Shown piece after piece: positions 1-64,000 of a DNA stretch of 64,000 nucleotides. The stretch covers positions 744,001-808,000 of the forward strand of contig CAJNOJ010000015.1 in the NCBI GenBank assembly GCA_905250025.1, in the 5' to 3' direction. Every line of letters starts with the position of its first letter. Position 1 is the stretch's first letter. This DNA is from Adineta ricciae (Eukaryota; Rotifera; Eurotatoria; Adinetida; Adinetidae). The position numbers were made by a program, and so were the translations under genes. The notes under the pieces are model-generated. The model was given only the letters and a program-made list of their open reading frames with translations. It was not told the DNA's origin and made no database searches.

Positions 1-97
1 TCCCACTGTAATTCGTTTGTTTTACTGTTTTTGTATTTCATTTAATTCAACTTTTCTTCATCGCTTTTGTTGGTGAAATAACAATTTTCCTCCTAAT

Positions 98-1376
98 ATG
101 TTTTTCTCTCAAATTCATCTTCTCCCAATCCTAATTCTTTTTCTGCCCACTCTGATTTCATCCGAACCACTTCGTTTAACTGACAAAACATGGAAAGATA
201 TGTTATGTGGTCAATGGATGGTCGAATTGTGAGTGATTTCCTAAGTAAATATTTCCAAAAACAAGCTCATTTTTGGTTAGTTATGCCCCATGGTGCCCAT
301 CATGTCAACACTTCACCCCTATCTGGAATGATTTTGCTAAAGCAATGACATCCAAAGAAGTCAAAGTAGCAGCAGTTGACATCAATGATTATCCATCATT
401 ATCAGGTCGTTTTCGTATATCTGTTTTGCCCACTATATATTAGTAAGTCAATTTTAAAGCACAAGTGAGTGGGGTTTGATTTCCATCGTATCATTAAGTG
501 TTCGCGATGGTGTTTTTCGTCAATTTAATGGTGAACGTTCATTAAATGGATTGAAGAATTATATTGAATTTCAAGAATGGCAACGAACGGAACCTGTTTC
601 ACGATACTTCGCTCCAGATAGTATTCCGTATGTAGATTTTTATTATTTTAGTCTTTATAGCCCATTATTTCTGCGTTTAGAATGTCAATGATTAGTTCAC
701 TTTTCGATATATCGGTGCTTGTCAAAGTACGTTCAACGATTACAAGTTTCTATTTCAAACGGAATTTTCTCTCCGTTTAGGATGCGTACACAGTTTTATT
801 AGAACAATACGGATGGCCAGCTTGGCTTATCTATATTGTATTTTCGATCGGTGTGATATTTATTGGCTTTATCCTCGGATTTGTAAGTTAATTTATTTAG
901 TTTGTCTTTGATGATAGTCAATTCACTTGCTTTAATTTAGGGTTTCTTGATGATTATCGATTATTGTTTAGCTGGCACGCCGAAAGACGAATTTGATGAT
1001 ATTCCAGATGACTCTCGAGATGTCGAAGATTCAGTAATACAATCCAAATAATCATATTTAATTTTTCTATTCTATTATCTACTAGGACGAAAGTGATACA
1101 CCAAAGCCATTGAAAACCAAAACTAAAGCGAAACCAATTACATCATCAACTCCACAACGAGCAAAAAAAACAGCAGCTTTGAACACGAAAACTCGTCCGT
1201 CACCACCTGTAGAACTACAAGATGACGAAGCTTTATTGGATGAAGTCCTTACTGGTGATCAAGATGACGATGACGTCGACAGCGAAGAAATGAACACTTC
1301 CGATGTGGCACAAGGTACCGATGAAGATGATCAAACCGCTAGTACATCGGTTCGTCAACGTCGAGTGAACAAATAG
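98..1376 (+). CDS. TMX1: Thioredoxin-related transmembrane protein, TMX1-like
   Basis: Seven exons (98-228, 281-442, 499-627, 681-726, 781-882, 941-1033, 1086-1376) join in frame to 317 codons. Residues 1-22 form a signal peptide. A thioredoxin domain follows, with WMVEF next to YAPWCPSC: the CPSC redox pair is at about residues 49 and 52 (human TMX1 has CPAC). The cis-proline motif reads VLPTIYY. A membrane segment (WLIYIVFSIGVIFIGFILG) precedes an acidic, basic-rich cytosolic tail ending RQRRVNK, resembling the RQR tail of TMX1. TMX proteins are ER-membrane disulfide oxidoreductases that act on membrane-bound clients. All introns are GT-AG and 39-60 bp except the first few slightly variable ones. 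The family assignment is firm; which TMX paralogue is nearest is inferred from the active site, topology and tail. Confidence 0.93.
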
Positions 1377-1661
1377 ATCCCCTGATGATGATGATCTCAG
1401 AAAAGCGACCGACTTCTGTGATATGAATCAAGACGAGAAGAGAAACAAACTCGAATAAATGCTTATGGTTCTTTTGATAATCTCTTTTTGTTTGTCGGTG
1501 ACGTGTGTGTGTGTATTCTAATTGATTCTGCTCTTTCTTTTTCGATCAGCTGCAAACAAATCGAATTCTTTTTTTTCTTTGTACATGCAAATTCTTCCCA
1601 AAATGATCCTCTTCCTTTCTTTTTTCGGTGAATTCTACAACAAAATTTTCTTGTATAGTAA

Positions 1662-1667
1662 AATAAA
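1662..1667 (+). terminator. Polyadenylation signal of the TMX1-like gene
   Basis: AATAAA lies about 285 bp after the TMX1-like stop codon, the first good match downstream. Confidence 0.5.
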
Positions 1668-3667
1668 CTAGATGAAATAGTGAGCGGTAATCATTAGTAT
1701 TCCAGTCTTTTATTCATAATTGAGTTTAAACATTTAAGCATAAATGTCAACACGTTTTGGGCTGATGCAAAATTCTTTTTTGCTCTTTGCTTTCAGGCAA
1801 AGATAAATGGAGTTGCAGTCAAGGTGAATTTGCTTACGGATCAGATGGGCTGTTTCACAATGTTAACTGAGTAGAGTAAAATGGGAAAAAAAAACACTTC
1901 AAAACACTTCGATTATTTTCGACGAACCGATAAGCACAGCATTAAAATAAATAACAGAATTTTAAAACTAAAACATTCATATGCAAACAAGTAGAATTTC
2001 ATCCGTCTACGTAAAAGCACTGCTATTGGTTGAAATACCGCTAACTGCTCACAGACTTACAGATACAAAAGTTTACATATCTATGGACGATAATGTCAAT
2101 AGATTGCATGCGTAACTTACAAATCACTTATCAAGGAACTGAACTGTACGAACGAGAATCGAAAGCTGAATACTGAAAAGAAGAGCTTAATACTTTCTAT
2201 TGATCGATGGGGAACAGAAATCAATATTTCAAATGAGAGAAAAGACGAAATGAGCATGTTTTCCCTAGAGCATTTCATGTTGTTGTAGTTGTTTTTTGTT
2301 TCGTACAATGTCGATTGATGAACAAGATGTTTTTTTACTCCTCCTCAGTGTCGTCTTTTATCGTTTGAATTGTATGCTTCAAGCGCCGTTCATCTTTCGA
2401 AACATGTATGCGTGAGATACCGCATCTTAACAGATCTTTTTTCTTCTATTGTTTGCTCATCAACTCATCGTTTAATCGTTTTTGATTTTTTTTCGAAGCG
2501 ACAAATCATCATTATTATCGTCATCAGTTCATCAAGGAAAAAAGGAGAGAATCGACATGTCCTGTATGTGTACCTCTAAAGATAGTTCGAGTATACCGTT
2601 GTGCACGTCCATCGCCTGAAGATATGTGCGCATAAGATCGATATACTTTGATGTTTGAATGTCGTCTTTTCTTGTGACAATATATATATATGTATTTTGA
2701 GCAAGTGCATCATGTCTTTTGAGTGAGTGATTGATTGTTGTAATGTCGTTTTTCTGTACTCAATTAGCTCATGTTAGAAATTCAATGCTTATGTTAATGG
2801 AGTTGAAGAGCAAGACGAAATGATTAATTCATTCGAAGATGTGCATGTGGATGTATACATATCGAAGAAGTCAGGTGCGATTGATTTCAATCATATTCGA
2901 GATGGATAAGTGAAAAAGCTAACATTTCCGGTACCTCACTTTGTCAATCTAAAGAATGTTGATCAGCATAGCTGAAGTGGAGTCTTCGTTAAACAACTGA
3001 TCGATTTTCTAGGTCGAGAAATGAAACGAGAAGATCGAATATCTTTGTTATTTTTGTGAAAAAATTTTATCTATCTTTTGTCCTTCGTTTATTTGTTTAA
3101 GAAGAGTCTAGTCGTTCATTTCGTTTTGTTCTCTTTCAACTTGTCTCATTCTTTGTATTCGCTCATTAATCAACATTTTAGAGCACTTTTTTTGTACATC
3201 GAAAGAAAGAAAAGTGGGCAGGCGGTAGTTTCAAGGGCTAACGAAAGAGATCGATGCTTTAGATACGTCCNCCTGCCTTTTAAATAGAATCCTATCCTTC
3301 TTTTTCTCTATTCCCTTAAGATATGAAATAAAAAGAACAAAGATGAATTTATACGTCTAGTAAGACATATTATCATCGATGCGGTAGGAATGATAGAATA
3401 AAACTATACAATTTCATTTTCTTCTGATGATTTGCCAGCGGGTGAATATATCATGGCATATGATTCAAGTAAAATCTTGAAAAGAAACGGAGAATTCAAC
3501 GATTGGATACTCAAGTTATGTTAATGATTCTTCTTCTTGTTCTTTTTCTCCCATCTGAATATTTATTTGGCCAACAGCACGAGTCGTCCATCTTCATTAT
3601 TCGTCCGTTTCATTCTTTTTCTGGCCAACCGTTCTACACCATACACACGATCTCGCGTGCGTCAAGA

Positions 3668-3737
3668 CACGGGAGGGAGGAAGGGAGAGAGAAAGAGAGA
3701 GAGAAAGAGAAAAGAGAGAGAAAAAGAAAGAATAATT
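3668..3737 (+). repeat. GA-rich simple repeat upstream of HES
   Basis: An almost pure purine tract of GA, GAAA and GGGA units, ending about 125 bp before the HES start codon. Similar tracts occur near other gene starts in this window. Confidence 0.75.
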
Positions 3738-3861
3738 ACAGTGCAATCGGCGAGACAACGAATCAGAACACATATATACATCCACATATGTACGAGAACG
3801 TATCATTTCTCTAAACTATTAGATCCCGTTCACATACGCGTTTACTCATTTATCTTCAACA

Positions 3862-4797
3862 ATGCCTACTGATCGTTTTGCACCTTATCCAACACCATCT
3901 CATCTTAGTCACAGTGATTATCGAAAGGTACTAGATAGAATCGTTCGTTGTTTGGAGATGATTGCTTAACAACAAACTGTGCTTGTATTTTAGAATGCTA
4001 AGCCAATTATGGAGAAACGAAGACGAGAGAGAATCAATCGAAGTTTAGAAGAACTGAAGAATCTCATTCTCGACAATGCAACAACAAGTGTAAGAATTCT
4101 TGTCGTATTTCTTTTTTTTTCTCATGTATAATTCTTGATTTTTAGAATGTACGCAGTCATAAATTAGAAAAAGCTGATATTCTCGAAATGACTGTCAAAC
4201 ACTTACGAGCAGTTTACAAACATAAACTAGCCAGTACGAGAAATCATATATTCATTTGACAATGAAAAACATACGAATATTCGTTATTTAGGTGCCGCTG
4301 TTGTTGATCCAACGATTGCTTCGAAATATCGTGCTGGTTACGGCGAATGTGCGAATGAAATCATACGATTCTTAACTACAACACCCAATGCGGACTTAGA
4401 ATTGAAAACGAAGCTTATTTCGCATTTGTCAACTCGTATACAAAATCTTTCTTCATTATCTATTTTACCACCTCTGCAACCATCTCTACCATCACTTCAT
4501 CATGCTACTGGTCTATTAACAAAAACAGACCGCTATTCAGTTAATTCATCAACTAATAATCAATACATATTTATTCTATCTCAGCAAGAACAACAACAAC
4601 GACAACAGCAACAGCAAACTCAGCAACAAGTTCAAAGCACATCGATAACATACGATGATGCCGAGTGTAGTTCAACATCTTCGAATAATTCAAGTGATTG
4701 TGAATCGCTAAAATCCGAATTTCTCACAGCAACACCTACGGATAGTCCAGCAAGTACAATGAATGAATCACCATCGAAAGTATGGCGACCGTGGTGA
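3862..4797 (+). CDS. HES: Hairy/Enhancer-of-split bHLH-Orange repressor (HES)
   Basis: Four exons (3862-3927, 3994-4089, 4146-4233, 4292-4797) give 251 codons. The basic-helix1 segment reads KPIMEKRRRERINRSLEEL, including the family Pro in the basic region (KP). Helix 2 is SHKLEKADILEMTVKHL. An Orange domain follows (about residues 85-130: YRAGYGECANEIIRFL). A Gln-rich and a Ser-rich linker lead to the C-terminal WRPW, the Groucho/TLE-recruiting tetrapeptide. HES proteins bind N-box and class C sites as dimers and act downstream of Notch or as patterning repressors in the nucleus. The exon pattern, with the bHLH split by two short introns, is typical of the family. Assignment to HES rather than HEY rests on WRPW and the basic-region proline. 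Confidence 0.97.
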
Positions 4798-5452
4798 CCT
4801 ATAAGACGTTTAATTCATATTTCTGTTGTTGTTGTTTTTTTTGCATTGTTATTTTGTGTACATTTTAACGAGGAAAAAAAGATACGTGTCTGTATACAAT
4901 GTTAATCCGTCTATTCGGCAGTTCATTAGCAGGTGATGAGATGTGAAAGTTAATTTGAAAAAATATTTACACCTCAATGTCGACATCTCGATGTTCAACA
5001 TGGTTATATCTATTACTCCTGATCTCTCACGATATAATTCTTGTGTATACATTGACAAGGTGGAAAAACGAACGTGTTGAGATGCGCTTATCCTAACGAG
5101 ATTTCAATACCAACACTTGACGATGAAATCGAGATGTATGAGTTCTTTACTGTCTCAATTAACTTTACATTTCTCTTGTTGCCTACATTTCAATCATCTG
5201 ACAAGAACAAGTGGATAACATTCAATCGTCACTATTGTCGATAATGACCATGAAGAAAATTAGCGTTTCAATTTCAACTCAGAAGACAAAAAGAGAACAC
5301 AACTTTTTTGCAATATATTAATAATGACTTATGTGAGTAATGATTTGAAAATGAGACATCGAAGAGAGAGAGTTAAAACAAATGTACAGTATCGATGACT
5401 AAAAGATAGGACATACATTTGTATGACAAATGGGTGACTTCGTTCGTTGAAA
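4798..5452. other. Convergent intergenic region
   Basis: Lies between the 3' ends of HES (+) and the DRC8-like gene (-). No supported gene; only UTR-like AT-rich sequence. Confidence 0.6.
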
Positions 5453-6262
5453 TTATTTCGCCACGCCAAGATCAAGATAAATCAAATGTCGTTGTGGTAA
5501 AAGATGTTTGATATATCGTTTATAGAGAAAGAAATCGTGTAAATCGTCTTCAACAGTTAAACTTTGATTTGTGGTGAGGAGATTTAAAAGATTTTCGGCT
5601 TCGTTCTCATCGAACATATCTTCCATGGTTGATAGCATTTCAATGAACAGTTTCTTGTGCATATAGTTTTTCTTCGATTGATCAAGTTTTTCGAAACATT
5701 TCAGTAGATGTTGTTCATCGACAGGTTGATAATCATGTGAAACGTATTTCGGTAGGATTATGTCGATATAATCGGAGAGGTGTATTAAATGATGATCGAG
5801 ATCGCTTTCCTCTCGGTCGGTTGTACGTGCTTGCGGATGATAGCGCATTGCTAAAACAATTGATCGTGATAACAAAAAGATTCCTATGACAAATTTCGCT
5901 TCTACCAAGAATTAGTTGGTTGATTTCATGATGAGACTAAACACAGATAAGGTTGGAAAAAACAACTTTTGGTTAGAGAAGAATACTAGCTGGTACAAAG
6001 CCAAGGGAATAGATGATGTTAGGCATATCGCGATCAAATACAAAATTTGTCAGATGACACTCGTAAATATAGAATGCTTCGGTTAGTGTTTGATATAGTT
6101 TCGTCAGATCGAGATTATTTGTTTGGTCACTCGACAAAGACGAGATTGTCGCGTGAAAGCCTAGAATGTTTGATGAGATATTGGTTTGAATAGCTGTCTA
6201 ATGAACTTACGTTGTTCGATATCAGTTTCTTTGATAATAGTCTTTTGCTTTTTGGTTGTCAT
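5453..6262 (-). CDS. EFCAB2: EF-hand-type dynein regulatory complex subunit 8-like (EFCAB2-like)
   Basis: Four exons on the minus strand (6262-6211, 6160-5997, 5936-5906, 5850-5453) join to 214 codons. The layout follows EFCAB2/DRC8: an N-terminal EF-hand-like pair ending in IIYSLGF (human IIRSLGC), then SHHEINQLILAM, a linker, and the C-terminal pair beginning QPVDEQHLLKCFEKLDQSKK (human RPIPEDVLLRAFEVLDSAKR). The canonical Ca2+-ligand Asp positions are mostly lost, as expected for a structural EF-hand protein. DRC8 is part of the nexin-dynein regulatory complex of motile cilia. The third exon is only 31 nt. The start ATG lies 15 bp after the stop of the upstream same-strand gene; a TTAG acceptor-like sequence ends 10 bases before the ATG. 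Family call is by remembered similarity, moderate to good. Confidence 0.75.
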
Positions 6263-6277
6263 GAAAATGAAATCTAA

Positions 6278-6992
6278 TTAGGTGATTTTGAAAATTTTGA
6301 TTTTCTCTTGGAGACGGTCAATTTGTTTCTGTGTTATCGAAAGATCGATGTTTAGTTGAAGAAGTTCGCTCTCGATTTGTAATTCTCGCGTTCGGCTGTT
6401 GTGTTCGTCTTTGAGATAATGATGCAACCAGAGACAGATTTGATAAGCATCAGAACTTTTATGTCGAATGTAATCGGAAGAAAGCTCTGGTAAACGCGAA
6501 AATGTCTTTTCAAACTCGATGAGCTTTTCTTGAGAGAGATGATGCTTTTGAATAGTTTTCACGAAATTAGGATTTCTTCTCAGTTCATTGAGAAAGTCAT
6601 CGGTTGAAAACAGATGGCAGAGAGCTCGAAAGAATGTTTTCAGACTTTTCGGTGTTTTCCGCCAATGCCGTAAGTTAAGAAACGATCGAAATGGAAAACA
6701 ACTCGAAGTATCGCGACTTTTTCCAGCCGTTCTCAGTTTTCTAATGTCATCCACCAACTGATTGCATTTCTGCTGTTCTAATTCAAGATTCTTTTCATAA
6801 TCAGTTAAAAGATTTATTCCTTCGCCAATCGAATTTTGATGTTGAACAGATTCATCAAATCGTCGACGAAGTGTCTTGAAATCCTTTTCGAAAAAGACAC
6901 CCCACGCATATTTTCAATGAAAACCGTGGTACATGTACCTGAACATCATTAACTGTAAAGCCAAGAAAAGTTGTCATATAGTTTCGTTGCAT
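6278..6992 (-). CDS. Stand-alone dynein heavy-chain stalk-like protein
   Basis: Two exons (6992-6939, 6883-6278) give 219 codons. A coiled coil of about 45 residues (DFKTLRRRFDESVQHQNS onward) leads into a globular part that resembles the microtubule-binding tip of dynein heavy chains: TPKSLKTFFRALCHLF, then NPNFVKTIQKHHL (dynein DPNFLKxL), then SSDAYQICLWLHHYL (dynein SKAAKSLCMWVRAM). A second heptad-like helix (LQIESELLQLNIDL onward) closes it. No AAA+ motor modules are nearby: the upstream 500 bp is non-coding and the stop is followed at once by the next gene. The coiled coils are far shorter than in a real stalk. A possible role is microtubule binding in cilia, supported only by the fold resemblance and the DRC8-like neighbour. 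The start was chosen at the first ATG of the first exon; an earlier exon cannot be excluded. Confidence 0.65.
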
Positions 6993-7493
6993 CAATCGAA
7001 CAAAATAACTCGCGCTTGTTGAGTACAGAAAGTTTATTATACTTTGTCCTCCTGATTTTCAACTATCGAAACATAGATGTGTTTATTAGTCATATATAAT
7101 CAATCAGATTCAATCAATATTAAATAACAATATATTGGAATTTCTTGGACTTCCGCACGTTCTTTTTTTCTCTTCGGACGAATATGTACGGCTGCGGACT
7201 TTTTGTTTCTAGAAAGAATGAAATTCTTCGCGACATGAAAAGCTCACAGCCGAATACTCCTCGAACTCGTTTCTCATTTAATCATTGTCAATGAACATGA
7301 TGACAGGATATAATTTTCTTTCTTGATTTGTCGATTAAAAATCATGACTAGTTTTTCTCAAAATAGAACATTATAAATATAAACTTCCTTTTCTCTGTTC
7401 TCCTCATTCTTCATCAAACACCTTCTGTTAGTTATTTCTTTGCATAATTATATTCTTTACAATCAACATAGGCTTCTGCCGAACACGATTGAA
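6993..7493. promoter_or_regulatory. Divergent promoter region
   Basis: Separates the minus-strand stalk-like gene from a plus-strand orphan. AT-rich, with a TATAAATATAA stretch around 7371-7381 that could serve the plus gene. No coding signal. Confidence 0.4.
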
Positions 7494-8981
7494 ATGGCAA
7501 CTGCACCGGCAAGATCTCATAATGTGAAAAAGAATAGAACAGGTTTATTCATTCATTGTGATCAAATATTCGATTCAGATTTCGTCCACTTTAGGGCTCT
7601 TCGCTGCGAATGAAATATATGAATTACAACCGACGAACGCTCCGTGTTCAATCGAGCCCGTTCCCGCGATTCGTCTTCGTAATAATAGTTTAGCTAGTTT
7701 TTTCTATACATCGTTAGAATCGAAACAGCAACAGACTGAACAATACAATTCAATGGCAGATAGTTCTCATAGCTTGACCTTGAATAATCAAAGAAATGCT
7801 TTTCCACCATCGAATGTTCGTCATCACAAGATGTGCTTTCCGTCAAGCTCACCAACACAGCAACGAACTCATTCGCGTCCTCACCTAAGCGACAGTAAAG
7901 ATACCTCAACGAAAGCGTCGATTATGCAATCACATGCATCCGCAAGATTGAAATCGGAAGTCGATTATCTTCAACATAAGTTAAAAAAGCACGAAGAAAT
8001 AAGTAGAAGTGTCCGCCTTCACGATCATCGAGTAAGCAAAAAGAAAATATTCTCGATCATACCTAATTAAGAAACATTTCACAAGGAAAATATTCTTCAG
8101 TACTTGTAAATATTGACTTTTGATTTTCTATGACGATGTATTTTCGAAGATGAATATCCTCACCGATCGGCGACGTACTTCTAAACGTCACCAAATTGAT
8201 AACGAACGAAAATCATTATTGATCGTTTATTTTCAAGAGTACAATCAATTTTTTATTCTCCTAGGATCTGAATAGTACTTCACGAGATACTCTATCTTAT
8301 TCAACTTCTTATCGGTTTCCATCTGCATCTACTGTTCTGAAAGCTGATCGCATTCATAAGCGTTTCTCATCAGCTGCAACTCATCAAACGATAAATACAT
8401 CAGTAACAATGCCTACAATCAATGATGCATCCACACAAACAATTCCAATTCATTCGAATCCAATTGCACGACTAGTGCCACCAATTACTGAAATAGATAA
8501 TAATCAAACAACAATAGAACACAGGCCAACGCACGCTTATCAAGTACCTCAACAATCCAACATTGGCAATGATAGCGTATTTCTACCGATTTCATCGATA
8601 AACCAGCGTTCAGCCAAAGTCGATCGACAGCAGAAAGATTTCAAATCTGTTTCATGTCCATTCTATGTTCTGTATTTAACAAATCTAACAATGCAACAAA
8701 ATCTGATTAAAGATGAGAATGCACACAATAATGATCCTGACATGACGTTATCAACGAGACGTCGAGTACCAGATAATTCTCGAACAAGTATAAATACGTT
8801 TCAACGTCAGTCAACTAGAAGACAAATTAATAGTCGATTAAGCCTAAACACGCCTTTAACCATTGATGGCGATATGTGTGCAGCAAATACAAAATATTTG
8901 CCGACGACAACAAGACGCGAGGCTTCATTCAAACTACGCGATCTCCTTCGTACATCAGCATGGAATCATGTTCAAGTTTAA
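7494..8981 (+). CDS. Uncharacterised Ser/Thr/Asn-rich protein
   Basis: Three exons (7494-7542, 7595-8031, 8265-8981) join in frame to 400 codons. No domain is recognised. The protein is hydrophilic and rich in Ser, Thr, Asn and Gln. A short amphipathic, coiled-coil-like helix lies near the middle (ARLKSEVDYLQHKLKKHEEI, around residues 138-157). Several Arg-rich patches follow (STRRRV, STRRQI, TTTRREASFKLRDLL). There is no signal peptide or membrane segment, so a cytosolic or cytoskeletal protein is plausible. The first donor (AG|GTTTAT) is weak, so the N-terminus is the least certain part. I do not recognise a family and give no function. Confidence 0.6.
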
Positions 8982-9123
8982 CAGTTTTTTGTTCGTATTT
9001 TTTAAATTTTATTCAAAAATAAGTTTTTCCTTCGACTTTCGTTGTCCGTTTTCTAAACCCGTGTATTCATCCTCTATGAAGCAAAAAAAAAGATTACAGT
9101 TCGTTCTAATGCAAGTTCAGAAG

Positions 9124-10936
9124 TCATAACGATTGAATAATGGATCTCGAAGGTCGTGAACTTGATGAACGATAAGCTGCCGATGATTGTTGATGGACCT
9201 GTTGCGTATTCATATGTCGTGGATTTGCTGATATACTTGATCTTTCTGTCGCACTCAATCGATAAGACATCGTTGTTTTATCATACTTCTGACCTGAATA
9301 ATGATTTTGAAACGACGAGGCCGAATCAATCTTATCTCGGCAACAACAATTCAATATTGATGGCGCGAAGTGCACTGATGATGCACATGTCATTGTCACA
9401 GATCGACGAAACTTGTCACTCGTTAGTAAGTATAAGAAGAAGTTCGTTGCATGCTGTAAATCGCTTAATTGAAACATAATAACAGTCAGGATTGTTAAAC
9501 GTCGATAACGTAGCCAATGTTCGTAGTTTTCGTCAGTTGGCAATTTGTTAAAACCATATGTTAGGTCAAGTACAAAGTAGATACTATTTGGCAATGTAAG
9601 AAGAAGGAAAACGACAGCCACAGCAAGTAACATCAGTGTTATGTGACGTTGTCTTGAACGTATGACTTCACTTTTCTGTGTACTGCGCATTTCAAAACCT
9701 TGGCTGTCGGATTTTCTCTGCTGTTGCGATTGCTGTTGAAGTTGTTTGCTAAGGCGTTTCTGACTTGAAACTAGAGAGATGGGAAAAGAATATTTTGTTC
9801 ATTTGTGAAATCTGCTGAAAATCGCTCGAGAAAATCAAGCCTTGCGGCTAGGAGTGCCTCTTTTCCATCGAAGATGATAAGCAAAATAAGTACTATTTAT
9901 TATGTATGATTACAGATACAATCGTCCGCAATGAGAAACTTTCCCACAATAGCTGTAGGCAATAGAAAAGACGAACTTGAAAGCAATGTCTTCTTCACAA
10001 GAATACATGTTCGCTCAACCAAACTCATGTTACAAACAAAGAATAGATATATATTGAAAGAAACGCGAGTGACATTTATCATAGATCTGTATATATTATT
10101 TCTCCGATGCCTAAAAAAATCCTTCTAATTAGTACTACTCAAGTTTTCTTTTCGTTGAGGCATATTCATTGCAATCACGAATAGTACGTCTTACCCCTTT
10201 CATTGTTTGAATTTGTACCGAGTATCTGGCGAACGTTCGAATGAGACGTTTGTTCCTTCTGTCGTAGTTTGTAAATAATCAAAACACTCAATGTTAATAT
10301 GAGAATGAACGGTAGAAAACACCAAATGACGAAATCCGTGTAACGCCATGTATGTTGAATGAATCCATAACGTTGCAGATCATAATAACAAAAACGTCGG
10401 TTAGGATAGTGGGGATACTGTATACTATCAATAGTCCAAAAATGATGCAACGAAATGATACTCGTCATGGCAAAGAGAAATATACAGACATATTTTGCTC
10501 GAGTTATCGTGCAAAAATATGATACTTTCAGCGGGAACCAAACAGCGAAGAATTTGTCAGCTGTCATAATCACGAGTATCCAAACATTGGTGTAACCAAG
10601 TACATAGATGAGAAAATAAAGAATTTTACATAGAATAGCATGTGAAGCAACTAATGCTGGAAAATATACAAGATTTTTCGTCAACAATACAAGTGGATCG
10701 AGCACACTGAGTGCTAGCATGAAAAATGCTGTTGATGTTCCACGCATATGTCGACTTCGTAAAGCAATAAACGATAAAGAATTACAGATAAGTGACACAG
10801 GTAAGATAATCAATGGTAAACATTTTCGGAGAACATCCGCTATGCGCGTTTCTGTCCAACATTCGGATAATTTCGCATAGGATGTTTCATTGATTGCAAT
10901 GGAGCTGTTTCGACAAAAATCTGGTACGTTACCCAT
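9124..10936 (-). CDS. Class A (rhodopsin-like) GPCR, neuropeptide-receptor type
   Basis: Two exons (10936-10195, 9770-9124) give 462 codons with seven hydrophobic segments. N-glycosylation sites are at the start (NSS, NET). TM1 is LIILPVSLICNSLSFIALRS, with the family Asn. TM2 contains LALSVLDPLVLL. The end of TM3 reads MTADKFFAVWFPLK, where DKF replaces the usual E/DRY. A long Gln-rich third intracellular loop (SSQKRLSKQLQQQSQQQ) spans the 424-bp intron. TM6 is LLAVAVVFLLLTLPNSIYF, and TM7 has NFFLY in place of NPxxY. The C-tail is Ser-rich. The overall look is of the protostome FMRFamide-receptor-like group; the ligand is unknown. The start ATG is preceded directly by GTTTTAG, a splice-acceptor-like sequence. 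Confidence 0.85.
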
Positions 10937-13595
10937 CTAAAACATTGTTTATACTGACAATTATAGAAAAAGAAAGAAAGGCGATGGTTTATTAATTAGA
11001 CGAATATGAGTCAAAGGTTAGACGAACACAATATATGCCAGACCTTTGTGCTGTGACAAGTTTCAAGGTTTTGATAAGGAAAAAGATTAAAAAATGTTTT
11101 CTCAATCAATATCCTAAGGCAATTATCCATGTCAGCATTAATACATTCGTATCAAATGATGATCCGTTGACATATATATATATATATAATTTCATTGAAA
11201 ACTCTCGTCCTAATCTTATTTTAGCAAATGTGTTGTGCTTTATATTTTATGTAACAGCCTAATCATCCGTTCGTTTTCTCGACAATTGACATTCCTATGG
11301 AAATTCTGACTTTTTCGATTTGCTATGCAAAGAGCAATCATAACTTATTCTTCTCTTGAGAAGGAAAGATGATTTAATAGGATCTACTTTATCTATAATT
11401 CTTCATATCTAAATTATGGTGATTTATCTTAGCAGGCAAGAAAAGCGATTCTATTTCGAAAGTTTTCATGGGAATAAGGGTGTATACATATACATATTTA
11501 TCGAAAAACGAATAAATTCGTTAGGCAAATCTCAGGACACTTTCTAGAAGACTGAACTTCTCTTTAAATATATCATATTATCTACTTGATTAAAAACAAC
11601 AAAGAATTGCTCTTCTTTTCCGCTGCACATTGCTCGAAACGCGAGAGCATTTCTAAACGACATCTTTCCGATCAAACCGAGTGTAAATTTCATTTTCTAC
11701 TAATGGACCTATGTGCATCTATATATAATTTGATCATCGTACATTTATCTAATAGGTCTTCCTTAATCTCATTCGCTTGAAGTTACATTTCTCAAATTAA
11801 AATAAGATACTAATCAGTAAATCATATGTCAAAACGAACGGAAAAAAGCATCAAGGTAGGAGGATTGAAATAAAGTCGCCATATGCTCGCTAATGAAATA
11901 GGTTTATACAGACTTGACTCTTGAAAAACAACAAACGTACAGCTTCAGTTGTTGTTGTTTCATTTGTGTGTAAACATCGTTGATCTAATGTGGAACTGAT
12001 GTTAATAGTAATAGTTTCACAAGCACTTGTGACTTGTCTGTCAACGACGATAGACTAATAGATATATCTCTTTATGTATTGAGGAGTGGAGCGAAGCAAA
12101 GCAAGAGATCGTAACTATCAGGCAAAGCGAAGCAGAACACGAAGAAGAGAAAGATAGCGTGTGAGAGAAAAAGAAAAATAAGGAGCAATGTCTTCCGGAG
12201 AGAAAGAGAGAGAGAGAAGAGGGAGAAAATGTAGATCGCGAAAACGGAAATTGTCAACGACAATGTTCAACTTATCAAAAATCAAATTAATACAAAAACT
12301 GCATAACGTGTTCGCGCTCAAAGGCCTTGCTCGACATTATCCAAATTTCTGTACAACACAAAAGATTATTCTCCCAAAACATTCTTCTCCGTCCGCCCCG
12401 AGTTTTCATCAATCCGTAAATGATAAAATGTCTGTGACAAGAAGATAAGCAGAATGAAATAGATATTAGTGGAAGAAAAGCTAATCGTTTTTGTAATCTA
12501 TGGTATGATATTGTTTACGAGAGGCGTTTTCCCTCCCCCCTACACAAGAACGAAGAAATTGTCAAAACACATCAGAATTCAATTATCAAATTCAACACTT
12601 GCTTTTATGATTATTTGTCGACAGTTGATTTGATAATTCAAAACTTTTCCGCGATGACGCTTGTTCGAGTTCTCATTCGGAATGATAATCACGAGCAATC
12701 CCCTTCAATGTACCTTCTGGCTCATTTGAATATAAACTTCATTTGCTCGATTCTCTCTATACAGAACCATAATCAATCGATAAACCTATTTTGGGCGTCA
12801 TTCGCAATCTTTTAGGCAAATGTCGTCAAAGAAAGTTTAAAGCTTATAATTATCCCGATTAGAAAACAGGAAATAATATCATAACAAATGTCAAACTGAA
12901 CCGATATTGTTTTGTCAGATAGTCCATGATTAAAAACATGATTGTCGTTTCAGTTTCAGTCATAAAACGAGAGGTTGTAATTTGGCAGAGAAAGTAGGAA
13001 TTAGTTTTACTTCGCAGACAATACCAGAGTTTTAAAAAGACGTTTCCTGATTATTGTCGCAGAAAATCGCTGATTGAACATAAAGAAAACATATTGCCGA
13101 ATGAAGACGAACCGAACGTTCTTTTCCTCCAGTCCGGATAAACTCACCAAGCCACTTCCTATAGATCAACGACCATGATAGTAAATTATCAAAGACAAAT
13201 GTTTTATCTCAAGAGAAATGAATCCGTCGATGATTTGTTAACAGACCTAGTCAACTGTCATCGCTTTCAATCTAGCTAGTTTATATTTCTTCATCTCATA
13301 GTCAAGGTTAATTATCTATCGACATCGATTATGGAACTTTTATTAATGCAACTAAAAAAATCACGACAAATATGTGTATACAGATGAGTACATTTAGGTT
13401 ATTACTTGGATAATAAACATACGCTATATAGAGAACACCAAAAAAAAAACGAGCAAAAAGCTGGATTGTAATATACACAATGAGAACAAAAAAAAATACT
13501 TTGCTGCCCCGATGTGGATCGAGCAACATCTGACAAAACACGGTTTATTTCTTTATAGATTCTCATGTCAGATAATAACATACGTTTGACATTCT
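10937..13595. other. Long intergenic region without a supported gene
   Basis: Lies upstream of the GPCR and downstream of the PPxY membrane protein, both minus strand. Contains a short (TA)n stretch near 11169-11188 and a GA-rich stretch at about 12130-12230. Small open frames here have no family resemblance or consistent splicing, and several run through the GA repeat. Confidence 0.55.
12130..12232 (+). repeat. GA/GAAA-rich simple-sequence tract
   Basis: Interrupted purine-rich stretch with a (GA)n core near 12203-12213. It lies 1.2 kb upstream of the minus-strand GPCR start. Confidence 0.6.
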
Positions 13596-14877
13596 TTATA
13601 CTCCAGTGTAAAGTTTTTCGTATGGCGGCGGGGGATGTTCAATATGGAAATGATGATTTTGTTGCGGTGGTGCACTTGGCTGCGGTAACATTGGTCGACT
13701 CTCAGATGACCATGGTTGCTGTTGTTGATAAGGATTATATTGTGGTTGGTAACCTCCAGGCCCTGTATGAACATAGATCGGTTGAGGTACTTGAATTGTT
13801 GTTGTACCTAAATTTGGAATTGATATCGACAATTAAGGCATATGTTTTCACAAACCTTGATTCCGTTTTCGATTTTTATTGTTACAACAACATTTTGCAC
13901 AAATAACAACTGTTGTAATTAGGCAGCAAACAGTGCATAGAGAGACAATCACGATCACTGCAATGGCCACCTAGAAGAAGAAAAAGAAGTGCTTAGTTGG
14001 GTACTGATCACGTGTTCGTCTTACCTTCTTTGCCATTCCCAGAATTTCTTCACCACTAAAACAAAGCGAAAACTAGTGATGATCTCAATGGAATTTCGGA
14101 TAGGATGAAAATTGGCGAAGCATAATGGAATAAATCATCTTCAAGAGAGACGAACCAAAGTATGTTATGAGGAGGAAAGTCATTCACAGCAAAATGTATG
14201 AATAGCATAATCATTCACCGAAAAAATTAGTAAATATGTTATTTCGAAAACAAGATTTAGATCGCACACTACATTTTTTCGTATTCGCCATTCTCACTAC
14301 AAAAGAATAATTGATGATAACGATGAAGAAGAAGAACTACTTTAAACTATTCAGTAAGATTGACTAAAGAACTAACCTTTCCGTGTTTTGTACGGCTTTG
14401 GCAACGTTTATAACAAAACCAGCTGTTTGTATGGCTCTAGAAAAACAATTTCATTGAATAGGAGCATCCATGGATTCGAAGGAGATCATTTACTCTATTA
14501 TCTGACGTCGTTGACGTTTTTGCACTTTCGGTTGGTTAGTATTCGATTCAAGACGAGTTACTCTATACAAAAAAAATGACATTGTGTACTATTTACGCTC
14601 AGGCTTGCCGTTTTTTTTCCATACCTAATTAATGTTCGTTCAGTTGTTGTTTGCCATGATTGATCGAGTGAATCATTGGTAATCAAATTGGTCAATTCGT
14701 GTTCATTGACAGGTACAGCTAAACAAGAAAGAGACAAATAACATAAACAAGACAACTAAGCATATTCGATTTACTCAGAATTGATTGTTGAACATTATCA
14801 ATATTTTTCTCGATTTGTGCATTAGCGACAAGGATCAACAGGAAACTAATTGTCACTTTTGTCCAGTCTCTTCCCAT
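13596..14877 (-). CDS. Small type I membrane protein with PPxY tail
   Basis: Seven short exons, first about 14877-14775 and last 13807-13596, join in frame to 212 codons. The N-terminus is a signal peptide (VTISFLLILVANA). A short luminal region with no Cys pattern follows. One membrane segment (VAIAVIVIVSLCTVCCLITTVVI) ends in a Cys cluster (CAKCCC), a likely palmitoylation site. The tail is Pro/Gln/Tyr-rich and ends HPPPPYEKLYTGV. PPPPY is a WW-domain ligand of the kind that recruits Nedd4-family ubiquitin ligases or other WW proteins. The plan resembles Shisa/CYYR1-type adaptors, but without their N-terminal Cys signature, so homology is not claimed. Probable role: WW-protein recruitment at the plasma membrane or endosomes (inference). 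Confidence 0.7.
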
Positions 14878-16173
14878 TTTGAGCACAATGAATTCTAATC
14901 ACTTTCGTTCAATTCGTAACCTTTCTTTTATACACACTACAAACAGTAAGTGAGTAAGTTTGAGGTCATTCTGTTTATATCATCATCACCGATGAATCAT
15001 TGTTAGGCTTTGCAACAACCAATCGATCAAATTTTACCAAAACAAAAGATGGCACTGGTTGAGTGTTCGTGGCGTAGCGCTGCGCATGCGTGTGTTCTAT
15101 TCAATTCGCTCATGTTATTATAACTAAAAGTTTAGAGCATGAAATAATCGAATATGTCTGCTGGTCGCCACAAACTTTGACTTTGTCAGAATTTGGTGTT
15201 CTCAGCTATATTTATTTCCTATTCGACTATATGGCTTTCAATGTAGCAGCACGTTGATGTCAATATTAATGATATTTGATTTTTTTTCTTTTGATCGAAT
15301 GAGTGAATGAGTAATTCGAAGACGTCTTTGTGACTTCCGAGTAAATCCCATGACTTTGTCATGTGTCCTTCCAATGTCAGTATGTACTGGAATTGAGTTG
15401 TATTTGACAGATCAACTATAAAAACGATCTTCTATTACCTTTCATTATCTAATGAATATTTAGGAGAATTAATGGTATATGTATCAGTGTGGGCAAGAGA
15501 GAAGATTACGATTATTAGATAAGATTCGATGACACGAAGTCTGATCGTCGTTGAAGTTGAAACAATTGTTAATAGTATAAGGATTCGTTGCATTGTCTCG
15601 GAAAACTTTAATTAATTAGCACCTATTCTCTTCGAATTCATCTGATAATCGTTTTCGTGCATGTGGACGAATCCAATGTTGAACAGCCATTCGTATGATC
15701 GATCATTTAAACATGATGTATCTAACTGTCATGTAAATACATCTGACAATCCCATAAATTGATGGCATTTTAGAGAAAAAAGAGACTTATTTGGCCTTCT
15801 GTTCTACTATGCAATCACTTTTGATCGATTGATCAATTCCAATCCTTGATTTTGAATTACGATTGTACTTGCCGTGAATAGTTATACAAAATATATGTTA
15901 ATAATTGCACACGCGTTCTCATGTGCATTCTGACAAGGCAAGAACCTCATTTGTCGCCCCTATTTTGCCGCTCTATCATTCATTTATCAGCGATATCTCT
16001 TTGTCATCAGTGGTTCTTTGCGCTCTCTCTCTCTCGCCCAGAGATCATATCTTTATCTGACACGATAGTAAATCTAATCAACCTTGATACTACACATATC
16101 AACATAAGAAAAATTTGACATTCCGTTTATTTCATGACGTAGATGTATGAAGTGACAAAAAACGACGCGATAA
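14878..16173. other. Intergenic region
   Basis: Upstream of the PPxY membrane protein. No coding feature or clear repeat beyond a short CT run near 16023-16034. Confidence 0.55.
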
Positions 16174-16407
16174 TTATTTAATTGTTTTCAAATCATCGAA
16201 CTCTTGTTTGCCTTGGTCGTGAGATCGAGAGAGCTTTTGATGTACGTATTCCATCATCTGTTCGATGCCAGAGGAAAATGTACTTGAACGTCGTTTATAA
16301 CCCTCCTGAGAACAGTGCTGCCGATTCGTTGCGTATACTGATGATGATCGTTGGCATTTTGTTTGTTTGGAAAGTCGACGTTCGTTGTCAAATCCTGTTT
16401 GAGACAT
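16174..16407 (-). CDS. Small hypothetical protein, 77 aa
   Basis: Single open frame beginning MSQTGFDNERRLSKQ and ending FDDLKTIK. It is hydrophilic, with Ser/Arg-rich possible phosphosites (KRRSSTFSSG) and a C-terminal amphipathic helix (IEQMMEYVHQKL). There is no signal peptide or membrane segment. The ATG is preceded by a pyrimidine-rich stretch. A plus-strand frame overlaps it, but the minus frame looks more protein-like. Not recognised. It could be the terminal exon of a longer gene. Confidence 0.4.
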   Translation of the reverse strand: MSQTGFDNERRLSKQTKCQRSSSVYATNRQHCSQEGYKRRSSTFSSGIEQMMEYVHQKLSRSHDQGKQEFDDLKTIK

Positions 16408-16878
16408 TGTGACAAAGACGTGTGTTATGTCAAGTTTGGAAAACACGGAGTTAAAAAAAAGAAACAAAACGATTAGTTTTGGTGAAGAAGATACAACTCG
16501 CTCACTGAGAATGGCTCTTCTCTTTTCAAAGTCGACTGAGAAAAAAAGAAGATAAAGCTTTTCTTCTTTTTTTCTATCAACTAAGCCTGGATTTTACGGA
16601 TAAATAGAGAGCAAGGGTGTTCATGGACTTAAATAGAGCTATTTTAGTATCAGCTTGACTTGTTAATTAATTTAACTGTCGTGCGTATAAAGAACGACCG
16701 ACATGCATTCAACGTTTAGTTAATTTCATTTTTGTAGTAAAGATTTTCGATATGCTCGTTTGGTAATTTATCACCTTCTTCTTCTTTTTTGTTTCTTACT
16801 CAAGAACAAAAACACAAAAGGAAAGATACACAATAGGAAAAGAAAATCGAGAATAAATTTTTTATCTTTTGCTTCTGA
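16408..16878. other. Intergenic spacer
   Basis: AT-rich 3' region of the 205-aa gene and 5' region of the 77-aa gene. Nothing else is seen. Confidence 0.5.
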
Positions 16879-18101
16879 CTACTGAACTTCTTGAAAGGAA
16901 GGTGATGCGTTAGCTTTATTTAATTGAAAGAGCCATTTGATTATTCGTGCATTACGTTCAATCACAGATAATGACGTTGATGGAACAACTGTTCTTCGGA
17001 TATTTGATGGACTATTCGTGCTATCCAATGTCGTTTGATCGGAAAGTGATAATAAACTTACACTTTCGAACGCACCACAATCAGTAGGAGAAGAATTTGG
17101 AGGTGTGGATGATCGTAGTGGAACATTTAGTGAATCGAGTCGGAACTGGTCATGTTCAAACGGAGTGTCTTGGTACGGAGATCGACGAGATTTTCTAATA
17201 TGAAGAAGATGATTAGGATTTTGTTTTGCACAATCGTTTCAACGTACGTTAATCGAAGTGAAGGAGTAAACTGTTGTTGTTGTTGTGGTTGTTGTTGATC
17301 AGTTGAGGTTTTGTTATTCAGAAGTGTCTGTCGATTCTGTAAAACTTCTTGACTTTTGACGAAAAATGCTTTCGATTCATCTAGCAATTCCGTCGCTGAT
17401 CGATGTGAACACTGTTCTACGAAGAAAACAAAGAGTCAAAATATGATATTCAATCATCATATATCAATTACACTCTGTTGATTTCATTTAAACGACTTTC
17501 TCTCAACAAGTGTTCAATGATTTATGTGTTAGACAAGATTGGTTGACATTTACTAGACATGATCATAATGATAGCATAAAGATTTAGTCTGCTCAATTTT
17601 TGTTCACACTGACGTGAATTAAATGACATTTTATTACGTCATCCGTCTATGTGAAGACGAGTGTTAGGATAAATCGTTGATTTAACCGATAATCAGTCGC
17701 ATGAAACACTCTCCTTCGTCTTTTTTCAGTGACGTTGACGAATGAATCGAAGATAAATAAAATAGCCGATCATTTAGCTACGATGAGCACGACGAGTTGA
17801 TAAACATATCTGCTTCATTAACATTTCTCATGTAAACATCAACGACCTAATCATTCTCGTGTGCAAAGTCTCTGTCTCTTCATCATCGTCGATGTGCAGT
17901 GAACACGTCAGAAGTCGATGGATATGAGTGATATCAATGACAATAAGTTACGAATGATTAAGACTTACTCGATGAAGAAGCTGCAGCAGTTAAGCGAATT
18001 CGTTCTAATTTCATATAGAAATCATCGATTTTCATCTTATGACTGTTGTCTATCAGTCGAGATCGTTGTCTGTCAATGTAGTGATGCTGGTGTTGTTGCA
18101 T
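16879..18101 (-). CDS. Uncharacterised 205-aa protein with helical ends
   Basis: Three exons (18101-17969, 17416-17248, 17194-16879) keep one frame across both GT-AG introns, which argues for a real gene. The N-terminal part has a helix with DDFYMKLERIRLTAA. The middle is polar and low complexity (Gln run, SSTPPNSSP). The C-terminus carries an amphipathic, Trp-containing helix ERNARIIKWLFQLNKA. Two helices joined by a disordered linker suggest an adaptor or transcriptional or centrosomal cofactor, but no family is recognised. The first intron is 552 bp, long for this window. Confidence 0.62.
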
Positions 18102-21100
18102 CCTCTTCTTGTTCTTCTTTGTATATGTATATGTGTATGTTCAATTGTTCGTCGCTTGTACTTACTACGACTACTCCCTTAGTTCACCGACGACGTTTGG
18201 AGTAATGAGAAAAGTGACTACGAACGGGCAAAGAGAAAAGAGTAGATGAAGAGAGAGAGAGAGAGAGAGTAGAACAGCAAGACACAAGAAGAGAGAGGGA
18301 AAAGAAAGTTTGTGTTCAACCCTAAGAAAAAGAGGAGAAAACGAGAATGAAGAAATAGCCGATTGTATGTCTACCTTGAATTCATGAATATATACATAAG
18401 AAAGTAAGAAAAGATAGCCTTCATCGTAGCTTTTCATAGTAACGATAAAAAGAAGTAGTAAGATAAGAATTGTCTCCAACTTTTCTTCGTGTTGCATCAT
18501 GTTTTATTCATATTGTTCAATTCGTGAGACATGTAACAGCTCTAGTTCAATCTATACACACATCCATCCATCTGTTTCATATATTTATATGTGATTGACC
18601 ATTGATCAATTTTATACGACACATGTGTAACGAACAGTTGTAAGCTAGTGAATAGAATTTAGCAACAACTTATGGGCGTACGTTTTACTATTTCAAATAT
18701 GAAGATTTCGTTTTGCTCTTTCCCACCCCCGAGATGTTAAGTATTAATTCTTGAGCATGAAACAATCAATCATGATTGAAGATCAGAGAAAGAAAATGAT
18801 TAGCATATTGAAAACTACTAGTTTGAATCCATTTTTGGCCTTTTAAAATGAAAATATCCAGTTGCTCAAATGGCTATTTAATTGTATAATGAGAAGAAAA
18901 AGTCCAATAAATATCGTACAGATGTTCTATGTCATCATTTTGTACAAGCAGTTGCTCCTATCAAGTGATCGGTCGATATGAATTGCCTATTGTATGTATA
19001 CAGAGACAGAGAAAAGGAAGACTTTGACAGCTTTCTATTCAAATGGTAAAATGACCGACTAGATGACATATTCTTGACTAGCACTTTACAGCGAACAAAA
19101 AAAAAGTGAAAAAAAGATTTGATAACTTTCAAGTAGACTTTTAATATGTCAGTTACTATTATACAAACGAGAGAGAAAATGAATATGAGCTTTTGTAAGC
19201 AATTTAGTTGTACACATTGCTCACACGTATTCAATTACTTCTTCATCTTCTTGAATACGATTGATTAAGATAACATATTCGTTAATTGAACAAAACACAC
19301 ATACCATGTACAAAATATTCTAATTGAACAAATGTAAGAGAGCATCACATTTACATCTGTTAGCTTATAGTTGTGCTATGATGGTAAAAAAACGAAGAAA
19401 ATGTCAAGTCATATACTTTGAGCGATACGATGGTACAAAGGTCGAATGCCTCTGTTTGTTATTCGAAGAATGTTCAAGAGTTAGAAAACTCGACATATGC
19501 TTGTGACCCCGTTGTAAATAGTTATAGTAAATTATGGCTCATTAAAAATGAATCAACCTTTAACAATGCGAATTAATCGAAAACATTCAAATAACCGTAC
19601 ACATAGACTGACACTTTCGTTCAACAGCTGGAAGACGGATGAACGAAAAAAAAAGAACTAAATCATTCAACTGTGTAAATTATTCTCCTACGAATCGATC
19701 TCGATGTATCGTCATTTTTCTCTTTACAAACGATGCGACCAGTGAGATTTGTTTGATTGTTATCAGTATATTTTGTAGTATCGAATATCAATTTACATGT
19801 TCAATCTGATGTGCTCGTCGAAGGACGTTGTATCAAAGAGCAGCAAGTTTCGAGTGTTTATTTGTTTTATGTCAAAGATCAATTGTCTTGAATTGTTTTC
19901 GTTCGAAATCAACTCTAGTGATATTGATAAAAATAACAATCTTTCCATAATTATCATACAAGTATTTACTCAGGTCAGACATAATTGTCTTGGAGCAATG
20001 TGGAGGATTGACGAAAACTGGAAGTTCACATCATGGGTTTCTTTTGAAGATATTTATAATAATGCTTACGGGTAATTTACTTATATTACACCATATCTAA
20101 GTCTTTCGACGTCATCAACAAACTCCTATAAAGTCGAGATTTGTTTTCTGTGACAGACGGCGGAACAAGTGCAAAGATGATCCATCACTTTACCCTTGTA
20201 TCCGTGCACTGCACGTTCGCAAACAACTTCAGTAATTAAAGTACCAGCATTTCATACAAATTACGACAGAAGTCCCGTCGGGAAAAGGTAGAACTTGTAT
20301 ACACGTGTATTTTCCGGTAGTTAAGCTGTTCATTTTATATGGGAAGATTAAAATAGATTGAAATTTTGTTTTCCTGTGAAATTCTAATGAGCACAGTCAT
20401 TTTGACATTGATGTTTTTGCGTCTGCATGAAGCATCTCTCACCTATCCGACCTATCAAGCAGATTTTATCTCTTATTTTTTTCTAACTATATTTAACCGA
20501 CCTTAAACAACCTCATATCGACTGAATGTCCGACAAGCGAACGATTATTAACTACGATAGAAAGATAGACTGGTTTCAAGAAGAAAACTATTTCATATTT
20601 GTCGTATCAGTATACTTTTACATGGGGTCGTATATCAGGAAGAAACGTTTTCAACAAGTTTAATATTGACATGATCACACGCACATGATCTAAAGTACAC
20701 TAAAGATTGCATTACTCTTTCTTTTCTTTCTAAAAAATTAAGTTATAATAGGACATTAAGTTATCTCAATTTTAGAGATTGTCGTTTCACCATCAACGGC
20801 ATCGTTGGGTGTATATGTCTGAACTTGTAACGGTAGGTTACAGAATATCATGGGAAAAAAAAGAAAAAATAGAGTTTTTTTCTTCTTTTTCTTCTTCTTG
20901 TTCTGTTTCCATTTCCTATCTACTCAATCTTCAAACAACAACATTAAAACTGTTAATATTCTCATAGTGAGAGTCTCTCTCGTGACAAGGAAATAAGAAG
21001 GAATAGATAAAGAGACCTATGGGATGTTAGGAGAGAGAGAAAAGTTACTGATAACAGACAAAGATTAAAAGCTTCTGAACGAGTAAATGAGAAAATTAAT

Positions 21101-21198
21101 CTGTATGAAAAACATTCACAGGTGATTAGACCCTATGAATAAAACGACGCTATGTAGCCAGGATTTACGTTGTTGTTTAATGTTTAATTCTAGATGAT
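18102..21198. other. Divergent intergenic region upstream of the Kv3-type channel
   Basis: About 3.1 kb between a minus-strand orphan and the plus-strand K+ channel. Holds a (GA)n run at 18248-18270 and a shorter GA run near 21030-21045. No convincing exon on either strand. It probably includes 5' UTR or regulatory DNA: an acceptor-like TTCTAG ends at 21193, five bases before the channel ATG. Confidence 0.5.
18248..18270 (+). repeat. (GA)n microsatellite
   Basis: About eleven GA units, 150 bp upstream of the start codon of the minus-strand 205-aa gene. Confidence 0.85.
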
Positions 21199-22841
21199 AT
21201 GCGTTCGACAAAAACAGTGAAATTTGTCGATCCAACACCGAATGACTCGCGTGTGGTTCTCAATGTCGGCGGAATGAGATTTGAGACTCAACGTGCAACA
21301 CTTAAGAAACTACCGGCTACACGTCTCTCCAAATTAACTCCACAATTATCGTATTATGATCCTGTTTTAAATGAATACTTCTTCGACAGAAATCCGGGCG
21401 TATTCTCTCAAATATTGAACTACTATCGTACAGGACAACTACATTATCCAACCAATGTCTGTGGACCGTTGTTCGAAGATGAATTGTCGTATTGGGGAAT
21501 CCAACGTGAAGAAGTTGAACCGTGCTGTTGGTAAGTAGAGAGTTCAAATATATATTTGTAGAGAACTTGACGGGTTGTTTCCAGGATGACCTATACGAAA
21601 CATCGATCGACGCAAGAAACGCTTCAGACTCTTGATTCACTGGAATTAGATACTGTTCGATCAACATCTGACGATATTTTAAGAAAATTCGGTTGGGAAG
21701 ATGATCTTCATTTACTCACATCGGGTAAATTGAAAACTCATCAACGTATAAGATCAATCATTTGGCAAATTTTCGAAGAACCACGCTCTTCGAAAGCATC
21801 AAAAGTAGATAGAAAACTCCGTAATCTCGACAACCACCGAATACATTCCACTCTTTACAGGTCATTGCATTAGTTTCGATATTTTTTATACTTTTGTCCA
21901 TCACAACGTTCGTTATTCGCACAATGACAATTTTTGAAATAATTGATTACGATTTTGTTGATGTTTATGTCGCGAATAATAGAACTGAACTAGCATTAAT
22001 TCATCACATTGATCGAGCTGATAATATAGCTGGCTTTAACACTGTTGAATGGATTTGTAAGTCATTTCCTAAGGAGAAATCACCAATAAACTTTTTTTTT
22101 CTTTCGTCCTTCAGGTAACTCTTGGTTTATATTCGAAATTACCCTACGATTTATTGTCGCTCCTTCAAAAAAAGCTTTCCTTTTCTCCATACTTAATTGG
22201 ATAGGTAACAGTATATCCAAATTTTTGCATTTCATCTTGATCAACTATGGTTTCGAATAGATTTTCTGGGTACATTCTTGTTTTTCCTTACTTATGTTCT
22301 ATACGATGTTTATCGATACGATGGTCACTATGCATCATTGGATTTACTTTCTACAATACGTGTTGCACGTATGTTCAAGTTAATCAACATGCATCCACGT
22401 TTAAGAGTCATCACCACAGCCATCACATACTCATCCTCGCTATTGAGTTTAACGATATATTTTTGTATATTGTCAATTCTGATTGCTGGTGCAACATTGT
22501 ATTACGTCGAACGCCTAAGTAATCCAAGTGAAAGTCAATTGATCTCAGTTATTGATGGTATATGGTTGGCATTGACAACAATAACTACGATTGGCTATGG
22601 AGATACAGTCCCTAAATCACTCTTCGGTATGATATTCGGTGCGATAACAACGATTATCGGTGTCTTAATTATTGATTTACCAATGCCAATTATAAATGAA
22701 ATCTTTGATAATTTCAATCGACATTTATTAGCGCGGCAGCAATTACCCAAACAACGGAGGCGAACTACTCCGGCAGCTATTCCACACAAAATTCAACCGT
22801 TGATGCCGTCGAACAGGCATAGACATCACCATCAACAGTAA
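21199..22841 (+). CDS. KCNC: Voltage-gated K+ channel alpha subunit, Kv3/Shaw type
   Basis: Five exons (21199-21530, 21585-21804, 21861-22056, 22115-22204, 22261-22841) give 472 codons. The T1/BTB tetramerisation domain starts [13 protein letters not shown] and contains the Kv3-typical VEPCCWMTYTKHR with its zinc-binding Cys pair. S1 to S6 follow. S4 is short in charge ([20 protein letters not shown]: two Arg and one Lys before the turn). The pore helix and filter are [10 protein letters not shown]. The S6 gate reads LPMPI, where most Kv channels have PVP. The Shaw/KCNC assignment rests on the CCW motif. The protein ends soon after S6 with a His-rich tail and has no long N-terminal inactivation peptide. 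It should form tetrameric delayed-rectifier-type channels in excitable membranes; gating may be altered by the sparse S4. Confidence 0.93.
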
Positions 22842-23581
22842 ATGTAATAAGTCGATTTCATTGTTTTTGTTTTAACTAAATAAACATCTACCGATTCTTT
22901 CAAATCTTCTCGTTCAACAGAGAAGAATGTAAACATTTTTGACATTCAATGCATGAATAACTGATTTTCTGCTTGATGTCAATGAGATTATCTTCGCTGT
23001 TCATTTACAGTAGGCTTCGTCATCATCGAAATCTGTCAGGAGAAGTTAAGTATTCTCCAACGAGAAATTTTTCGATCTTTCTTCGTTGCAAATCTGTCAC
23101 AGTAAATCAAGAAAACATGCTCGAAAGCTTTCTGGTACAATATGCATTCCATCTTCTTGTTTGATTTCACACGGGTATGAACACGATATGACGTACATTC
23201 CCAATGTTTATGAAAATCCTCCAGAAACATGACTATAATACCTCTTAAACTGTTTGTTGTTTGCTTAAGGAAAATAAGTTTTTGTGTATAACTTTTCCAC
23301 AGCGAAATATGCATCGAGTATGTGGGTATTTAGTTAAGTAGAATTAACAGCTGAGTGTTGAATGCCGTTAAGAACAGGCGAACGGAGGTTTGAACAAGGA
23401 ATTTTGTGTGTAAATCAATTGAAAACTTCAATATCTTGTTTCATCTGTTTGTTTATTACTTTTCTAAGATCTTCTTGATGTTAAGTAGGCAATAATTAGA
23501 AAAAAATAAAAAACAAACAACAAATCGCCATTGTTTTGTTGACGTCGGCATAAACAATTACGGTTTTTTTCTTCTCGACGA
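22842..23581. other. Convergent intergenic region, includes Kv poly(A) signal
   Basis: AATAAA at 22879-22884 is close after the channel stop. The rest is the 3' flank of RPS28; no gene is seen. Confidence 0.5.
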
Positions 23582-23846
23582 TTACCGAAGTCGACGAGCT
23601 TCACGTTCAGACTCAAGAAGCACGAGCACATCATCAACACGTCTAAATCAGATCAATCATTCAACCGAAAGAAGCCAAAGCCAGTTCAACTTACACTGGA
23701 CCCTTGACGTTACGAATAATTGATCGTTTTGATGTCGAGGTATCAATAATTTCAACTCGAACTTGTGTACATTGTCCCTGACTTCCAGTACGGCCAAGAA
23801 TCTTCACAACACGAGCCATAACACCGCCAGTAGTATTTTTTTCCAT
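23582..23846 (-). CDS. RPS28: 40S ribosomal protein S28 (eS28)
   Basis: Two exons (23846-23695, 23642-23582) encode 70 residues, against 69 in human. The core is essentially identical to the family: [18 protein letters not shown], then [12 protein letters not shown], then [15 protein letters not shown] at the C-terminus. The intron splits a Val codon in the conserved KGPV|R stretch. The first ten residues differ from the vertebrate form, as is common. eS28 is a component of the small ribosomal subunit near the mRNA exit region. The ATG is preceded at five bases by GATAG, which could be a splice or trans-splice acceptor. Confidence 0.97.
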
Positions 23847-24273
23847 GTTGACTATCGGATTTGTTTAAACGGATTTCAAATAAAAAAGTGAAATCTAGAG
23901 AGAAAAAAAAAGCAGATCGATTGAAGAAATATCGTAGCGTATCAACATATTTTCCAATGCAATTCTTCGAAGTGTGTACACGAAGAAGAAGAAGAAAAGG
24001 ATAGAAATTAAGAACAAGTTTAGTGTCGCCATCTTGAACATTTTGTACTTTGACCCTCACAAAATATTTTCAATTATCGACTAAATTCCTTCTTAAACGT
24101 GCTAAATAATCTAATTGATATTGATTTATTCAATTTCAATCCAAACTTTTCTCTCGAAACCAATCAAAACATTTCTGAGATCTGTACTTTATTCGCTGGA
24201 CATATTTGACATGATGGCGAAAACAATCCATCTAGTACTCGAATCATATTTTCCAAAGAAAATCTAAAACATA
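23847..24273. promoter_or_regulatory. Divergent promoter region, RPS28 / Tamalin
   Basis: About 430 bp between two divergent genes. It holds pyrimidine-rich runs on the RPS28 (minus) side, as expected for ribosomal-protein promoters. No coding sequence. Confidence 0.4.
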
Positions 24274-25519
24274 ATGCTGACAATCTCTTCTTCTTCGTTG
24301 ACACCAACATTCCGTCGACCTGTTCTGCTTCGTCGTCATCATTCCGCATCATCAGATCTCTATCGTCCTCGGACTATCCTCATCGAAAAAGCACCGAATA
24401 CAACGTCATATGGGTTTTCAATTCAAACCTACGGTTTTGCTTCATTGAATCCTCTCTCGACCGATGAATCAGCCTGTTCACTTCTCTCCCTATCGTCAGA
24501 AAGTACACGAAGTCGTCAGTCATCAGCGTCGAACTCATTCTGCCTATCATCATCTCAAATCGCACCAATACAATTAGTTACATACGTTGATCAAGTTCAA
24601 GAACAAAGTCCAGCATGGCACGCTGGCCTACGTCCTGGTTCAGTTATACTATCTGTCAATGATGAATCGGTTGAACATGATGATCACGAGGCATTAGTAA
24701 AGCGTATCACACAAGCATCATCATCGTTGAAACTAGTTGTTATTCAACAAAATATCAATAAACAAATAACATTATGTGAGCAATTGCAAACATTACATAA
24801 GCAATTGCAAGAAAAAGAAGAAGAATTGAAAGAATTATGCACACAGGAGATGACAGACACGGAAAATACTTCATTAGGAGGTAAGAATTCATCTCCATTT
24901 GTCTATTTCTTTTATTTAATGGTAATTATTTTTAGAAATCAAGTCTCCATCACCTCGTCTTCAACATCTATCAACTGAAGCAGAATGTTCATCAACATTT
25001 TGCAATGACAAAATTCCATTAGATTGGCGTCAGAGTGTGACAACATTTGCTCATCAACAGAAATTCGTCCTACGGACGTTACCTTCTAAACTAACACCAA
25101 CAGCATCGAATCTCTCAGCAAAATATGTTAAAAAACGTCAATCAAACCCTTCGTATAAGCATCAGCGTAGTCTCTCGTCCTCCTCAATTGTTTTCCAGTG
25201 TTCTAAGCCCTCACTCTTTCGACATCACACTTCTCTGAAACATTCACGTCGCGCGAATCATCGCCGAGCACATTCCCATGAAGGTCTATTCACTCAAGAC
25301 CAAACAATAGATCTTTCTGTTCATCCAAAAGATGATAGTATGGTTAAATCGGGCTGTTCTTTAGCCATGGATCTATCCAAAAGTTTTGACAAACACAATC
25401 ATGCATTATCGTCATCATCATCATCGTCATCAACAGTAAACTCCGATGAAGATAAATCTCCAGAGAAGATCGATAACTCAATCAAACAATTCAAATGGAA
25501 ATTAAAAATAAACAAATAG
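24274..25519 (+). CDS. TAMALIN: Tamalin/GRASP-CYTIP family PDZ scaffold
   Basis: Two exons (24274-24880, 24936-25519) give 396 codons. After a Ser-rich N-terminus, the PDZ domain begins RTILIEKAPNTTSYGFSIQT (human Tamalin GFEIQTYG), with GFSI as carboxylate-binding loop. It carries an internal Ser-rich insertion and resumes at VTYVDQVQEQSPAWHAGLRPG and LVKRITQASSSLKLVV. A leucine-zipper coiled coil follows directly (LCEQLQTLHKQLQEKEEELKEL), the PDZ-zipper order of Tamalin and CYTIP. The tail is basic and Ser-rich, ending KLKINK without an obvious PDZ-ligand motif. Family members link metabotropic glutamate receptors and cytohesin Arf-GEFs and guide vesicle traffic. The insertion inside the PDZ domain is unusual. 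Confidence 0.85.
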
Positions 25520-25759
25520 AACTATACTCAACGCTTATTTATTGTATAAAATTTCATATCTTTATTCTAAACATCCAGCCAAAAAAAAAGAAAACCTTAT
25601 GTATATACACAACCAGTATTTTCTGAAAATCTTCATCTCGAATTCTTTCTGTGCTTTAATATATGAATTGAATATCATTGAACTGATCTTGATTAGTTAT
25701 CTATCATTGTTTTATTTTCTTTCTCTCAAAAGCGTGTTTATATTTATTTCATCTCGACT
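25520..25759. other. Short convergent spacer
   Basis: AT-rich 3' UTR sequence of Tamalin and the ART-TPR gene; no gene. Confidence 0.5.
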
Positions 25760-27802
25760 TTAAATAAACGCAACAGTATTAGAAACTTCGACATTTAACA
25801 GAGCAGAAACACGTTGGATGTCTTGATTGATTTGAAGAATATTATCATGATTTGCAAGTTGCAGTCGTTGACGTGCGGCAGCTATTTTCTTGTAATACTC
25901 GAGAGCTTCATTGAGATTGCCGAGTTTTTCGTAAACAAAACCCATGTTCCTCAATGTTAACAGTACATCCGGATGTGTTGACGAATGATTCTTGATTAAA
26001 ATGTTATATGCAGAATTATATTGTTGAAATGCTTCATTCATTTCATTTTGCAAGACATAGACATCAGCAATATGATTGTGCAGTTTCGCTAATTCAAACG
26101 GATCGCCTGGTAGATGCTTCTCTTGAATCTTTAGTGCTTTTTTGAAATATTCTAGTGCTTCCGAGTATCGTTCTTCTGATTGAAACACACGTGCCAGATT
26201 TTTGTAACATCCAGCTACTTTCGAATGTTCTTTTCCTAACGCTCGTATCCAGATTTGTAGAGCCTGATCGTAGAACTGACTTGCTTGATTAAGTTCGCCT
26301 TTTTTCAGATACACATTAGCTAGATCGTTATAGCTCGATGCAATCTCCGGATCTTCTGACCTTAACACTGTCTGGTTCGTTTCGAGTGCTTTCTCATACC
26401 ATTTCAAACTTAAATTGTAATTTTCTTGTTTCAGAGCGATATCTCCAAGTCCTTGGTAGCAACATGCCACTGAATGATAATCATGAGGCATGTCCTGTAA
26501 AGTTTGTTCGAAATATTTTTGAGCCTCGTCGAATCGTTTCATTCGTGATAGGACATGCCCGAATGAGAGTAATGTTCTTTCGCTTTGATAACGATCAAAA
26601 ATTACCTTGACCTTTCGATGACTATCGTGGCACTGTTCCATACGAATGACAACAATATTGTCGCTTTCACTTTCGGAAATTCGTATCTGATGAAAAATTG
26701 TTCCGGCCATGAAGAGTACGACTTCTGTACCATGCTCATAGTTCCAAGCGGCGATATTACTAAATGGTTTTGCGTCATGTTCTGTTGGATCGGCAGTGAT
26801 TTCGAAAAGAACCTGTTTGGATCCGTCCGGTACAGTATGATTGTTGAGCATCGTCAATGCACGATTTCGATCCGGAACTGTCGAGAGAAATGCATTAATA
26901 GAAAGAAATCCTCCGCTTGACGATTTCAAGGACACAATTTCGTCGTTCGATAGTATCTGTGAACGATACGTGCGGGTTGGCGATGAACGTTTTGTTTCAG
27001 TTAGCTGATCATACATATCCCGAATAAAGAAATGAAAATGGTACAATAGATCGATATCGAAAGATTGAAAAGCTTGATCTAATAGCTGGTGGAGAAAGCA
27101 ATCTCTTGTGAACCACCAAAATGCTCGAGTAGATGAGTACTTTGTTTCGAACTCCGAAATCACGTCCAATTCGCCTTGATCATCGTGATATTTTTCTTTG
27201 CACAACGAAATAAACCGATGCTTCTCTTGGTCACTAGGTTTCACTTGGCTGAAGTATTTGATTAATAATTGAAAATAGAAAAATGCGTCGCTGTTCGTTG
27301 CTGAATCTGCATGGCGTGAAGATTTCGGATGAAAAACACTGAATGGTAATGGAACATCGACTTGGTATTCATCTCGCTGAACTTGATCCGCTCGTATTTT
27401 TGCCAGTAAGATCTTGAGATCAACGATGACATCTTTAATCTGAAATTATAACAGATTTGCACAAAATCTCACTTCGAAAAACGTCACATTTACTAGTAAA
27501 TACTTGTTTGCCCATTCTTCATTTCGTTTCTTATCCGAACAGTAGACATAGACTGCAATGAGATTGGTAAATTGCTGAATACGTGGTAAGATTTCTTGTC
27601 CTAACCGACCACTGACAACTAACACAACTTTTTCTTTTGAATTCGTTCGAATGTATTCCAAACATTGGTCAACTTTGTCGAAAGTTTGTAATTGATCGTT
27701 AACTTTCCGAAACAGAACCTGAGTATCAAGATTTTCTTCCGAAACGTTTACCGAACTGTCCAACCAGACAAGTGAGAATTTTCGAGTGTTATGTGCCGAC
27801 AT
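25760..27802 (-). CDS. ADP-ribosyltransferase-fold protein with TPR array
   Basis: Two exons (27802-27494, 27439-25760) give 662 codons. Residues 1-165 are an N-terminal domain with a Rossmann-like look (EKVVLVVSGRLGQEI, LIAVYVYCSD). The middle has an arginine-ADP-ribosyltransferase-like region: RTYRSQILSNDEI supplies the NAD-binding Arg (about 262), INAFLSTVPDR the Ser (about 289), and HGTEVVLFMAGTIF the catalytic Glu (about 342). The usual ExE reads GTE, so the first Glu, which directs Arg modification, is absent. From about residue 390 there are six or so kinesin-light-chain-type TPRs (ASSYNDLANVYLKKGELNQA). This N-domain/ART/TPR order is abundant in bdelloid rotifers as I know them. Activity and target are unknown; it may be a pseudo-enzyme or have changed specificity. 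Confidence 0.85.
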
Positions 27803-28293
27803 GAGTTAACAGAAAAGAGCATACGAATCACATTCAAATCTATTTGCAGTATTGCGAAGAAAATGAACTGCGATATGACGTCATGAATCATAACCACTGA
27901 AGCGTAAAATAACAAAAGTGTCTATGCGTCATAGAAGATATATCTATTGTTATGCTTCTTCGTATTTTTATCAGCATATAACGCTAGAGCAGAGTGCAAA
28001 TAATCTCTCTTCGAGCTGTGGTTAAAAAAAAGTTATGTACTTCTGGTTGAGTTGTTTTCTTTGTATAATTAAATATATTTTAACTTTAATCCATTGAATT
28101 TAAATGAAAAAGAAAATGAATCGTTGCCGGTTCTTCTAACTTATCTCTTTGGTTGAAAATAAATTATACAATTTCGTGTTTCTAGCCGTTCAACTATAAG
28201 ACAATCACAGTACTGAAAGAAAATCAAAAACTTTAAAGAGAGATATACGAATAAAACTTCATGGAAAAGTGTGTTTATACACAAATATTGATC
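27803..28293. other. Intergenic spacer
   Basis: Between the ART-TPR start and the MTMR14 3' end, both minus strand. No coding or repeat feature seen. Confidence 0.5.
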
Positions 28294-30656
28294 TCATGAA
28301 GAACGAGGCTGTGTTCGCCATTGACCTATGAAATTATTAATTGAACGAGCAATTTCTCGTCCTAAACAAGAAAATCGTTTGTTGCGGTCAAGCGAGAATG
28401 ATTCTCCTACCGATCGGTCGTGGATTGAATGCACTCAAGCCTTGTGGTAACAGATTGATATTCGACGAGACTGGCGGTGGTCGATTTGGTATCACAGTTC
28501 GATAGCATAACTGGAAAAGACGAGACACCGCAAGTAGTTTCTCTTCACGAGCGGTTTTCGATGTGGAGTCGGTCGTGTTATTTGTGTCAATTGGATTTGT
28601 ATCTGATCTCTGACCAAAAGATATTTCATCGACGTTGCGATTGAAATTTATCGTTGCATCGTCGTTTATGTCGACTGGAGACGACGAATTCGGCTCCTTT
28701 ACACGTGTTAATGCACTGAAAGGAAACTCGGAACGATTGAAAAAGAGAATTTATTTGTGAATATTAATATCATACCTTATTGAATAGATACTTTCAGACT
28801 GAGAAGTTGTAATGTTTGACTGTGACTTCGACGGACTAAAAACGTATGTGTGATCAAAGCCATTGATGTCGGTTAAGCAACATACTTCTGTGATCGTTTA
28901 TAAACAAATTCATTTGAAGTTAAACACGGAAGAATCATGAATGAAAAATAAAGAATCTATGGAAGCAAATCAGTTGTTTTTTTGCTCAGAACGATGCTTT
29001 TAAAAATAAAACTTACTTCTTCACCACGAAGTAATCTTTCTGGTAAACAATGTCTATTTGCGAAAGAAAGATGATAGTTTGATTATTTATGCAGAATCAA
29101 AGCTAGTTTTTACCCGAACAAATACCAATCGTAAGCTAAAGTTAAATAAAGTATTTCCTCGACGGTTAACGATTGATGAATCCAACCGTCAGCCCAAAGT
29201 GACAGGCGAAGTAAAGAAATAAATAGAGGTGTACGATCCCAGCCTGATATGCAGTGCACGAGAAGTCCATGATCATCTGAGAATGATTGTGAAAAACTTT
29301 AGTTTAGCCTAAGAAATAAACGAATACAAACTTGTTTCTAAATAACGGAGAATTAATTGAAAATAATTCTTTGTTAGGTCAATGGAGTTCCAAGACTAAT
29401 GAACATAGAATATTGACTTGGATAGATGAATATTTCAGGAAAATAATTGGTGTTACCTTCCAGAAAGACCAATCCGTAGAGACGAGTGATGATACATGAT
29501 CGGGTACGTGAAACGACGAGTCATTCAATGGCAATGACCAATCGTAGAACATTAGTTCACCATTATATCTTTGAATTGAAAAATCTCGGAAATGTTCACA
29601 ACCTGTACAAAACAACATGAGAAATGTATGATTAAAAGTCAGTTTCTTTACCTGGATATGGAAGAATTAATAGTTGGAAATCTCGATAGCGATTTTCTTT
29701 ATCTGAATTTTCGGATGACGTGACACTAAAATCAATGGAAAGAACATTTCAAATCTTTATGAAACTATCAAAAGACAAGTTCTAACTTGACACCAAACAT
29801 GGTTTTTCGTTTCTCCACCATTAAATTCACTATAGATCCAACATCAAGTATCTTCAGCAAGTCAATATCAGCACCACGGAGTTTATCGAAGATATTCTGT
29901 TGTTGAGGTACTTCAAGATTCGATGCAGCAGCGGCAGCACCTTCTATTGCAATTACCGGCGGTCCATCCAAGTCATTTGCGATACCCGATGCGCTCATTG
30001 GTATATCAACTATCGTCTGGTTTGTTGTTCGAGTACCTGTGTCCAACAGCCGATCAACACCTGAACGTGAATACACTTCACCCCACGATGCAACTGTTGA
30101 AGAACGACAGATGTACTAGAAAAGAACCAGTAGATCAGTTTGAAGACCATCGAAGAGCAATGGTTTCGAACCTTTCCGTCAACCAGAATAACGGGAACAA
30201 CGAAACGTGAACGACATCGAGCAATGCGAGATCGAACAAAATAATCACGAAGATCAACTGATGGCTGAAGTTTTGGTGTTGTTACATTTGACCATTTATC
30301 AATTGTCGGGACAAGAATACGTCGAGGATAATATAGAGACAGTTCACCATTCGTATTAGCAATTGACTTGAAAGAACAACATCAACAAGTATGAAGAAAG
30401 TAATAAACAATTTTGTATACCTGAAAATCAAAATCTTGTCCGAAAAGACTAGTAACATTCAATTCAATGGTGGCATTCTACATAGAATAACGATTATTAG
30501 CTGAGAGAAGAAGAGAAAAAAAACATTAGTGAAACGAACAGTTGAATGCAGTTCTCGTGCATTATATTGAGTCTGTGTACCACTACGAAGGACAGCAATA
30601 ATAGCATCGATATCTATCGTTGTAGGTCGTGCTGACGCTGTGGCTTGTTGTTGCAT
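28294..30656 (-). CDS. MTMR14: Myotubularin-related phosphoinositide phosphatase 14 (Jumpy)
   Basis: A multi-exon minus-strand gene. Readable blocks match MTMR14 in order: QTQYNARELHS near the N-terminus, IANTNGELSLYYPRRILVP (human NTNGDICGHYPRHIVFL), IARCRSRFVVPVIL (human MARCRGRFVCPVIL), RGADIDLLKILDVGSIVNLM, PGCEHFRDF, then the PTP loop LLVHCISGWDRTPLF with the CX5R signature C-I-S-G-W-D-R. The C-terminal exon (REIARSINNFIGQW) resembles the end of the vertebrate protein; its TGA ends at 28294. MTMR14 removes the 3-phosphate from PI3P and PI(3,5)P2, dampening autophagy and affecting muscle Ca2+ handling. The catalytic Cys and Arg are both present, so it is predicted active. Exact borders of the 3' exons (28.3-29.2 kb) are less certain than the core. 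Confidence 0.92.
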
Positions 30657-31347
30657 TGAAATAGATAGACGAGCCTATCTTTGAAAATCTCAAACTATCA
30701 GTGAAGAATCATCAGCTGAGTTGATTATAAATATAGGGAGAGTCAAAGTTATATCGGATTCGATTCTTCCAATAACCATGCAAAATTCATCTACTTGACA
30801 TTTCAGATGGCGCTCGAGTCCTGTCATTCAACTGCTATCGAAAGTTTTGACTAACGAAGAATGATTCCAAACTGGCAGATCGCTTTAGGCGTCAATGGTA
30901 GTGGAGCATAGGTAATCGATAGTCCTGATTCCGAATCTCGCCTTGACTTTTGCTGCTAGGTTTCAGAAGTATTAGTTTTTCAGAATATCAGATAATAATG
31001 GAAAAAAGAATATTCATTTTTTTCGACCACCCAGGTCGAAACTGTAAATCACAAACTGGTTGAGTAGCTGACCGCTTCTCACGGTATAGATGTTTATTGA
31101 CTACTCTACATGACCAGAATGTCCCTACTTCACAATGAGACACGCACTTATATAGAGAAGAGAAAGGGAGATGAACGATATCATTATCGTTGCAATATAC
31201 TATATATTTTAATTATACATTTTCTTGCATAGTTTGTCCATAGCATGTGAAATTATATAGAATAAAATATTCAGAAAAGTTAATAAAACATGACAATATA
31301 TATATTTTTGTGTTATATTCAAGATTTTGTTGTTAAAATCACATAGT
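30657..31347. other. Intergenic region at left edge of accessory stretch
   Basis: No gene. Includes a small palindrome near 31023-31039 (TCGACC / GGTCGA arms) and, from about 31190 on, very AT-rich sequence that continues to 35 kb. Confidence 0.45.
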
Positions 31348-32416
31348 TTAAACTCCTTGTCCACGTGCTTGTTTAATTATTGCTACTGATATCTGCAGTT
31401 TGTGGAAACTTTCAGCATTGCCACCTTTGTCTGGATGATATTGCAATGCCAATTGTTTATATTTTTTATTAATTTCATCGTTCGAACAGGACAGTGATAA
31501 ACTCAAAAATTTGTAAGCATTCTCTACTGCAACAGTTTTCGGTAAATCAAAGAAATACTGCGTCAGCCAGTCCACTAATGCTGAAGCACTCAAAGAACCG
31601 GCAACGCCTCCAAGGACGCTACCGATCAATGTGCCATATCCAGGGAGTATAGCTGTACCAATAGCGACTCCCGCAACTCCTCCCGCATAACCACCAAGCA
31701 CAGCTGCACTACCGTCAATAATTTGTTTTGCACATCTTTTACCAGATATTTCTCCATTCCACCACAAGCGAATACTTTTTAAAGCTTCCCATGATAACTG
31801 AACAGCCACAATGGCGATCGGAATTATTTTGCCAGCAACTACTTGGGCACGGGTAAGCGACTGAGATACTGATACAGCTATTAAAGACTTTTCCCCAGTC
31901 ACGGATTCGACTGTATTCATTATTTGGGATATGATAATTGCTTGCCTATCAGCTGGAATTGCACGTATACCCTGAACAAGATTTAGAAGAGTCTCTCCGG
32001 TTTCAGCATAAGTGTGTAGATTATTGGATCCAGGAACATAGACCATAGGTAATTGAGAAACCTGTCTGTAAAATTCTTCATCAGCCATTTGATTATTATC
32101 AACAGTATCCATTGTCCCGAAATTACGACTTTCTTGGAGGTATCGTTCAGTCATCATTTTGAATCTTTGGTCATTGCTAATCAGTGCAAATAATGTATTC
32201 ATATATGTTCTGGTGTTTCCTTGACGACTGAAAAATAGCAGTATATCAACGAGATCCTGATTGTTTGTAAGTATTTCGTCCAACTTTCTAAAGACCTAAA
32301 TGATGAGCCAAATTAAAATAAAAATGTTGTAAATTTACAAGTGATTATTTTTGGGATTTTAACATGATTCTCTTCACGTACCTTCGTTGCCACTCAGTTT
32401 CCTCTACGCTCAGCAT
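31348..32416 (-). CDS. Glycine-zipper protein with C-terminal J domain
   Basis: Two exons (32416-32382, 32287-31348) give 324 codons. The large exon lacks its own ATG, and the short first exon (MLSVEETEWQRR) supplies it in frame. Residues 1-170 are helical and unrecognised. A glycine-zipper membrane-like stretch follows (AAVLGGYAGGVAGVAIGTAI and LIGSVLGGVAGSLSASALVD). The last 65 residues are a J domain with DEINKKYKQLALQYHPDKGG, including the HPD needed to stimulate Hsp70 ATPase. A C-terminal J domain after a glycine-zipper pair is not one of the standard DnaJ A/B layouts. It may sit in a membrane and recruit Hsp70 there (inference). The coding sequence and flanks are more AT-rich than neighbouring conserved genes. 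Confidence 0.75.
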
Positions 32417-33321
32417 AACAATTTGAGAAATCAACTGCAGAGAATCATGTAGAAAACACAAAATTATATAAACAGTATAACAGAATATGTTCATATAATT
32501 GAACTTTTTGATAGTAAAAAATATATGAGATATTACTTCACTTTGGTTTGTTGGAATTCTACTTTAAATTCAACTGTCTCCTACCAAGCAAACGGAACTA
32601 TATATATAAGCTCGAAAAACTCTTTTCAACTATAACATTCGATCTATACAACTTCATTGTTGATCTGATTTCGATTTTGCCAATTCTTACTTGAATTTGG
32701 ATTTCATTATTGTTGCTGTCTTCCGTCATCATTATTTTAACCTTATTCACTGAAGTATTTGAATAGCGTGCAGCACACTTTGAATATTATACTGGTTGTT
32801 GTTGTACCTGAAAGCAGGTATAAAGACTATAACTTTTATTATACTGTATCTTTGACGTCGAACATGGATATAATGTTATTTTCTCTCCTTATTTTATATT
32901 AATTTTTTTTGGAGAAAAACACTACGCACACATTAATAACTGGGAATTTCCCACACAGTCAGATAATTTTCAGACTTTTTGATGTAAGAATGCCTATTCT
33001 TAGTCACGTTGCTCATAGTATCAGTATGAGAATCATATGATTTTTCTTTCTTCATACATTTAATATTGTTTTTATTACATACATTTTATGAGATAAATGG
33101 GTAAGGTATGTAATCTGTTCTCTGGCTTTCACATTGTTAACTTTCCCCTCACTCTGAAGCATGATTTTTTATGATTTTGTTGTACTTTTCACTGAGAATT
33201 ATTATCGATAAATTGTAAGAATTTGATTTAACTGTTTACTTGAAAATAGAAAGAAATATTACAGCATTATAATGTGCCAACAGACACGTCCATCTAAATA
33301 TCATATATTGAATAAATTGTT

Positions 33322-33340
33322 TGCTTGCTTGCTTGCTTAT
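33322..33340 (+). repeat. (GCTT)n tandem run
   Basis: Four consecutive GCTT units with one flanking partial unit. Confidence 0.8.
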
Positions 33341-33615
33341 ATGTCCGCATGGTCAAAAAAACATCGAAAATAGATTTTTCTGAAAAGATATTTCCAGAGG
33401 TATTTCGATGCGGAGACTTCAAATCTGATATTAGTTTTTTGAAATTTTTCATAAAAAAATGATTTTTTCGACAAGGGTTCATTTAAAAAAAAAATTTTTA
33501 CAAGGGTTGACCGAAGGTGTTTTTGTGTCAAGATCTGGAATTTGGTGTTAAGTTTTTGAGAATAAAAAAAATTTCTGAAACCAAGGGCACTCATTTTCGT
33601 AAAAATATGTTGAAC

Positions 33616-33875
33616 CATATGGTACCGGCTATAGTCAAGGTTTAGTGGAAAATCGACAATAGGAATTTGGACCATCTTGCAGATTTGAAAAACTGCATAG
33701 GCTTTCCTAGGAGTATTTCGGTACAAATTTTCATGTAGTATCCTACTGCCCAGACCTATCCACACCCTCACATCCTCATATGCACCCTCACTCTATTTCT
33801 AGGCAGTTTTTTAAATCCGGCAATATTATCCAAATTCCTATTGTCGATTTTCCGTTTTACCCTGTGGTCAGGCAT
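33616..33875. repeat. Imperfect inverted repeat, MITE-like
   Basis: The arm at 33647-33711 reappears reverse-complemented at 33792-33852. They share a perfect core of about 25 bases (starting GGAAAATCGACAATAGG) and roughly 75-80% identity beyond it. Weaker similarity extends outward to CATATG on both sides. The spacer of about 80 bp is rich in CCCTCA repeats. This looks like an old foldback or MITE-type non-coding element; no transposase is seen. Confidence 0.55.
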
Positions 33876-33958
33876 ATGTCGTAAAATATAAATTTTATTT
33901 CAAAGAAAATTAAAATATTGAAAATGGCAAGTAGCTATAATATATGAGTCGGTGATTC

Positions 33959-34981
33959 TTAAAGTGCTCGATTTGGATATGATACTTGATTAGGTCTAAC
34001 TCTTCGATTTTGATTGTAAAAGAGCAATATTTGTATTTTTTTTCCAATTTCAGGTATTGTCCCTAAACAAACAAATGGAAATAGAAATACAACATAACAA
34101 CCAAAGAAGAACATAAAATTTTGAATAATCTGTAATGAATTTAATGATAGACCAAATAGATTACATAATTGTAAAATTGTCCATGGAAATTGAAAAATAC
34201 CAAAAACAATAAAAATTGATAAAACTTGTATAATTAATCTTCTTTGCTTCTTCCATTGTATTGATTGTTTCATATGAATTCTTTGGCGTAAAAAACGAAA
34301 GAAAAGTGCAAGAGTTGATATAATAATAATTAATATTGGTATTATTTGATGAAGAATTAAATCTATTTTGAAATGTATTGGATTTAATATAAAACAAGGT
34401 AAATATAATCCAAGAACTGTTGATTGAATATCAATATATTCACAAATTGAATATGTGTAAAAAATACTAATAGCATAGTATATTAAACAATACAATGGAA
34501 TAATTATTAATGGAATATAATGTAAAAGAATTCGTTTTCTTTTGGTTAAAAACCATTGATTATGAAAAATAAATATATGTCTTTCAATAGTACACCAAGC
34601 AAAAACAATTGTTTGAGTTGGAAAAAAACCAAAATTCGAATACGACCAAAGTTTTGAAAATGGACGTGTAACTTGCCAATTTCCATTAAGTTGATAATAA
34701 TGAATAATTAAAGGAAAATCAATACTTTCAATAATTAAATCGATTAAAAGTAAAACTATAATCAGATGATTATTCAATGCTTCACGAAGATTGCGATTGA
34801 ATAAAAGATGATATAATGCAAATAAACAACATGGTAATGATATCATATTTGATATAAGAAAAATCCAAAATCGAACAGAATATGAAATAGGAAAATCTTC
34901 ATAAGCTGAAGATTCTTTTAACGTAAAATTCTTATTATATTTTTCCATTGAAAAACAAATAGAATAAATTTCATGGAACAT
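33959..34981 (-). CDS. Intronless, divergent class A GPCR
   Basis: A single open frame of 340 codons with seven hydrophobic segments. The N-terminus has an N-glycosylation site (NFTL). TM1-TM2 run from FWIFLISNMISLPCCLFAL to LIIVLLLIDLIIESIDFPL. TM3 ends FAWCTIERHIFIFH, where ERH replaces DRY. TM6 contains FIVFGIFQFPWTILQL. TM7 (FFFGCYVVFLFPFVCLG) lacks NPxxY. A short basic C-tail follows (NRRVRPNQ). No intron, unlike most genes here, and the codons are strongly A/T-ending. This fits the large intron-poor GPCR expansions of bdelloid rotifers; the ligand is unknown and may be a peptide or odorant (inference). Confidence 0.82.
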   Translation of the reverse strand: MFHEIYSICFSMEKYNKNFTLKESSAYEDFPISYSVRFWIFLISNMISLPCCLFALYHLLFNRNLREALNNHLIIVLLLIDLIIESIDFPLIIHYYQLNGNWQVTRPFSKLWSYSNFGFFPTQTIVFAWCTIERHIFIFHNQWFLTKRKRILLHYIPLIIIPLYCLIYYAISIFYTYSICEYIDIQSTVLGLYLPCFILNPIHFKIDLILHQIIPILIIIISTLALFFRFLRQRIHMKQSIQWKKQRRLIIQVLSIFIVFGIFQFPWTILQLCNLFGLSLNSLQIIQNFMFFFGCYVVFLFPFVCLGTIPEIGKKIQILLFYNQNRRVRPNQVSYPNRAL

Positions 34982-35427
34982 TTTTCATTTATATATAAAT
35001 AATTTCATGTGGAAAATTTTTTAATATATTTTCTATGATAAATAGAAGAAATTTCTTTGAAAATCAAAATAGAATAAACTTTTAGTGCGTTGTTACGTAT
35101 TTCACAGATGTTCTTTTTTATTTATCTAATATGACATTCTAGTTTTATTCATGCGAATATATTTATTCGCAAATTAAAAACAGAGATACAAATAATTAAA
35201 TAAATTTGAATTTGAATATGAGTGAATTGCAGCTTTATTGTGCAATTGATGAAAAAAAATGAAAGTGTGTCTAGAGAGAATCCGATACTAGCATATAGTC
35301 CTCCATCATTTGGGTGAGGGTGTGTCGAGCAACCATGACTAGTTTCATCTTCCATTCAAGAAGACTCATTAGATGGCTTATGATTTTTGTATGATTCCCT
35401 TTCCCAAACCAACCGAACCATCCCTCA

Positions 35428-35631
35428 TTTTCCGAAACCATGAAGGGTTCTGCGCTACACTTCCCGAACCTTTTCTCATATTACCGAACCATTACGGTTC
35501 CGCCATACACCTCTGGAGCCATTCATCCCTTTCCGAAGTCATCAGAGGTTCCGTACTGGACCTCCAGAACCATTGATTCCTAAACGAAGGCCTGAGGGGT
35601 TTCGCCCGATACCTCCAGAACCATCGCGATT
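35428..35631 (+). repeat. Degenerate minisatellite, four ~51-bp units
   Basis: Units begin at about 35428, 35481, 35530 and 35581. Each starts with a CCGAA-like block, continues with an AGGGGTTC/ACGGTTCCG-like block, then ACACCTCC or similar and (G)AACCAT. A partial unit precedes the first. Units differ at many positions, so the array is old. Confidence 0.6.
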
Positions 35632-36207
35632 GACTAGTCAGCACGGCCGGCCAAGTCGATGTAGTGTATGAGTCTGACCCCTTCCGAACCGTCGAGTTTG
35701 AGTAGTCAGTCTTTTGTTTTAGGCTGATATATGGCCCTGTTATGGCGTGTACTATCCGGCTAATCATTCAAATGACTTGGCTACATGGAGGTCAATTAGA
35801 TAGATAAATATATACTTATTTCTTCCCATATATTATTCTTCGCTGTTTAGGTTATATGTTGGGCGGAATGCGTGAATGAAATGTAACTACTTCTTGTCAG
35901 CGAATACCTGTGCTTGTGCTTTAGAATTATTTCAGGCCGCCAGTGGTCTGCTAGTAATGGAGAAGCGCGATCAAGCGGATGAGAGAAAGGTAGGAATTTT
36001 CATTTTACATAGCTGTTTGGGTGAGTCTATGCTCAGCTGAGAATAGTATGAGCAATTCTCTGAGCGGTGTAGGTAGAGTGTTCTTGTGAGTGAGTAATCC
36101 TTTTCCATGAGAGTCTTTTTCTGTCTGGTCCTGCCCAGTACGGTAAGACGCCAGCACAGTAGAGTATTTCACTAGTTCTTCCTTTAAAAATCATATTTAC
36201 ACTACCA

Positions 36208-36485
36208 GACATCTGATCCTCGACGAGCTAGAAGGTTTATACATAGATGAAATTGTTTTGAGTTCTATTCAGGCATGTCATATATGATATACACAAGAAA
36301 CTGAAAAGTTACAAATGTTTCTAGGCGCTACTTAAGTAAAAGTAAGCGTGAGAACTGAATTGAAGCAGTTCGAAAGATTTTTAACTTTCCAGTTTCTTGT
36401 GTATATCATATACGGCATGCTTGAATAGAACTCAAAACAATTTCATCCATGTATAAGCCTTCTAGCTCGTCGAGGATCAGATGTC
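36208..36485. repeat. Near-perfect 109-bp inverted repeat (foldback element)
   Basis: Arm 36208-36316 matches the reverse complement of 36377-36485 at about 102 of 109 positions with no gaps, around a 60-bp loop. Ends read GACATCTGATCC and GGATCAGATGTC. Six of the seven differences are transitions. There is no coding capacity. It could be a MITE or foldback transposon, or the template of a long hairpin RNA. Confidence 0.85.
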
Positions 36486-37440
36486 CATTTATAATATAAG
36501 TCGAATTAGGCAACTCATGACTGACAGGCAAACTTTAAGCATTCGAGCCCAGTATTCAGCCGCTGTGTATTCCTTTCCTTCAGAAAAGAGAATAGTTCGA
36601 AGCGATTTGCCATGTTTTATTACTCGAATGATTACGATAACGACGACGTATCACACAAGCACAAGCATGTTGATGACGTTCAAGTAAACGCTTATTTACA
36701 TGTAGTGGCAATGACAAGCCCGAACGAACTTGACTAGTGGACTTCTAACTTTTATCAGACGACTAATGTTGACAACAGTTTCAGTGACATGTCAACAGAT
36801 GTTTTCCTACTCGCTGTAGTATGATAGGCAACGGCGAACTAGACAATTATCGCTAAATCAAAAATAGTAACAGTCGCTTGACGAGGTTGATACGACGCTA
36901 TCTTTTCTTTCCACTAAGGACACCGGAAAATGTCTGATCTGAATTTCTTCTTCATCTCTTAAAACATTATTGCCATTAACATCCACACTGAGAGAACGGT
37001 ACACCTTCTATGAAGCGATAGAATCATCAGTATTTGATACACTTTCTAGATACGTATTCATCAAATACCGACCGATCTAATCGTACTGCGTGATGCCGAC
37101 GTTAATAGACGTCTAGCAGTTTCCCGCAAGTTCAATTGGATACCCTCGTGCACACTAGTTTGACATGAATGTAATCTATTCAATCAATTGCTGATATATT
37201 TGAAAAGGTTAAACCACTCATGATCGTTAATTGATTTCAAAGGCGAATTAAAATTTTGTGTAACGTTTTGAGCATACAGACTTAGTTTTTCCCTTTGTTC
37301 TATGAGGAGAACCAAAGATTGGTTTTGATTGATGATGAAATGAGCCAATAGCAAATGCGCTCGAGTTAGCGTCTCTTTTTCCTTTCCAGACTTGATTAGT
37401 AGTAGGTTTTTCTTATTATTTGTTGACAATTCTTTAAAGA

Positions 37441-40400
37441 ATGGGTAGCTGTCCTAGCACTCCTAGTGAGTTCGCTTCGAAAAGTCTCGATCCGTTATGC
37501 AATGGCGAACGAATGTGGACAACTTTTCTATTTTCGTCACTATTCACGCTTTTTGGCGGATGGTTCATTATTCTCATATACGATTTTACCAAAGCATTAG
37601 CTATAAAACCACGGCGATTAAGACTTATTTCGGCAGTAAAGCATCTACTCCAAATAAATGACGTAAGTTTAGGGATATCGTCGTGAACATTGTTCATTTG
37701 CGCACATGTGAATATTCGATAGTTTTCTACAAGACGACCAAGCCTACCGTATACAGTATCGAATCGACGCAATGATGAGGAGAACGAAGATTATTTCAGT
37801 TGGTTACAAGCAATTAAAGAGTGGGAGAACAACTTAATATCGGGCCAAACAAAAATGGGAAAAACATTGGTTTGTTTTTCTTTCCTCGACGATATTTCAC
37901 AATTTCTTTCTCGTTAATAGGTAGGAATCATCTTTATTGGTAGTATTGCTTCATTGATACTCTACTTTGTCGATACAAAAAATGCGTAAGTTCCTATAGA
38001 ATATAAAATCAATTAGTTTTTCATTGCCCTGTTAATTCCTCCGAGAGTTGATCGTTTAATCTCCGGTGCATAGCTCTCTATACTAGAAATGAAAACTTCG
38101 CAAGTGTTGATGAATAAAGTAACACTATGCCGAGTGCTTATGAGTATAAAATTGCGTTTTAATTAGTTTTATCATCATGAAATTTAACGTGAAACATCTG
38201 CTAGCTGAGAAATAATCAAGAAGAATGATTGATGTATAACAAAAAGCAGCGGCCACCGTCGGTTGTGTCATAAATGACAGAACTTCCTGTTGCATGCTTT
38301 CAACAAATGAACATTTTACACAAATATTGTCAGACAATGGTAGTAAACAGGAAAGAACAATGCTCAGCCGAGTTTGCCTGACTATTTTCACTCAGTAATT
38401 TCAAATTTATGGCATGAGAGTGAATAAAGCAATTATGTTAAAATATTGATGACAGAAAAACGATGTAAATAATTGAAAACAAAATATCGAAAACTTTTCT
38501 TTAGGTTTATTGAATCTTGTACTGATATCAATAGATCGGTCACTATGCAAGCTGATCTTGGTTTGAATGTTCTCTTTTTGATCTATTTCTTCTTACGAGT
38601 TAGTTTCATGTCGAACTTATTTTACCTTGACAAATATAAAACACATTTAGTTTACTGCTTCACAACACAAACGACGATTTTGGTTTAGTCTCTATTCAAT
38701 TGTTGATATGTTTACTATCCCACCATCGTTTGTAGCATTGTATCTCAATCGCAATTGGATTGGTAAATTCTAAGCTCTACTCACTGTTTTCTCGACGATC
38801 TCTGATCTCCTCGTAGGCTTTCGTTTTCTTCGAGCTATTCGCATAATGAATACTCCCGATATTCTACAATATATGGGCTTAATTGAACGTCCACGAACAA
38901 TACGTATTGTTCAGCTTGCATCGCGTTTTATCGCTGTTTGGATTGCATGTGCTGGCGCAGTTCACCTAGCAGAAAATTCGGGTGACTTTTTCTGTAATTT
39001 TGAAAACGCGCAAGAAATCGATGTCTTCAATGCTATCTACTTCATGATTGTTACAATGACGACAGTAATTTATATTTCATTGCGTATTCTTCTTGTGCAA
39101 TATGAGGTAATTTTAGGTCGGTTATGGTGATGTGTATTGTAAAACATACATCGGAAAGTTTTTCATGCTTATGTTTCTCATTGGTGGATTGGTAAGGGAG
39201 AAAGTATAAAGAGGATTTCGAGTCGACTTTGTTTTTTGTTTAAAGGCATTTTTTGCAACGATGATTCCGGAATTTTCGAATCTATTCGGAACTAGTGGTC
39301 AATATGCAGGTCGTTATCGAATCGTCAAAGGCAAACGGTAAGAGAGAAAAAAAAACGAAGTTTTATCCAGGGAAATATAGTTCTTTCTCCTCTGTCTTAA
39401 TATGATTTTATTGGTGACTGACGAGTTCATTTGAATGTCAGGCAATTATTATATGCATAAAAATATAAATATTCATCATGAGAGAAAATTTCTTGGAGAC
39501 TTGGATAGAAAGCCTAATTCACGTAATTGAAGACGGCTCAGTTGCAGAGATAATCAAACTGTCGTACAGAATAAACAACAACAAGGTCTACAAAATCCTA
39601 TGCATGATTGATATTGTTATGTCTATACGAGTCAGCACTACTATCAGAAGAGAAACCTCTTGACATTACTCTTGAGAGATAATCATGAAAGGATAGGAAA
39701 AGTTTATTTTCTGCGCTAATAGAATTCAATCAAGGTTGTATTTAGAATATTGAATAGAATTACTCGGCTGAGACGAGCGAAACAAGAACGATTTAGATAT
39801 ATGATTGATCTACATTAGACAGTGGTCGATACTTAATTGAAGAACATGAAATGTTTCGATTTTCTCTCATTGCTATTGGCATAAACTCCATTATCAATCA
39901 ACAAGTCTCGTTTCGATACTTTTCTCATGCGTGCTTCAATGAGGAAAAAAAACAAGCGTACTATCGTGTTTTAGCCATGTGGTCATCTGTGGACATATAA
40001 CACCGCACTCGATGACAACATTTCTACGTGATTTTCTCCATAAAGATCGCGATCAAGCTGAAGAACTTGATGTCGTCATAATTAATAAGTAACATACAAT
40101 CCTAATGCAGGAAAGTCAAAGTAGTCAATGGTTTCCCCACTTTTGTTCGAAGGAAAACACCAGAGATCGAAATGGAAGCGCTGTTGAAACGGTATTACAC
40201 AAAAGTTCAATATTTCGTTGGAACGGTTATGAATGTCGCTGATTTGCATCGAATCCAAGTAAAATAATTGGAGAACTGCCTAACATTTAAGCGTGAAATT
40301 TATTCAGGTTGATAAAGCAACAGCTTGTTTAATCATCGCTGATAAAGAATGTCCCGATCCGGATGGGGACGATTCAGCAAATATCATGCGCGTAATCAGC

Positions 40401-43400
40401 TTGAAAAATTTCAATCAACGTATTCGAGTTCTTTTACAACTTTTACATTACAAGAACAAAGTAACGAATTGCTGAGAGAAGAAGTGTAGTGTTCTGTACA
40501 GGTAAATGTGAAATGTTTAGATGAATGTCGCATCTATACCGGGTTGGAGCGCGAAAGATGGAGATGAAATCATCTGCATTGCCGAATTAAAACTTGGCTT
40601 AATTGGCATGTCGTGTACAGTACCTGGATTTTGCACGATGGTATGGAAACAATTGAACCTCGATGTACGATTATTTGACTTTTTTAGATGACCAATATCT
40701 TTCGTATGTCAGCCTACAAGACACGTTCAGCACAAGAAATGGTACGTAAATCACATAATCTTGTCTAAACATTAGTTGTCTCGGTTCTGTTCGATGCTGA
40801 ATGTATTTCAATCGATGTAGTTCGATTTGTTGCACAGAAAATGCCATTAGAAAAGAAAAGCTTGGAGGATACTAGTCCAAAAGGTTTAAAATACACAGTT
40901 GAATAACCCTTCTTCTCGTAGTTCTGCGTCTGTTGTAAAGATTCAAGTTTTGATGATGAGAATGTAAGTTCTTATCTTATTCATGGGGGCGTTATTGTGT
41001 GCTTTTGATGTGTGCATATAATTTAAACTACTACAGGGATATATATATATATATTTTTTTTTTTCCATCAATAAAAATATCGAAGAACGGTCAAGTAATT
41101 CAATGATACTAAATCATTGGAACAAAGATCATTTCATATTTTCGTTGATTATTCATATTTATGCTTCTCACATCCAACATTTATTCTTCATTGATCGTTT
41201 TAAAAAGTAATCAACGGATTTGAGTGTTTAATAGACGCAAGCTTGGCATTGGCGAGAGCTGTACCACCGTGGTGCAGCTATGGAGATGTACTTAGAAGAA
41301 CTACCACATTCATTTTTTGGAAAGACATTTACTGAAATGGCACTGTAAGTTGAACTCTAGCAAAACAAACCTCACAGTTGTCTTTATGCTCGTTTAGAAT
41401 TTGCTTTAAACTTCGAGTCATGATCCTAGCTGTTGAAATAAAACATACGGATGAAAATGGAAATACACGACTGGTTGTCGAAGTTGCGCCCAAGAATGAT
41501 TGTATTATCCTTCCTGGGACTCGAGCTTTTATGGTTTGCAGTTCGAGTGAAGATGCAAAAAGGTAACGAAACATTTCAATTCTTTTTTGTCAGTTGAATT
41601 CTTGATATCGTTTGGATATTCAGAGTGAAATATTATTGTTCTACTTGTTATCCTGATGTTAACCAACTAAAACCTGCACAATTGAAGCGAATGAGAAAGT
41701 GTCGACACAGTAATCTAATTTTAAAAGATTTGTTTCTTCTCACCTTTGGTACCATTCTAGCAGTTTCTCCAGCAGAAATGTTACCATTCCAAGCACGTTC
41801 GGAAAGCCAAGCTTCCATTGGCAAGGAAAAATCGCAAAATCCTATTGTGTACATAGAAGATTTTGAGATAATAAAAAAAAACTCGCCTCTTCGTTATATT
41901 TAGGCGTTTGTTGGAAGGCGACGTTCAGCGTCCACTACTGATCTGTCAACCCGAACAGACTGATTCAGCATCACTGACACACAGTGAACCGTGCGTATCA
42001 TATATGAATGTGAATTCGTGTTGCTTCTGTGTATATTCTTACCTGCTTTGTTTTCTTATTCATTGCACTGCATGTAAGTTCAATTGTTTGTTATTCCCCA
42101 TAATTATATCTGTCTTTCTCAATGAATCGAATTAAAATTTGTTCTCTAAATCTTGAAACAGACTGATGGACGAAAATATATCGAACTTTGACTCCACTGG
42201 GATGTTTTATTTCACTCCACCACGACGTATTGAAGAAGCTGTTCTGGTATGTAGTTTGAAATCAGTTCAAAATTTTCATTATTTGATTGATAGCATGTGG
42301 AATCGTTACGTGAACGTCGTCTGGCATTCCGTCGACAGAATACGATGAGAAATGGCAAAACAATAGGTTTTCAACAAACACACCTCGCACCCCCTTTGCA
42401 TCCAGTCCATTTTCAAGATCGTACGTTACAATCCGGAACGATTCATTTGATTACCGTTAATCTCTCTGGTTCTCCCTAGATGTTATCGTTTGTCTTCATG
42501 CTGACAAAGCATCGCCGACCATTGGTCTACGTAATTTTGTCATGCCGCTTCGTGCTAGTTCATTTCATCGTCACGAATTGCCGATAATTATATTTGTTAC
42601 CGATCTTGACTACATAAGAAATGAGTGGGATATGATCTGTACATTTCCTGATATCTATATTCTCAATGTAAAGCTTCGGCAAAGAAAAAAAAAGGAATTT
42701 GTCTTTTATAAAACTATCTGCTTGTTATTGTTAGGGTTCACCAAGTAATCCATACAATTTGCAGCTGATATGTATACAAGATTGTCGTCAGTGTGTGATC
42801 ATATCGACATTAGATCGAGAAAATCAAGATACGTATCTCGTCGATAAATCATCTGTACTTTGTACGTTGAATATCCGACAAATCGAAATGAAATCAGCTG
42901 GCTATGTTTCCGTGATGAACTTAACTGGACAAAACACATCGGATATGATGGCAAATCAAACAAAAGCATTGCTTCAGAATACTATTCGAACATTAACAAC
43001 ATTAAGTAATATTATTTGAATGTTAACCTTTTTCTTACGTTTTCATTCTAGCTATTGATTCTAATGTTCAATATGTTGAACAAGGTACAGATGTTTTTCT
43101 TTCACAATGGCTATTGAATTATTGAGGGTTTTTAGGGGATACTGACGAAGTTGACCTGGAGTTCTATTTAACAACACCGTTTGCATCTGGTACGTAGTTT
43201 TCATCACCAAGAAATTCAACTGACCTTGATTTGTTGAAGGCGCGGCATTTGCAGATAGTGTTCTCGATTGCATTTTAAGTTGTGTAAGTCGAACTTGTTC
43301 TATACCAATTCCTCCTATCAATAATCTCACTTTTAAGGCTTATTACAATGATAATGCAGTCAATTTACTTCGTAATATTTTAACGGGCGGTGTTGATTTA

Positions 43401-43916
43401 CAATTAGAAGAAATTCTCGCTGAAGGTGGTGGTTTTAACCGTTGTGAATCATTTGATATACTAAAAAAGCGAAATCGTGCTCGTGTTGCTATTCTCGAAA
43501 TCCGAGAATTAATACCAGACATTGATATTCGAGTATGAAACCAAACTTTTGCTTATCTTTTATCCATTATCTGTACTCGTTCACTTTTCAGACAGATCCA
43601 GTTACCTTCAGTGTACTATTCTGTGAAGCTATTCAACGCCACCAGATGATTGTCATGGGTATATATCGTTTGTTAGATGTATTACTTCGAAATGATCCTA
43701 AGATTAACATGAGTCAATTTACCGGTGGTCACAAGCGGATTGTTCTTTGTTATCCACCATACAATTATCATATGGATCCGTCGGATATGGTTCGTAGTTT
43801 GTAGATTATCATCTTATGAAAGACTTTGGTTATTTTAGGTCTATGTGATGCAGCAATCTCGTCCATTTGATCAACTTTCTCGACAGAACTCTTGCTCACT
43901 ACCACAAACGCGATAG
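37441..43916 (+). CDS. KCNMA1: Large-conductance Ca2+-activated K+ channel (BK, Slo1-type)
   Basis: About twenty exons; first 37441-37662, second from 37723. S0 is [11 protein letters not shown], specific to Slo1/Slo3. S1 is [15 protein letters not shown], and S2 [11 protein letters not shown] onward. S4 keeps its Arg pattern ([19 protein letters not shown]). The filter is MTT|VGYGDVY, with an intron inside it. RCK1 begins [12 protein letters not shown], with [16 protein letters not shown]2 contains [17 protein letters not shown]. The calcium bowl is reduced: [14 protein letters not shown] where Slo1 has a run of five Asp, then TPFASG. It ends [13 protein letters not shown] plus a short Ser-rich tail. 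BK channels couple depolarisation and cytosolic Ca2+ to K+ efflux in nerve and muscle. Ca2+ sensing through the bowl is probably weakened here (inference). Introns at 38.0-38.5 and 39.3-40.0 kb are unusually long for the window. Confidence 0.94.
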
Positions 43917-44804
43917 ATAGACTTTTTTCTCGACATAGCTATTGTATTTTAAGAAAGTTTTTTTTTTACTATAATTATTACCTTTTATCAGCGTGTATGT
44001 CATCATTCTGCATTTAATTATATCAGTGATTATGTTTCCACTAATGACGTATTCAGAAATGGTGTAGCGAGTGAGTGCAGTCGATGAGCACGTTGCTTTG
44101 CAATCAAGTCTTATCACAATATATCGTTTTTTGTGAAAGCGTTTGGGAATGTTCGCTTTTTCGAAAACTACCACAGGGCGTTATACACCTATACGTTTCC
44201 CGCCTCGGTTACGCTACTAGTTTCGACTGAAAAACAATTTACAGTTTTACATCAGGACACTTCGACAAAAAAAAACATGTTGTGATAAAAAATTTGAGGT
44301 TATTATATAATGTTCTAATGTAAATTATTGCATCATTTCAAACAAATACAATCTCATCATTCTATACACGTTCAATTGACCAACGTAACCAACACTCGTT
44401 CTCTGTCGTTTATCAACATACGCATCGAAATGAATGAGTAATATGATGATTAATCGTTTTTTATCAATACTTGCGATCTTTCGCAGGAATTATTCAGTTT
44501 GTTTTCGTTCTCCGCTCTGAAAATATAATACGTGTCACACACTTCCATTGGAAAATTCTCCATGAATGAAAACATGCGTTAATTGAGTTTCGAAATGCTA
44601 CAGTTACTACAATACACGAACCAATCACTGACGTGGTGAATGTTTTCTATCAATGAGTCACATTGTAAGGCAATGAGAGAGAGAGAAAAAAAAATGAAAT
44701 ATCGACTTGTCAGGTAGCTACAAGGTTATTCTGTTTCATTTGATCACATTTTCGCTCGTTTCGGTTTGCTATTCACAAGACAATCTTTCGTCTAACATTC
44801 AGCA
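43917..44804. other. Intergenic region
   Basis: BK 3' flank and upstream region of the first VAMP. A short GAGAGAGAGA run lies near 44675-44685; nothing coding. Confidence 0.5.
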
Positions 44805-45404
44805 ATGTAAGCATCTATTTTGTGATTAAATCTGATATTTAAATAATGAGTTTTTATCTAGGGAAGGAGGTATCGCTAATCCAAATTATCAACCCGGCAA
44901 TGTTTATTATACATCGCCAGGTCAATTTCAACATTTGCAAGGACAAGTCAATGACGTATATAGGATAAAACGCATTGGCTTCTTGCTAAAGATTAAATTT
45001 ATTATAGGTGACGGAAATCATGAGAAATAACATTCGATTAGGATTGGAACGTGGTGCAAATCTTGATGATCTTGAAATTAAAGCAGGTAAAATATCCCGA
45101 TTGAGATGAATTTTATTGATCACAACTGTTCAGAGGATTTGAGTAATACTTCCAATCAATTTGCCAACAATGCACACCGAGTTCGACAAAAATTCTGGTG
45201 GCAAAATGTGCAGGTAGATCCACACACATCTATTTTATCAATATCCTCTTCGTTTTATAATAGATGTGGATTCTCATTGGTGTAATCGTTATTATTCTTA
45301 TTGTTATCATCGTTGGTAAGATGAACACAGTTCTATCTCGAAAGATTATTCTTATTCGATTATTTTTAGTACTTTCTGTCCTTGCCGCACAGAAGAAAAT
45401 TTAA
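44805..45404 (+). CDS. VAMP: Synaptobrevin/VAMP-like R-SNARE, copy A
   Basis: 113 codons in six exons. The first coding exon contributes only AT (44805-44806). A 55-bp GT-AG intron follows, and G at 44862 completes ATG, giving MEGGIANPNYQP. The SNARE motif runs from about residue 31 (VNDVTEIMRNNIRLGLERGANLDDLE), with the zero-layer Arg at about 47. A basic/aromatic juxtamembrane stretch (RQKFWWQNVQ, like KYWWKN of VAMP2) leads to the tail anchor MWILIGVIVIILIVIIVVLSV. R-SNAREs on vesicles pair with Q-SNAREs for fusion. All intron positions and phases match copy B, 400 bp downstream. It lacks a long N-terminal extension and so is of brevin type. Confidence 0.92.
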
Positions 45405-45797
45405 TTCGAAATTTTATCTCAACACAAGCAGTCAATGTCTTTCATTTTCTCGTTTTTGGTCATAGTTATATGTTTGTTATCAATCTGTATGTTTTTTTTT
45501 CTAAATAAACAAACCGCGGAATATTTGCTAGAAAATCTCAAAACTATGAGCATATCATATACAAACGTTAAGTAAATCTTGCAATTGCGCATCGTGGATA
45601 TGACAATAGTGAGTGAAGTTGTTGTTCGAAAATGTCGATACGTCATTAACGCGCTTGTAGATAATGCAATTTGTCTTTTACTGAATCATATCATAAACTG
45701 ATAAAAACTCCTGTGACTAACCAACAAACTGATATTGAGATATGTAAGCGTTTCTTTTCGGTTTCATTTTCGATTCTTATTTTTTCAGAAACAACTA
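45405..45797. other. Spacer between VAMP paralogues with poly(A) signal
   Basis: AATAAA at 45504-45509, 100 bp after the VAMP A stop. The remainder is the copy B promoter or 5' UTR; no other gene. Confidence 0.5.
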
Positions 45798-46423
45798 TGT
45801 AAGAACTTTCACTAGCCTACGTTTCTTAGAATTAGTTTTCCGTGTTACTCTAGGACAGCGACATTTAACAATCCAAATTATCAACCGACTAGCGTTCGTT
45901 ATACTCCGTCGACACATATTCAACAATTGCAGGACCAAACAGACGAAGTCAGTTTCGAAGAGAGTTCGATTCCGGTGTCGCACATATGTTCAATTAATTG
46001 ATTTAGATTGTAAGTATACAGAAGAAAACTTTATCAGGATTACTCGATCGTGGAACAAAACTTGATGATTTAGAGTATAAAGCAGGTTAGTGGAAGAAGA
46101 TTGTCGAAAAGGAAAAAGAGACTTTCTCACATTCATTTAGATGAAATGGCCCGAGCTTCAGATATGTTCACTATCACCACAGGAAAACTCAAAAAACGGT
46201 ATCAAATCAAGAACTTTAAGGTAAACATGTCTATAACCTTCACCATTCGATAATAACCTTTCACATCTTTTATAGATGACTATTATTCTAGCTGTTATTG
46301 TCATCGTCATAATAACAGCTATTATAGGTATATAAATGTTCTTTTTTTTTTGTTTTCATTGTATAAGAATACATTTGATTCATTCTAGTTACTGTTGTAC
46401 TATCAGTCAAATCCAAAGCTTAG
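45798..46423 (+). CDS. VAMP: Synaptobrevin/VAMP-like R-SNARE, copy B
   Basis: 113 codons, the same length as copy A. AT (45798-45799) is joined to G at 45854 over a 54-bp intron to form the start codon of MTATFNNPNYQP. The NPNYQP block is shared with copy A. The SNARE motif (TDEIVSIQKKTLSGLLDRGTK) keeps the zero-layer Arg at about 47. The juxtamembrane segment is KLKKRYQIKNFK, without copy A's Trp pair. The anchor is MTIILAVIVIVIITAIIVTVVLSV. Introns after codons 32, within codon 58, after codon 86 and in the anchor coincide with copy A, so the two arose by tandem duplication and have since diverged well apart in the SNARE core. Loss of the WW pair suggests altered membrane coupling or a different compartment (inference). 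Confidence 0.92.
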
Positions 46424-47447
46424 GCTAATACTGACTTGTCATTCTTCTAACATGTCTCTTTACATACCGTATACTTTGTCATGTTCATGAATCTTTTTTG
46501 CACTAACAATGTAATAAAATGATAGACGAACGAAACGTTCATGTGAATCCAAGCCAGTTCTCTACTTAAAGTTAATGAGTCTTTTATGAATAAATGTAGG
46601 GCAAAAGAGACATTGTTGAACGCTGTTTACATGCATGAAAGTTAGCGTTTTATAAAATATCTTTCGAGTAAATAGTGAGTGCATATAAAATATTTGAGAG
46701 CTCTTGTCTGTTGACCTTGGAAATCATTTTTGATATTCAAGGAGTAGAGTGTACTTTACACACATTCTACCTTTTCAACGGTATAAAAAGTTTTAATGGA
46801 AGCTATAAATATTTGGTACCTTTCACTTTAACAGCCGTGTGCTTCTTCATTAGAAGCCAAAATGGGAAGTCGTAAAAAAGAATATAAAATGCTTATGATG
46901 GACGATGGCGCCACTTGTCGATCGGATTTTTAAATGATCAAATCTTCTTTTTTCGAAAACTCGCAATCAAATTTTTTCATTTTATCGAGTGGATTATTCA
47001 AAAAATATGGAGAAATTCTACTGTACCTAGAGGTCATTATTGACAAATCTATGGTGTAAATGCTCATCGAATGAGAATGAAATGAACGTTAGAGAACGGC
47101 AAATACGCAAGCAATTTCTTCGTTCGTTCATTCATACATTCTAGAAGAAAAAAAAGCGCTTCCTGCTGATTGATTGACAGGGTTATCCCTTGCTTCTAGC
47201 ATAATGTATTGCGTTGCCACATTCATCTCTGCATATACTCAGATAGGAAAGAGATAGTTTGCTCGTCCATGTTCATAAATTGACCTCGGAAAGAAACGAA
47301 AGAAGATTCTTCAACTACTGTCATGCTTCTTCTTCAACCGATTGAATAATCATTGACAAGATTACAAGGCAAACCAATTATTCCGTATATCTAAGCGATA
47401 CTGTTCTTTTCATTATTCTCTAACATCTCGACGTATAACAAATATTA
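46424..47447. other. Intergenic region upstream of DIP2
   Basis: Contains the copy B 3' UTR and presumably the DIP2 promoter. No gene or repeat of note. Confidence 0.5.
46513..46518 (+). terminator. Polyadenylation signal of VAMP copy B
   Basis: AATAAA 90 bp after the copy B stop codon. Confidence 0.5.
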
Positions 47448-50400
47448 ATGGCGACTACAGCTCAATCGACTAATCTCGAATTACCTTTGGATATTCAACA
47501 AAAACTTCAAGAACTCGAACTTGAACTAGCTGAAGGTACGACTAGTGCGTAATTTCAGTCGTGAAAGTACAGCTCTGCGTTTTCTAGGTGATATTACACA
47601 AAAAGGTTTCGAAAAGAAACGTCTTAAATTGCTTGCTTCACACCAACAACAATCAGGTAAAACATATAACATTAATTTTGGACAAAGCCTAGAAAAACAC
47701 TTTCTCATTTCAGCACAAAATCCAGTTTATGTGAATAACATTAACAACAATAATAATAACAATCATCATCAACATGAAAAATCTTCCCATCGACCATCAA
47801 AAATCCAATGTCGCCGTCAAAAACGTGATGGATACAATCGATATCATTCAGGTACGCTCTTCACCTTGAATTATATCTTATGTTCTATTTTGCCGTTTAG
47901 ATGTTCGTCAAGAAGCAGTCAAACAAGCATTGGAACAATATGGAGCTCGTCCTATCCCTTCATCAAAGCGAGCTCTCAATCCTCAAACGAAAAGTAAAAT
48001 TTTTTGGAAAACTACGTTTCATTCAGCAAAGCATTCATTTTCATGTAGACGAATCATCAGATGACGATGACATTGATGATGATGATCAAAGTAGTTCCAC
48101 ATATGCGACTACTGATGATCAACAAAATAAGGAATCATCGATTTCACCCGTTCCTATTCCGATACAAAACCATCATTATCAAAATCCTCCTACAGTTGAA
48201 GCTATTATAAAAAGTAGAAATTGCTAAATTCATTATGGTCATCATACTCTTTTCCGTTTGTTTCGAAGATATACAAGCACCAACGGCACCACCGCCTCCT
48301 CTCTTTTGCTCATCAACATTCTTATCCGATTTCATTCATCGGAGTCAAGAACCATCACGTAAATATCGAGACAGCTAAACTTTTTCTTCTCATTACTGAT
48401 TGAAATCTCTTGAGAATCGTGGATTTCTTTCGTATATAATTCCCATTCGTCATAGAAAAAAAAAGTTTTTTCTTCTCTCGTAGTATCGAACATTGAATGT
48501 GATCTAACGCGAAGTGCTGGCGCACGTTATCGGGATTCGAATTCGGATTATGTTAATACAAGTCAACAACATTATGTTTTATATGGAGATCGCAATGCAT
48601 CTGCTGATTCATCGATATCTATTTCAAACTCAATCAATCAAAGCGAAGGTATAATCAATAAATCAGCAATGATCGATTAACAATATCTATTAATTTGAAT
48701 CATAGATGAATGTTCGTTGTATTTACAGTAGTAACAACGAGAGAAACTATGTCCATGAACGAAAAGTGAAAAAGACAAGTCTTCTCTTTCCTCCCTCCCT
48801 CTCTCTCGCTCTCACGCATACACACACACACACACGAACGCACACATTAACATCGTTCTTTGAAAGACATCGCATACGTAGACTCAGTTGACATTTCAAT
48901 TCACTTCTTTTCTTTCTCCTTTTATGTGGTTGATTGTCGTATATGTATACATACATAGGAGACCTTATCGTTTCACGAGCAAAATACAAAAAAAAAAAAG
49001 AAAAAAAAGAATGTAAAGAAGTAAAGAGTAATCAACAGTTCACCATTCATCTGAGCCCTAAAGACAGTATTGATGATGATGACGATGAGCGGACAGGAGA
49101 AATACCATAAGGTGACAGACGATCAAGACGTTATAATATCTTGCACCAGACGAACCGCCCTCGGTATTATTTTTGTATAATAGGATCGAATCATCCGATG
49201 CTTATTATGTATATTTAGAACGTAAACCAAGCTTACGTGTTTCATCGAAAATTCTTGCACTTGTCAATACATTAAAAGTATGTCATCTCATATCCAAGAC
49301 GAATGAAACAAGCAAATGACTTTTTAATCTTTTTTAATACTTGATTAGCGTCCGAAACGTAAACCGATGAAAGAATATTACGAGGATAATGAAGAAGAAT
49401 TAGCAAGTAAGTTGACCTCCACAGAATTATTGCAAACTATGTCTTCCGTTTCGATATAGTGCCACCCATCGATCCTCTTGCTCCAAGGCCAGAAGGTGGA
49501 ATATCGGTTCCGTCATGTGGTGAACAATTAGTTGTTTCATCGCAGTGGCCCAAAACCTTTCTAGCTGCATTACAACAACATGCTCTCCAACAACCTCGCA
49601 CCAATGCTATTACAATACTTGATGAACAAACAAAACCCTCACAAACACTTACATTTCGTAAGTCGATCAAGTCCGTCATTTTTCTTTCTTCATGTTTAAA
49701 GAATAGCAATCGATTTCACTTCATTACTTATCACCAGAGATCAATCTATAGCATGATTTCTACATGAACGAATCTTTCTCTTTCAGTTAAATTATTGACG
49801 CGTTCACAAAAGATCGCGTATAATCTTCTTCACAAAGTTCATTCACATGGTAATACCGGCAGTAATTCACGAGAAAATTTACTCAAACCAGGCGACCGTG
49901 TACGTAAAAAAAGTGACATACAATTATTGTTCATGGCAACTATTTTCTTTAGGTGGCTCTGGTTTACTCAAGTAATGATCCGATTAGTTTCATTTGTGCT
50001 TTCTATGGATGTCTACTTGCTGGCATCGTTCCCTTGCCTATCGATGTACCGTTAGCACGTCGAGTAAATAGAAATTTGTATGAAAAAAAAAATGAAATCT
50101 ATATGCGATACATTTTAGGACTGGCTTTCCCAACGTATCGGTATTCTCCTTGGTCAACTATCCATAAAAGTTGCACTAACATCGGATTCATGCTATCGCC
50201 AATTGCCAAAAGTGCAACAGCACACAGCGACGTCTTCAGCAGCAAATCTAAATGAGATCGTTTCATTCAAAGGCTGGCCCAATTTGATTTGGTTCATAAC
50301 CGAACATTTAACCAAACCGCCAAAAGATTGGACTATCACTGATTTGCCACGATCATCTTACGAAACGACACCAGCCTACATTGAGTACACATCTGTCAAA

Positions 50401-53400
50401 GATGGTAGCATTGTTGGCGTCACCATTAATTACGAACAATTATTTGTACATACTCAAACACTTGTGAATGCATGTAAATATACATCCACGGACATATGCT
50501 TATGCTGTGTGGATTATAAACGTCAAATCGGCTTGTGGCATACGATTCATGCCAATATTCTTTCGGGTATGCAAGTTATATTTATTCCAACATCAATATT
50601 AAAATCTCAACCATCATCCTGGTTATTGTCGATCACAAAATATCACATCACAACTGCTATTGTACGTTCACGGGATATGCATTGGGCAGTATTAGCTGTA
50701 CGTGAAATGACAAATGCATCACCGACAATAAATTTATCATCATTACGATTATTATTGATAAGTGATGGCTCCAATCCATGGTCATTAACTGCTGTCGATA
50801 CATTTCTTTCAACATTTGTTTCCCGAGGTCTTCGTTCCGATTGTTGCTGTCCTTGTTCATACTCATCTGAAACATTAACACTATCCATTCGGCGACAGTA
50901 TCATTCATCTTTGTCAACGCATCAATCAGGTCGTGGAATACTTTCTATGCACGCGTTAAGTTATGGCGTTGTGCGCGTTGATCAAGATAATAGTTTAACA
51001 TCATTAACAATTCAAGATGTTGGACATGTACTACCTGGTGCTATCATCGGCATTATCAAAATCGATGGGCCACCATTGCTTTGCCAAACAGATGAAATTG
51101 GCGAAGTTGTCATCTCATCAAAAGCAACACCGAATGGTTATTGGGCCTTACCTGGACTATCAACAAACGCATTTAAAGTTATACCATTAGGATCGGATGA
51201 ACGACCTATTGGTACTCAGGAATTTGTTCGATCTGGCTTACTTGGATTTCTTGGTCCTGTGAGTCGACAAAACAGCTCTCAAATCGGAGTTAATTCTTTT
51301 CTTTCTAGGGTGGTCTTCTATTTGTCACGGGCAGCCGCGAAGGTCTGATGCAAGTGGCTGGCCGAAAACATAATAGCGATGATTTAATCGCTACAGCCTT
51401 GGCTGTTGAACCGATGAAAGTCGTCTATCGTGCACGTGTGGTGATCTTTTCCATACGTGTTCTACGTGACGAAAGAATAGTTATTGTTGCCGAACAACGA
51501 CCTGATATCGGCGAAGATGAATGTTTTCAATGGATGAGTCGTGTCCTTCAAGCAATTGACTCCATACATCAAGTGGGAGTCTACTGTCTTGCTCTATGTC
51601 CAGCAAATACATTACCTAAAGTATGGAAGCTCACACGTGTCGATTTGAAGTGCGAACACGTTTGATTTATATTTGCAGAGTCATTCGGGTCTGATCCATG
51701 TTCAAGAAACGCGCCGACGCTTATTGGAAGGCAATTTACACCCATGCTCGTATGATAAACAGAGGAAAATAGGCATCGTTTGATTTTGGCTCTTTAGAGT
51801 ATTGATGTGTCCACATTCATGCATTTTGAATTTGCCCAAGCCACGCGAACATCATCCTGAACGAGAAGTGGGCCCAGGTGCAATTCTAGCCGGTACGATT
51901 ATTCAAGGTATGCGTTTAGCTGAGGCAAAAGGTGCAGATATGACTTTCAACGACGAGCAAGAAGCCATGGAACAAGGAAAAAAGGTAGATTCTAATACAA
52001 AAATAAGTTCGTCATTATAATTCGTATTTGCAAATTAGTTTCAATACATTGATGACATTCTTCGATGGCGTTCGATGACAATGTCCGATCATGTTCTCTA
52101 TTCAGTGATCAATGCTAAAGTCAGATATTTTCTTGCATATTGAACTATTCAATCGAAATTTTGCATTATTATATTAAGGGTCAAGAATCTGCCCACATCA
52201 CCTGTTCAGCTATGCATAAACGTAGCGAACGTATCGCATTGACAATGCTAGATCGAATTGAATTGAAATCATCCGATCATGTTGCGTTATTGTATCCACC
52301 ATGTGTAGATCTTGTTTCAGCATTTTATGCTTGTTTATATATTGGTAATAGGAAAAGGATACATCTTAGGCAAATAAACTTGTTCTCCTGCCCTTTAGAT
52401 GCTGTACCAGTGTCAATTCGACCACCACATGCTCAAAATCTTTTGAATACATTATCAACTGTAAAAATGATGATTGAATTAAGTCAAGCCAAAGTTATCC
52501 TAACGACGAGTTCGATAGCCAAACTACTTCGGTGTAAAGTAAGTTTAGTATCAATGTTCACAGTCTTCGTTGCTAACTCATCTCGTTCTGTTTTCAAGGA
52601 AGCGGCAACACTGCTCGATCCAAAACTATGGCCATTGATTATTGATACAGATGATTTACCCAAACAAAAGAAAAATCAAGTTCTTCCAAAAAAGTCAACA
52701 TCCACGCAAGCTCAATCACTTTGTTATTTGGATTTCAGTATCTCAACCACTGGATCATTAACTGCTGTGAAAGTAAGTGAGAAGTTGTACTGAGATGTTA
52801 TCTATACGAATGATTTTATAATCTAGTTGTCATATGGTGCTATTGGTAATTTATGTCGCTCAATTAAATTAGCTTGTGAGCTGTATCCAAGTCGAGAACT
52901 TGTTCTCTGTTTGGATCCCTATAATGGGCTTGGATTAGTACTCTGGTGTATAATTAGGTAAATGTCGATTCATTTGTTGTATTTAGCTAACAATTACCTG
53001 TGGATATTTTCAGCATCTATGCTGGTCATCATTCAATTCTGATCGATCCAGCTGAAGTGGAGCTCAATCCATCAGTATGGATGAACACAATTAGTCATTA
53101 CAAAAGTAACTATTTACCAATGTACGGTTTTCTGATCGCTAATCGTCTTTTCTCTAGTTCGTGATACTTTCTGTTCCTACTCGGTGATGGAACTTTGTAC
53201 AAAAGGATTGAGTACATCCATTGTTGATCTAAAAGTGAGTTTTCTGTTGAAATTCTCAAATTAATCAACATCCTACATATGTTCTAGAATCGTGGGTTAT
53301 CATTATCATGTGTACGCACATGTGCTGTTGTCGCCGAAGAACGACCACGTTTACAATTATTGAATTCTTTTGTAAAACTATTTCAAACATTAGGTCTTAA

Positions 53401-54400
53401 TCCTCGAAGTGTGAGCACAACATTTGGCTGTCGAGTCAATATCGCCATTTGTCTACGAGGTGCAAGTGATCCTGATCCAGCACCTGCCTACGTTGATCAA
53501 CGAGCATTGAGAAATGATCGTGTAACTCTAGTCGAAAAGGGTAGTCCGCATAGTTTATGTTTATTAGAATCAGGAAAAGTAAGAAGCACGTCTATTCGCA
53601 TCCCATTGGTCTATTTCGATATTTTAGCTTTTGCCGGGCGTAAAAGTTGTTATTGCGAATCCGGAAAGTAAAGGACAATGTGCTGATGCACACTTAGGTG
53701 AAGTAAGTATCCGATTGATTCTGTTCTTGTCCCATTTATGAAATTTCGTCATCCTATCATTTAGTTATGGGTTCAAAGCGGCCATAATTCACTTGGTTGT
53801 CAGATAATTAGCTATGGTGATAACAATCAACAACAAGGATCAAATCAGAATTCAGATCAATTCTATTCACACTTGGCCACGGGTGATACACGACAGTTAT
53901 ATGCTCGAACAGGTTATCTCGGCTTTGTTCGTCGAACAGATTCGATTGCAGCAGATGGAAGTACGTCTTTCAACTAAATGAAGTCGAAAGCAGTGTGCAG
54001 CAAACGAATACTTTGTATTTTAGAAAATCACGATGCCGTCTACATAGTCGGCTCTTTGGATGAAACACTTCTCATTCGTGGTATGCGTTATCATCCGATT
54101 GATATTGAGAATACAGTTATGCGTGCACATAAACGTATCTGTGAATGTGCTTGTTTTACATGGACAAATTTATTGGTCGTTGTTGTCGAATATGACGGCC
54201 TCGAACAACACTCACTCGATCTTGTTCCGTTAATAACAAGCGCTATCCTTGAAGAACATTATGTGATTGTTGGCGTTCTTGTCATCGTTGATCCGGGCGT
54301 TGTACCGGTCAATTCACGTGGTGAAAAACAACGTATGCACTTACGTGATGGTTTTGTATCAGATCAACTTGATCCTATATTTGTTGCATATAATATGTAG
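47448..54400 (+). CDS. DIP2: Disco-interacting protein 2 (DIP2)
   Basis: A large multi-exon gene matching animal DIP2 from end to end. The N-terminal DMAP1-binding domain reads LPLDIQQKLQELELELAEG, then DITQKGFEKKRLKLLAS. A low-complexity Asn/His/Ser linker follows, then ILALVNTLKRPKRKPMKEYY. Two adenylate-forming (AMP-binding, FAAL-like) domains come next: the first with FKGWPNLIWF, PAYIEYTSVKDGSIVGVTI and SRDMHW; the second with LDFSISTTGSLTAVK, STTFGCRVNVAICL-like sequence and DETLLIRGMRYHPIDIENTV. The last residues (LDPIFVAYNM) are nearly identical to human DIP2 (LDPIYVAYNM). DIP2 proteins act in axon branching and lipid (diacylglycerol) homeostasis. The intron at about 48653-49200 carries a CT/CA microsatellite. 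Total length is about 1,500 residues, as in the family. Confidence 0.96.
48781..48850 (+). repeat. Compound CT/CA microsatellite in a DIP2 intron
   Basis: CCTCCCTCTCTCTCGCTCTC followed by (CA)n with interruptions, inside an intron of DIP2. Confidence 0.75.
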
Positions 54401-54855
54401 CTTCCCTTCCTGTATATACAATCATACAAGTTCTCACCTTTCGCTCGCTAATACTCACCGAATCTTTGGCAGATATTTTTTAATAAAATAATCCCAAGCA
54501 GAAGAGATTTGTTTTTGTAAGAAAGACAAAAACAAACAATATAAACAGTAGTAGTCATTTTGGATCTTTGATATCGTCTTTTGTGTTTGTTTTTGCACAT
54601 ATGAAAATCGAATTCGAATAAAACTTGCACGTGTTTTTTCTGATATCAAGATTTGTCTTTTTTTTTGCTTTCTTTTCTTTTCGATTTCATTATGTATTCC
54701 ATTCTATTCACTTTGCTATGAATTCTTTGATGTTCAAGTTCTTCTTCTTTCTGCGAATTGAATCATGACAATTCTTTTTCATCGTATGAATAATAAAAGT
54801 TTATTACAAGCAATGAACGGCGAATAGTTACTTCCCTTCTTCTCTGTCTTTGCAG
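54401..54855. other. DIP2 3' flank and 5' region of the YbaK gene
   Basis: Pyrimidine-rich run (CTTCCCTTCTTCTCTGTC) followed by TTTGCAG ends exactly at 54855, next to the YbaK ATG: a strong splice-acceptor look. AATAAA also occurs near 54790. Confidence 0.6.
54482..54487 (+). terminator. Polyadenylation signal of DIP2
   Basis: AATAAA about 80 bp after the DIP2 stop codon. Confidence 0.45.
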
Positions 54856-55524
54856 ATGGCTTCTGCTAGCACTCCTTTAGAAAATGAAAGTCCAGTAGAA
54901 GACTACAGTACATTTCAAAGTATCATGCGACATGTCATGTCGTTGAAAGACCCATTGGTTTCTATTCTTCTCATTCGTCATCCGCCTGTGCGCACAAGTG
55001 TTGAAGCATCGAATCAACGACAAGTTCCCTTGCATAGCGGAGCGAAAGCGATGCTTGTTTGTCAGAAAAATACAGATCAATTCACTCTAATTGTTCTTCC
55101 AGCTCATCTATCTTGCGATACTAAGAAGATTGCAGTGGTCCTCGGAGTACCATCATCAAAAATACGCATGGCTACAGAGGATGAAGTTCGACAAATCACT
55201 GGCTGTATACCTGGTGCTGTTCCTCCATTTGGCTCACTCTTTCCTCAGAAGGTGCGAACACTGATTGACGGGAAAATGTCGCAATCGACATCGCATCCTC
55301 CGCCGTTAACTTTCAATCCTCAAGTGAAATTATTTTCGACGAATGATCCTGAATGGCCGAGTGATTTGGCACACGTTGCTTTACCAGAATTTACCGACCA
55401 TGAACGAAATGATTGTATTAATTTCAATATTGGCCTACGTACTGTGTCATGTTCAATACCGTTCAGTGATTATCTGAGAGTTTTAGGAGAGAACAGTTAT
55501 TCTATTTGTGACATTTCAAAATAA
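54856..55524 (+). CDS. YbaK/aminoacyl-tRNA deacylase-domain protein
   Basis: A single exon of 222 codons. An N-terminal helical extension (about 30 residues) precedes a YbaK/ProX-type editing domain. The motif core is HSGAKAMLVCQ with the family Lys, then LVIVLPAHLS-like strand FTLIVLPAHLS, KKIAVVLGVPSSKIRMAT, and the hallmark TGCIPGAVPPFGSLF (YbaK GxxPGAVPPFG). Free-standing relatives hydrolyse mischarged tRNAs such as Ala- or Cys-tRNAPro. An extra C-terminal part of about 70 residues (from LTFNPQVKLF) is not recognised. The protein is probably cytosolic. The ATG touches an acceptor-like CAG, so a 5' UTR intron or trans-splicing is likely. The ORF itself is intronless, unlike DIP2 next door; acquisition from bacteria at some time is possible but not shown. 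Confidence 0.85.
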   Translation: MASASTPLENESPVEDYSTFQSIMRHVMSLKDPLVSILLIRHPPVRTSVEASNQRQVPLHSGAKAMLVCQKNTDQFTLIVLPAHLSCDTKKIAVVLGVPSSKIRMATEDEVRQITGCIPGAVPPFGSLFPQKVRTLIDGKMSQSTSHPPPLTFNPQVKLFSTNDPEWPSDLAHVALPEFTDHERNDCINFNIGLRTVSCSIPFSDYLRVLGENSYSICDISK

Positions 55525-55581
55525 AGAAAAACGTGAAAAAAGAAAAGAATGTCTATGCTGCATGTCTCTTCATTAAATAAA

Positions 55582-56061
55582 TTAGTAGTAGGAATGATAA
55601 TAAGAATATGCTGGTGGACACGCGAAGTGTGGCGAATGTTGGTACATTTGTTGTGAATGATCAGACGAAGGATACGAACATTGATTTGATGTTGTTGATG
55701 AATGGTCGCTATCATCGAGTAGATCAGTTAAAAGGCGAATATATGCTGAAGCTGTTCGGAGTGTTTCAATTTTAGTTAACTTGTCTTCCATCATTGGACT
55801 ATGATGCGCTGATAGATCCGTTGAAGAATAGTAGCAAGATGAATCCATAGGAAGTATGGTCCGTAAATGTTCAAGAGCTTCATTGAGCAAGCGCATGCGT
55901 GTTCGTTCACGATCGTTCGCACGTGAACGACGGTGTTGTTTTAATTGTGTAGCTAGGACTGGATCAGTAACACGTTTACGACCACGACGAGATTTCGTTG
56001 GAGGATTGAGCATGGATACTGATGAACTATTTTCTGTGCTCTTATCCATTGAAGAATTCAT
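55582..56061 (-). CDS. Neurogenin/Atonal-superfamily bHLH transcription factor
   Basis: A single exon of 159 codons. The basic-helix1 region is QHRRSRANDRERTRMRLLNE followed by ALEHLRTILP. Helix 2 is DKLTKIETLRTASAYIRLLTDLL, closely matching neurogenin KLTKIETLRFAYNYI. The loop is much longer than normal: about 20 residues (MDSSCYYSSTDLSAHHSPMM) separate ILP from EDKLTK. The C-tail is Ser/Tyr/His-rich, ending SYYHSYY. The start was chosen at MNSSMDK because an in-frame upstream ATG lies inside a TATATATA tract (56119-56141) that looks like the promoter. A nuclear proneural-type E-box factor is expected; neurogenin versus another atonal-group class is not certain because ANDRER is shared. Confidence 0.88.
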   Translation of the reverse strand: MNSSMDKSTENSSSVSMLNPPTKSRRGRKRVTDPVLATQLKQHRRSRANDRERTRMRLLNEALEHLRTILPMDSSCYYSSTDLSAHHSPMMEDKLTKIETLRTASAYIRLLTDLLDDSDHSSTTSNQCSYPSSDHSQQMYQHSPHFACPPAYSYYHSYY

Positions 56062-57384
56062 TTCTGTTTTGAGATCTAGTCGTTCAACCAAATGAAGTAA
56101 TGTTCTCGAAGCGCATGGATATATATATATATATACATATATGAGTAGTACCATATATCTCTGTTGGATGTTCTTTTTTTTTCGTCCAAAAAATAGACGA
56201 TTGGTCAGTAGAGCGGTGATTTATCCAATCGAGGAATTTCTATCGTTGCACAGCAGGAATCTGCGATCGATAGATCGTTTCTATATATAATTATCTTCAC
56301 ACAGCACGCTGCCGTTCATGTGCGTCGCACTTGCTCACCTTATTTTTCTCAAACAACAATTGTTTAAAAAGGCGGAGAACGAAAGGAAGTTGTCAAATGA
56401 AATTGCTTGTATCATAGATAGAACGATGACAATAACTTCAAAGAAACTAGTAATTTCCCATTTACATATACTTTTGTTGAAATGTAGATGTCGAGAAGCA
56501 AGTATGTTGAAAGCGTGATCGACAAATATTTGCAAGGGATAAGTGAGAAGTGTATCGATCTTGATTTAGTTGTTTCCGTTTCTCTTTCTTAACACTATAT
56601 TGAACACGTGTCTGGTTAATCGAATTCTTCTAGTTGTTAAAATCATCAGGAGGTCGATCACATCTCCCTTTCTAGAGTAATACTTGAATTTGACGTTTGA
56701 ATAACTGAGTTGCCAATGGGCATCACATATCAAAATGAGTTTGAATATTCGATTTAGTTTTCATGCTGTGTTTGTTCTGTCAATCATTTGTCGTCGAGAC
56801 AAATAAGTGTAATTATCGATGCGGTACCATCATGGAATGTTTGTTCTTTTTTGCTCATACACGCATGTGTCGAAAAAAAGAAAGAAATTAGTCAGGAAAA
56901 GACTGTCAACCGGAAAAGATGACATACCTTTCAATTACATCTATCAAATAGTTTGATCTTTTCGTTTGATATCTGCCGCTACATTCGGTTCTATGGCTGA
57001 GATATACGAACTGACTCGCGTGTGATTTCTTTTCAGGAAGATGCAGGAGTTTGAAATTAAATGAAGCGGAAAATAATCCACAATGATTGATATTTTAATC
57101 CGAATCGAAAACCAAAGATGTCGTTAGGTGTCGCGATTGAATTCTTGTCCAAATAGAAGTTACGGTCAACCATTAGTTGATGCTATTGCCATGACAACGA
57201 AAGGAAAAATTAAGCTATTTTATTTGTCGATCTTTCGGTCCAAAAGAAGATCTGTTGTGTGTGTTTGCATGTCAAAAAAACCTGATTTTTCCTTACTGAT
57301 CAACAAATCCGGTGCTGCTCATTACTAAGTCTTCCCGTATTCTTCTCTTCTCTCGATTATTTCTTGATCAATCTTGTTTTTTAA
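56062..57384. other. Divergent intergenic region, bHLH / DCLK
   Basis: About 1.3 kb holding promoters for both genes. No coding sequence supported. Confidence 0.5.
56119..56141 (-). promoter_or_regulatory. TATA-like tract of the bHLH gene
   Basis: An alternating TA run on both strands, about 60-80 bp before the preferred bHLH start codon and on the correct side for a minus-strand TATA box. Confidence 0.45.
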
Positions 57385-60300
57385 ATGACGGATATCCTGT
57401 CATCACATATTGGATGGTCACGCAGTCCTATGCCAAATGTGTCTCAACAGCAACAACAATCGCAGCAGCAAGAACAAGCTTTCCAAAAAAATACACGTCG
57501 CGCTTTACCTAAATTAAAAAATGATCTGTCACCACAAGCAACACCGCGTAAAGTTACTCTTTTCCGCAATGGCGATCGTTATTTCCCCGGCAAGCAAACG
57601 GCGATCATTCCACAGAACTATTCCAATCTTGGACAACTATTACAAGAACTATCCACAACGATCGATTTGCCTTATGGTGTAAGACGCCTATTTACACCTA
57701 ATCAAGGATCGGAAGTAACAGACGTTACTATTATTAAAGATGGTGCTTCGTATGTCTGTGCTTCATTCGAACCGTTTCAACGCATCGATTATGCTACTAT
57801 ATCCGTCCCACGTTTGACATTCAATATCGAGCAACGTAAGCCTTCTTTTTCTGTTTTATTCATGTTGATCAATAATCTAATGGCCGATCTTTCTTCACAC
57901 AAGCAGATTATAATTATTCTTCTTGGGATATTTATGAGATTTCTCTATGCACTATTGCATGTTTAAGTACTCCACAGTGTTTTCTTTTTCTGCTTCTTCA
58001 TCTTCCATAAATTTTTACTTATTATTATAGAAATGTATTAATTGAAAATCAGCAGAAGAGGAGAAGAAAGAGTAAAAACCGACTGAGACCGAAAGAAACA
58101 AAAAGAAAAAAAGCTATTATCATTTTACAGGTTCCAGGGGTGATGCTTATAGAAACCAGTTGACATTCCATTTTGATAATCCTATCAATTTTGTTCTCGT
58201 ATAGGTACAATAAAAGTTTAATCCTTCTAATTTTGCAAACTTGTCCTCTTATCTTTGACGTAGGTGTTGATAATTTTTTGAGGCGCAAGGAAATCGGAAT
58301 AAATGAGATATACAAAACTAATTAATGACCGAATAGCACTTTGAGCATTCAACTTGAATGAAATAACAGATTAAAATAGTCAAGTGAGACGAAAATTGTC
58401 AACTAATTTATTTTTCTATTTAATATTAAGTTCGCCATCCAACGCACGAGGTACAACCGTCACATCGACTGAATATACGCCATCTGCCGACACTACCGAC
58501 TGCTAAACCTGCCCCTCTGAGTACGTCTCCAACGAACTCAAATGTGAACTCAACAGTGAATCGCTTCCCAGCGAATAATCTTCTCTTACAATCGATCAGT
58601 CCTTCGATAACTAATTCCAATCAACAAACACAGAAGAAAATTCTTTCCAAACCAACTAGATATTCATACGATGGCACACAAAACAAATCGCGTCAAATCA
58701 CAATTGTCAAACAAGGAAATGAAAAGCCGCATAAATCCATTAATATTTTCGTTAGTCGGCGAACCGTTCAAAGTTACGAACAACTCCTATTGGACATAAC
58801 CGAATCGTTTGGTTATCAAAAGAATCGAGCAGATAAAGTAAGCAACATATATCGAATGAGACAGATGAATAGGCAGACAGAAAAAACCTCAAAATACGTC
58901 TTATTTTATTGAAGATCAGGTAAGGAGAAAATCTCATTTCTTTTTCTCGAGAAGAGTTTTTCCGCATCGCCCTTTTCCTGTCAGTAATACATTATTAGAA
59001 AGCAAAACTTCTAGCTACAACAAACAGGATGAGAACTTCTCTTTCATCTCTATCTCTCATGCGTAGTTAATTTTTTTTGCTGGCATCCCTGGTCTATCGA
59101 ATGGATTCTTTTTGAAGAAAAATACTTCTCTTCTCTAGATCAGACGATTATTCACTCTCAAAGGTAAACAAGTGAATGGTATTAATGATATTTTTCGCGA
59201 AGGTAATCGCATTACCAACTTGCATTGCTCTTTTTTTTTATTCAAGACTTAATCTTTAGATGATGTTTTTGTTGCATCAACCAATTCTGCTGATCTTTCA
59301 TTGACGGATTTGCAAGAAATTAGCGTAGAAATAATGAACGATCCTCAACGTTCGACATCACGCAATGCTGGTGTTAGTCGAAATCACTTTAAACAAAATT
59401 TGCAGCCACTTCGCGATCGTGAAACACCGAACACACAAATAGGTGTCACGACGAACGAGAGTAAAAAAGTGATTAGTATACGTGACAGTGGCTTCCTTGA
59501 CGATGAAGATGGACTATCGGGTAGAGATAGCGAGCTAACAACATCACGTAAAACACCATCACGGCTTGTAAATGCAACGAGCAAACAACATGAACTTGTT
59601 TCCGAAGACGCAACAACCCCTAATGATCTTATTGGACGCAGACAGAAAAGTAAGAAAACACACCGAACATAGCCGTTAATTATGACATTTTTATGTCTAC
59701 AGTCGAAGAATTATTAATTCACTTTCTTTGAGCCTTTTCATCAGGAAAGAAACGTCACATTATCTTCTCTTTTCTAAAAAGGAACGACACTTAAACCGGG
59801 AGACACTAAGACAGTTGATCAACAACGTGAGCGTGAACGTCAACGCTTAAAAGAAGACGATGATGAACGTCGAAAGAAACTGGTAGCTCGAAAAGATCAG
59901 CCAGCAGCGCAAAAATTCGAACCATTAGCAGTCGACATGAATAATGACGACGTTCGCGATCATAAATCGAAGACACCAATAGCTGGTGCCAGTGTATTTT
60001 CTCCGAATTTCCCTTCAAACAATGGTGCTACAATCAAAGTGTCCAACCATAAACCCACTTCCATAACGTCATCAACTCGTGTCAATCATCATGATGAGAA
60101 TAATCCACTTACTACAGACGCAAACGCTGCTGGAGCGTCAGCAGAGACTATTCCGAAAAAACCTGTATTGAAGAAACGTTCGTCTGTATTAGTAAGATGA
60201 ATATTTACGAGAGTGCTTCAGAAACTAATCCTCTTTTCTTTCTCGTCTAGCATACGTCATCCACTGTTGTCACAGATCGATATGAACTTGGGAAAAAGAT

Positions 60301-61406
60301 GGGCGACGGGAATTTTGCTGTTGTTCACCGATCAAAATTACGCGGTAGTGACCGTGAGTACGCGATTAAAATAGTCGATAAATCCAAAATGAAAGTAAAT
60401 GAAATTTGTTCGAGCAAATGTCCAATTGATAATTATTTTGTCTTTTGCAATTGCAGGGAAAAGAATATATGTTGGATCATGAAATCAATATTATGTACAT
60501 GTGTAACCATCCGAATATCATTCGATTATTCGAAGATTACGAAACACCGGATGAAATCTATCTCGTGATGGAATTAATTAAAGGTGGAGATCTGTTTGAT
60601 TATATTACCAAACATCGCCGTTTTGATGAGCCAACGGCTTCGTTGATGATTAAAGATGTTGCTGAAGCACTATTGTATTTACATGCGAAAAAGATCGTTC
60701 ATCGAGATTTAAAACCGGAGAATTTATTAGTAATGCAAAGAAGAGACGCACGTATCACAATCAAGCTAACAGATTTCGGCTTAGCTATGCAAGTGTCTGG
60801 ACCAATAAAAACCGTTTGTGGCACACCAACGTAAGTCATTAGGAGTTTTATTTAGAAGAGAGATCCAATCAATATCTATTTTGTAGTTATGTCGCGCCGG
60901 AAATACTTGCTGAGACTGGTAAAACTTCAATTTGAAAAACAAAATGCAGCAAAGCATGCTAAGAAGGATTATTTTTGATCTAGGTTATGGGATGGAAGTT
61001 GATTGTTGGGCTGTGGGCATCATTCTGTATATTCTTCTTTGTGGTTATCCACCGTTCAAGAGTCCCGATCGAAATCAAGAAGCGCTATTTCAATTGATTC
61101 AACGCGGGAAATTTGTCTACGACACGGAATACTGGAGTTCGATATCAGCGAGTAAGATTCACTGAGTAAACGACATCAGCTGTGATATTGTTATTCGATC
61201 TATTTTTAGATGCAAAAAATTTAATTGATCATTTGTTAGTAGTTGATCGGCATAAACGAATGCGCGCTGATGACATTCTTCTACATCCGTGGATTATGAG
61301 TGTCGGCCAATCAAAACCCATACGTAATACGGAAGAATTAAAAGCTGCTTTACGCACAAAGTATGACACAAAGATCAAAGAATACACTGAGAATCAAGCA
61401 CCGTGA
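57385..61406 (+). CDS. DCLK: Doublecortin-like Ser/Thr kinase (DCLK)
   Basis: Multi-exon. After a Gln-rich N-terminus, doublecortin domain 1 begins KVTLFRNGDRYFPGKQ and includes LSTTIDLPYGVRRLFTP. Domain 2 is QITIVKQGNEKPHKSINIFV, then LLLDITESFGY, then IRRLFTLKGKQVNGINDIF. A long, charged Ser/Thr-rich linker leads to a CAMK-group kinase: RYELGKKMGDGNFAVVHR (Gly loop), YAIKIVDK (Lys), VHRDLKPENLL (catalytic Asp), TDFGLAM (Mg2+ Asp), CGTPTYVAPEIL, then VDCWAVGIILYILLCGYPPF. It ends KIKEYTENQAP. All catalytic residues are present. DCLKs bind and stabilise microtubules through the DC domains and signal in neurons and cilia. The 590-bp intron after DC1 is the longest here. Confidence 0.96.
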
Positions 61407-62002
61407 TTCTAAGAATACCAACGGCATTAAGCAGTGACGTTCGATTGTCAGATTTTGATTACTTCCGTCCACTTAAATAATTCTTCACTTCGTTCTTTTT
61501 CTAATCTCTTGTTTTGTTTTCTATATTTTTCTTTGCACAAGTTATTCACTTCATTACTATATTTGATAGACGAAGGAACACTAAGTATATACATATATAT
61601 TTCAATGTATTCATCATTATTTTCTTTTTGCTGCTCATAAAAGAAAGACGCTTTCATGATTTGCTTTGTTTGACGAACAGTGATACGACGAAATGAAATA
61701 AAATTCTTTTGAACTAATCTGATCTTATACCATCGAATAAGGACATTTTCTATGTTTGTTTTGAATGTTACACGAAGCAGGTGTAAGTGGTTCACAGAGA
61801 ATATCCAGACTCATTAAATACGCATTTTATGACGATCTCTTCCGCTAAAAATTATACTAATTGACTAAATGATAACTTTCCGTTGGAAATCGATACGTCG
61901 AAAAGTAGCGTCTGGATGAGAAAAAAACAACATCATCATTGGTATATCTTCATTTCAACATTCGCATATGAAACTTTAGTTTGTGATTTTATTAAAAATA
62001 AA
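61407..62002. other. Convergent intergenic region
   Basis: 3' UTRs of DCLK (+) and the protease (-). A reverse-strand AATAAA at about 61988-61993 would serve the protease. No gene. Confidence 0.5.
61697..61702 (+). terminator. Polyadenylation signal of DCLK
   Basis: AATAAA about 290 bp after the DCLK stop codon. Confidence 0.45.
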
Positions 62003-63028
62003 CTATAAGTAGGGTAGAACACTTTGAATCCAGGGCAAATAGAAACCAACACGTGTGTAGATTCCCGAAGAAATAGATGCGTCACATTGACTATTACCGT
62101 AACTAACGATGCCTGTTGCAACAAAATGGCCTTGGTTTTGATTATTATATTCTACAACTAGTAAAGGACTACCACTATCACCTGAGCATGTATCGATTGG
62201 TAGATGATTGTAGCCTGCACACATTTGCCGAGTGGAATCGATAATCGATTCTTGACATTTGCCGTTTCGCTCATCAACGATAGGCATGACGACATGTTGA
62301 AGAATTGGCGAATTCCGAGTACTTGGCTTGGATGTCAATTTGCCCCAACCACTGACAACTGCTGTGGTTTGCGCACGAGGATAGATGGATGATTGTATCG
62401 TTGGCAGACAACAAGGTTGCAAATCCGGAGCAAATACAGTTGTAATTTTAAGTATGGCTATATCATTGACGAACATACTGTTATTGTGTTGATATTCGGG
62501 ATGATTGAACCATCGATCAACATTGTATCGTTCACCACGAAATTGACGAAGGTCATGAGCTTTAGCTAACAGTTGAATTTGATTAGGGGTACGTCCATTG
62601 AGACAGTGTGCTGCAGTTAAAATTGCATTAGAAGATATGATAAATCCCGTACAGAATGGATCTGTTGAATATTGTTCAACTAGTGCAACTAACCATGGAT
62701 ACGTAAATGGAAGAGTATCTTTTCCACCGACTATTTTGCCGATTGATGATTTTTGTTGACGAAAATTTGGACAGCCACATGGTCGTGGGCCGCAAACAAA
62801 ATCTGGATATGATAAGAGTGTTGAAACTGTATGTCGATAACGAATAAAATAAAGAACAAGCAATGTAATCAATACAGCCAGTATAATTAAAGCACAGATT
62901 CCACCAACACAAAACAACAGGCTACGAAATGATCTTTGTCGTAGTCTCGGTCCAGATGTCGGCCTATAGGGAGCTGGAGGCGGCGGTGGGAGTGATTGGG
63001 ATGCACTGTAAGGCTGTTCGAAATACAT
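62003..63028 (-). CDS. Type II transmembrane trypsin-like serine protease
   Basis: A single exon of 341 codons. A Pro-rich cytosolic tail (SLPPPPPAPYRP) and one membrane anchor (LLFCVGGICALIILAVLITL, about residues 37-62) precede a short Cys-containing stem (CGPRPCGCP). The peptidase starts after the activation site GK|IVGG (about 98-102). The triad is His141 (LTAAHC), Asp189 (NDIAIL) and Ser285 (CSGDSGSP). Asp279, six residues before the Ser, gives trypsin-like Lys/Arg specificity. The domain is complete to the C-terminal helix (YLPWIQSVLPYL). Stem modules such as LDLR, CUB or SEA are absent, so it is a minimal membrane-anchored protease. It likely acts at the cell surface; the substrate is unknown. 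Confidence 0.93.
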   Translation of the reverse strand: MYFEQPYSASQSLPPPPPAPYRPTSGPRLRQRSFRSLLFCVGGICALIILAVLITLLVLYFIRYRHTVSTLLSYPDFVCGPRPCGCPNFRQQKSSIGKIVGGKDTLPFTYPWLVALVEQYSTDPFCTGFIISSNAILTAAHCLNGRTPNQIQLLAKAHDLRQFRGERYNVDRWFNHPEYQHNNSMFVNDIAILKITTVFAPDLQPCCLPTIQSSIYPRAQTTAVVSGWGKLTSKPSTRNSPILQHVVMPIVDERNGKCQESIIDSTRQMCAGYNHLPIDTCSGDSGSPLLVVEYNNQNQGHFVATGIVSYGNSQCDASISSGIYTRVGFYLPWIQSVLPYL

Positions 63029-63554
63029 TGCTAATCTTTTGTTTTATTATGTTACGAATAATTACTTTCTGTGGTCTGTTTTATATTTTAGCAAAAGAAT
63101 TAAAATGATTCAAATGTTAATCTCAGCCTTTTCAAAGATTAACGACAAAAACGAAATGATTCATTGTTTTCATGATAAAAATATGGATCTTTTTTCGTAA
63201 ATCAAAGTTTCTTTTTCATCATTTCGAGCCGGATTCCAGCTAAGCAAGAATATCTTATTTGAAATCAAAATACAAAGAGTCATTACCGTGCATAAATGAA
63301 AAATATCTATTTGAACAGAGTAAAACCCTTTTATTCGGATTATCATTCGTTGTCTTTTTAATCTTGTTTATCACGACAATCGATGTCAAGTACATATGTA
63401 TGTTTTCATCAATAGATATTTAGCAGTTTTAACTTTTATTTTGCTTGCTCAATACTGTTGATTATGCAGGATATGTAGAGACTTTTAGAGTTAGTTTACA
63501 AACTTGATAAATCAAAGGCATCGGATTCATTTCAAATCGAAAATTCCTACTCAC
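63029..63554. other. Intergenic region / 3' end of the rightmost gene
   Basis: Mostly AT-rich. A reverse-strand AATAAA near 63436-63441 probably ends the transcript of the gene at 63555-63911. A further terminal exon may lie between 63452 and 63555. Confidence 0.4.
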
Positions 63555-63911
63555 GTTTGGATCTTCAGGTTTAGTTATTGGTACAGAAAACTCAATGGAA
63601 TCTGATTGACATATTTCTATTCCATCGACAAAAACCAACACTTAGAAACAATCTAGCCGCTATACAAAAGATCAGAACATACTTACCAGTGCTTCTACGA
63701 CTTGCAGAGAATATATTTTTCATATCTTCATATCTATGTAAGTAGACAAACATTCATATTCAGTTCTACGTTCATCTATGTAAACAACATACCCTTAAGC
63801 TCTTTGATCGCCAGTATACTGCCATTTAATGTCGACGACATTCCGGAGATCTGGTTCTGCTCGAAACAAACAGGAGCCAGTCATCGGAGCTTTATGCCAC
63901 GCTTTTGACAT
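63555..63911 (-). CDS. Small unrecognised gene, 3' end not fixed
   Basis: Three exons (63911-63820, 63733-63687, 63640-63555) join in frame to 75 codons: MSKAWHKAPMTGSCLFRAEP, then NVVDIKWQYEDMKNIFSASR, then STVLVFVDGIEICQ and SIEFSVPITKPEDPN. The strand-rich STVLVFVDGIEIC block is faintly like the middle of a PTB/PID domain, too weak to name it. The first donor used here is CA|GTATAC; the stronger-looking donor 11 bp downstream would leave an in-frame stop. The C-terminus either reads on about 30 codons through a last donor-like site or is spliced to a tiny last exon. Confidence 0.45.
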
Positions 63912-64000
63912 TTTCGACTAGTTTCAGCACGTGATTGTTGAGTTTCGTAAAAGATTATTCTAGAAATTGATCGTTTTGAGTACTTGACTATTCGAAAGTA

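What the first reader, a model, noticed from the sequence alone, without database searches (positions are those of the whole stretch)
44805..45857. Start codon split by an intron (AT|G) in both tandem VAMP paralogues
In copy A, AT at 44805-44806 meets GTAAGC and the acceptor TATCTAG is followed by G GAA GGA; in copy B, AT at 45798-45799 meets GTAAGA and ACTCTAG is followed by G ACA GCG. Both then read into the shared NPNYQP block. No other in-frame ATG precedes that block. Initiation therefore depends on splicing in both copies, so an unspliced transcript cannot make the SNARE. Keeping it through a duplication with diverged proteins suggests age and possibly control of expression by splicing.
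Basis: seen in the sequence. Interest (0 to 1): 0.75.

Follow-up and report, generated by a model that had tools for sequence, protein, structure and literature searches.

The report
Split start codon in VAMP genes
Two neighbouring rotifer membrane-fusion genes have a start codon cut in two by a small intron, and because six related gene types in the same genome share the cut, it looks like an old inherited layout rather than a new switch.

Summary
Copy A: AT 44805-44806, intron 44807-44861, then G GAA GGA. Copy B: AT 45797-45798 (stated one base high), intron 45799-45853, then G ACA GCG. Each gives a complete 113-aa Synaptobrevin-family protein with five introns in identical positions; neither has another in-frame ATG before the SNARE motif. 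An allelic-looking contig (C92), a diverged homologue (C30/C19) and three further VAMP/synaptobrevin types share the split: 14 of 14 selected copies, six types, AT|GT 51-68 nt before exon 2, purine at -3 in all. Nine other VAMP-like loci read as an intact ATG. So the intron is an old, family-level position here. Control by splicing is not supported: intron 1 diverges like introns 2-5 (12/164 vs 49/641, p = 1). Start-splitting introns are described as relatively rare, so this is a new member of a known kind. A mouse Vamp2 passage is compatible with an early first intron but does not fix it. No RNA evidence was available.

The parts
44805..44806 (+). Copy A: AT, first two bases of the start codon, end of exon 1 (5' end of exon 1 unknown)
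   Evidence: identical on C92
44807..44861 (+). Copy A intron 1, 55 nt, GTAAGC...CTAG, phase 2 in codon 1; unspliced it reads ATG TAA; contains an out-of-frame ATG at 44846
44862..44955 (+). Copy A exon 2: G of the start codon, then EGGIANPNYQP...QVND
45008..45086 (+). Copy A exon 3 (VTEIMRNNIRLGLERG..., first half of the SNARE motif)
   Evidence: coordinates computed from its exon and intron lengths
45134..45213 (+). Copy A exon 4 (second half of the SNARE motif, QKFWWQNVQ)
   Evidence: computed likewise
45264..45315 (+). Copy A exon 5 (transmembrane)
45370..45404 (+). Copy A exon 6, ends at TAA
45742..45743 (+). Copy B: a second, upstream AT followed by GTAAGC; joined straight to exon 2 it would also give ATG
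   Evidence: present on C92
45744..45788 (+). Copy B: possible 45-nt leader intron GTAAGC...TTTTTTCAG, or outron end for spliced-leader trans-splicing; this acceptor scores 10.3 and lies 10 nt before the AT|G donor
   Evidence: inference; no RNA
45797..45798 (+). Copy B: AT, first two bases of the start codon (finding says 45798-45799)
45799..45853 (+). Copy B intron 1, 55 nt, GTAAGA...CTAG; unspliced it reads ATG TAA
45854..45947 (+). Copy B exon 2: G of the start codon, then TATFNNPNYQP...QTDE
46007..46085 (+). Copy B exon 3
   Evidence: computed from its lengths
46141..46220 (+). Copy B exon 4
   Evidence: computed likewise
46276..46327 (+). Copy B exon 5 (transmembrane)
   Evidence: computed likewise
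46389..46423 (+). Copy B exon 6, ends at TAG

Best explanation
Copies A and B are ordinary R-SNARE (synaptobrevin/VAMP) genes. Their first intron is a constitutive 55-nt spliceosomal intron of phase 2 inside codon 1. The spliceosome joins AT to G and creates the AUG; exon 1 is otherwise 5' leader. The intron is an inherited position shared by six synaptobrevin/VAMP types in this genome, and it persists by descent. Because the donor is GTAA, unspliced RNA carries AUG-UAA at this point instead of the SNARE start; this follows automatically from the donor consensus and needs no selection. Shown: anatomy, intact reading frames, the shared position and the comparison of allelic-looking copies. Inferred: that splicing occurs as drawn, that it is constitutive, and that the position is older than this lineage.
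For: Complete 113-aa proteins with Synaptobrevin domains, best match among PDB sequences VAMP2 (E 3.7e-18 for A, 1.4e-14 for B). Identical phases and equivalent positions of all five introns in A, B, C30 and C19. AT|GT[AT]A 51-68 nt upstream of exon 2 in 14 of 14 selected copies of six types, against 3.0% of background acceptors (12 of 403), and a purine at -3 in all 14. dN/dS between allelic-looking copies 0.13 (A) and 0.15 (B), so both look under purifying selection; synonymous sites of A against B are saturated, so the pair is old. Intron 1 diverges like introns 2-5. A and B intron-1 donors (5.7, 5.3) and acceptors (6.1, 6.3) in the window score within the range of their other introns.
Against: No RNA-seq or RACE, so the true 5' exon is unproven. 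On a small matrix (12 introns; training acceptors 4.8 to 11.8, donors 5.2 to 10.5) several intron-1 sites of relatives score low: acceptors C30 -0.4, C19 1.1, sybB -1.1 and 0.5, sybA_C24 2.7, sybA_C35 4.1, C164 3.0, A on C92 4.5; donors sybB_C76 4.1, sybA_C76 5.1. Acceptor-like sites occur upstream of several AT donors, so the leader may be more complex. The gene copies counted were chosen by their exon-2 start. Age outside this genome is not shown: the one mouse passage found also fits an intron wholly in the leader.
Confidence: 0.84

Rival explanations
1. Splicing of the AT|G intron is a regulated gate: retained-intron RNA meets AUG-UAA, ribosomes stall or terminate and the mRNA is lost, so SNARE output is set by splicing of intron 1.
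For: ATGTAA in both genes and both allelic-looking copies. An AUGUAA in a 5' leader causes stalling and mRNA decay in Arabidopsis NIP5;1 (PMC11915504, passages). No in-frame ATG upstream of exon 2 in A, B or C30 before a stop.
Against: Intron 1 is not more conserved than introns 2-5. Start-stop arises automatically from any GTRA donor after AT. One copy (sybA_C76) has GTTAGT and no start-stop, and three of 13 copies have an in-frame upstream ATG in the genomic frame.
Confidence: 0.06
2. The real first exon lies elsewhere and the AT|G match is fortuitous; exon 2 is joined to a coding or leader exon with a different ATG.
For: No transcripts; copy B has a second AT|GTAAGC donor and a strong CAG acceptor upstream; low scores for intron-1 acceptors in some relatives.
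Against: 14 of 14 selected copies of six types show the same arrangement at 51-68 nt against about 3% chance per site; no in-frame ATG elsewhere upstream of A, B or C30 before a stop.
Confidence: 0.06
3. Not exclusive with the best explanation: the short first exon is also a landing site for spliced-leader trans-splicing. The leader is joined a few to about 45 nt before AT, and the cis AT|G intron must be used because a leader joined to the exon-2 acceptor would leave no start codon.
For: This genome has 41 copies of a 23-nt element one base from the published bdelloid spliced leader; those read are followed by GTAAA. Copy B has TTTTTTCAG (score 10.3) 10 nt before the AT donor; six of six synaptobrevin-type copies have an acceptor-like site 38-46 nt before theirs, scores 4.5 to 7.7. 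The leader ends GAG (PMC3795323, passage), so joining it to exon 2 would give no ATG.
Against: No trans-spliced reads. Random 100-nt windows reach 4.6 at the 75th and 7.7 at the 95th percentile, so only copy B's site stands out; in sybA on C35 and C24 other sites score higher; copy A's (3.0, 0.2) and those of C30/C19 are weak.
Confidence: 0.3

Closest known systems
Introns disrupting the start codon (phase 1 or 2 in codon 1), Nielsen and Wernersson 2006, PMC1626468
   Same: Intron lies inside the initiator codon
   Different: In what I saw (first part and passages) they call such introns relatively rare and study the phase-0 class after the ATG; here the class recurs across a gene family of one genome
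Mammalian synaptobrevin genes (mouse Vamp2)
   Same: R-SNARE gene; a site 22 bp after the start codon lies in the second exon (PMC9884502, passage), so the first intron is no later than that
   Different: Exact intron position not known to me; it could be in the leader; copies A and B are diverged paralogues
AUG-stop minimal uORFs (NIP5;1 AUGUAA, PMC11915504, passages)
   Same: Unspliced A and B RNA would contain AUG-UAA
   Different: In NIP5;1 it is in the 5'-untranslated region of the mRNA; here it exists only if the intron is retained
Bdelloid spliced-leader trans-splicing (PMC3795323, PMC1925144, passages)
   Same: Near-identical leader genes are in this genome
   Different: Use on these VAMP mRNAs is untested

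Membership tests
Synaptobrevin / R-SNARE (PF00957) | Profile match above the curated cut-off | tested here: met
   A 99.6, B 69.5, C30 103.7 bits; cut-off 26.4
Synaptobrevin / R-SNARE (PF00957) | Central-layer Arg in the SNARE motif (feature and position recalled) | tested here: met
   LER in A and LDR in B align with LER of VAMP2
Synaptobrevin / R-SNARE (PF00957) | C-terminal hydrophobic anchor after the SNARE motif | tested here: met
   MWILIGVIVIILIVIIVV and MTIILAVIVIVIITAIIV; match runs to residue 115 of the VAMP2 chain
Start-codon-splitting spliceosomal intron | GT-AG intron between bases 2 and 3 of the initiator ATG | tested here: met
   Sequence level
Start-codon-splitting spliceosomal intron | Spliced mRNA with the junction | not testable with these tools
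   No RNA data
Splicing-controlled gene (regulated intron retention) | Extra constraint on the intron relative to its neighbours | tested here: not met
   12/164 vs 49/641, p = 1.0, three allelic-looking pairs
Spliced-leader trans-spliced gene | Leader on the mature mRNA | not testable with these tools
   Leader genes present, no RNA

The most novel reading that the evidence does not exclude
In this rotifer the synaptobrevin/VAMP family keeps its start codon split so that cis splicing, in competition with spliced-leader trans-splicing, decides whether the mRNA has a start codon at all: correct cis splicing makes AUG, retention exposes AUG-UAA, and trans-splicing to exon 2 removes the start. 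Vesicle-fusion capacity could be shut down as one set, for example during drying.
Probability: 0.05. Interest if true: 0.8.

Novelty: new member of a known kind. Interest (0 to 1): 0.27.

Why it matters
It shows one uncommon intron class recurring across a gene family in one genome, which helps gene annotation: short first exons that end in AT are easily missed, and automatic gene models could lose or misplace the start of such VAMPs. It also gives a simple general rule that needs no selection: an AT|G intron with a GTRA donor turns unspliced RNA into an AUG-stop. The position could serve as a marker for the age of the synaptobrevin gene layout. The claim of control by splicing is not supported.

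Tried and rejected
Paper searches: start codons split by introns (20 of 12,749 listed, 2 listed of 3), gene structure of synaptobrevin genes, clinical names of variants in such introns (none), rotifer spliced leader (20 of 46 listed), AUG-stop (12 of 46 listed). Only PMC1626468 and one passage in PMC9884502 bore on the intron. PMC10102358 (passages) names a lost initiator Met in VAMP2 disease but no gene structure. The 1990 paper on the human synaptobrevin genes, sought by a recalled PubMed number, is not held, so I do not claim its content. Ciona Vamp1/2/3 (PMC10497037, one passage and one section) gives exon numbers but no start position. PMC4927625 and PMC11593774 (passages) held nothing on this. 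The exact published spliced leader is absent; with up to 3 mismatches 46 matches appear, 41 of them one identical sequence. Tested and rejected: extra conservation of intron 1.

Loci left out of the 14 of 14 count: L009 and L011 (called VAMP4-like from recall of an acidic stretch, not tested), L010, L012, L013, L014, L015, L016 and L021 read, by eye, as an intact ATG; L020 has ATA where its relatives have ATG; the starts of L025 to L028 were not determined. The 14 copies were chosen because exon 2 begins with G in frame, and the AT donor was then looked for at 48-70 nt (one search listed every AT|GT from 35 to 900 nt upstream, last five shown). In one search the unspliced-ATG listing for copy B began one base late, so B's own ATGTAA is cited. 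The notebook entry has copy B coordinates off by one or two bases; the report's are recounted. On checking this report I found that the mouse Vamp2 passage also fits an intron wholly in the leader; I took it out of the evidence for the best explanation and lowered its confidence from 0.86 to 0.84, and raised the misplaced-exon rival from 0.05 to 0.06.

Full report
What is there. Copy A (44805-45404) and copy B (45797-46423) are tandem, same-strand genes. In A, AT (44805-44806) is followed by GTAAGC, and the intron ends CTAG at 44861; the next base G completes ATG, followed by GAA GGA. In B, AT is at 45797-45798 (one base below the finding), the intron is 45799-45853, and G ACA GCG follows. With the other introns removed, both give complete 113-residue proteins with introns at residue/phase 0/2, 32/0, 58/1, 85/0 and 102/1. 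Both match Pfam Synaptobrevin well above its cut-off (99.6 and 69.5 bits against 26.4). The best match among sequences of solved structures is VAMP2. Both keep the arginine that aligns with that of the VAMP2 central layer, and a C-terminal hydrophobic anchor.

Is another start possible? In the genomic frame of exon 2 a stop begins 29 nt (A) and 41 nt (B) upstream, with no ATG between. Exon 2 has no Met in either gene; the first internal Met lies within the SNARE motif. In unspliced A the AT|G site reads ATG TAA; the next ATG (44846) opens a 40-codon out-of-frame reading frame across exon 2. So the observation, and the statement that unspliced RNA cannot make the full SNARE from an upstream ATG, hold for A and B at sequence level.

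Relatives in the same genome. Contig C92 carries the whole tandem pair at 94% (A) and 96% (B) identity, collinear over 9.5 kb at 94%; the GTAAG donors and CTAG acceptors of both first introns are unchanged. Contigs C30 and C19, another allelic-looking pair 93.7% alike over 9.2 kb, carry a diverged homologue (MTTNPGYQ..., MTSNPGYQ...) with AT|GTAAAT...CACAG|G and five introns at equivalent positions. What I call synaptobrevin type A (contigs C76, C35, C24), type B (same three contigs) and a third VAMP type (two genes on C164) also have AT|GT before a phase-2 exon 2. In all, 14 of 14 copies of six types show AT|GT[AT]A 51-68 nt upstream, and all 14 have a purine at -3 of the resulting ATG. The background rate for ATGT[AGT]A about 50-70 nt upstream of YAG|G in the window is 12 of 403. 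These copies were selected by their exon-2 start, so this is a family description, not a blind sample. Of the 20 loci fetched for PF00957 matches, nine (L009 to L016, and L021) read by eye as an intact ATG; L020 has ATA there; the starts of four (L025 to L028) were not determined; the other six (L017, L018, L019, L022, L023, L024) hold split-start copies.

Splice-site quality. On a matrix made from 12 other introns of A, B and C30, intron 1 of A and of B in this window scores within the training range for donor and acceptor. Some relatives score low: acceptors of C30 (-0.4), C19 (1.1), sybB on C24 and C35 (-1.1, 0.5), sybA on C24 and C35 (2.7, 4.1), C164 (3.0) and A on C92 (4.5), and the donors of sybB and sybA on C76 (4.1, 5.1). 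The matrix is small; this stays a point against certainty.

Age and selection. A and B share 35% identity over 113 codons with saturated synonymous sites, while the allelic-looking copies of each differ with dN/dS 0.13 and 0.15. So both genes appear functional and their split is old. Type B synaptobrevin lacks the intron before VVDIM yet keeps the start-codon intron (sequence). Outside this genome I have only one passage: a mouse editing paper places a site 22 bp after the Vamp2 start codon in its second exon (PMC9884502). That puts the first intron no later than there; it fits AT|G but also an intron wholly in the leader, so it proves nothing about ancestry.

Does splicing control expression? 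If intron 1 held control sequences it should change less than its neighbours. Over three allelic-looking pairs it differs at 12 of 164 sites, introns 2-5 at 49 of 641 (Fisher p = 1.0). AUG-UAA in unspliced RNA is present in both copies, but it is the automatic product of AT followed by a GTAA donor. In the 13 copies, twelve have GTAA and one (sybA_C76) GTTA. Three of those 13 (type B on C35 and C24, and one gene on C164) have an in-frame ATG upstream in the genomic frame; the one on C24 lies inside intron 1, the other two lie upstream of the AT donor and count only if the transcript reaches them. AUGUAA in a leader causes stalling and decay in a plant gene (PMC11915504, passages), so the gate remains a possible but unsupported reading.

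Trans-splicing. The genome holds 46 matches to the published bdelloid leader with up to 3 mismatches (reversed control 0), 41 of them one identical 23-mer; those read, at 12 loci, are followed by GTAAA. A paper seen in passages reports this kind of leader in two bdelloid species and none in a monogonont (PMC1925144), so the genome is most likely a bdelloid's. Copy B has a strong acceptor (10.3) 10 nt before its AT donor and a second AT|GTAAGC at 45742-45743. The six synaptobrevin-type copies have acceptor-like sites 38-46 nt before theirs, but at scores (4.5 to 7.7) that random 100-nt windows reach at about the 75th to 95th percentile; A, C30 and C19 have only weak ones. Without RNA this stays open.

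Comparison with what is known. Introns that disrupt the start codon are stated to be relatively rare (PMC1626468, first part and passages). The case is therefore a well-defined family of a known, uncommon kind. Among the listings I saw no paper describing it for VAMP genes; some listings were capped, few papers were opened, and most subscription papers are not held.

Noticed in passing
G000 contigs C2, C6, C8, C43, C77, C79, C99, C146 (L037-L048): Spliced-leader RNA genes: 41 identical copies of TGCTTATTACAACTTACCAAGAG (first base T, not G as published), many as divergent pairs about 153 nt apart.
   Followed up: partly
window 45742-45798: Copy B has two successive AT|GTAAG donors separated by a strong TTTTTTCAG acceptor; either donor joined to exon 2 would give ATG. 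Both are present on C92.
   Followed up: partly
L017, L018, L019: Two synaptobrevin types sit as tandem pairs on three contigs; the second type has lost the intron before VVDIM but kept the start-codon intron.
   Followed up: partly
L010, L012, L013, L016, L020: A set of VAMP-like genes with the SNARE motif in one exon; in L010 and L012 the ATG directly follows an AG acceptor-like site (TTTTCAG|ATG); L020 has ATA where the others have ATG, so may be broken.
   Followed up: no
window 45948-45953: Copy B intron 2 has an unusual donor, GTCAGT, in both allelic-looking copies.
   Followed up: no
contig pairs C15/C92 and C30/C19: Collinear pairs about 94% alike over more than 9 kb; C15 against C30 matches only in short stretches of the VAMP gene at DNA level (one, two).
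   Followed up: partly
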